29,672 nt of DNA from a virus: IMG/VR virus record IMGVR_UViG_3300034168_000925, positions 1-29,672 of that record, one strand, 5' to 3'. Shown one piece after another: positions 1 through 29,672 of the stretch (its first letter is position 1; each line of letters opens with the position of its first letter). The translations under genes and the position numbers were made by a program. The notes under the pieces are model-generated. The model was not told the DNA's origin. It saw only the letters and a list, made by a program, of their open reading frames with translations, and made no database searches.

Positions 1-216
1 AAAACAGTTACAATTATAAAAGAAAAAGATCCTGTGCGTCAATTATACATAGGAGGTAATTTATTTGGTGATCAGACTAGTTTACAACTAATTACACCTG
101 GAATTTTATATAAAACAAAAAAAGATCATATATATCAAGTTAATGCAGGTATAAATTTTAATGGTACTATCACATATGGTGTTGGTGCTTATTGGAAAAT
201 ATCATTTAAAAAATAA
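1..216 (+). CDS. C-terminal part of an unidentified phage protein (5' end outside window)
   Basis: The frame is open from base 1 to a TAA at 214-216, so only the last 71 residues are visible. A GTG at position 34 could serve as a start, but the uninterrupted upstream frame makes a partial gene more likely. The visible part is rich in Gly, Tyr, Thr and Asn and has alternating polar and apolar residues, ending in YWKISFKK. That is compatible with beta-hairpins, as in small outer-membrane barrels or virion proteins. It lies 6 bp before the endolysin-like gene, so a lysis-module role such as a spanin is possible but not shown. No family is recognised. Confidence 0.6.
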   Translation, partial: KTVTIIKEKDPVRQLYIGGNLFGDQTSLQLITPGILYKTKKDHIYQVNAGINFNGTITYGVGAYWKISFKK

Positions 217-222
217 TAAACT

Positions 223-639
223 ATGGTAACAAGTGCACAATGTTTAAAAAAATATGGTGATCCAACATTAGAACGTAGTATGAATGTTTGGGATGTTCCT
301 ACTGAATTAGAAATAGGAGTTATACCTAAAAAAATATATTGCAACAAAGACATAGTCAAGCCTCTTGAACAAGCATTTAAAAACTTGATTCAACGTAACC
401 ATGTAAAAGAATTAAAAACTTGGGATGGATGTTTTAACATTAGACAAAAAAGAGGTTTGATAAGTATGTCATTACATTCATGGGGTATTGCAATTGATGT
501 TAATGCTGCATGGAATGGTCTTGGTAAAATACCAGTGTTATCTGCAGAATTTGTAAAATGTTTTACAGATGCAGGTTTTGAATGGGGTGGTACATGGACT
601 CGCAAAGATGGAATGCATTTTCAACTTGCTAAAGTATAA
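223..639 (+). CDS. M15-family peptidase, probable endolysin (VanY/L-Ala-D-Glu peptidase type)
   Basis: This 138-residue protein carries the zinc-peptidase signature of the M15/VanY superfamily. SLHSWGIAID (residues 83-92) supplies metal ligands H85 and D92, and FEWGGTW followed by KDGMHF (119-133) supplies the acidic catalytic region and the last ligand H132. Family members cut peptide crosslinks or stems in peptidoglycan. Single-domain proteins of this size are common phage endolysins, related in type to the T5 L-alanyl-D-glutamate peptidase. No signal peptide is visible, so a holin or membrane lesion would be needed for release. It sits in the late + strand block next to virion genes, which fits a lysis or virion-associated enzyme. 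The start is the first ATG after the preceding stop, 6 bp away. Confidence 0.88.
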   Translation: MVTSAQCLKKYGDPTLERSMNVWDVPTELEIGVIPKKIYCNKDIVKPLEQAFKNLIQRNHVKELKTWDGCFNIRQKRGLISMSLHSWGIAIDVNAAWNGLGKIPVLSAEFVKCFTDAGFEWGGTWTRKDGMHFQLAKV

Positions 640-660
640 AATAATTTAATATATATAATC

Positions 661-1056
661 ATGATAAATTTTGATATTACACCTTCAGATTTACAAGTAC
701 TTGTAAATGAAGTAAGACAATTAAAATTATTAATTTTAAATCAGTTACCACAAGTAGTATTAACTACTAGTACTAATATTTCAGCAAGTAATTTGGATTC
801 AAATGGTAATACACAAATAGGTAAAAATGTTGTTATAAATAATGGCGCATCAAACATTAATTATATTCTTGATGTTAATAGTGGATTTGTTGCAACTTAT
901 TTAAAAATTGGCACAGGAGCAGTTGCGTTTATTGCACAATCTGGAAGAACTTTAGTTTTAATTAATGGAATAAGTTCTATGATTGGTGATATTGGTAGTT
1001 CAGCAACAGTTTCAAGTGTGGGAACTGTAGATTATTTAAGAATAACAAATATATAA
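661..1056 (+). CDS. Small fibre-like virion protein, function unknown
   Basis: The 131-residue product begins with a hydrophobic, heptad-like segment (residues about 8-32, rich in Leu, Val and Gln) that could form a short trimeric coiled coil. It continues with Ser, Thr, Asn, Gly and Val-rich sequence of beta-helix or beta-sandwich character and has no cysteine. This is the usual composition of phage tail-fibre, spike or head-decoration proteins. It lies immediately before the large BspA-repeat adhesin, with a 1-bp gap, suggesting that both belong to the same host-recognition structure. I do not recognise a named family; the virion role is inferred from composition and context. Confidence 0.65.
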   Translation: MINFDITPSDLQVLVNEVRQLKLLILNQLPQVVLTTSTNISASNLDSNGNTQIGKNVVINNGASNINYILDVNSGFVATYLKIGTGAVAFIAQSGRTLVLINGISSMIGDIGSSATVSSVGTVDYLRITNI

Positions 1057-1057
1057 A

Positions 1058-3085
1058 ATGATGAATCCAGTAATATATTATGATTTATCTGATGCAAATA
1101 CACCAATTAGCACATTTATTTCTATATGGGATACCAGATTAGTATCTTCTGGTTCTTTCGAGGAAAATAAAATTTGTTTACCTTTAATATCTACTGGAAT
1201 TTATGATTTTATAGTTGATTGGGGTGATGGTACTAATAACACAATTGTCACATGGGATGACGTTAATGTTATTCATAGTTATGCAGTAGAAGGTGTTTAT
1301 AAAATATTAATTACTGGTACAATTAATGGGTGGCAATTTGCTAATACAGGTGATAGATTAAAGTTGCTTAATATATTACAATGGGGACCATTACAATTAG
1401 GTAGGGAAGGTGATTATTTTTATGGGTGTGAAAATTTAGTATTATCAAATGTTTCTGATGTATTAAACTTATCAGAAACTACTTCTTTATATAGAGCATT
1501 TTATCAATGTATAAGTATTACAACAATTAACAACATTAATAAATGGAATACATCTACAATAACAACTTTAAACAGAACATTTGATAGATGTATTAATTTT
1601 AATGATAATATTGGTAATTGGGATACAAGTAATGTTACCATTATGGAAAATGTATTTACGTCTGCATCAAAATTTAATAATGGTGACAATGTTTCAATAG
1701 GAGAATGGAATACTTCTAAAGTTACTACATTTAAAAATATGTTTGGTAGTGATTCTTTTACAGGATACATGATATTTAATCAATACATAGGTGATTGGGA
1801 TACATCACTATGTAATGATATGTCATTTATGTTTTTTAGAAATCCAAAATTTAATCAAGATATTGGTACTAAAAAAGTTACTAAAAATGGAGTACCTTAT
1901 CTTGCGTGGGATACAAAAAATGTGACAACCATGTTGTCAATGTTTTCGTCACAACCAACAGCTGGAATTATGCCAATTGGTGAATTTAACAATGGAGGTT
2001 CAAATAGTATTGGTAATTGGAATACAATTTCATTAACAACTACTCGATTTATGTTTCATTCTCAATGCAAGTTTGATCAAAATATTGGAACAAAAGAAGT
2101 TACTTTTTCTGGATTTCCAACTTACAATGCATGGGATACACAAAATATAATTGATATGGCTGCAATGTTTTATGGTCATATTAGCTCAGATATTACAGGT
2201 ATATTTAATAATAAAGGTAGCGGAAAAATAGCAAATTGGAATACTTCAAAAGTTACTACAATGTCTTCAATGTTTTCTAGACAAAAATTATTTAATCAAC
2301 CTATAGGTACTTCACAAGTTACAGTTGGAGCATCTACTTATTTAGCATGGGATACCATATTAGTAAACAGTATGAGTTTTATGTTTTTTAATAATTTAGA
2401 TGCTATATTTAATAATGGAAATAGTTCTTCTATAGGTTTATGGGACACATCAAAAGTTACTACAATGGTGCAAATGTTTACAGGTGCTCCATTTTTTGAT
2501 CAAAATATAGGACCACGTACAGTTACTGGATTACGAATAACTCCATATACATCATGGGATGTTGGTTTAGTAACAGATTTTAGTTTTATGTTTTATGCTT
2601 TTTCTTTTCCAAAAAACATGTCAATTTTTAATAATGGTGGAGGAACACCTCAAGGTGGATCTAATTCTATTCAAAATTGGAATACTGTTTCTGCATTAAA
2701 TATGAGATATATGTTTTATAATAACTTATCATTTAATAGACCAATTTCATGGAATACTTCTACAGTAACAAACATGACATCAATGTTTAGAAATGCAATT
2801 GGATTTAATAGACATTTGGGTACATTAAATGTTTCTGCTGTTACAACTTTTGGAAGTAGTACAGATTTAACAGATCAATTTATGGCATTTAAAACTTTTA
2901 ATAATTATTCATATGATAATTATGATAAAACGTTAATTGAATGGGCAACTAGACCAGTTTTACCAAATAAAATAATTTCTTTTGGCACAGCAAAATATTC
3001 TGCAGCAGCAATTGCAGCAAGATCAATACTAACATCTTCACCTAATAATTGGACAATTATTGACGGTGGACAAATAATTTTATAA
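1058..3085 (+). CDS. Large adhesin-like virion protein: PKD-type domain plus about 13 BspA/DUF285 repeats
   Basis: The N-terminal part has a PKD-like Ig fold signature (DWGDGT at 54-59, HSY and VEGVYKILI at 73-86). From about residue 140 to 610 runs a chain of units matching the BspA-like, DUF285 surface-protein repeat, with the core pattern W(N/D)T-x-x-V-T-x-M-x-x-MF followed by FN..IG. I count 13 such cores, for example KWNTSTITTL, NWNTSKVTTM and LWDTSKVTTM. Many alternate between a short spacer (FNNGG..SIG.WNT) and a longer one (IGTK.VT....Y.AWDT), so the array looks built from a doubled unit. DUF285 repeats are known in bacterial surface adhesins, so a receptor-binding or tail-fibre role is inferred. 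Two ATGs occur in tandem at 1058 and 1061; the first is used here. The next gene overlaps by 1 bp. Confidence 0.85.
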   Translation: MMNPVIYYDLSDANTPISTFISIWDTRLVSSGSFEENKICLPLISTGIYDFIVDWGDGTNNTIVTWDDVNVIHSYAVEGVYKILITGTINGWQFANTGDRLKLLNILQWGPLQLGREGDYFYGCENLVLSNVSDVLNLSETTSLYRAFYQCISITTINNINKWNTSTITTLNRTFDRCINFNDNIGNWDTSNVTIMENVFTSASKFNNGDNVSIGEWNTSKVTTFKNMFGSDSFTGYMIFNQYIGDWDTSLCNDMSFMFFRNPKFNQDIGTKKVTKNGVPYLAWDTKNVTTMLSMFSSQPTAGIMPIGEFNNGGSNSIGNWNTISLTTTRFMFHSQCKFDQNIGTKEVTFSGFPTYNAWDTQNIIDMAAMFYGHISSDITGIFNNKGSGKIANWNTSKVTTMSSMFSRQKLFNQPIGTSQVTVGASTYLAWDTILVNSMSFMFFNNLDAIFNNGNSSSIGLWDTSKVTTMVQMFTGAPFFDQNIGPRTVTGLRITPYTSWDVGLVTDFSFMFYAFSFPKNMSIFNNGGGTPQGGSNSIQNWNTVSALNMRYMFYNNLSFNRPISWNTSTVTNMTSMFRNAIGFNRHLGTLNVSAVTTFGSSTDLTDQFMAFKTFNNYSYDNYDKTLIEWATRPVLPNKIISFGTAKYSAAAIAARSILTSSPNNWTIIDGGQIIL

Positions 3086-3351
3086 TGACAACAACAGACA
3101 TTAATTACCCAAAAGTAAAAACTTATTTCATTAATTATAATAATGAAACAGATGTTGTATACGGTTTTGTATTACCATCTCAATGCATGAGTACTGGTAT
3201 GAATAATACATTTCAAACACCTTCATTAAATGCACTTATAGAAAAATTAAAAGTTGATTTTAACATTAATTATGTTGAGAATATACCAGTAGATATTGAA
3301 CCTTTTGAGAACATTGATAATGATCCAGGATATATTTCAAATGAACAATAA
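3085..3351 (+). CDS. Small acidic protein closing the late + strand block, function unknown
   Basis: An 88-residue protein whose ATG shares its A with the TAA stop of the adhesin gene (TAATG), so it is probably translated by re-initiation. The C-terminal 30 residues are acidic (PVDIEPFENIDNDPGY). There is no signal peptide, membrane segment or recognised motif. The tight coupling to the adhesin suggests an assembly partner or fibre chaperone, or a small virion subunit, but nothing in the sequence proves it. It is the last + strand gene before the terminator near 3400. Confidence 0.7.
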   Translation: MTTTDINYPKVKTYFINYNNETDVVYGFVLPSQCMSTGMNNTFQTPSLNALIEKLKVDFNINYVENIPVDIEPFENIDNDPGYISNEQ

Positions 3352-3396
3352 AATAGCTGTACTTTTTAGTTAGTTAGTTTTCTTTCTCTTCTGTTG

Positions 3397-3424
3397 AAAG
3401 ACCCCCATTACTGGGGGTTTTTCT
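3397..3424 (+). terminator. Rho-independent terminator at the convergent junction
   Basis: A perfect stem ACCCCC (3401-3406) / GGGGGT (3413-3418) with loop ATTACT is flanked by AAAG before and a T-rich run after (3418-3422), so the stem can extend by A-U pairs. The orientation is right for ending the + strand late block 46 bp after its last stop. On the other strand it is followed by a weaker T-rich run, so it may also stop the - strand block, whose last gene ends at 3423. Confidence 0.88.
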
Positions 3425-3515
3425 ATTTACTTCCTTTTTTAATTAAATAATACCATAACCAAATAATATGTGGTCTGATAAACTCGTATGCAATAAATAT
3501 TAATAAGTATTTCAT
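3423..3515 (-). CDS. Very small (30 aa) probable membrane protein
   Basis: An ATG at 3515 opens a 30-residue frame that ends at TAG (3425-3423), reading MKYLLIFIAYEFIRPHIIWL and then WYYLIKKGSK. Nearly the whole peptide is hydrophobic and aromatic, with a basic C-terminus, as expected for a single-pass inner-membrane peptide. It begins 15 bp after the stop of the HAD gene and fills the space up to the terminator, so it would be the last gene of the - strand block. Its size makes it uncertain, but composition and placement favour a real gene. Confidence 0.5.
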   Translation of the reverse strand: MKYLLIFIAYEFIRPHIIWLWYYLIKKGSK

Positions 3516-3530
3516 TAAATTTTTATTTAA

Positions 3531-3956
3531 TTAAATTATTTTTTGTTCAACAAGTAATTGTTCAACTTTTACCCAATCAACAAAAGGTCTATGTGATATA
3601 CTTGTATCATATTTTAATGGACATCCTAATGCAGAATCATCTATCATTAAATCAGCATAACTTTTAGGACTTTCTGTCCAATTATGTTGATCAGGATTAG
3701 ATTGTACTCCGTGTAAAGGAATATCATTGTCTATGAACCATTGTATTGCATCATTTAAAAATGTGCCTTTTACATCTGGTGTTATATGTTCTCCTATACT
3801 TTTAAAAGTAATTCTATTACTTCTCATTGTAAAAAGAATCAAGTGATGTCCAGCATGAACTAATTTCTTTAGTACTGGTACAGCACCAATACTTTTCCCT
3901 ATTTGTGGAAAACTGTGAGTAACACAAGTTCCATCAAAATCAATGTTTATTGTCAT
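3531..3956 (-). CDS. HAD-superfamily phosphatase-like protein
   Basis: The 141-residue protein has HAD motif I near the N-terminus (INIDFDGT; nucleophile D6, acid/base D8), a motif II candidate LFTMRS, and a motif IV-like acidic pair in LMIDDSALGCPL. The compact size and lack of a large cap resemble small phage HAD hydrolases and the phosphatase half of polynucleotide kinases. The substrate cannot be read from the sequence. Its ATG overlaps the TGA of the dNMP kinase gene (ATGA), so the two are translationally coupled; a role in nucleotide or nucleic-acid end metabolism is an inference from that pairing. Confidence 0.8.
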   Translation of the reverse strand: MTINIDFDGTCVTHSFPQIGKSIGAVPVLKKLVHAGHHLILFTMRSNRITFKSIGEHITPDVKGTFLNDAIQWFIDNDIPLHGVQSNPDQHNWTESPKSYADLMIDDSALGCPLKYDTSISHRPFVDWVKVEQLLVEQKII

Positions 3957-4666
3957 ATAAGTTTTTCTGTTATTAATATTTCTCTTACTTTTTCTACAAG
4001 TTCTTCCATAGTACCGTCATTGAAAATTTCATAATCAAACTTAGCATCATCAAGAGCTGTTTCTGAAGGATGTTCTGTAAAAGCTTCTCTACTTAATAAA
4101 TGAGTTTTACCTGTTTTAGAATGTTTAATAGGAAGTTTTTCTCTAACCACTCTAATAGTAATACCTTTTCTTTCTACAACAGCTTCCAATTCATTAGGAA
4201 ATCTAACATCTGTAATAATCCAATTAGGATATACATGTTGGTCAATAAATCCTGCAGCTCTTGTAGGAACTTCTGATCTATGAATTTCATACTTATAATC
4301 AGCAAATAAAGCATTTACCCATACATTTGTATGTAATCCATCACGCATTGCTTCTGTACCAAGTTTTTGAAGAAGTTCTCTTACAGACATTAATTCATTA
4401 AACAAAAATTTTGCAAATGGTTCAATGTTGTTTAAAGGATTATGTCTTACAGTTCCCCATTCTTCACCAAGAATAACTTTCTTAAACTCTTGATCTTCAA
4501 ACTTTTCTACAGGAATACCTGTAAGTATTGATGCAATTGTTTTTAATTTGCCAGCAAACTTTTTGATTTCACATGTTTGATCTTTATTTGTATAAAGCAA
4601 TTTTTGAATTATTGTACCTACTGTATCTTTGCCAGCACCTATTTTACCGTTTATACCTATTATCAT
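3953..4666 (-). CDS. Deoxynucleoside monophosphate kinase
   Basis: The 237-residue protein opens with a P-loop, GKIGAGKDT (7-15), typical of the phage dNMP kinase/adenylate-kinase-like group. Further family marks are QKLGTEAMRDGLHTNVWVNA, which resembles the LLQ.LGTE....D...W segment, and WIITDVRFPNELEAV, the DVRFPNE stretch that is nearly diagnostic. The enzyme phosphorylates dNMPs to dNDPs, feeding phage DNA synthesis in the cytoplasm. It is coupled by ATGA overlaps to a small zinc-ribbon gene upstream and to the HAD gene downstream. Together with dUTPase at 19488 it forms the nucleotide-supply part of the phage. Confidence 0.85.
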   Translation of the reverse strand: MIIGINGKIGAGKDTVGTIIQKLLYTNKDQTCEIKKFAGKLKTIASILTGIPVEKFEDQEFKKVILGEEWGTVRHNPLNNIEPFAKFLFNELMSVRELLQKLGTEAMRDGLHTNVWVNALFADYKYEIHRSEVPTRAAGFIDQHVYPNWIITDVRFPNELEAVVERKGITIRVVREKLPIKHSKTGKTHLLSREAFTEHPSETALDDAKFDYEIFNDGTMEELVEKVREILITEKLI

Positions 4667-4770
4667 TTTATTGGTTTGTTTTTAGTGTTACACGTTTTAC
4701 ATTCAAGTGTTTCAGTATCAAAGTTTTTCTCTGTCTTACACTTATCACAATATTTATATAATGCTATCAT
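4663..4770 (-). CDS. 35-residue zinc-ribbon protein
   Basis: A short frame encodes a peptide with two CxxC knuckles, YCDKCK (residues 7-12) and ECKTCN (24-29), spaced 12 residues apart as in a minimal zinc ribbon. Both ends are ATGA overlaps: its ATG (4770-4768) overlaps the TGA of the 85-aa gene upstream, and its TGA (4665-4663) overlaps the ATG of the dNMP kinase. That double coupling is strong evidence that it is translated, despite its length. A nucleic-acid or protein-binding role is typical of such ribbons, but the partner is unknown. Confidence 0.8.
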   Translation of the reverse strand: MIALYKYCDKCKTEKNFDTETLECKTCNTKNKPIK

Positions 4771-5024
4771 TTCAAACCATCCATGATGGTTAATAATCTA
4801 GATTTTATAACTTTTGAGTCAATGTCAATATTATAAAATCTTCTAAGATACCTTTTTGTCAATTTAACAGTATCAAGTTTTGTATTTTTACCAGCAACTT
4901 TTACTAATGCTTTTAAAATAATATCAATCATAGGTTCGTTATTTAATAATTCAACTTTCTTTTTTAATACTTTTAATCTTATTTCAAGATTTAATACATC
5001 TTGCATGTGATCATTTATTTTCAT
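4767..5024 (-). CDS. Small Lys/Leu-rich helical protein, unknown function
   Basis: An 85-residue basic protein, predicted mostly helical, with a possible coiled-coil segment at the N-terminus (residues 10-30, LNLEIRLKVLKKKVELL). The later half (KLTKRYLRRFYNIDIDSKVIKSRLLTIM) has the look of a small DNA- or RNA-binding helical domain, but no family is recognised. It is the first gene after the terminator at 5042-5059 and starts a coupled chain of four genes: this one, the zinc ribbon, dNMP kinase and HAD phosphatase. Confidence 0.7.
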   Translation of the reverse strand: MKINDHMQDVLNLEIRLKVLKKKVELLNNEPMIDIILKALVKVAGKNTKLDTVKLTKRYLRRFYNIDIDSKVIKSRLLTIMDGLK

Positions 5025-5037
5025 ATTTATAATATTT

Positions 5038-5059
5038 AAAAAGGGGTATTTCTACCCCT
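5038..5059 (-). terminator. Rho-independent terminator with GAAA tetraloop (- strand)
   Basis: Read on the - strand, the stem AGGGGTA / TACCCCT closes a GAAA tetraloop (loop at 5049-5052) and runs directly into a T-run (5042-5038). It lies 11 bp after the stop of the DUF932-like gene, so it ends or attenuates the polymerase transcript before the dNMP kinase group. Confidence 0.9.
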
Positions 5060-5069
5060 CTTATAATTA

Positions 5070-5882
5070 CTAAAATGGAAGTTCTACATAAATTTCTTCA
5101 TCAATTGTTTCTGGTTCTTCAACTGGATAAGTTGCTTCTTCTGTTTCAACAGCAGGATCAAAATTAAATGCATCTGAAAATACTTGATGCATTTTAATAT
5201 GATCATCCATCCAGGTAGAAGGATGCGCATCTTTTAATGCAAGAGAAATATGATTATACAAAACCCACGCGCTTCCTTCATGAGCATCATAATTAAAACT
5301 TGGTTTTTCCATTTCTTTTTTAATCATGTTTAACTGCATAGTAGTTAAAATTTGTTCTTCAAAAAATAGTTTACCAAGAATAGTATACATTAAACTATCA
5401 GAAATTAATATATCTTTTAATTTATGTTTATGTTCTACAAGTGTAGACCAGTATTCTTCTGAATCTTTTATAAATTCAGATATTTTACCAGCAGCAAGTA
5501 AATCTGCAGCACCTTTGTGAACGCGTTTATATGCACCAAATTTAGAATTTGATAACATCATACCGTTCATACATACTTTTACCAATCCTCCAAGCGAGAA
5601 TCTAAATGCATATTGTTTATTATACGAATTCATAAAGTTTGCAGATAATTCAATATCTGGATCACTTTTATAATTCAATTTAAAATTTCCAATTGCTACA
5701 GTACCATCTTGTGTACATCTGTAATCTTCGCCAGTTATAATATACCCTGCTGCAGTTATTTCAGTTCTCACACGATTGACAACATCTTTGTGAGAAATAG
5801 GTGTATAAGTTTTTGTTTTTTCTGGTAATGGTGCACTTAGCATTTTTCCATAGGCAACCATGCCATTTATTGTTCTTTTCAT
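5070..5882 (-). CDS. DUF932-like phage protein
   Basis: The 270-residue protein resembles the DUF932/phage-plasmid-like family. The core SLGGLVKVCMNGMMLSN (residues about 97-113) matches the family's conserved stretch around a Cys-x-Asn-Gly, and it is followed by a His/Lys-rich region (YKRVHKGAADLL) and an amphipathic helical C-terminal half. The last 30 residues are acidic and probably disordered. Proteins of this family occur in many phages and plasmids, often near recombination or replication genes; their biochemical role is not settled. It lies 1 bp after the polymerase stop and is followed by a strong terminator, so it ends the polymerase transcript. Confidence 0.6.
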   Translation of the reverse strand: MKRTINGMVAYGKMLSAPLPEKTKTYTPISHKDVVNRVRTEITAAGYIITGEDYRCTQDGTVAIGNFKLNYKSDPDIELSANFMNSYNKQYAFRFSLGGLVKVCMNGMMLSNSKFGAYKRVHKGAADLLAAGKISEFIKDSEEYWSTLVEHKHKLKDILISDSLMYTILGKLFFEEQILTTMQLNMIKKEMEKPSFNYDAHEGSAWVLYNHISLALKDAHPSTWMDDHIKMHQVFSDAFNFDPAVETEEATYPVEEPETIDEEIYVELPF

Positions 5883-5883
5883 T

Positions 5884-7860
5884 TTAAAAGAGACTTAATT
5901 GTTGATTCATTTTTTCTTGAGGTAATATTGTAGAAGAATTTTCTACTTTTTTTATCTCGTCATATATTTTATCTAAATAATATTTTTCATTTACATCATA
6001 ATCTAACCATTCTTTTTCTTCAAACTTATTAAATATAGTTTGCATATGCTTACCACTTTCAAGTTGAATTTCGCGATGGTCTGGATTACATTTAATTAGT
6101 TTTACACCATTGTTTGAAATATAATATCTGATTAACTTTTGAAGTTTTTTAACTTCGTATACACCATCTTTTACTGCTCTTTGCTCAAAGTACCAATCAC
6201 CTTTTAATTTTGCTCCTGCACAATAATCATAGATTTCTCTATTTTCTTCTAAGAACACTTTAGGATCAATTCCTTTAATAAAATATGCATACAAAGCTTT
6301 AGGTATTATCAAGTGTGATTTATTTTTATGAAGTGCCAATTCTTCATATTCAAAACGACCTTTGCACTTTGTTTTGCCATCAGTATAAACTGCAATGTAA
6401 TTGTTTACATCACCAATAATCATTTTGTCATATTCTACAGTTTCAAGTTGTAAAGATGTCAAATCTTCCCACTCTTTGCAGATTTCATAAAATAATTTTT
6501 CATCTTGTTCATCAACCAAAAATTCCAAACCATCAGTATTTTGCATAAGTGGTTGAGCACTAGGTATTCTAGTGGCAATCATTTCATACAGCATAGATAG
6601 TTGTAATTGACCATTGATAGTAATCCTAAAAGTAAATTCAGGATCGTACAAAAATGAATATTTATTTTTACTTAATCCATAAGTAGAATTTAGTATAATT
6701 TTAAATAGATAATTCAAAGGAGATGTTTTTGGATATTTCTTTCTTTCTTCAAAAAACCATTCATATAATTCACAAAAATCTTTTTTAGGTATATGAGCTG
6801 GAGACCATTCATTTTTAATTGCAAGATTTGGATAAAAAGAGGTAACATCTGCAGAAAGAATTTTCTTACCGTTACCTGCTTTATATATACCAGATCTAAT
6901 ACAACCATGGAGACCACCTAGTCCATAATCTGTAGGAACTCCTTTGTACATCATTCTATACTTAGGACCTTTTGTTTGTGTTTGTTCAATATCAATTGTT
7001 GTGTTTACAATTTGACTTTTAAACCAGTTAAAAACACCTGTAAATTCTGGTGTAGTAAAACTAATCATAGGAAGAAGAATATTTCTGACAACTACGCTAT
7101 CGCGTTCTGTTCGCATTACTCTAATTGCTTTCTTGTCTTTTTGTAATTTTTCAGATAAAAAGTGTAAAAATATCTCTTTACTGATTCTTGGCTCACTAGC
7201 AGAAAGTAAATTCAAATTATATGTTGCACTTAACTCTGCTCTTAAATTGATTTGACTTGCCATTACTCGTTCTCCTTTAGAATTACGAAGAACAAATATT
7301 TGTTTTGTTGACCTAACATCATTTATACAATAACTAATAATAGAATCTAATGATTCATCATTTAAAACTGGCTGTGTATGATGATGTGGCATTTCTTCCA
7401 CACTAAACCAATCCATAGAAAATTGTATCCACTTTAAAGAACATCTTTTTGCCATACCATCCCAATGATTCAACTTAAATATGTCTACACATTGAATAGT
7501 AAGTTTAAATTCTGGATAATCTAGCCATTGACCAGTGTTGGATTTTTTAATTACTTCTCCAGCATATTGAGCAATTGTACCAGAAATATCATTAGATGAT
7601 AAGCGTGACATTTCTTCTCTGTTTTCAAGTATGAATTCAGTTATTTGAGCATCAAATGCTAAATTATTATAACCAAGATGCCAATCTTTATGATCTATGT
7701 TGTCATCTAAAAAAGCAAGAAACTTTTTAAAATCATTTTTGTCTCTATTGATGACAAAAGTATGAGTTTCATCAGAATCATATGCTCTAAATACAGCAAC
7801 AAAACAATTGACAATTGTTTCATAATCCATTACCCAAAATATTCTATTACGCTTTTCCAT
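5884..7860 (-). CDS. Family B DNA polymerase with 3'-5' exonuclease
   Basis: The 658-residue enzyme has the proofreading motifs Exo I (D12-Y-E14), Exo II (YNNLAFD, D70) and Exo III (YCIND, Y177 and D181). The linker motif YGLGGLHG (312-319) and the polymerase motifs follow: A (DVTSFYPNL, D338), B (KIILNSTYG, a perfect K-x3-NSxYG at 387-395) and C (NTDGLEF, 441-447). Motif C has Asn in place of the first Asp of DTD but keeps the second, catalytic Asp (D443). There is no long insert between motifs A and B, so protein-primed TPR domains are absent. The C-terminus is QLSLF, a sliding-clamp-binding motif. It is probably the replicative polymerase, as in crAss-like phages that use PolB. Confidence 0.95.
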   Translation of the reverse strand: MEKRNRIFWVMDYETIVNCFVAVFRAYDSDETHTFVINRDKNDFKKFLAFLDDNIDHKDWHLGYNNLAFDAQITEFILENREEMSRLSSNDISGTIAQYAGEVIKKSNTGQWLDYPEFKLTIQCVDIFKLNHWDGMAKRCSLKWIQFSMDWFSVEEMPHHHTQPVLNDESLDSIISYCINDVRSTKQIFVLRNSKGERVMASQINLRAELSATYNLNLLSASEPRISKEIFLHFLSEKLQKDKKAIRVMRTERDSVVVRNILLPMISFTTPEFTGVFNWFKSQIVNTTIDIEQTQTKGPKYRMMYKGVPTDYGLGGLHGCIRSGIYKAGNGKKILSADVTSFYPNLAIKNEWSPAHIPKKDFCELYEWFFEERKKYPKTSPLNYLFKIILNSTYGLSKNKYSFLYDPEFTFRITINGQLQLSMLYEMIATRIPSAQPLMQNTDGLEFLVDEQDEKLFYEICKEWEDLTSLQLETVEYDKMIIGDVNNYIAVYTDGKTKCKGRFEYEELALHKNKSHLIIPKALYAYFIKGIDPKVFLEENREIYDYCAGAKLKGDWYFEQRAVKDGVYEVKKLQKLIRYYISNNGVKLIKCNPDHREIQLESGKHMQTIFNKFEEKEWLDYDVNEKYYLDKIYDEIKKVENSSTILPQEKMNQQLSLF

Positions 7861-7891
7861 TAACTTTTAATATATATCCAGAATTACATTC

Positions 7892-8278
7892 TTATTTTAT
7901 TACTTCATCAATAATTTTTAATGAGTCATGATCAGGGTTAATTGCAAAAGCATTAATGAAATCTTTTATATCTTCAATTTTGTCAAGATAATATTCATAA
8001 TACGTTTCCATCATTTTTCTTTCCTGGATGTATTCTGGTTCAACACCAGTTGAAGAAGTTCCTGTTTTTTTAATTACAACTTCACCTCTATCATTTAGTT
8101 TTGGAAACATGTTTGGTTTCTCTTTAAATTCTTTACTAATAATAGCAAGAACTTTTGTAGTAGGATCATAAATAACCTCATTAAAAGGACATTCTTTTAC
8201 TACTGGTAACATTCTAAATGTTTGATTGCCATACCAGTCAGTTGAATAGACAATCATGTTTTTAAATTCTGTAATCAT
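7892..8278 (-). CDS. Conserved phage-type protein in the replication block, unknown function
   Basis: A 128-residue protein with a beta-rich N-terminal half (MLPVVKECPFNEVIYDPTTK and following) and a helical, Tyr/Glu-rich C-terminal half (MMETYYEYYLDKIEDIKDFI). No catalytic motif, signal peptide or membrane segment is visible. It sits between the polymerase (31 bp downstream) and a 182-aa gene, all co-oriented, so a role as replication accessory factor is plausible but unproven. Confidence 0.65.
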   Translation of the reverse strand: MITEFKNMIVYSTDWYGNQTFRMLPVVKECPFNEVIYDPTTKVLAIISKEFKEKPNMFPKLNDRGEVVIKKTGTSSTGVEPEYIQERKMMETYYEYYLDKIEDIKDFINAFAINPDHDSLKIIDEVIK

Positions 8279-8301
8279 ATTTATTTATATTTGGTTTTAA
8301 A

Positions 8302-8850
8302 TTATAATTGTACTTCTGGTTGAACAACTTTACAAGTCTCTTTGTCTAAATCATATTTCTCACAAAGTTCTCCAACTGCTTTTAAGTCATCTATGTCAAC
8401 TTTTAGTATCTCAGCATAAATTTTGAAATACTTTTCTGGATACAAATAAGACTCCATAAATACCCATTCAGGTGTATGAACACCATAATAAGTACTTAAA
8501 ATCTTTTTGGAATTTTGTGATATTTTTGAATATTTTGCATTGCAAAATGAATCAAAATCTTCTGCAATTGTATTAAAATCAAATACATATGCAATTAGAT
8601 TGTCATCAAGTGGCAAACAAGATTCAAGCATTCTATGACATATTAAATAATCTTGTTCAAAACGTATCCATTCTTCTGTATCTAATCTTTTGAATATGCA
8701 GATTAATTTACGCGATGACACATCACAAATTCCTTCCCATTCAACATATGTTTGTAAAGGTTTGTGAGTTTTGTGTTTTTTAAATCCTAATAATGGATAT
8801 AAAAAGTTATAAGACTTTTGAAAATATTTACGATATATATCTGTTATCAT
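8302..8850 (-). CDS. Replication-block protein of unknown function
   Basis: A 182-residue protein with a basic N-terminus (residues 8-30, rich in Lys and aromatic residues), a mixed central part with four cysteines that are not arranged as CxxC knuckles, and a helical acidic C-terminus (KVDIDDLKAVGELCEKYDLD). I recognise no family. Its ATG overlaps the TGA of the PD-(D/E)XK nuclease gene (ATGA), so the two proteins are made together, which suggests a functional link with the nuclease. Confidence 0.65.
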   Translation of the reverse strand: MITDIYRKYFQKSYNFLYPLLGFKKHKTHKPLQTYVEWEGICDVSSRKLICIFKRLDTEEWIRFEQDYLICHRMLESCLPLDDNLIAYVFDFNTIAEDFDSFCNAKYSKISQNSKKILSTYYGVHTPEWVFMESYLYPEKYFKIYAEILKVDIDDLKAVGELCEKYDLDKETCKVVQPEVQL

Positions 8851-9890
8851 AAAACAAGCTCGTTATTAATTAAAAATTGGTATGGTAAATCAAAACTTCT
8901 ATTGACAAAATGATAATCTGCTTGATTTAATAGTGTTTCAGTTTTTACAACCCATTCTTTTAGAGTTTTATCTGAAACTCTAATTGGTGCAATTTGCAAA
9001 TAGTTATCAATTACAATAAATCTAAATTCAAATTTGTAATCTTTATATTCTGGTTTAGATAAATAAACATTATCTACTAACATATAGTACATAGATGCTT
9101 GCATCCAGTATCTGTAATATTCTATTGAGTCTACAAATGAACCAATATCTTTGCTTGATTTTTTTAAATCATTTACAAATATTGTTTTATTAGTATAATC
9201 AATAACTAAATTGTCAACAAATCCTCTTAATCCAAACATTGGATATTTTTCATCAATTGCAGCAAGTTCTACTTCATTTTGTATTTTAAGATCTTGACCA
9301 TAATCTGGTCTATATCCCATTACTTTCATGACAACATCATTTGCTTTTATTTCTTCTACTACTGCAACACATTGTTCATATACAGTTGGATCAACAATTT
9401 GTTTTCCTTCTGCATTTTTTAAATATTCCCAGTAACTAACATGTTTTTCAATGATAATTTTTTCAATTCTTTGTGCATCAGTTTTTAATGACTGATACAA
9501 ATTCATATCTTTTAAAATATCAAGTATAGCGTGCTCAAAATGTTCAAGATGAACTCGTGGATCACCAGCAGTATTTAGTTCTTTATAGTGGTTGTATAGT
9601 CGTTGCAGAACCTCTTTTGGATTGTCACTTGGAATATCATTAACACTTAATACAAATTCTTTGTCAAAATCATCAGGATTTAAAAATAAACAATGAATTA
9701 ACTTACCTTCAATAGCAAATTTATCACTTGAATCATCTCTTTGTCCCATTATGTAATGTAAATAAAATAACCTTGGACTATATAATAACTTATTCAATCC
9801 TGAATAAGACATCATAAAATTTTTGTCAAAAAACTCTTCTTCTTTTTGAATCTTTGTTCCCGTAGTGGGAAATAATTGTAATCCTTTCAT
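8847..9890 (-). CDS. PD-(D/E)XK nuclease (RecB/Cas4/exonuclease-VIII-like)
   Basis: The 347-residue protein shows the ordered marks of this fold: a leading SYSGLNKLLYSPRLFY helix (28-43), the GKLIH segment (62-66, H66), an acidic core residue in GFVDNLVID (D226), the D-L-K active-site triad in VNDLKK (D241, K243), and a QxxxY motif (Q264-Y268). These fit a metal-dependent DNA exonuclease that resects ends for recombination or processes replication intermediates. No iron-sulphur cysteine cluster of the Cas4 type is visible. It is coupled by ATGA to the 182-aa gene and follows the GIY-YIG gene directly. Confidence 0.85.
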   Translation of the reverse strand: MKGLQLFPTTGTKIQKEEEFFDKNFMMSYSGLNKLLYSPRLFYLHYIMGQRDDSSDKFAIEGKLIHCLFLNPDDFDKEFVLSVNDIPSDNPKEVLQRLYNHYKELNTAGDPRVHLEHFEHAILDILKDMNLYQSLKTDAQRIEKIIIEKHVSYWEYLKNAEGKQIVDPTVYEQCVAVVEEIKANDVVMKVMGYRPDYGQDLKIQNEVELAAIDEKYPMFGLRGFVDNLVIDYTNKTIFVNDLKKSSKDIGSFVDSIEYYRYWMQASMYYMLVDNVYLSKPEYKDYKFEFRFIVIDNYLQIAPIRVSDKTLKEWVVKTETLLNQADYHFVNRSFDLPYQFLINNELVL

Positions 9891-10346
9891 TTACTTACAG
9901 TTTAGTAAATCTTTTGCGAAATATTTTCCTAGTATATTACCATTATAACTATTACTAGTTAACACATCATTTTTTATTTGAAGTGAAAACTCACAATAAT
10001 TCAAGTATTTTTTAGTACAACATAACTCAATGATTTCTCGTTTATACATTGATTTTCCTTCAATCTTGATTTCTGCAGTTAGTTCTTTACAACTACCCCA
10101 GTAAGATAACCAATCTGAAGATTTAGAAACTAATTTAGTTTTTTTTCTAGTACCAGTTTCTAATTTTTCTTTTTTTGTAATTGCTGTTTTTCTAGTAAAC
10201 TGCAAACTTTTTTTGCCAATATAAAACTTACCTGTCTTTAAGTGAGTTATTTTGTAAACAAAACCTATAAGGTTTTCATAGTTTGGTAAATCTTCAATTT
10301 TTGTAATTACTTTGTACTTACTTGAAGGTAATATCCAATTTTCCAT
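9891..10346 (-). CDS. GIY-YIG nuclease, probable Seg-like homing endonuclease
   Basis: With the ATG at 10346 the product has 151 residues; a TTG at 10364 would add six. The N-terminal domain carries GFVYKIT (28-34) and FYIGKK (41-46), the GIY and YIG strands of the fold, followed by Arg/Lys-rich sequence and the SDWLSYWGSCKEL segment common in phage Seg-type proteins. The glutamate-bearing helix (YKREIIELC) follows. Such enzymes nick or cut DNA and often spread as free-standing homing endonucleases. It lies between the primase and the PD-(D/E)XK gene as an extra cassette in the replication block. The many Lys, Ser and Thr residues differ somewhat from its neighbours. Confidence 0.8.
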   Translation of the reverse strand: MENWILPSSKYKVITKIEDLPNYENLIGFVYKITHLKTGKFYIGKKSLQFTRKTAITKKEKLETGTRKKTKLVSKSSDWLSYWGSCKELTAEIKIEGKSMYKREIIELCCTKKYLNYCEFSLQIKNDVLTSNSYNGNILGKYFAKDLLNCK

Positions 10347-10366
10347 AGTGTTGATTTTTGACAAAT

Positions 10367-11398
10367 TTAGTAAACTAAATCACTATTATCAAAAAATTCT
10401 TTGTTTAACTCTTTATATTTTGCAATTGCTTTATCTAAAACTGGTATTAAAGTATACGCAGCTCTAGTAATACCATGCACTTTTACAATATCACTAAAAT
10501 CTTTTTCAAGTGAAATATAACAGAATGGAAGATTATGTGTATCCAAGTAGTAATTCATACTTGTAATACCTGCAGTGTCACTATCCATATAGGTTACAAC
10601 TGCTTCGTAGTCATTTTTTAATGTGTCAATAAGTTCATAAGAAAGTTTTGTGTTCTCACTATCTGGTGCAATAACATCAACATCTAATCCAGGTATACTT
10701 TTAATTGACATGCAATCTTTCAATGAAGAAGCAATAACTAAAAATCTTTTTCCTTCAAGTTGATCATAACCTTGTACATAATCTAACAATTTTAGAAACT
10801 TTTTGTTACCGTTTTTAGGTTGGTAAATTTTGTACATCTCGTTGTACTTTGTAGCGTACAAATAAACATGCTTTTTTTGTACAACAAACTCTTCTTCAGT
10901 ATTAATATTACCTACTTGCTTAGTCATAATATAACTTCGCAAAGGTATTACATTGTACTGCTCAAGCAATTTACTACTAATATTGAACTGTAACCAAAAA
11001 TCTGCATCATCTTTAGTCCAATCTCTGATAAAATAATCAGAAACTATCCATTTTGTTTCTACAAATTCTTTTTGTTCAACTTTGTTACCAGTTTTCAAAA
11101 ACTTTTGATAATCATCAATAATTTTAAATACTGCAGTTGTATAATCAACATTCCAAATCTTTGCCATCAAATCTGTTGCATTACCAGATTTACCAGTAGA
11201 AAAACATTTATATCTATACTTGCAAAGATCTTTGACATAATATAAATACATAGAAGGATCTCTATCATCTGGATTAAATAAACTTTTCATTCTAAAATTC
11301 TGACCTGTTAATTTTACAGGTAGATTTAAATAGTTTTCTAAAATCCAATCAGAAGGAACATCTTCCACACTTCCAATAAAGTTGTTTAAACTAAACAT
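10367..11398 (-). CDS. DnaG-like TOPRIM primase
   Basis: The 343-residue protein has a primase-like N-terminus (residues 36-95: FNPDDRDPSMYLY, then KCFSTGKSGNATDLMAKIW) that looks like a CHC2 zinc-finger domain which has lost most of its cysteines. The TOPRIM domain follows (219-310) with VIASSLKDCM, APDSENT, the metal-binding VTYMDSDTAG (D272, D274) and EKDFSDIV. The usual TOPRIM glutamate (EGxxD) is replaced by Ser in SSLKD. It would make RNA primers for the phage fork with the DnaB-like helicase and SSB-like protein encoded just upstream. A terminator-like hairpin lies between it and the SSB-like gene. Confidence 0.85.
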   Translation of the reverse strand: MFSLNNFIGSVEDVPSDWILENYLNLPVKLTGQNFRMKSLFNPDDRDPSMYLYYVKDLCKYRYKCFSTGKSGNATDLMAKIWNVDYTTAVFKIIDDYQKFLKTGNKVEQKEFVETKWIVSDYFIRDWTKDDADFWLQFNISSKLLEQYNVIPLRSYIMTKQVGNINTEEEFVVQKKHVYLYATKYNEMYKIYQPKNGNKKFLKLLDYVQGYDQLEGKRFLVIASSLKDCMSIKSIPGLDVDVIAPDSENTKLSYELIDTLKNDYEAVVTYMDSDTAGITSMNYYLDTHNLPFCYISLEKDFSDIVKVHGITRAAYTLIPVLDKAIAKYKELNKEFFDNSDLVY

Positions 11399-11419
11399 AT
11401 TACTAAGAATTAAATTAAT

Positions 11420-11447
11420 AAAAAAGGGTAAACATTAAATCTACCCT
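11420..11447 (-). terminator. Probable rho-independent terminator (- strand)
   Basis: On the - strand AGGGTA (11447-11442) pairs with TACCCT (11430-11425) around an 11-nt loop and is followed by a T-run (11425-11420). It is 25 bp beyond the SSB-like stop, before the primase. The six-pair stem is shorter than in the other terminators here, so partial read-through, lowering primase relative to SSB, is likely. Confidence 0.75.
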
Positions 11448-11472
11448 AATTTATTAACTATTGAATTAATAA

Positions 11473-12210
11473 TTATGGAAGTTGTAAATCACTTACATTA
11501 TCTTCAAAAACAGGTGAACTGTTTGCAGGATTGAAGATGTCTTCAGAAACAGGTGCTGGTGAAAACTCACTCACTGTTTCAGATGCGTCTTCAGAAACTT
11601 TTTTCTCATAAATGTGAACAGCTTCGTTAAACGTAAAGAAATTAGGATTATCTTGAGTCATTGCATACGCATATTTCCCTTCAACTCTTTTTGGTAAATA
11701 TAAAGAATAGTTTGGAAAGTCAGAACCATCTTTAAAATACTTTTGTCCACCAATTGTGAAATACATCCAGAAATCAGGTTTGCAAACAAAACTTTTTACT
11801 GCTGCAACCAAGTCTTCAATTGTAAGACATTCAATTTTAAGCGATTGAAACTTGTCTAAAATACCCATTTGAGTTAAGAAACTACCTAGATAAGTTTGAA
11901 TAGATTCATCTCTTAAGATGTTTTTACCTTTGTAAACCCAGTCTTTGAAACCAAATTGACCACTTCTTACTGAGGCAATTTGACCTTTATAGTTTCCTCT
12001 TGCAGGATTATTTCTATCAACTTGGATACCGTCAAATCCATCACCTATTTCTTCACCTTCTAATACAAATATTAAATTGTATTGGTCCTTGTCATAAGGA
12101 GGTCTTTCTAATTTTAAATCTATAATTCTACACTTGTGTGTACCTGGTAATAAGATTTTTGATACATAATTACCTTCTGCTGGATTGAAATCATTTAAAC
12201 TAAACGCCAT
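11473..12210 (-). CDS. SSB-like replication protein (probable ssDNA-binding)
   Basis: The 245-residue protein has a beta-rich N-terminal two thirds with alternating strands (for example SKILLPGTHKCRIIDLKLE) and a low-complexity acidic tail rich in Ser, Glu and Asp that ends NVSDLQLP. An OB-like core plus an acidic C-terminal tail is the layout of single-stranded DNA-binding proteins. The assignment rests on that layout and on position between a Sak4-like ATPase and the primase; no family signature was identified with certainty. The gene is followed by a terminator, consistent with a product needed in high amounts. Confidence 0.5.
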   Translation of the reverse strand: MAFSLNDFNPAEGNYVSKILLPGTHKCRIIDLKLERPPYDKDQYNLIFVLEGEEIGDGFDGIQVDRNNPARGNYKGQIASVRSGQFGFKDWVYKGKNILRDESIQTYLGSFLTQMGILDKFQSLKIECLTIEDLVAAVKSFVCKPDFWMYFTIGGQKYFKDGSDFPNYSLYLPKRVEGKYAYAMTQDNPNFFTFNEAVHIYEKKVSEDASETVSEFSPAPVSEDIFNPANSSPVFEDNVSDLQLP

Positions 12211-12241
12211 TTTTTCTAATTTTTAATTGTTACTTTTTTAA

Positions 12242-13009
12242 TTAATCTATAAATATTTGATCCCAGTGTGTTACAATAGTACCATCTTCAAGAGTTTCAG
12301 AGATAACAATCTCTTTATTTCTCAAGTGTTCTGGTCTTGCACCACATAGAATATCATCTTGTGTTTTAAAACTCAAGATATTTTTGTCTCCTTTTCGCAC
12401 TAGATATCCAATTGCATCAGATTTTGATGTTGTTATATCTTTTAATTTACCTGTAAGATTTAGATCTAAAGAACTAAAATCATTACCATTTTTAGATAAC
12501 AAAGTATCTTTTACGTGTCCTAATAAAATAATATGAGGTGCTAGATTTTTAATTCTTGCAGTCATTTCATTAAATGCTTGACGTAACCATGGATACCCTG
12601 CACCATTAGCAAGATTTAATATGTTACCATATTTTGCTTTACCAGTTGTTTTCCATGTTGAACCCATAGGTGACAAAGAATACAAATGTTCTGCGTATGG
12701 AATACACATATCTTCTAAAGCAGTAATGGTATCTAAAGCAATGTACTTGTAAGGTTTACCAGCTTTAATAATAGCAGCTTCTATGTCCATTAATTCTCTA
12801 ACATTGTTTGCTTTGATTTTCATTGCATCAACATAATCAGAACCACCTTCTAAATCTATTAATAAACAATTTGGTAATTGTGACAATAATGTTGTCTTAC
12901 CAGTTTTTGGTTTACTAAATATGATTAAATTTTTAGGACTTTTAACTACTGATTTTACAGTTGTTGTAGGTAATACTAAACCTTCTTTTACTTCTGTTGT
13001 ACTTGCCAT
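12242..13009 (-). CDS. RecA-fold P-loop ATPase (AAA_24/Sak4-like recombinase)
   Basis: A 255-residue P-loop NTPase with Walker A in FSKPKTGKTT (31-40) and Walker B in YIALDTIT (89-96, D93). Further conserved segments are LLIDLEGGSDYV, IILLGHVKD and LKDITTSKSDAIGYL. This arrangement is typical of the phage AAA_24 group that includes Sak4-type single-strand annealing/strand-exchange proteins. It would act in recombination-dependent replication or repair together with the SSB-like protein immediately downstream. The start overlaps the 3' end of the preceding gene by 22 bp, so translation is probably coupled. Confidence 0.82.
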   Translation of the reverse strand: MASTTEVKEGLVLPTTTVKSVVKSPKNLIIFSKPKTGKTTLLSQLPNCLLIDLEGGSDYVDAMKIKANNVRELMDIEAAIIKAGKPYKYIALDTITALEDMCIPYAEHLYSLSPMGSTWKTTGKAKYGNILNLANGAGYPWLRQAFNEMTARIKNLAPHIILLGHVKDTLLSKNGNDFSSLDLNLTGKLKDITTSKSDAIGYLVRKGDKNILSFKTQDDILCGARPEHLRNKEIVISETLEDGTIVTHWDQIFID

Positions 13010-13635
13010 TGTTTACCTTCTTTTATTAGATTATTTAACCATTTTTTGTTTGACATTGGAGTATTTTGTACAATACAATAAATATCTCTAATAGTCATTT
13101 GTGCATAATGATTGTCATCTTTTTCAACATAATTGTCATCAAAAATGTCATTATCAATTTCACCAAACTTTGGAAGTTCCAAATCTGATTCATTTGATAT
13201 TTTTGTGTTTAATTCTGGTGCAATGTACTTTAAATCTGTTTCATTCACCTTTTCCAAAGTTGATAGTTTAAAAGCATAAGAAGGATAAGGAAGTAGTGAT
13301 CCATCTTTTTTTCTTGTTACCTCAACGTAATCTTGTGGATTTTCTCTCCAATCAAGATTGTTTTTGAATTTGTAAAGAGTTCTTTTGCCATCTGGATAAG
13401 ACTTATCATCCCAATCAAATAGTTCGACATAAACATCTTGATTTTTAGAAAGTTGTTCACCATAAAATCTCAAAGTTTCTACTTGAGTTGGTCCAAATTC
13501 ATTACTATTGTAACATAATTTTGCAAAAAATAATGGATTTTCAATACCCATTTCGCTAAACAGTGGTTCCCAATAAACTGCAAACTCTGCAGTCAATTCA
13601 TTAATGTGTTTTTTCTTTACTGTTGTTGTTGACAT
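12988..13635 (-). CDS. Replication-block protein, unknown function
   Basis: The 215-residue product has a mixed N-terminal half with many aromatic residues, including TLRFYGEQL and ELFDWDDKSYPDG, an acidic linker (residues about 148-172, FGEIDNDIFDDNYVEKDD) and a basic C-terminal helix (NKKWLNNLIKEGKQW). The acidic linker plus basic tail suggests a loader or adaptor that binds other replication proteins, but no family is recognised. It lies between the DnaB-like helicase and the Sak4-like ATPase. Its leader contains a 14-bp tandem repeat. Confidence 0.65.
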   Translation of the reverse strand: MSTTTVKKKHINELTAEFAVYWEPLFSEMGIENPLFFAKLCYNSNEFGPTQVETLRFYGEQLSKNQDVYVELFDWDDKSYPDGKRTLYKFKNNLDWRENPQDYVEVTRKKDGSLLPYPSYAFKLSTLEKVNETDLKYIAPELNTKISNESDLELPKFGEIDNDIFDDNYVEKDDNHYAQMTIRDIYCIVQNTPMSNKKWLNNLIKEGKQWQVQQK

Positions 13636-13643
13636 ACTAATTT

Positions 13644-13678
13644 AATTTTACATTTTTAATTTTACATTTTTTACATTT
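13644..13678. repeat. 14-bp tandem repeat, two exact copies plus a partial third
   Basis: AATTTTACATTTTT occurs at 13644-13657 and again at 13658-13671, followed by a partial copy (TTACATTT, 13671-13678). It fills the gap between the helicase stop and the start of the 215-aa gene. On the - strand it gives an A-rich leader of the kind that aids translation in Bacteroidota. An iteron-like protein-binding site is another possibility. Confidence 0.8.
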
Positions 13679-14675
13679 AACTTAAACTACCTAGTATTCG
13701 AGTTGTTGGAGTAGGTGCTTCAATAATAGTCATTTTAGCGTATTCTGCTTTATACCATTGAATACCAACTTCACCAAATCTATTTTTTAATATGTGCATT
13801 GCTAATAAAAATTTATCATCAATAACATATTTGTTTGGACCATAAAAACCTAAGTTATATTTTGCTGGTCGATTGAAAGCAATCATCACATCAGCACACT
13901 GGTTCAAAAAGTCGCTTCCATAAACATCAGATTCTGTAGGGTAATGACCTTCGCCTTTACCTGTAGTTTTCTGCCTCTCAGGATCATCAATTTCTCGATT
14001 TAATTGTGTCAATATAATAAATGTAACAGGTAACATATTTTTCATTTCTGTCATCATAATAGCAAGATTTTGTAATGTTGCTTGCTTATTATTCTCACTA
14101 CCAGATTGTTTTACTAAAAGAGTATGGTCTAAAGTAATTACAAATGGTTTTTTCATTGTGTTGTAAAAATTAAATATTGCACTACGCATCTCATTCACTG
14201 TAAGTGCTTTATCAATTATATACTCTTTTCTTGCATGCTGTTTACTTGCATATTCTTTTAACTTATTAAAGTCAGCACTAGTTAATGGTGGCATACCATC
14301 ATCCATTGCAGATTGCAAATATCTAATATTTAATCCACTGGTTGCAGATAATTCACGCAACGCCATGTTTCTTCCTAGCATTTCAAATTGAAAATGCAAT
14401 ACAGCAAAATCCTGTTCAGGATTCAAACGCTGTAATTCTCGTGTTAAAGAGGCAGCAATAAGAGTTTTACCAACTCCTGGTCTTGCAGCAATAACGTATA
14501 ATGATTGCCACTCAATACCATTTAATCCAATTTTATTGAATTGTTTCCATTGAGTTTTTAAAGATTTTATATTTCCACTAGCTCGTGAGTGAATATATTT
14601 TAAACCTTCATTCATAACATCACCATACTGTTTCCATTCTATTTTTTTTGGTTCTTCACCAGATGGTTTAAACAT
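13677..14675 (-). CDS. DnaB-like replicative helicase (RecA-type C-terminal domain)
   Basis: The 332-residue protein matches the DnaB C-terminal ATPase domain. It has Walker A in AARPGVGKT (63-71), the FQFEMLGRNMALRELS segment equivalent to S.EM....ER, Walker B in FVITLDHTLLV, the ILTQLNRE motif and a C-terminal LKNRFGEVG segment that would hold the arginine finger and beta-hairpin. The N-terminal DnaB domain is missing or reduced to about 40 residues, as in many phage helicases. It would unwind the fork ahead of the family B polymerase. A predicted Bacteroidota promoter lies 23 bp upstream, so it may start a replication transcript. Confidence 0.9.
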   Translation of the reverse strand: MFKPSGEEPKKIEWKQYGDVMNEGLKYIHSRASGNIKSLKTQWKQFNKIGLNGIEWQSLYVIAARPGVGKTLIAASLTRELQRLNPEQDFAVLHFQFEMLGRNMALRELSATSGLNIRYLQSAMDDGMPPLTSADFNKLKEYASKQHARKEYIIDKALTVNEMRSAIFNFYNTMKKPFVITLDHTLLVKQSGSENNKQATLQNLAIMMTEMKNMLPVTFIILTQLNREIDDPERQKTTGKGEGHYPTESDVYGSDFLNQCADVMIAFNRPAKYNLGFYGPNKYVIDDKFLLAMHILKNRFGEVGIQWYKAEYAKMTIIEAPTPTTRILGSLS

Positions 14676-14698
14676 ATGAAGTTTAAGTTAATTGATTA

Positions 14699-14729
14699 CA
14701 AATATAATAAACTTTTAAAAGTTAAACAA
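14699..14729 (-). promoter_or_regulatory. Candidate Bacteroidota promoter for the DnaB-like helicase gene
   Basis: On the - strand TATATTTG (14706-14699) is an exact match to the Bacteroidota -7 box TAnnTTTG, 23 bp before the helicase ATG. The -33 box is weaker: TTGT (14729-14726) at a 19-bp spacing instead of TTTG. The site lies in the only 58-bp gap between the helicase and uracil-DNA glycosylase genes. Confidence 0.5.
14710..14723. promoter_or_regulatory. 14-bp perfect palindrome in the promoter spacer (possible operator)
   Basis: AACTTTTAAAAGTT reads the same on both strands and lies between the predicted -33 and -7 boxes of the helicase promoter. A dimeric regulator bound there would block polymerase. 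The sequence is all but AT-only, so chance is possible in this genome. Confidence 0.35.
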
Positions 14730-14733
14730 GTAT

Positions 14734-15471
14734 TTACCAAATAATTTTTGGTTTTTTATCATATACTAATGCATTATTTACTTGGTTAAAAATATCATTA
14801 CAATTCCAATCTTCATCTTGTTTGTATGCTGCAGATGCAGGATGTGAACATTTTAAAATTTGTGTGTTTCTTAAAATATTATCAATAAGATCTTCATTTT
14901 GTTGTGCTTGTTTGCCAATAAGTACCCATACATAATCTTTATCTTTAGAATTAAGCATGTCAATCAGGTACTTAATAAAAGGATCCCATATAGGAATATG
15001 TTTACCAATTTTGTTAATTTCTGTTGTCAATGATGTATTTAACATTAGTACACCTTGGTTTGACCATCTAGTTAAATCTGGATCAAATGTAGTTATATCT
15101 TTTTTGTCAGAATAAACAGTTTTGTTTACTGCCTTAAATATAAATTTTAATGATGGTTGTTGTTTTTTAGTATTACCACAAGAAAAAGCAATACCATCAG
15201 CTACTCCAATAGTAGGATACGGATCTTGTCCAACCATAATAACTTTTAAAGTATCTAATGGACATTCCATAAATGCTCTAAATACTTGTTTTAATGGTGG
15301 AGTAAATCTATTACCTTCATCGACACAATTTTCTAATACTCTTATAATATGAAAAAAATCTTCAGATAATAAGAAACCTTTTAATATATCATGCCAACCA
15401 GATGGTTTAAGCATTTCGTATAACTTTTTTGCATACTCTTCTGGAGTAAGTTTATTTGGTACATTTGACAT
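14734..15471 (-). CDS. ung: Uracil-DNA glycosylase, family 1
   Basis: The 245-residue enzyme has motif 1 VGQDPYP (80-86; catalytic water-activating D83), followed by GVADGIAFS, which corresponds to the G.A.GLAFS segment. It also has LMLNTSLTTE (142-151, the LNT.LT motif) and SHPASAA (209-215, with H210), the intercalation-loop motif. Two details differ from textbook Ung: GQDPYH is GQDPYP, and HPSPLS is HPASAA without the intercalating Leu at the usual place. It removes uracil from DNA and so works with the dUTPase at 19488. It is the only window gene that is divergent from the lone + strand gene at 15515. Confidence 0.9.
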   Translation of the reverse strand: MSNVPNKLTPEEYAKKLYEMLKPSGWHDILKGFLLSEDFFHIIRVLENCVDEGNRFTPPLKQVFRAFMECPLDTLKVIMVGQDPYPTIGVADGIAFSCGNTKKQQPSLKFIFKAVNKTVYSDKKDITTFDPDLTRWSNQGVLMLNTSLTTEINKIGKHIPIWDPFIKYLIDMLNSKDKDYVWVLIGKQAQQNEDLIDNILRNTQILKCSHPASAAYKQDEDWNCNDIFNQVNNALVYDKKPKIIW

Positions 15472-15486
15472 TTATATATATATTTG
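15455..15486 (+). promoter_or_regulatory. Bacteroidota sigma-type promoter for the + strand gene at 15515
   Basis: TTTG (15455-15458), a 20-bp spacer and TATATTTG (15479-15486) match the Bacteroidota -33 and -7 consensus (TTTG / TAnnTTTG) exactly. The -7 box ends 28 bp before the ATG at 15515. The -33 box lies inside the start of the divergent glycosylase gene. Confidence 0.75.
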
Positions 15487-15514
15487 TATATTAATTAATT
15501 AAAAATTATTTTTT

Positions 15515-15871
15515 ATGGCAAAGAAAACAAAAGCAGTAGAAGAAGTTACATCTTCTGAAATTAAATTACCAGACAACATGCAGATAATTAATCCTAATGC
15601 AGTTGTTAATGTAAGGATTAGTGCAAGTTTTTTTAATCGACTTGGTATTATTTTTCAAAGAATGATTGAAGATAAAACACAAGAAGAATTAGCAAATGCG
15701 TATCAACAAATAGAAAAAAAGAATATTTCTGAAATGTGGATACAAGATTTAGAAACCATGGTTATTTTAATTAACGAGTTTCAAAAAAATGCAAAAGCAG
15801 AAAACCAATTGAAAACCATAACAAAAGAAGAATATTCTAAAATGATGGCTGAAAGTCTTGGTGTAAACTAA
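15515..15871 (+). CDS. Lone + strand gene inside the - strand block, unknown function
   Basis: A 118-residue soluble protein, with a charged N-terminus (MAKKTKAVEEVTSS), a conserved-looking core (INPNAVVNVRISASFFNRLG) and a long helical, Glu/Lys/Gln-rich C-terminal half. It is predicted to be a helical bundle. No family is recognised. Its orientation is opposite to every other gene between 3423 and the window's right edge. It has its own near-consensus promoter 28 bp upstream and ends by a 4-bp convergent overlap (CTAA) with the 125-aa gene, so both frames use the same bases for their stops. Independent early or constitutive expression is the natural reading. Confidence 0.8.
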   Translation: MAKKTKAVEEVTSSEIKLPDNMQIINPNAVVNVRISASFFNRLGIIFQRMIEDKTQEELANAYQQIEKKNISEMWIQDLETMVILINEFQKNAKAENQLKTITKEEYSKMMAESLGVN

Positions 15872-16245
15872 AAGTAATAACCAATAAAATTACCAATTTC
15901 TATACAGATTTGTATAGCATCTGATAATTCTTTTTTATTACATTCAGAAAAACTTTTATATTGATGAGAAGCAGGATTGACAAGTCCTGCTTTTTCTTTT
16001 ACTGTTTCTTTCATTTCTTCAAATGTAGCACCAGTTTCTCGTGCAAGTTCTCTTATACAAGCATGAACTTTTGCAAGTTGACCTGAAGTTTTTTCATCTT
16101 CGTCAACTATTTTTGTAATATATAATTCAATTACTTCTCCTTCAGATAATTCTTTTCTAAATTCAAAGTATTTTGCAGCATCTTCTGTGGTTAATGGTTT
16201 AAGTTCACCATCATGTTTACCAAATCTAACTGTTATGTTTTGCAT
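15868..16245 (-). CDS. Conserved-looking phage protein, possibly recombination-related
   Basis: The 125-residue protein is beta-rich in its first 50 residues (NITVRFGKHDGELKPL) and helical after that, with QLAKVHACIRELARETGATF and a C-terminal KKELSDAIQICIEIGNF. The layout faintly recalls NinB/Orf-type recombination mediators, in which a QLAKVHA-like helix follows a beta-sheet, but the similarity is from memory and weak. Its start overlaps the upstream gene by 20 bp and its end overlaps the lone + strand gene by 4 bp. Confidence 0.65.
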   Translation of the reverse strand: MQNITVRFGKHDGELKPLTTEDAAKYFEFRKELSEGEVIELYITKIVDEDEKTSGQLAKVHACIRELARETGATFEEMKETVKEKAGLVNPASHQYKSFSECNKKELSDAIQICIEIGNFIGYYF

Positions 16246-16795
16246 CTTGATTTTTTATACATTTTAATAATACTTTTACTGTTTTTACGTCATCGTCAGA
16301 AGGATTTTTTACAACAAAACTATTTAATTTTGTTTTTACACGTTTTAGAACTGCTTGTTGTTTTTCACTATATGAACGATATTTATGTACTTTATGATAA
16401 AAATCATATTCCCATTTATTAATAACATTTAAATCATAACTTTTTTGAACAATTTTTAATAAATGCTCATCAAATATTTGTTTTTCAAGAGTTGTATTTA
16501 TTAAATCATTTTGACTTTTTAAATATTTTTGGCGTTTCAGTAAAGTTTTTGCTGAACTTGACATACTATGATCTTTAAAATGATCAATACATGATGAACC
16601 AATTTTTAATTGTTTATTATTAATTTTATTTTGAATAAGAAATACATTTAATATGTCATGTCCACAAGTACAATTATCTTCACTTATATAACAATATTTT
16701 AATTCCCATTCATCTTTAGCATTTTCCCAAGATTTTGCTTTTGAATTTTTTAAAAGTGTTTCTTTTAATCTGTTAAAATTAGAAGTTTCTCTCAT
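16226..16795 (-). CDS. Zinc-binding (treble-clef-like) phage protein
   Basis: In the 189-residue protein the N-terminal half holds a pattern seen in many phage and plasmid proteins: CTCGHDILNVFLIQN (residues 43-57) followed by LKIGSSCIDHF (63-73). This gives Cys and His ligands for one zinc ion, typically a CxCGH...(V/I)GS.C...F treble-clef-like knuckle. The C-terminal half is long, basic and helical, suited to nucleic-acid binding. Function is unknown. It lies just downstream of the SF2 helicase, separated by 16 bp. Confidence 0.7.
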   Translation of the reverse strand: MRETSNFNRLKETLLKNSKAKSWENAKDEWELKYCYISEDNCTCGHDILNVFLIQNKINNKQLKIGSSCIDHFKDHSMSSSAKTLLKRQKYLKSQNDLINTTLEKQIFDEHLLKIVQKSYDLNVINKWEYDFYHKVHKYRSYSEKQQAVLKRVKTKLNSFVVKNPSDDDVKTVKVLLKCIKNQDAKHNS

Positions 16796-16811
16796 TATTG
16801 TTATTTTTTAA

Positions 16812-17909
16812 TTAAACAATCTTCCAAGTAATTTTTTCTTGATCTAAATCACTTAGTGCGCTAGTTACCCAATCTACATCTACAGTATTATCATATGCCA
16901 AAATATGTATAACTGATTGTTGATCAGGATTTAATCTTAGTAATCTTCCAATTCTTTGACTACTTTTTCTTTCGTTACCATACGCGTGTAGTATTACACC
17001 GTATTTTAAATTTGGTATATTAACACCTTCATTCAATTGTTGAACAGATGCTAAACACATTGATTTACCAGATTTAAAATCTTCTAGATTTTGTGCACTA
17101 TCAGGATTTTTAGAATGATAGCTTTTATCACAAACTCGATCAGCTTGTTCAGTAGTATTGCAAAATATTATGCATTTATCATTAAGAGTCTCAAGTATAT
17201 TTTTTACGTGGTTCTCTTTAGTTTTATATTGCATTAATCCTTGCATACGCATGATTCTCATTTTTTGCTTTGCTGTAATAGAGAACTCTTTATCAATTCT
17301 AGATGTCCAGTATTGATAATGATCTCTTTCTGAAGTCATGAATCCTCCACCATTTTTAGTAGAAACCTTAAATGTTTTATATGATGATAATGGTAATAAA
17401 TGTACTATAATGCGATAATCATTAAGTATATGATCATCAATAGCATCATCTGTCAAATAAGTATATACTATCGGACAATACTTTTGTACCATCTCACCTT
17501 TTTCTGAATTCTTATATCTAGGTGGAGTACCAGATAAACCAAGTATTTTACCTGCAAAAAATAATAAATGCATGTCATGCGAGTTTAACAAGTTATGACA
17601 TTCATCTAAATAAATACAATCAAAATCTACTCCTTGATTTTTTAAAGATATATAAGTTGAAAACTTAATATGAATCAATAAATGTTCAAGTCCAAATTTG
17701 TATGCATCATCTTTCCAAGACTCAAAAATTGATAATTTAGGTGCAACAACAAGAAACTTTCTAGCTCCTTTGTCAAATTCTTTTGACATGTGTTGTAAAC
17801 CTATAAATGTTTTACCAACACCCATTGATACACCTAAACCACAACGATGAACATTTTCAACAGCATCTAGTGCTTCTTTTTGAATTTGTTCTCGTTTATT
17901 TTGTTTCAT
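16812..17909 (-). CDS. Superfamily 2 DEAD/SNF2-like helicase
   Basis: The 365-residue protein has motif I SMGVGKT (28-34), Ia VVAPKLS, motif II DECH (102-105), motif III SGTP (126-129), motif IV-like CIIFCNTTEQA, motif V-like QQLNEGVNIP and motif VI QRIGRLLR (318-325). This is a minimal two-RecA-domain SF2 enzyme similar in type to phage UvsW/SNF2-like helicases that remodel forks or D-loops. No extra accessory domains are visible. It overlaps the upstream 94-aa gene by 14 bp and belongs to the replication/recombination block. Confidence 0.92.
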   Translation of the reverse strand: MKQNKREQIQKEALDAVENVHRCGLGVSMGVGKTFIGLQHMSKEFDKGARKFLVVAPKLSIFESWKDDAYKFGLEHLLIHIKFSTYISLKNQGVDFDCIYLDECHNLLNSHDMHLLFFAGKILGLSGTPPRYKNSEKGEMVQKYCPIVYTYLTDDAIDDHILNDYRIIVHLLPLSSYKTFKVSTKNGGGFMTSERDHYQYWTSRIDKEFSITAKQKMRIMRMQGLMQYKTKENHVKNILETLNDKCIIFCNTTEQADRVCDKSYHSKNPDSAQNLEDFKSGKSMCLASVQQLNEGVNIPNLKYGVILHAYGNERKSSQRIGRLLRLNPDQQSVIHILAYDNTVDVDWVTSALSDLDQEKITWKIV

Positions 17910-18180
17910 CTACTTTTTTCTTTTTGTAAGTTCTGTGTTTTGGAAACTGAACTTTAGTAGTTTCAACAATTTTTTCTAATTGTTCTTTCTTTGCAAAAAG
18001 TTTTTCAAATTCATAATCTTGTTTGTCAACCCATCTAATACCAAGTACAAATAAATTAAACATTCTATGAAACCAAGATGGTTTTTCTTGCATCCATAAA
18101 ATTAATCCTTTGCCTTTTATTGCTTCTTCTTGTGTTTTTGTACCAATTACGTAACACCCTGTAAATTTACTGTTATCCAT
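17896..18180 (-). CDS. Small basic protein upstream of the SF2 helicase, unknown
   Basis: A 94-residue protein with a beta-like N-terminus (FTGCYVIGTK), a Trp-rich middle (ILWMQEKPSWFHRMF) and a Lys-rich C-terminus (HRTYKKKKVDETK). The hydrophobic stretch around residues 40-50 is too short and interrupted for a clear membrane helix. It overlaps the SF2 helicase start by 14 bp, so the two are translationally coupled. It may be a helicase partner, but no family is recognised. Confidence 0.65.
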   Translation of the reverse strand: MDNSKFTGCYVIGTKTQEEAIKGKGLILWMQEKPSWFHRMFNLFVLGIRWVDKQDYEFEKLFAKKEQLEKIVETTKVQFPKHRTYKKKKVDETK

Positions 18181-18181
18181 T

Positions 18182-18586
18182 TTATAATCTATTTGTTGAA
18201 AAATTAAGTTCTTTTGCTTTTACTGGATTTAATTCAATCCATGTGTGACATGATCTACATACTGATAACCATGTTGTTTTGTCAAGGTAATATAAATTTC
18301 TACCTTTTTTATGATGAACATCAGTACTTTGTAAAGTACAATCAGATAATCTTGCTTGACATCCAGAATGTAAAGATAAGAAATCTTTTCGCATTATTGA
18401 ATATAACTTATCAAGAGGATCTTGTTTATCTGCTTTTGGTTTTATAGGTTTAGGAAGTTTTTTTGGAAGTGGAGTCAAGTTTTCCTTTAACCAACATTGT
18501 TTGCAATATCTATTGCCATTGTGGTTTTTCCAAATGACTTGTTCAGTTTCACAACTGTCACAAATCTTTTTCTTTGTTTGAATCAT
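18182..18586 (-). CDS. HNH-type nuclease with N-terminal zinc ribbon
   Basis: The 134-residue protein has two metal modules. The first is a zinc ribbon with C9-x2-C12 and C28-x2-C31. The second is an HNH-like module: C76 and C83, the DVHHKKGR motif (89-96) with paired histidines, and CRSCHTWIELNP (110-121), which closes the beta-beta-alpha-metal fold. Compact proteins of this form occur in many phages as HNH or NinG-like nucleases acting on recombination or replication intermediates. The proline/lysine linker between modules (37-52) is likely flexible. It is placed between an acidic 95-aa protein and the SF2 helicase group. Confidence 0.82.
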   Translation of the reverse strand: MIQTKKKICDSCETEQVIWKNHNGNRYCKQCWLKENLTPLPKKLPKPIKPKADKQDPLDKLYSIMRKDFLSLHSGCQARLSDCTLQSTDVHHKKGRNLYYLDKTTWLSVCRSCHTWIELNPVKAKELNFSTNRL

Positions 18587-18874
18587 TTATTGTTCTATAT
18601 TATCGTAATCGATAAAGTCGTCATCAAGCAATTTTTCTTCTGGTAAAATAGTAGTTAAATCTTCTAAATCTTCTTCAGTAAAATCTTCATCATCAATTGA
18701 TTCAAATTCATCTGGAGTTGATGGTCCGTGTTTTAAAACACTAAAAATAAAAGGATCATTATACTCTTCACCATGATTATATGCAACAAGTCCTTTAAGT
18801 TCTTCATCAGACATTCTTAAGTACTGTTCTATTGACATTTCGACACTTTTACCATTTGGTAACTGATATATCAT
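18587..18874 (-). CDS. Small very acidic phage protein, unknown function
   Basis: A 95-residue protein with a short N-terminal domain (YQLPNGKSVEMSIEQYLRM, then SDEELKGLVAYNHG) and a highly acidic C-terminal half (DEFESIDDEDFTEEDLEDL). The N-terminal segment has the look of a family frequent in Bacteroidota phages, recalled from memory. The acid tail could mimic DNA or bind a basic partner. It lies directly before the HNH gene with no gap, and after the largest gap in this block (18875-18969). Confidence 0.65.
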   Translation of the reverse strand: MIYQLPNGKSVEMSIEQYLRMSDEELKGLVAYNHGEEYNDPFIFSVLKHGPSTPDEFESIDDEDFTEEDLEDLTTILPEEKLLDDDFIDYDNIEQ

Positions 18875-18969
18875 TATATTATTTTTTAAATATAGTACTA
18901 AAGTAATACATATTTTTGCAGCATAATGACTAAACTAATTAACAATGATAAATATTTTCTACTATAACG

Positions 18970-19344
18970 CTATAATTCAGCGTCATCTGCAAAGTTTTTT
19001 ATAAAATGTGTAAAAGAACTTATTTTTCCATGAATAAGTTGTTTATCATGGTATGATGAAATATTAATTGTTTGATGAACTGTGTCAATTGAAACTAATA
19101 TATTTACATCTCTATAAAGTTGAGTTCCAATACCATAACCTAGATCACTATCCCATTCATCAAATGGTATCATTTTGCAAAAAATCATTCGTGCAAGGTA
19201 ATCAGGATCATCCCATCTTAACTTTTTACTAAGTACTTGGTGCATAATATTAATCAAATCTTTACTATTGTAATGCGTATATAAATACACTCTTCCATAA
19301 GGACCGATGATTTCTACTTGTCCACTATTTAAATTTGTCTCCAT
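18970..19344 (-). CDS. Conserved-looking small phage protein, unknown function
   Basis: The ATG at 19344 gives 124 residues; a TTG two codons upstream is less likely. The sequence is beta-rich with RVYLYTHYNS early, an acidic WDDPDYLARMIF helix, the stretch SDLGYGIGTQLYRDVNILVS, and a His-rich C-terminus. The LGYGIGT...V.ID pattern recalls a family of uncharacterised phage and plasmid proteins. It overlaps the 53-aa gene by 20 bp and is followed by a 95-bp gap that may hold a promoter for the genes below; I could not place boxes there with confidence. Confidence 0.65.
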   Translation of the reverse strand: METNLNSGQVEIIGPYGRVYLYTHYNSKDLINIMHQVLSKKLRWDDPDYLARMIFCKMIPFDEWDSDLGYGIGTQLYRDVNILVSIDTVHQTINISSYHDKQLIHGKISSFTHFIKNFADDAEL

Positions 19345-19486
19345 ACGCAATTTTTAATCCAATTTTAAACCAAAAAATATGAATATAAAACATATGATTA
19401 AACTTTGAAACAATTGATTCTTTTTTGATAAAGATGCCTAAACCAAATTCTCTATTATTTATTCTAAAAACACGTTCAAATTTCAT
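19325..19486 (-). CDS. Small (53 aa) basic protein with a hydrophobic segment
   Basis: The frame is open further upstream inside the dUTPase gene, but the ATG at 19486 is one base after the dUTPase stop and is the natural start. The product has a basic N-terminus (MKFERVFRINNREFGLG) and an aromatic hydrophobic stretch (HMFYIHIFWFKIGLKIAYG, residues 32-50) that could cross or lie on the membrane. It overlaps the next gene by 20 bp. Its function is unknown. Confidence 0.6.
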   Translation of the reverse strand: MKFERVFRINNREFGLGIFIKKESIVSKFNHMFYIHIFWFKIGLKIAYGDKFK

Positions 19487-19487
19487 A

Positions 19488-19904
19488 TTATTTTGTTGTT
19501 GAACCAAAACCACCTTCACCTCTTTCAGTAGATGACAATTCATCAACTTCTTCAAAAGTTACTTGTGGATAAGGTAGTATTACTAATTGACCAATTTTAT
19601 CACCAATCTGATATACATTTTCTCCAGCATATCCAAATTTAAATAATATTTCTCCTCTGTAACCACTATCAATTACACCAACACTATTGCGTAAATGTAA
19701 ATCATATTTTGAAATACTACTTCTAGGAAATACTAATCCTACAAATCCTTCTGGAATTTCAACTGCTAATCCTGTACTATATACAATATTATCAAATTCA
19801 TCAAATTCATAATTGATACATGTAATATCCATACCAGCATCTCCTGGTTTAGCGTAAGAAGGAACTATTGCATCTTTGTGCAATTTTTTAATTTTAACTT
19901 GCAT
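19488..19904 (-). CDS. dut: dUTP diphosphatase (trimeric dUTPase)
   Basis: All five motifs of trimeric dUTPases are present in 138 residues: motif 1 AGMDI (23-27), motif 2 PRSS (60-63), motif 3 GVIDSGYRGE (76-85, catalytic D79), motif 4 around IGQLVI (104-109), and motif 5 RGEGGFGST (128-136), the flexible arm that closes over the active site. It hydrolyses dUTP to dUMP and pyrophosphate, lowering dUTP and supplying the dTMP precursor. The length is that of a normal single-domain enzyme. It works in the same direction as the Ung-type glycosylase at 14734 to keep uracil out of phage DNA. It overlaps the membrane-protein gene upstream by 11 bp. Confidence 0.95.
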   Translation of the reverse strand: MQVKIKKLHKDAIVPSYAKPGDAGMDITCINYEFDEFDNIVYSTGLAVEIPEGFVGLVFPRSSISKYDLHLRNSVGVIDSGYRGEILFKFGYAGENVYQIGDKIGQLVILPYPQVTFEEVDELSSTERGEGGFGSTTK

Positions 19905-20145
19905 AATTGTTATTATTGTGATTATTAATTGTAGTTTCCCAAGTAAATGTAAATGATAACATCCATATTAAAACTTGAAATGTGTGTTCTGTTATATTTT
20001 CTTCAGGATAATCATCTGCATTGTATAATACACCGATCATAATTCCTTTAATAATAGTAAAATAAAACATATAATTACCCCATGCTGCAAATAAAATAAA
20101 TGCAAAAAGAAGTATTATTACGAGTATAATTGTAATTGTCATCAT
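19894..20145 (-). CDS. Small membrane protein, unknown function
   Basis: The 83-residue protein begins with a strongly hydrophobic helix (residues 3-24, Ile, Leu and Phe-rich) and has further hydrophobic segments around residues 27-40 and 57-70, with an acidic loop DDYPEENITEH between. The C-terminus is Asn-rich and polar. The first segment may be a membrane anchor rather than a cleaved signal, since no signal-peptidase site is obvious. Two ATGs are adjacent at the start. It lies just downstream of a strong hairpin, so it is probably the first gene of the dUTPase transcript. Confidence 0.7.
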   Translation of the reverse strand: MMTITIILVIILLFAFILFAAWGNYMFYFTIIKGIMIGVLYNADDYPEENITEHTFQVLIWMLSFTFTWETTINNHNNNNYAS

Positions 20146-20179
20146 AAGATTTTTTTTACAATATTACTCAATAAAATAA

Positions 20180-20215
20180 TACAAACCAAGAACTGTCATA
20201 AATTCTTGGTTTGTA
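20180..20215 (-). terminator. Strong hairpin terminator after the 84-aa gene
   Basis: A 13-bp uninterrupted stem (20180-20192 with 20203-20215, core ACAAACCAAGAA) closes a 10-nt loop. On the - strand it is followed by a T-rich tract (ATTATTTTATT), 14 bp beyond the stop at 20229. It separates the accessory block from the dUTPase and replication block. Confidence 0.85.
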
Positions 20216-20228
20216 AAATTTAAATTAT

Positions 20229-20483
20229 TTAATCATAAACAAAAGAAACTGTTTGATTAAAGGGGTTAAACTCTACTTGGTTAAACTTGTAATAGTTACC
20301 TGCTGGAAGTTTAATAATATCATGTTCTTCATGAGTAATAGTAGCATCTTTTGCAACATTGAATTTAATAACACTATTTTCCAAGTGTTCATAAACCATT
20401 TGTTTGTCTGAAACTACTGCGTGAGTATTAGCAAAGTCACCTGTTGCCAATACAATTCTGTTTGATTTTAATTCTTTTGACAT
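20229..20483 (-). CDS. Small beta-rich protein, resembles the C-terminal part of a QGD/LPAG family
   Basis: The 84-residue protein contains RIVLATGDFANTHAVV (9-24) and ITHEEHDIIKLPAGNYY (49-65) followed by QVEFNP. From memory these match the second half of a family of small bacterial and phage proteins with the order QGD, then GE.TGHAH, then HEEH..I.LP.G.Y...QREY.P. The first element, QGD, is present at the end of the gene just upstream, which overlaps this one by 1 bp (TAATG). The function of the family is unknown. A hairpin terminator follows. Confidence 0.7.
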   Translation of the reverse strand: MSKELKSNRIVLATGDFANTHAVVSDKQMVYEHLENSVIKFNVAKDATITHEEHDIIKLPAGNYYKFNQVEFNPFNQTVSFVYD

Positions 20484-21181
20484 TACGTTTGAGATTTAAT
20501 TAATGAGCTGTATATTGCATAATCTAAATGATAAGGTGTACATACTTCTGAATCAGCATTTGCTTCTACAATAAATATATCACCTTGTCGATAAATTGCT
20601 TTTGGATTTGTAATACCAATTCTACATGTCCAAGCAATTGCTTCTAATGCAGATTCTTTTAATGCAATTTCTGTTGGCACATACAACCAATAATTTCTAC
20701 CTGTTGTAGTACAAGAACATTTAACAGCATAAACACTACTGTTATTACGTTGCCATTCACTAATAGTACTACCAAATAATTCAGTACCGTTAATTTTATA
20801 CAACGTGTATTTATCAACACCTGTTTGAAGATACGGTGTACCATCTTTTTCCCAACGTTGATTGTTTAATACGACTTCCTTCATATCAATTAATTCAGGA
20901 TCTGCTTGTTTAAACACTTCATCTACTCCAATAACGTCAAAATACAATCTGCGTTTTTCTACATTATCTTGTTCAAATGCTTCAGATGCTGTAATTGGTT
21001 CAACATCAGACCACACAGTTGACACATAATCTCCAAATTCTTCAAGTGATTCATAAATAATCACATTTTTGAGAAATTCTTTAAATGTAGAATAACTGGT
21101 TTTCCATAATCTAAGTGCCTCATCTAATGAAACACCTCTTACATTCCTCACTGTGAATGTATATTTTTTAAATTTATTCAT
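20483..21181 (-). CDS. DUF6745-like conserved protein
   Basis: The 232-residue protein has a mixed alpha/beta N-terminal half with no recognised motif and a C-terminal region CTTTGRNYWLYVPTEIALKE followed by AIAWTCRIG. That region resembles the (S/T)GR.Y.LRVPP.....EA.AWTF segment of DUF6745-type proteins. It ends with YRQGDIFIVEANAD and a short tail. The QGD stretch looks like the start of the domain continued in the next gene, with TAATG between them. The biochemical function is unknown. It overlaps the GGGDSG protein gene upstream by 8 bp. Confidence 0.55.
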   Translation of the reverse strand: MNKFKKYTFTVRNVRGVSLDEALRLWKTSYSTFKEFLKNVIIYESLEEFGDYVSTVWSDVEPITASEAFEQDNVEKRRLYFDVIGVDEVFKQADPELIDMKEVVLNNQRWEKDGTPYLQTGVDKYTLYKINGTELFGSTISEWQRNNSSVYAVKCSCTTTGRNYWLYVPTEIALKESALEAIAWTCRIGITNPKAIYRQGDIFIVEANADSEVCTPYHLDYAIYSSLIKSQT

Positions 21182-21854
21182 TGTTTTCGTTTTCTAATCG
21201 TTCTTGTAAATCTATGCATATGTCATTTTCTGAAGTTTCATATGTTGAATATTCAATTAATTCAATTTTAAAAATAATACTATCATTGACAGTTTTCATT
21301 TCAAGTCTTTCAACAAGTTTATGTTCATTGAAATAATTTACATCAATTTTACTGAATGCGTCAGTCATCTTAGATTTTATATGTTCAGACATTTCTTCTT
21401 CTAATACACGTAATTCTGGAGTTATAAATCCATTTACAATGTTAAAAGAAACATCAACAGTAAAATCATCTTCAAAATTACCACTAATCTGGTATTCTAT
21501 ACTGTCAAATCCAAATGCTTTTGGAATAAACATCTCAATTGGTTCTTTTAAAGTCATTGTACCCCAATCATCTTCTGAATAATAATCAACACCATCAAAA
21601 CATTTTGTTACTGTATTATATTCAGCTCTACCATTTGCAGAGAATTCACCTGCCCAAGAACCATAATCAAGTTCTGTGTACATCATGTCTACTAAAGCAG
21701 ATATTTCTTCTCCATCAGCACTTTCACCGTCTAATTCAAAGAATACCCATCCAGAGTCTCCTCCACCTTCCCAGCAAAGTTCAAGTAATTTTCCTTCTTC
21801 AACTTGTTTGTCACACCATGCAATAATATCTTGTATACTAATAATTTCACTCAT
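21174..21854 (-). CDS. Conserved acidic protein with a GGGDSG motif, unknown function
   Basis: The 226-residue acidic protein has ELCWEGGGDSGWVFFELDG (residues 25-43), LDYGSWAGEFSANG (62-75) and FDGVDYYSEDDWG, a set of segments seen together in an uncharacterised family found in bacteria and phages. The rest is beta-rich with a C-terminal helical, acidic tail. There are no obvious catalytic residues beyond the clustered Gly, Asp and Glu, which could bind a metal. It overlaps its neighbours on both sides by 8 bp, between the DUF6745-like and the HHSISSKK gene. Confidence 0.65.
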   Translation of the reverse strand: MSEIISIQDIIAWCDKQVEEGKLLELCWEGGGDSGWVFFELDGESADGEEISALVDMMYTELDYGSWAGEFSANGRAEYNTVTKCFDGVDYYSEDDWGTMTLKEPIEMFIPKAFGFDSIEYQISGNFEDDFTVDVSFNIVNGFITPELRVLEEEMSEHIKSKMTDAFSKIDVNYFNEHKLVERLEMKTVNDSIIFKIELIEYSTYETSENDICIDLQERLENENNE

Positions 21855-22257
21855 GATTTTCTAAATTTACTGTTTCTTTTTTAAATACATAATCTGATTT
21901 TTCATCTTGTATTGCTTTCAATACTTTACGACCCTCACCTGGTTTATACATCCAGTTTACTTGAGTCATGTTGTCAAGGTAATCTTTGATAGTTGGAATA
22001 AATCCAATGTCTTCAATCACATGTTGTTCACCAATTGCTCTAACAGGAACCATTTTTCCTTCTGAATTGATAATATACGTACCAAACTTTTCTTCGCACC
22101 AGAATATACCTTCTGAGTGATGTCTTAGTGCTCTATGACGCATGTCTGGATAGTGCATTTTTGTTTCGTCAAACCAATTATGTATAGCGAGGTAGTCATC
22201 AACATGACCACCCCACTTCTTTTTACTACTAATACTATGATGCAATGGATGTGACAT
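21847..22257 (-). CDS. DUF6915-like conserved protein
   Basis: The 136-residue protein starts MSHPLHHSISSKKKWGGHVD and contains YLAIHNWFDETKMHYPDMRH and RALRHHSEGIFWCEEKFG. It also has IGEQHVIEDIGFIPT. This order of segments (HH.ISS..K.GG..EDY..IHDWFD.SK, RHRALRHH.EGIF, GEQHV.EDLG.IP) is that of a widespread small family I recall as DUF6915. The many conserved His and Asp/Glu residues suggest a metal site. Family function is unknown. It overlaps the downstream gene by 8 bp. Confidence 0.75.
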   Translation of the reverse strand: MSHPLHHSISSKKKWGGHVDDYLAIHNWFDETKMHYPDMRHRALRHHSEGIFWCEEKFGTYIINSEGKMVPVRAIGEQHVIEDIGFIPTIKDYLDNMTQVNWMYKPGEGRKVLKAIQDEKSDYVFKKETVNLENHE

Positions 22258-22259
22258 AA

Positions 22260-22451
22260 TTAAAGTATTTTAAATTCATCAATTTCTGGCACTAAACTCA
22301 ATGTGCTGCCAGTTTCCCAGTTCACATGAATTTGTCCAATACCATCAATTGATTTGATAACACCTTTTGTACCAGGTTCTGGTGATTGTGTGTCATCCAT
22401 GTAAATTAATTCAACAGTTTTACCAATGATATCATTATTATATTTCTCCAT
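22260..22451 (-). CDS. DUF4314 domain protein
   Basis: The 63-residue protein matches DUF4314 almost end to end: GKTVELIYMDDTQSPEPGTK, then GVIKSIDGIGQIHVNWETGS and a final LSLVPEIDEFKIL. The pattern G..VEL..M.D..PP..GT.G.V..ID..GQIHV.W..GS.L....D.F is the family consensus and implies a small SH3-like beta-barrel. The domain is often found in conjugative elements and phages, with no known activity. It lies between the DUF6915-like gene (2-bp gap) and the 185-aa gene (14-bp overlap). Confidence 0.85.
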   Translation of the reverse strand: MEKYNNDIIGKTVELIYMDDTQSPEPGTKGVIKSIDGIGQIHVNWETGSTLSLVPEIDEFKIL

Positions 22452-22995
22452 TTTGTTTCATTTTAAAATATTCTTCAAATATATTTGTAAATCTACCTTC
22501 CATTTTACTAACATTTTCATTACCAAATGGATGTGGTTTTAATGAAATTGCATCAATTAATTCACCATCATCATTTGCAATTTTACCTTCTCTAACCATC
22601 TCATGTACATCCATAACAGATTCATTCTGAGATTCATACGTTGAAATTAAACATTCAATTTTAGGTAAATTTTTCCAATTTTTTGGAAGTTTTTTTACAC
22701 CTTCTGGTGCTTTACGTAACCATGCTTCTGATGACCAAGAAAAACAAATAGGTTCTTGTCCTTCTTTTACCAAGTGAGCAAATAATGATGGAATTTGTTG
22801 TGCTAATTTGTCTTTAGAATTATCATCTTCAAGAAATTCATTTGGAACAGGTATTGCTAAAACATTATGTTCACCATCTTTGTTTTTTGCAAGAACTGTT
22901 ATCATTGGTCCTAAACCACCTTCTTTACTTAACAAATACAACATTAATTCTGTATTTGCTTTTTTAAATTGTTTAATATGTTCCTCGTTGCTCAT
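22438..22995 (-). CDS. Conserved-looking phage protein, unknown function
   Basis: The frame is open to 23049, but the ATG at 22995 (MSNEEHIKQFKKANTELM) gives a normal soluble N-terminus and a 185-residue product. The sequence has a helical start, a beta-rich middle (PMITVLAKNKDGEHNVLAIP) and CFSWSSEAWLRK, then CLISTYESQ and an acid/basic C-terminus (FTNIFEEYFKMKQNG). The ICFSWSSEAW stretch is typical of an uncharacterised group of phage proteins that respond to no known motif search I can name. It overlaps the upstream gene by 23 bp and the DUF4314 gene by 14 bp. Confidence 0.6.
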   Translation of the reverse strand: MSNEEHIKQFKKANTELMLYLLSKEGGLGPMITVLAKNKDGEHNVLAIPVPNEFLEDDNSKDKLAQQIPSLFAHLVKEGQEPICFSWSSEAWLRKAPEGVKKLPKNWKNLPKIECLISTYESQNESVMDVHEMVREGKIANDDGELIDAISLKPHPFGNENVSKMEGRFTNIFEEYFKMKQNGEI

Positions 22996-23239
22996 AACTA
23001 ATAAAATTTTGAATTTTGATATTTGAATTAAAAAAATCTTGTGTGACATGTTTTTTTACATGTTCTGCATCATCATTATTGATGAGGATTTTGCCATTTT
23101 CTTTTACGTATTCTACCAGTTTTTTACCTGGTTTTATTATACCCCTGTCAACATTGTATCTTAATGCAGATTCAAAGTATCTTTGAGTAATTGAAGTAGG
23201 TTTTCTACTTAATCTAGTTTGTCGAATTCTTTTACGCAT
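22973..23239 (-). CDS. Small basic protein, unknown function
   Basis: The ATG at 23239 gives 88 residues; the frame can be extended three codons to a TTG, which is less likely. The N-terminus is strongly basic (MRKRIRQTRLSRKPTSITQR), suited to nucleic-acid contact, and the rest is mixed helical with VEYVKENGKILINNDDAEHV. No family is recognised. It overlaps the metallophosphoesterase stop by 8 bp (ATGCGTAA) and the next gene by 23 bp. Confidence 0.6.
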   Translation of the reverse strand: MRKRIRQTRLSRKPTSITQRYFESALRYNVDRGIIKPGKKLVEYVKENGKILINNDDAEHVKKHVTQDFFNSNIKIQNFISYEQRGTY

Positions 23240-23711
23240 TGAAATCAAATAAATCAGTAATTAACTTTGGTTTATAATCTATAACTTCAGCACATACATT
23301 TATATATCTCTTATCATCAAGAGAATTTTCATGTACATGACCATGAATATTATGAGAATATCTAAATTCCAGTTGAGATGGATGCACAGGACAATGAGTT
23401 AAAATAACCTTGTTCTTGTAATCAATCATACCAGAAACACTATTAACGTATTTTAGTAATTCTTTTACATGTTGTCTTTCATCATGATTACCGAGAACAA
23501 CATTAATAACGCCTTGTAATCTACTTACTATTTCATAGTTTTTCTTTTCCATAGTAATATCACCAAGAAGATAAACTGCATCTTTTTTTGATACAATATT
23601 ATTCCAGTTTTTTACAATAAGTTCATTCATCTCTTCTTCGCAAGAAAATCCACGTTTAATCGCCATATTTTTATGATGAAAATGTGGATCACTAAATACA
23701 TAAGCACTCAT
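23232..23711 (-). CDS. Calcineurin-like metallophosphoesterase (compact)
   Basis: The 159-residue enzyme shows the ordered metal-ligand motifs of the superfamily: SDPHFHH (7-13; D8, H10), GDIT (50-53), GNHDE (74-78), THCP (105-108) and GHVH (124-127). This length without extra domains is typical of phage and YfcE-like enzymes that hydrolyse phosphodiesters or phosphomonoesters. The substrate cannot be told. Its start codon shares one base with the stop of the 72-aa gene upstream (TAATG). A second, different metallophosphoesterase is encoded at 25655. Confidence 0.88.
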   Translation of the reverse strand: MSAYVFSDPHFHHKNMAIKRGFSCEEEMNELIVKNWNNIVSKKDAVYLLGDITMEKKNYEIVSRLQGVINVVLGNHDERQHVKELLKYVNSVSGMIDYKNKVILTHCPVHPSQLEFRYSHNIHGHVHENSLDDKRYINVCAEVIDYKPKLITDLFDFNA

Positions 23712-23929
23712 TACGCTACTCTTTTAATTTCTGTATTAACAGTACTATCAAAACGTTTTTCAGGTAATAGTTTTTTTGTATTACAAAGAACTACATCAAA
23801 AGAACGTTGAGTAAAATAATCATTTGAATGCCAATTAGCAATAATAAATTCTTTTTTGTTAATTGACTCACCTATTTCCAATTTGTCTAATTCTAATTTT
23901 AATAATTGAATTTTAGTTATTTTTTTCAT
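23711..23929 (-). CDS. Small protein, unknown function
   Basis: A 72-residue protein, basic and mostly helical at the N-terminus (KKITKIQLLKLELDKLEIGE), with a mixed C-terminal part containing IIANWHSNDYFTQRSFDVVL. The latter resembles a small winged or ribbon-helix domain only in general character. No family is recognised. It is coupled to both neighbours: ATGA overlap with the 96-aa gene upstream and TAATG overlap with the metallophosphoesterase downstream, so it may be that enzyme's partner. Confidence 0.6.
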   Translation of the reverse strand: MKKITKIQLLKLELDKLEIGESINKKEFIIANWHSNDYFTQRSFDVVLCNTKKLLPEKRFDSTVNTEIKRVA

Positions 23930-24216
23930 AACTTTTTCTGTTTAAATTTTGGACTACATCCAAGTGAAACATTAATAGAAATTCTTATTCTATCTGCAGC
24001 TTTTACATTATGTTTACCTAGTATATCAGATAAAATTTTGTCATATACTTCAATATCAATTTCATGACTCATAAAAGGTATTACTTTTTTACCCTGGTCA
24101 TCTAAAGTTGCATCAGCAACTAATTTGTCAAAATCTGCAGGTGGTTGTGATTGCAAATACATTTCACGATAAATTTCATAAATAATATCATTTAATATTT
24201 TAGTTTTTTTTGTCAT
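23926..24216 (-). CDS. Conserved-looking phage protein with an (S/P)ADFDxL segment
   Basis: The 96-residue protein has a helical N-terminus (ILNDIIYEIYREMYLQSQPP), then ADFDKLVADATLDDQGKKVI and PFMSHEIDIEVYDKILSDIL. I recall this order (IY.EMY..S.PSADF..L..NA..NE.G.K.IPF..Y.ID) from uncharacterised small proteins common in Bacteroidota phages. The C-terminus is basic with SLGCSPKFKQKKL. Function is unknown. It starts 4 bp inside the preceding gene (ATGA) and ends in the same way with the 72-aa gene. Confidence 0.7.
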   Translation of the reverse strand: MTKKTKILNDIIYEIYREMYLQSQPPADFDKLVADATLDDQGKKVIPFMSHEIDIEVYDKILSDILGKHNVKAADRIRISINVSLGCSPKFKQKKL

Positions 24217-24437
24217 TTTAAAAATATTTTAAGTGTTTTGCCATTATCTTGGTATTGTAATTCAACATCTTTAACATTGTAGTTTGTGTATGCTCTACCA
24301 TTATGTGGTGGAGAATGCTGTATTACTTCTACTCTTGTTACTTTTGGTAAAACAAATGTATTATCAGTCAGTTCACAAGATTTATTAAAATCATCTTGCT
24401 CATCTAGCATTTCCTGCGGTGTACCAAATATTGTCAT
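24213..24437 (-). CDS. Small phage protein, unknown function
   Basis: The frame is open 18 codons further upstream, but the ATG at 24437 overlaps the stop of a tiny membrane-protein gene (ATGA) and gives a natural N-terminus, MTIFGTPQEMLDEQDDFNKS. The 74-residue product has an acidic helical first half and a beta-rich second half with VEVIQHSPPHNGRAYTNYNV. The HSPPHNGRAY stretch looks conserved, but I can name no family. It is coupled by 4-bp overlaps on both sides. Confidence 0.65.
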   Translation of the reverse strand: MTIFGTPQEMLDEQDDFNKSCELTDNTFVLPKVTRVEVIQHSPPHNGRAYTNYNVKDVELQYQDNGKTLKIFLK

Positions 24438-24532
24438 ATATTTTTTATTATAAATATAAAAGATGCTGTCAAAATAATAACACATATCCATGCTGCAACT
24501 TCAACTATGATTCTTTCACGTTTTGGCGTCAT
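24434..24532 (-). CDS. Very small (32 aa) single-pass membrane protein
   Basis: An ATG at 24532, one base after the stop of the 265-aa gene, opens a 32-residue frame: MTPKRERIIVEVAAWICVII followed by LTASFIFIIKNI. The basic N-terminus and the 20-residue hydrophobic span fit a single membrane helix with its N-terminus inside. Its TGA overlaps the ATG of the next gene (ATGA). The exact fit between two genes and the clear membrane profile support translation. Its role is unknown. Confidence 0.7.
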   Translation of the reverse strand: MTPKRERIIVEVAAWICVIILTASFIFIIKNI

Positions 24533-24533
24533 A

Positions 24534-25331
24534 TCATTTCTTTTTAAATTGTTCAAACCATTTATTTAATATTTTAGTTCCAAATTCTGTAGATGTCAAA
24601 GCAGAATAGTCTAACTGTCCGCCATTACAAAATGCTCTTTTCATATCTTCTTCGCTATATCCTTGTTGTTGCTGTTTAATTATTTCTTTACAAACAGCAA
24701 TCATTAACATTCCATTTGGAGTATTAGTTTCAAATAATTTTGTATCTGCTCTTGTTTCATAACCAAAACTTGGAGCTAACTTCTCATAAGTATTATGAAA
24801 TAAAATAGCTAATTGAACTTCTTCAAGTGTTTCTTGTTTACCAACGTGAGTAATTGTAATACCTCTTTCACGTTCTTCTTGTGGAATGATTATGTTATAA
24901 AGTATAATATGACCATTTTCAGTAGAATGTATATAATTATCCACATCAACATTCTCACAACTTGGATTCTTAACAAACCATTCTAAAAACTCATCATCAA
25001 TAGCTTGTACATTATCTAATGATTGGTCTGTTGTTAGGATTATTTTTTTGTTCCTGTCTAAAGTTTGATAGGTTTTTTGAGTAAAACTTCCTTTACCATC
25101 TTTGGATTCTATGTGAAAACATAATTCTCCATCAATAAATATGTTTTTACCTACACCAAATGGAGGGTAAAAACTATAATCCCCTTCTTTAATTTCTTCA
25201 TCAGAAGTGATGTAGATGTTTCTACCCAATCTCCATTGTAAAGGTTCTTTTGATAAACCCATTGGAGATAGAAAATCGTATTCGTGTAACCTGCTCGGTT
25301 TATCTGTTGGTAATACGTGTATGTTTTTCAT
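24534..25331 (-). CDS. Phage protein with an NIYITSDEEIKEGD-type domain, unknown function
   Basis: The 265-residue protein has conserved-looking segments I recall from many Bacteroidota phage proteins: NIYITSDEEIKEGDY (38-52), KKIILTTDQSL (94-104) and VQAIDDEFLEWFVKNPSCEN (108-127). A second helical domain follows (LAPSFGYETRADTKLFE). No catalytic motif or signal peptide is visible. It starts by ATGA overlap with the 44-aa zinc-ribbon gene and is followed after 1 bp by the 32-aa membrane protein, so the three form one translational unit. Confidence 0.75.
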   Translation of the reverse strand: MKNIHVLPTDKPSRLHEYDFLSPMGLSKEPLQWRLGRNIYITSDEEIKEGDYSFYPPFGVGKNIFIDGELCFHIESKDGKGSFTQKTYQTLDRNKKIILTTDQSLDNVQAIDDEFLEWFVKNPSCENVDVDNYIHSTENGHIILYNIIIPQEERERGITITHVGKQETLEEVQLAILFHNTYEKLAPSFGYETRADTKLFETNTPNGMLMIAVCKEIIKQQQQGYSEEDMKRAFCNGGQLDYSALTSTEFGTKILNKWFEQFKKK

Positions 25332-25462
25332 TTTGTTTCTTGTTTAGGTTTACATTTCTCACAATACAACTCTTTAGTTGCAGGACCTGTAGATATGATA
25401 CTTCTACATTTGTTACAGAGCATGGCTCCTCTACCATTGTTAAACTTATGAATTGGTTTCAT
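25328..25462 (-). CDS. 44-residue zinc-ribbon protein
   Basis: The product starts MKPIHKFNNGRGAMLCNKCR and carries two knuckles, CNKC (16-19) and CEKC (34-37), the layout of a minimal zinc ribbon. The KFNNGRGA.LC..CR..I stretch is, from memory, very common among short phage proteins. The start lies inside the preceding gene (17-bp overlap) and the TGA overlaps the ATG of the 265-aa gene (ATGA). Both features support a real gene. Binding partner unknown. Confidence 0.82.
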   Translation of the reverse strand: MKPIHKFNNGRGAMLCNKCRSIISTGPATKELYCEKCKPKQETK

Positions 25463-25658
25463 CTTCTTTTATTTTTTTCCATTCTTCATCAAGAGCTTGA
25501 TCTGGTGTAAATACTTTATCACAATTTGCACAAATAAAAAATTCACCATCTTCAGTGTATTTAACTATTGGTTCTCCTTCTGTAATATATTTACTACAAG
25601 TTGTACAATTGCAAGCATTTTTAGTTTTGCAATATGGACATGTAAATGCACCCATCAT
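25446..25658 (-). CDS. Cys-rich zinc-binding phage protein
   Basis: The ATG at 25658 overlaps the TGA of the metallophosphoesterase (ATGA) and gives a 70-residue product starting MMGAFTCPYCKTKNACNCTT; a TTG further upstream would add 11 residues. Cysteines fall in CPYC (7-10), ACNCTTC (14-20) and CANC (43-46), followed by DKVFTPDQALDEEWKKI. This is compatible with two zinc sites or one site plus a cluster. The protein appears to belong to a small family common in Bacteroidota phages, unknown in function. Confidence 0.75.
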   Translation of the reverse strand: MMGAFTCPYCKTKNACNCTTCSKYITEGEPIVKYTEDGEFFICANCDKVFTPDQALDEEWKKIKEDETNS

Positions 25659-26353
25659 AAGAATGCTATTGTATTTGTTTCTGGACTCCAATCAAAAGTG
25701 AATGGTCTTTGTGCATATGCGTATTGCTCATTAAGAACAGCAGCATTAAAAAAGTGTGTATCACCATCAAAATAGTAACCATATCCTGTATGAATATGAC
25801 CACATAAGTGTATTTTAGGTTTTATTGCTTTTATTCTTGCAAGTAAATCTTGACAACCTAAGTTCTCAGAACGTCTACCTTCAACACTATCTAATATACC
25901 ATAAGCAGGTCCATGAGACATAAGAATATCTACATCATCTGGTATTGCATTAAGTACTGCAAGCATTTCTTCACTACCTCTGTGCACATTGAATGCCCAG
26001 TTATGAAACCATGGTGTATGTGGAAAACCATATATTTTAATAATGTCTTCAGTATCATTTTTGTCACTTATTTTTACCCATTCTTGATTAAGACAAGTTA
26101 TATTTTTATAAGAACTGACAAATTCAAATGCTTTTTCTGGATCTTCTTCAAATAACCAATCATGATTTCCAGGTATAAATACTTTATTGTCATATTGATC
26201 TTGGTCATTTAACCATTTGCAAAATTGTTTTACTTCATGATCATATCCCATTGATGAAATATCTCCTGAATGTAATAATAAATCACCTCCTACTAAATCA
26301 TTAGTAATTTGATTGTGTTTATTATGCGTATCACTTATTAATGTTATTCTCAT
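25655..26353 (-). CDS. Metallophosphoesterase, MPPED-like
   Basis: The 232-residue enzyme has SDTHNKH (7-13; D8, H10), HSGDIS (28-33), PGNHDW (61-66), SHGPAYG (146-152) and CGHIHTGYG (184-192), then FNAAVLNEQY near the C-terminus. The SHGP..G.LD and GHIH.GYG....NA...N segments are typical of the MPPED1/2-like group rather than of YfcE-like enzymes. It probably hydrolyses phosphodiesters such as cyclic nucleotides. It differs clearly from the phosphoesterase at 23232. It is the first gene after the gap holding the tRNA-like fragments. Confidence 0.9.
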   Translation of the reverse strand: MRITLISDTHNKHNQITNDLVGGDLLLHSGDISSMGYDHEVKQFCKWLNDQDQYDNKVFIPGNHDWLFEEDPEKAFEFVSSYKNITCLNQEWVKISDKNDTEDIIKIYGFPHTPWFHNWAFNVHRGSEEMLAVLNAIPDDVDILMSHGPAYGILDSVEGRRSENLGCQDLLARIKAIKPKIHLCGHIHTGYGYYFDGDTHFFNAAVLNEQYAYAQRPFTFDWSPETNTIAFL

Positions 26354-26377
26354 TTTATTTGATTTTATAAATTATTA

Positions 26378-26525
26378 AAACTTGATCAGGAATTGAACCT
26401 GATATCTGTCCTTATTGTCCCGCGCTCTGATAGATCTAACGTTCATAAAATATAATTTTATTACTAAGTTGTTACTACTCTGACATCTTGTCCTAAAGTT
26501 GTTTTACCTCTTAAACCACAAGATT
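26378..26525 (-). other. tRNA-like sequence(s), degenerate or unusual
   Basis: On the - strand a perfect T-arm TCAGG-TTCAATT-CCTGA (26402-26386) has the conserved G53-TTC-A58-C61 positions. About 110 nt upstream, GTTTAAGAGGTAAAAC (26516-26501) has the form of a D-arm, with a 4-bp stem, a loop containing GG, and A14 and A21, preceded by TG at positions 8-9. AATCTTG (26525-26519) and CAAGTTT (26384-26378) could pair at 6 of 7 positions as an acceptor stem. No acceptable 7-nt anticodon loop is found between them, and the span (148 nt) is too long for a tRNA. It may be one interrupted tRNA or two decayed tRNAs. Confidence 0.4.
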
Positions 26526-26539
26526 TAATAATTTTACTG

Positions 26540-27052
26540 TTAATTAATATTCAAAGTTTTTTTAAACTTTCTAATAACTGCTTTACCTTTAGGTGTTGCC
26601 CATAAGTTAGCATAATGCAAATTTGATTTTGCTTTACTTTTTTTGTCATTACAACATGATTCTCTTCCTTGTTCAGGTTTTAATCCAGCATCATGCAACA
26701 TGCACTTGTCATCTTTAGTAAGAAGTTTACAAGTACCAATAGGTAAAAAAGGTGCTCTATAGTTTTCTTTATCACCACTAGTTCCACCACTTAAAAATTC
26801 TACATCTTCTCTATGAGGATTTGGATTTTCTTGTTGATATTTATACAATTGTCTTCTTAATTCAACAAATGGTCCATCACCTTGTGTTTCTTCAAAAGTA
26901 ATACGTGAACTTTCAGAACCACCTGTCCAATAATCTATTCTTAATTTATCTGCATATCCTGCATCAATGATTTTGTCAAATTCTTCTGGTGTTCCAGCAC
27001 ATGGTCTATTGTGACACATGTTAATTCCATTTACACATCCTGTACAATCCAT
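26540..27052 (-). CDS. YkgJ-like cysteine-cluster protein (metal-chelating)
   Basis: The 170-residue protein starts MDCTGCVNGINMCHNRPCAG and thus has cysteines at 3, 6, 13 and 18, followed by TPEEFDKIIDAGYADKLRID. A second group follows: GTCKLLTKDDKCMLHDAGLK (residues about 107-126) and GRESCC. This order (C..C.....C.RPC.GTPEEF.K..DAGYA and C.LL....C.LHD.GLKP..GR..CC) is that of the zinc/iron-chelating YkgJ-type domain. Family members bind a metal; their function is otherwise obscure. The C-terminus is basic. Confidence 0.78.
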   Translation of the reverse strand: MDCTGCVNGINMCHNRPCAGTPEEFDKIIDAGYADKLRIDYWTGGSESSRITFEETQGDGPFVELRRQLYKYQQENPNPHREDVEFLSGGTSGDKENYRAPFLPIGTCKLLTKDDKCMLHDAGLKPEQGRESCCNDKKSKAKSNLHYANLWATPKGKAVIRKFKKTLNIN

Positions 27053-27053
27053 G

Positions 27054-27371
27054 TTATTTTTTTAAATTTTTAAGATTTTCAATTTCAACTAATTTATGTT
27101 TTTCTTCTTCAGTTTCTTCAGGAAGTAAATGTTCAAGTACTTCTGGATAAGGATATTGCCAAGTATCTTTACCACGAAAACTATCTGGATTGTCAAATTG
27201 AATTGAACATGCTTTTGCATAACAACCAGTAATTGTACCCACAACACCAATATATTTAGTCATTGTATTTTCAATAAATGCAGGAAATCCATCAAATTTA
27301 AAACCTTTTACTTTTATTCCTACAAGACCTGTATGAAATTCATCTTTTGTATCTTCAATTACAAAACTCAT
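27054..27371 (-). CDS. Small beta-barrel-like phage protein, unknown function
   Basis: The 105-residue protein has a beta-rich centre (GIKVKGFKFDGFPAF, MTKYIGVVGTITG) that could form a KOW or SH3-like barrel, followed by WQYPYPEVLEHLLPEE and an acidic, helical C-terminus ending in basic residues. The GKKVKGF.F......M.KYIG..GT pattern is known to me from uncharacterised phage proteins. No activity is suggested by the residues. It lies 1 bp upstream of the YkgJ-like gene. Confidence 0.65.
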   Translation of the reverse strand: MSFVIEDTKDEFHTGLVGIKVKGFKFDGFPAFIENTMTKYIGVVGTITGCYAKACSIQFDNPDSFRGKDTWQYPYPEVLEHLLPEETEEEKHKLVEIENLKNLKK

Positions 27372-27373
27372 AA

Positions 27374-27589
27374 TTATTTTATATTTGATAAACGATAAGC
27401 ACTAAATATAGAACCTTTAGACACTGTTGGTTCATCATCAACTGACACATATGATGACGCATTTTCAGCAGCTGCTTTCAAAGCTGCTTCTACATGTAGT
27501 TTTGCAAATTCAATCAACGCTAAGTGATGATTAACAGGACTATGTGTATGTTTGAATTTCATAAAAAATTCTTCTGCTGTTGGTATCAT
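27374..27589 (-). CDS. Small phage protein with an MIPTAEEF / ALIEFAKLHVEAAL pattern
   Basis: The 71-residue protein begins MIPTAEEFFMKFKH and continues with ALIEFAKLHVEAALKAAAEN, a helix found, from memory, in many short proteins of Bacteroidota phages that share exactly this N-terminus. The C-terminal part is polar (SVDDEPTVSKGSIFS). It has no cysteines or membrane segment. Function is unknown; similar proteins are usually encoded in early or accessory blocks, as here. Confidence 0.75.
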   Translation of the reverse strand: MIPTAEEFFMKFKHTHSPVNHHLALIEFAKLHVEAALKAAAENASSYVSVDDEPTVSKGSIFSAYRLSNIK

Positions 27590-27594
27590 AATTT

Positions 27595-27834
27595 CTAATC
27601 TTTTTGGTAATCAAGTACAATATCTATAATTTCATCATATATAGAATTACTGATAAGTTCAATAATTTCTATATCTCCAGCTTTTACTGATTCTAATTCA
27701 AATTCAGCATTACTTCCTGGAGTACCAGTCATATTATCATCATAACGTTCTTCTTTTTCTTCTGGATGATATGTTCCACTTACTGTTAAAAGAACTCCTT
27801 CAACAGCAATAGTTTGTTCAATTTTTTTACTCAT
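27595..27834 (-). CDS. Small acidic protein, unknown function
   Basis: The 79-residue acidic protein has a beta-rich first half (TIAVEGVLLTVSGTYHPEEK) and a C-terminal VKAGDIEIIELISNSIYDEI helix region. The pattern of beta hairpin, acidic linker and GDI.II.L...IYDEI.DI occurs in uncharacterised phage proteins. It overlaps the upstream gene by 8 bp. No motif suggests an activity. Confidence 0.68.
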   Translation of the reverse strand: MSKKIEQTIAVEGVLLTVSGTYHPEEKEERYDDNMTGTPGSNAEFELESVKAGDIEIIELISNSIYDEIIDIVLDYQKD

Positions 27835-28183
27835 TGCTTTTTACTATTTCTATTAATTTTAATAAACATTCAAGTTCTGCTTCTTCGTAGGTTTTAAAAT
27901 TACTTCCATAAGATTTACCAAAATTGTCGTTTTCAGTTTGTATAAAACCTCCCCAAAAAACACCTAAATCTTTTTGTTTTTTTAAAGGTAAAGAAAATTC
28001 AATATTTGAATACTTCTCTCTAAACCATCTAAATGCTTGTTGGTAAAGTGGTGCTGAAAGATATAAAGAATGGTCATTTTGATTTAGTAATCCATCATCT
28101 CCATAACTTTTTAAACAAAATTCATCAAATCCTAATTCTTTTAAAGCTAATGCTTGTTCATAAGGTATAAATTCTTTAGTCAT
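27827..28183 (-). CDS. Conserved Bacteroidota-phage protein (EFIPYEQALALKELGF family)
   Basis: The 118-residue protein has the recognisable order FIPYEQALALKELGFDEFCL, then SAPLYQQAFRWFREKYSN, and ends FKTYEEAELECLLKLIEIVK. These three blocks are shared by a large family of uncharacterised proteins that I recall from Bacteroides and flavobacterial phages and related mobile elements. It is soluble, with no metal or nucleotide motif. It overlaps both neighbours by 8 bp. Confidence 0.8.
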   Translation of the reverse strand: MTKEFIPYEQALALKELGFDEFCLKSYGDDGLLNQNDHSLYLSAPLYQQAFRWFREKYSNIEFSLPLKKQKDLGVFWGGFIQTENDNFGKSYGSNFKTYEEAELECLLKLIEIVKSNE

Positions 28184-28550
28184 GGTATTCTATAAAATTT
28201 AAACCTGTGAATATTCTTGTACAATGCATAAATAATTGTAAATATATTTCAGTACCATCAGATGAATCTATACAATAAACTCCTTGATACTCTTCGCCAC
28301 TTTTAGTTTTACCCTCTTCAAGATTACCTTTTCTGTATAAAGTAATACTAGAACTAGGAAAATAAATAATAATATTGGTTGTATTTCCAGAATTAAATAC
28401 AATAGTTGCATTACCATCTTGCCATTCGCTTAGTTTGCCATTTTTTTCAGTAATAAATGAGTGATACTGTTTAACAAAAGTCTTTCTATCTTGTGAGAAA
28501 GATGTTAATGATATTATCATCACTAACATTAATAATAATAGTTTTTTCAT
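28176..28550 (-). CDS. Exported protein with Bacteroidota-type signal peptide
   Basis: The 124-residue protein begins with a classic Sec signal peptide, MKKLLLLMLVMIISLTSFSQ, with a likely cut just before or after the Gln, as is common in flavobacteria. The mature part (about 104 residues) is beta-rich with GNATIVFNSGNTTNIIIYFP and two cysteines (ASSUMED pair: VYCIDSS and FMHCTRI) that might form a disulfide in the periplasm. No family is recognised. An exported phage protein could alter the host envelope, for example in superinfection exclusion, but that is speculation. It is the first gene after the structured-RNA gap. Confidence 0.75.
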   Translation of the reverse strand: MKKLLLLMLVMIISLTSFSQDRKTFVKQYHSFITEKNGKLSEWQDGNATIVFNSGNTTNIIIYFPSSSITLYRKGNLEEGKTKSGEEYQGVYCIDSSDGTEIYLQLFMHCTRIFTGLNFIEYHD

Positions 28551-28565
28551 TTTAATAAATTTATG

Positions 28566-29020
28566 ATTAATATTTTAGCACCCTCTTTCTTATAGTCTGT
28601 TCTTATGTACTATTGTTTCTGCAAATCAATTACGATTGTTAGATATAAGAGTAGGGTCACGTAGTTATTTGACGTGTTGAACTTATCAGTGTTGATCCTT
28701 TCACATAACTACTTGCTGAGAACTCATTTGTGTTGTGCAGTCCGCATCTTTATCTGCAGTTCTGATAGCTTATTTCATCTACCCACCTGTATTCCTTTCT
28801 CAAGGGAACAACACATCTACCATTACTGATAGTATCTTTAGAGGTGCTTGGCATCTCAAGGTATTCAATGTTTAACCTTTAGCTTCACACAGTTTATCAG
28901 ATCTGGTGCTTTACACAGCTTAGCTATTGTTTGAGAGTTTATATCTTGCAACTCACAAGTGTTCCCTAACATCAGAGACCAATCTTACAAGTTTAAAGTG
29001 GATGTAAGACCACTATTAAT
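28566..29020 (+). ncRNA. Candidate large structured RNA in a gene-free region
   Basis: No gene fits in this 470-bp gap, and its G+C is about 38% over 28621-28980 by hand count, above the flanks. Helices seen: GTAGTTAT/ATAACTAC (28661-28668/28705-28712), AGAAC/GTTCT (28719-28723/28759-28763) enclosing TGCAG/CTGCA, TTCCTT/AAGGGA (28792-28797/28802-28807), GAGGTGC/GCATCTC (28841-28847/28851-28857) abutting AAGGT/ACCTT (28858-28862/28875-28879), TTG.GAGTT/AACTC.CAA (28931-28939/28950-28958) and TCTTACA/TGTAAGA (28983-28989/29003-29009). Two of these contain G.U pairs on the + strand that become A.C mismatches on the - strand, which favours a + strand transcript. AT-only ATTAATA/TATTAAT could close the ends. 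Strand, ends and family are uncertain. Confidence 0.45.
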
Positions 29021-29021
29021 T

Positions 29022-29201
29022 TTAAAGAATGGTTTTTTCTATGTTCTTCAATTCATACTTTTGAATCGATTGTAACACAAAAGTTTTCTTTCTTTCTTTG
29101 TCACATAATCTTGCTGCTTCTGCTTCTGCTTCTTCTAAAGTTTCCCATCTTTTTGATGGAGAACTCATATTTTCAACATGAACCATAAAAAACTTATCCA
29201 T
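29022..29201 (-). CDS. Small (59 aa) phage protein with EEAEAEAARL helix
   Basis: An ATG at 29201, two bases after the stop of the SPFH gene, opens a 59-residue frame ending at TAA (29024-29022). The product runs MDKFFMVHVENMSSPSKRWE, then TLEEAEAEAARLCDKERKKT and FVLQ. The layout (a short beta strand, a W/H-x-T/S-LEEA.AEA.RL helix, then a (E/T)F.VL strand) is, from memory, that of a common small phage and bacterial protein family of unknown function. The tight spacing to the upstream gene supports it. Confidence 0.8.
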   Translation of the reverse strand: MDKFFMVHVENMSSPSKRWETLEEAEAEAARLCDKERKKTFVLQSIQKYELKNIEKTIL

Positions 29202-29203
29202 AA

Positions 29204-29672
29204 TTATCTATTTAATAATATACCAGTTGTTCCAAATACATTATGTGAACCATATTCAGATGTACCATTAGTAGCTCTTATTCTAGCAGTTTCTGCTTTG
29301 TATAACTCTAACAATTTAGGTTGAGATAATATTTCTTTTGTTTTAGCATCATATTGTGCTGCTTCATAATTACCTTTTGCTAATGCTACTTTTTTTAATG
29401 CGGTTTGTTCAGCTTGTTTAGTTTGAGATATAATAGTTGCTGTTTCCTGTAATACTGCAATTTTTCTCTCAATAGCTGCTTTATATGATTTAGGCAATTG
29501 CATTTTAAGTATAGCAATATTATTTAATGTAAATCCTTCCTTCTCTAAAGAAGCTGTTAAAGATCTTGTTACATTACCTTCATAAATATTTCTATGTTGT
29601 AATAAACTATCTGATGCAAATGATACAGCATTATCTAATAACTCTTTTCTAACAATAGTTCTAACTCTTGAA
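29204..29672 (-). CDS. SPFH/band-7 (prohibitin-like) protein, C-terminal part; start outside window
   Basis: The frame is open to the window edge, giving about 155 residues of a longer protein. The visible part has the late SPFH-domain features: SRVRTIVRKELLDNAVSF, then LTASLEKEGFTLNNIAILKM and QLPKSYKAAIERKIAVLQET. These fit the (V)R...R......Y..R......L...L...G..L..V.I.....P..Y..AIE.K segment typical of prohibitin/HflC-like proteins. An Ala/Lys/Gln-rich helix follows (SQTKQAEQTALKKVALAKGN), the usual coiled coil for ring assembly. An internal ATG at 29503 would give 99 residues but would break the domain. Phage SPFH proteins may act at the host membrane; the N-terminal anchor cannot be seen. 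Confidence 0.85.
   Translation of the reverse strand, partial: SRVRTIVRKELLDNAVSFASDSLLQHRNIYEGNVTRSLTASLEKEGFTLNNIAILKMQLPKSYKAAIERKIAVLQETATIISQTKQAEQTALKKVALAKGNYEAAQYDAKTKEILSQPKLLELYKAETARIRATNGTSEYGSHNVFGTTGILLNR

Follow-up and report, generated by a model that had tools for sequence, protein, structure and literature searches.

The DNA polymerase encoded by the viral fragment studied here ends in QLSLF, a peptide of the type through which bacteria tether polymerases to the ring-shaped sliding clamp, raising the question of what such a tail does on the polymerase of a phage. The clamp motif and its mode of action are textbook knowledge, and crAss-like phages, among which relatives of this polymerase are found, rank with the most abundant viruses in the human gut and in many waters; no description of how a crAss-like replicase stays on DNA was found in the literature searched. 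The analysed record is a 29.7 kb IMG/VR fragment, and the whole of it is referred to below as the window. Four of its genes are needed for what follows.

5884..7860, minus strand: family B DNA polymerase with a 3'-5' exonuclease domain, 658 aa (PHROG 1252, AlphaFold2, PDB matches)
5070..5882, minus strand: DUF932 protein, separate from the polymerase (PF06067, E 6.8e-7)
10367..11398, minus strand: DnaG-type primase of the same replication module (PF01807, E 3.1e-6; PHROG 12622)
13677..14675, minus strand: DnaB-like replicative helicase of the same module (PF03796, E 4e-27; PHROG 19)

The window polymerase has no Pfam or NCBIfam match, phmmer finds no match to it among PDB sequences, and megablast of the window against phage records gives no match. 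A profile search places it with PHROG 1252, 'DNA polymerase', over nearly its full length (E 4.7e-131), and an AlphaFold2 model built from 52 homologues reaches a mean pLDDT of 89. The top PDB matches of this model are family B enzymes, with the archaeal KOD/Tgo polymerases at Z 16.3 (VIA-align) and E. coli Pol II structures at Z about 15, while Foldseek matches the model to family B polymerases with E 1.9e-13, the structural match spanning residues 3-650. D12/E14 (ExoI), D338 (motif A, DVTSFYP) and D443 (motif C) are invariant in 52 sequences. Motif C of the window polymerase reads NTDG, the first Asp being replaced by N, and a divergent motif C is reported for the crAss-like PolB group (PMC7544198). 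Judged by its predicted fold and its catalytic residues, the window polymerase is a family B enzyme. It is the sole DNA polymerase recognised in the replication module, which in the window also comprises the DnaB-like helicase, a Sak4-like ATPase, the primase, a PD-(D/E)XK nuclease and a UDG.

The DUF932 gene lies directly downstream of the polymerase, both in the window and in environmental relatives, and its product has an acidic C-terminal tail ending in ELPF (DDLPF, DDDSAFF, TPDFF and GGEFFL in relatives). Residues 244-267 are modelled as a disordered tail with pLDDT below 50, and with its hydrophobic or aromatic end this tail is reminiscent of the SSB C-terminal tip; the model of the DUF932 protein has no fold match in the PDB. 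A 245-aa protein (11473-12210, minus strand), for which no Pfam, NCBIfam or PHROG match was obtained, sits at a position where SSB might be expected, and its C-terminus is DLQLP, unchanged in close relatives and replaced by DLDLPF or ELDLPFE in others. Elsewhere in the long block of minus-strand genes, a plus-strand ORF of 118 aa (15515-15871) lies between the UDG gene and a conserved small gene.

The end of the polymerase gene can be divided into three parts.

5884..5886, minus strand: polymerase stop codon, TAA (sequence)
5887..5901, minus strand: putative C-terminal clamp-binding motif QLSLF, residues 654-658 (translation, conservation, pLDDT)
5902..5943, minus strand: variable linker, residues 640-653, joining the last long helix (625-639) to the motif (alignment, model)

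Translation of the ORF at 5884-7860 on the minus strand gives a C-terminus of ...KMNQQLSLF followed by the stop, confirming the statement in a preliminary description of this DNA that QLSLF forms the last five residues. The interval assigned there to the peptide, 5884-5898, is one codon off: it spans the stop codon and LSLF and misses the Q codon, the correct interval being 5887-5901. The agreement with the QL(S/D)LF consensus that had been noted stands, with Q at position 1, hydrophobic residues at positions 2 and 4 and an aromatic residue at position 5. The exposed C-terminus proposed at the same time is likewise supported, as AlphaFold2 predicts QLSLF to be free and disordered, and the only stretch of the polymerase model with pLDDT below 50 is residues 654-658, which is exactly the motif. 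These values suggest that the tail hangs free, and the motif is predicted to sit on an accessible, flexible segment. The chance of finding Q[LIM]x[LFIM]F at a C-terminus is about 6e-5 from composition, and of the 342 ORFs called in three large relatives, none but the polymerases has the motif at its end; this rarity, together with conservation in homologues, rules out a chance match.

Conservation was assessed on homologues retrieved with peptide patterns that lay in the protein body and left out the motif, and the counts were limited to complete C-termini. The resulting set of 148 non-identical environmental proteins, several of which are near copies, reaches down to about 47% identity. Conservation of the C-terminal pentapeptide had been suggested as a check, and the motif is kept in all 148 homologues, including those that switch to a hexapeptide: each has a terminal Q-[L/I]-x-[L/F/M/I]. 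The pentapeptide Q[LIM]x[LFIM]F ends 122 of them and a hexapeptide form (QLKLEL, QLTLDL) ends 20, with one extra residue in three proteins and slight departures in another three (QLTFE twice, QLKLL). By individual tail there are 72 QLSLF, 14 QLKLF, 13 QLTLF, 9 QLELF, 14 QLKLEL and 3 QLTLDL, besides others. In the corresponding alignment of 149 rows, which counts the window protein twice, Q is invariant, L is present in 146 rows, position 4 is L/F/M/I in all, F occurs in 126 and the hexapeptide in 20.

The residues leading up to the motif behave quite differently. For pairs of proteins at 50-60% core identity, Q is identical in 100%, L in 95% and position 4 in 86%, whereas identity over the ten residues preceding the motif is 7%, close to chance level. 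Linker identity between distant relatives falls as low as 5-7%, and anywhere from 16 to 28 aa separate the YYL helix, the last helix, from the motif Q in the homologues. The 72 proteins ending in QLSLF use 21 different 15-mers to encode it, which indicates that selection acts on the peptide.

Beyond this environmental set, the polymerases of the crAss-like Suoliviridae are about 27% identical to the window polymerase, and 54 of 56 distinct Suoliviridae tails carry the motif at the C-terminus or within 7 residues of it. All four sampled subfamilies have it, in the forms QLELF, QLSLF, QLTIF, QLNLF, QLSLW and QMSLW; departing tails read KELSLF, QPLELF and QTNSF. The polymerases of p-crAssphage and crAss002 (Intestiviridae) are without the tail motif, and polymerases of proteobacterial phages (about 30-35% identity) stop some 20 residues earlier and also lack it. 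The tail motif is clade-specific. In a quick polymerase tree from which the tail was left out, strong support goes both to the environmental clade and to the Suoliviridae, and the tail label needs two changes; a single origin, in the form of one joint clade of the tail-bearing rows, is rejected (p-AU 0.008, with long branches in play). Tentatively, these two results suggest two gains of the tail, or else its loss in the intervening branch.

An internal Q[LIV]D[LI][FY]K near residues 113-161, in the exonuclease domain of distant relatives, was considered as a possible internal clamp motif and rejected, being a fold element and not a free motif; it aligns with VDIFKL of the window polymerase. 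Among the annotated phages, Cellulophaga phage phi14:2 (L085, 1495-3940) and Flavobacterium phage Fpv2 (L273, 2483-5550) have the polymerase gene in two annotated pieces with an ORF between them, suggesting an intron, an intein or an insertion.

The earlier observation that no clamp is visible in the window is borne out, and because the record is only a fragment, large relatives were searched in its place. None of the profiles PF00712 and PF02768 (both DnaN), PF02767, PF00705 and PF13177 had a match in the relatives searched, and control genomes gave signal for DnaN, PCNA and loader profiles. The suggested look outside the window for a clamp detected none in the large relatives with DnaN, PCNA and DnaX-type loader profiles: DnaN domain 3 has no match in 18 records of relatives and DnaN domain 1 none in 21, all of 36-126 kb, a delta'/DnaX-type clamp loader and PCNA have no match in the 12 relatives searched for them, and DnaN domains have none in nine Suoliviridae genomes. 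Two of the relatives searched, of 123 and 126 kb, carry direct repeats at their termini (127 and 237 bases), so these genomes look complete. The T4 clamp model PF02916 gave no signal in any control genome and is uninformative on a T4-type clamp.

Profile searches can also miss divergent phage clamps, as illustrated by the 'processivity factor' encoded beside PolB in Queuovirinae (L276, 924-1877; L277, 1304-2257; 52% identical to each other). This factor lies below the Pfam cut-off and one of the two examples was missed, only one of them giving a weak match to DnaN domain 2 (E 1.7e-4, short of the cut-off). Used as a protein query, the Queuovirinae DnaN-like factor found a known homologue strongly and none in 16 relatives.

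Several lines of comparison bear on the phages themselves and their host. The terminase of a large relative is ~25% identical to terminases of crAss-like, Bacteroides, Flavobacterium and Cellulophaga phages, and terminase, portal, polymerase, helicase, RecA-like ATPase and primase are common to the large relatives and the Suoliviridae at low identity. From their gene content, the terminally repeated relatives of 123-126 kb probably represent a little-described aquatic crAss-like lineage; they (L101-L107 of G012 and L108-L114 of G013) contain ORFs of 3784 and 4333 aa. A Bacteroidota host is plausible given the crAss-like gene relatives. Among bacterial genomes, only two MAG contigs (Sphingomonadaceae and Spirochaetia) carry a relative; they were set aside as host evidence, since they are likely binned phage contigs.

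We consider it highly likely that QLSLF at the C-terminus functions as a bacterial beta-clamp-binding motif on a flexible linker, tethering the replicase to host DnaN, and the proposal to that effect in the preliminary description is supported. The peptide is kept while the linker scrambles and no clamp is detected, and from this pattern phages without a detectable clamp very probably borrow that of the host. The phage polymerase would dock through QLSLF on the host DnaN clamp, which the host clamp loader would load, and the tether would confer processivity on the phage replicase. The QL[S/D]LF consensus and its hexapeptide variants bind one DnaN cleft (PMC3716654). Counting against docking on the host clamp, the polymerases of distant relatives do without the tail.

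An unrecognised processivity factor encoded by the phage, either a divergent clamp or a non-ring protein, could be the partner of the tail in place of the host clamp. A DnaN-like factor is indeed encoded beside the polymerase in some phages whose polymerases are distantly related, and the profile searches overlooked one of the Queuovirinae examples, yet the query with that factor was blank in 16 relatives while strong on its known homologue, the DnaN, PCNA and clamp-loader profiles were blank in the relatives searched, and the phages that have their own DnaN-like factor are without the tail motif; we regard such a partner as distinctly unlikely. It is highly improbable that the peptide is kept for another reason, as a DNA signal (for instance, for the start of the adjacent DUF932 gene), a degron or a folding element. 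Only 1 base separates the polymerase stop from the DUF932 start codon in the window, and in most relatives a start codon lies within 20 bases, but the synonymous diversity of the QLSLF codons and the Suoliviridae, which keep the motif despite a different downstream gene, rule out a DNA-level signal for the next gene. The hexapeptide variants, moreover, preserve the chemistry of a clamp motif and not the DNA, and a folding element is at odds with motif residues that are predicted to be disordered and not packed.

A further possibility accepts that the tail binds host DnaN but assigns it mainly to displacing Pol III and shutting off host replication, with processivity not its purpose. The known motifs compete with one another for a single clamp cleft (PMC3716654), and a QLSLF of consensus strength should compete well; the motif is, however, carried by the replicative polymerase itself and not by a small inhibitor, which makes displacement as the main role unlikely. 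The sequence does not tell displacement and processivity apart, and the two roles could coexist. Tethering of the replicase to host DnaN remains our preferred reading. In its broadest form, the whole crAss-like branch, comprising all sampled gut Suoliviridae and the large aquatic group, would replicate with a PolB dependent on the host clamp; this dependence would have two origins, or else would have disappeared from the proteobacterial-phage branch, and it may also enable the phage to evict host Pol III. We see the chances of this wider proposal as evenly balanced.

A borrowed clamp would account for the failure to find a clamp gene and would be a host-dependency step, and through the conserved tail it offers a directly testable answer to how the replicase stays on DNA. 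If the host clamp is borrowed, changes in the Bacteroidota clamp are predicted to affect crAss-like phages, and the natural variants of the motif provide a ready data set on clamp-motif specificity. No report of the tail in crAss-like polymerases was found in the literature searched, which leaves out the viral replicase survey of Kazlauskas and Venclovas 2011. Within that literature, a fixed motif on the replicative PolB of a large crAss-like group appears undescribed, which is not a claim of priority.

Comparison with known systems places the window polymerase in the same lineage as the crAss-like PolB group of Kazlauskas et al. 2020 (PMC7544198), with the Suoliviridae and, more distantly, the Intestiviridae; the accessible portion of that account mentions no clamp motif for the group. 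T4 gp43 is also a family B phage polymerase, with a processivity that depends on the sliding clamp gp45 (PMC8775771), but T4 encodes its own clamp and loader, whereas none was detected in relatives of the window phage with DnaN, PCNA and DnaX-type profiles. The Queuovirinae PolB, a distant relative of the window polymerase, shows the opposite arrangement, with a DnaN-like factor encoded adjacent to it and the C-terminal motif absent, while the window clade has the motif. Gram-positive PolC ends in the same five residues as the window polymerase, although it belongs to family C and its fold is unrelated. The C-terminal QLSLF of B. subtilis PolC binds DnaN (KD about 3.8 uM) and resisted deletion from PolC in B. 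subtilis cells (PMC12309361), and 98% of PolC proteins keep the consensus (PMC3919608). E. coli Pol II is likewise a family B enzyme with a pentapeptide clamp motif, QLGLF, at its extreme C-terminus, for which the complex of the peptide with beta has been solved (PMC3716654). Unlike the window polymerase, Pol II is a host enzyme and about 120 residues longer (PDB chains up to 781), and the two share about 14% identity in structural alignment. The alternation of pentapeptide and hexapeptide in the phage homologues mirrors that among known clamp motifs, with QLGLF in Pol II, QLNLF in UmuC and QVELEF in Pol III (PMC3716654).
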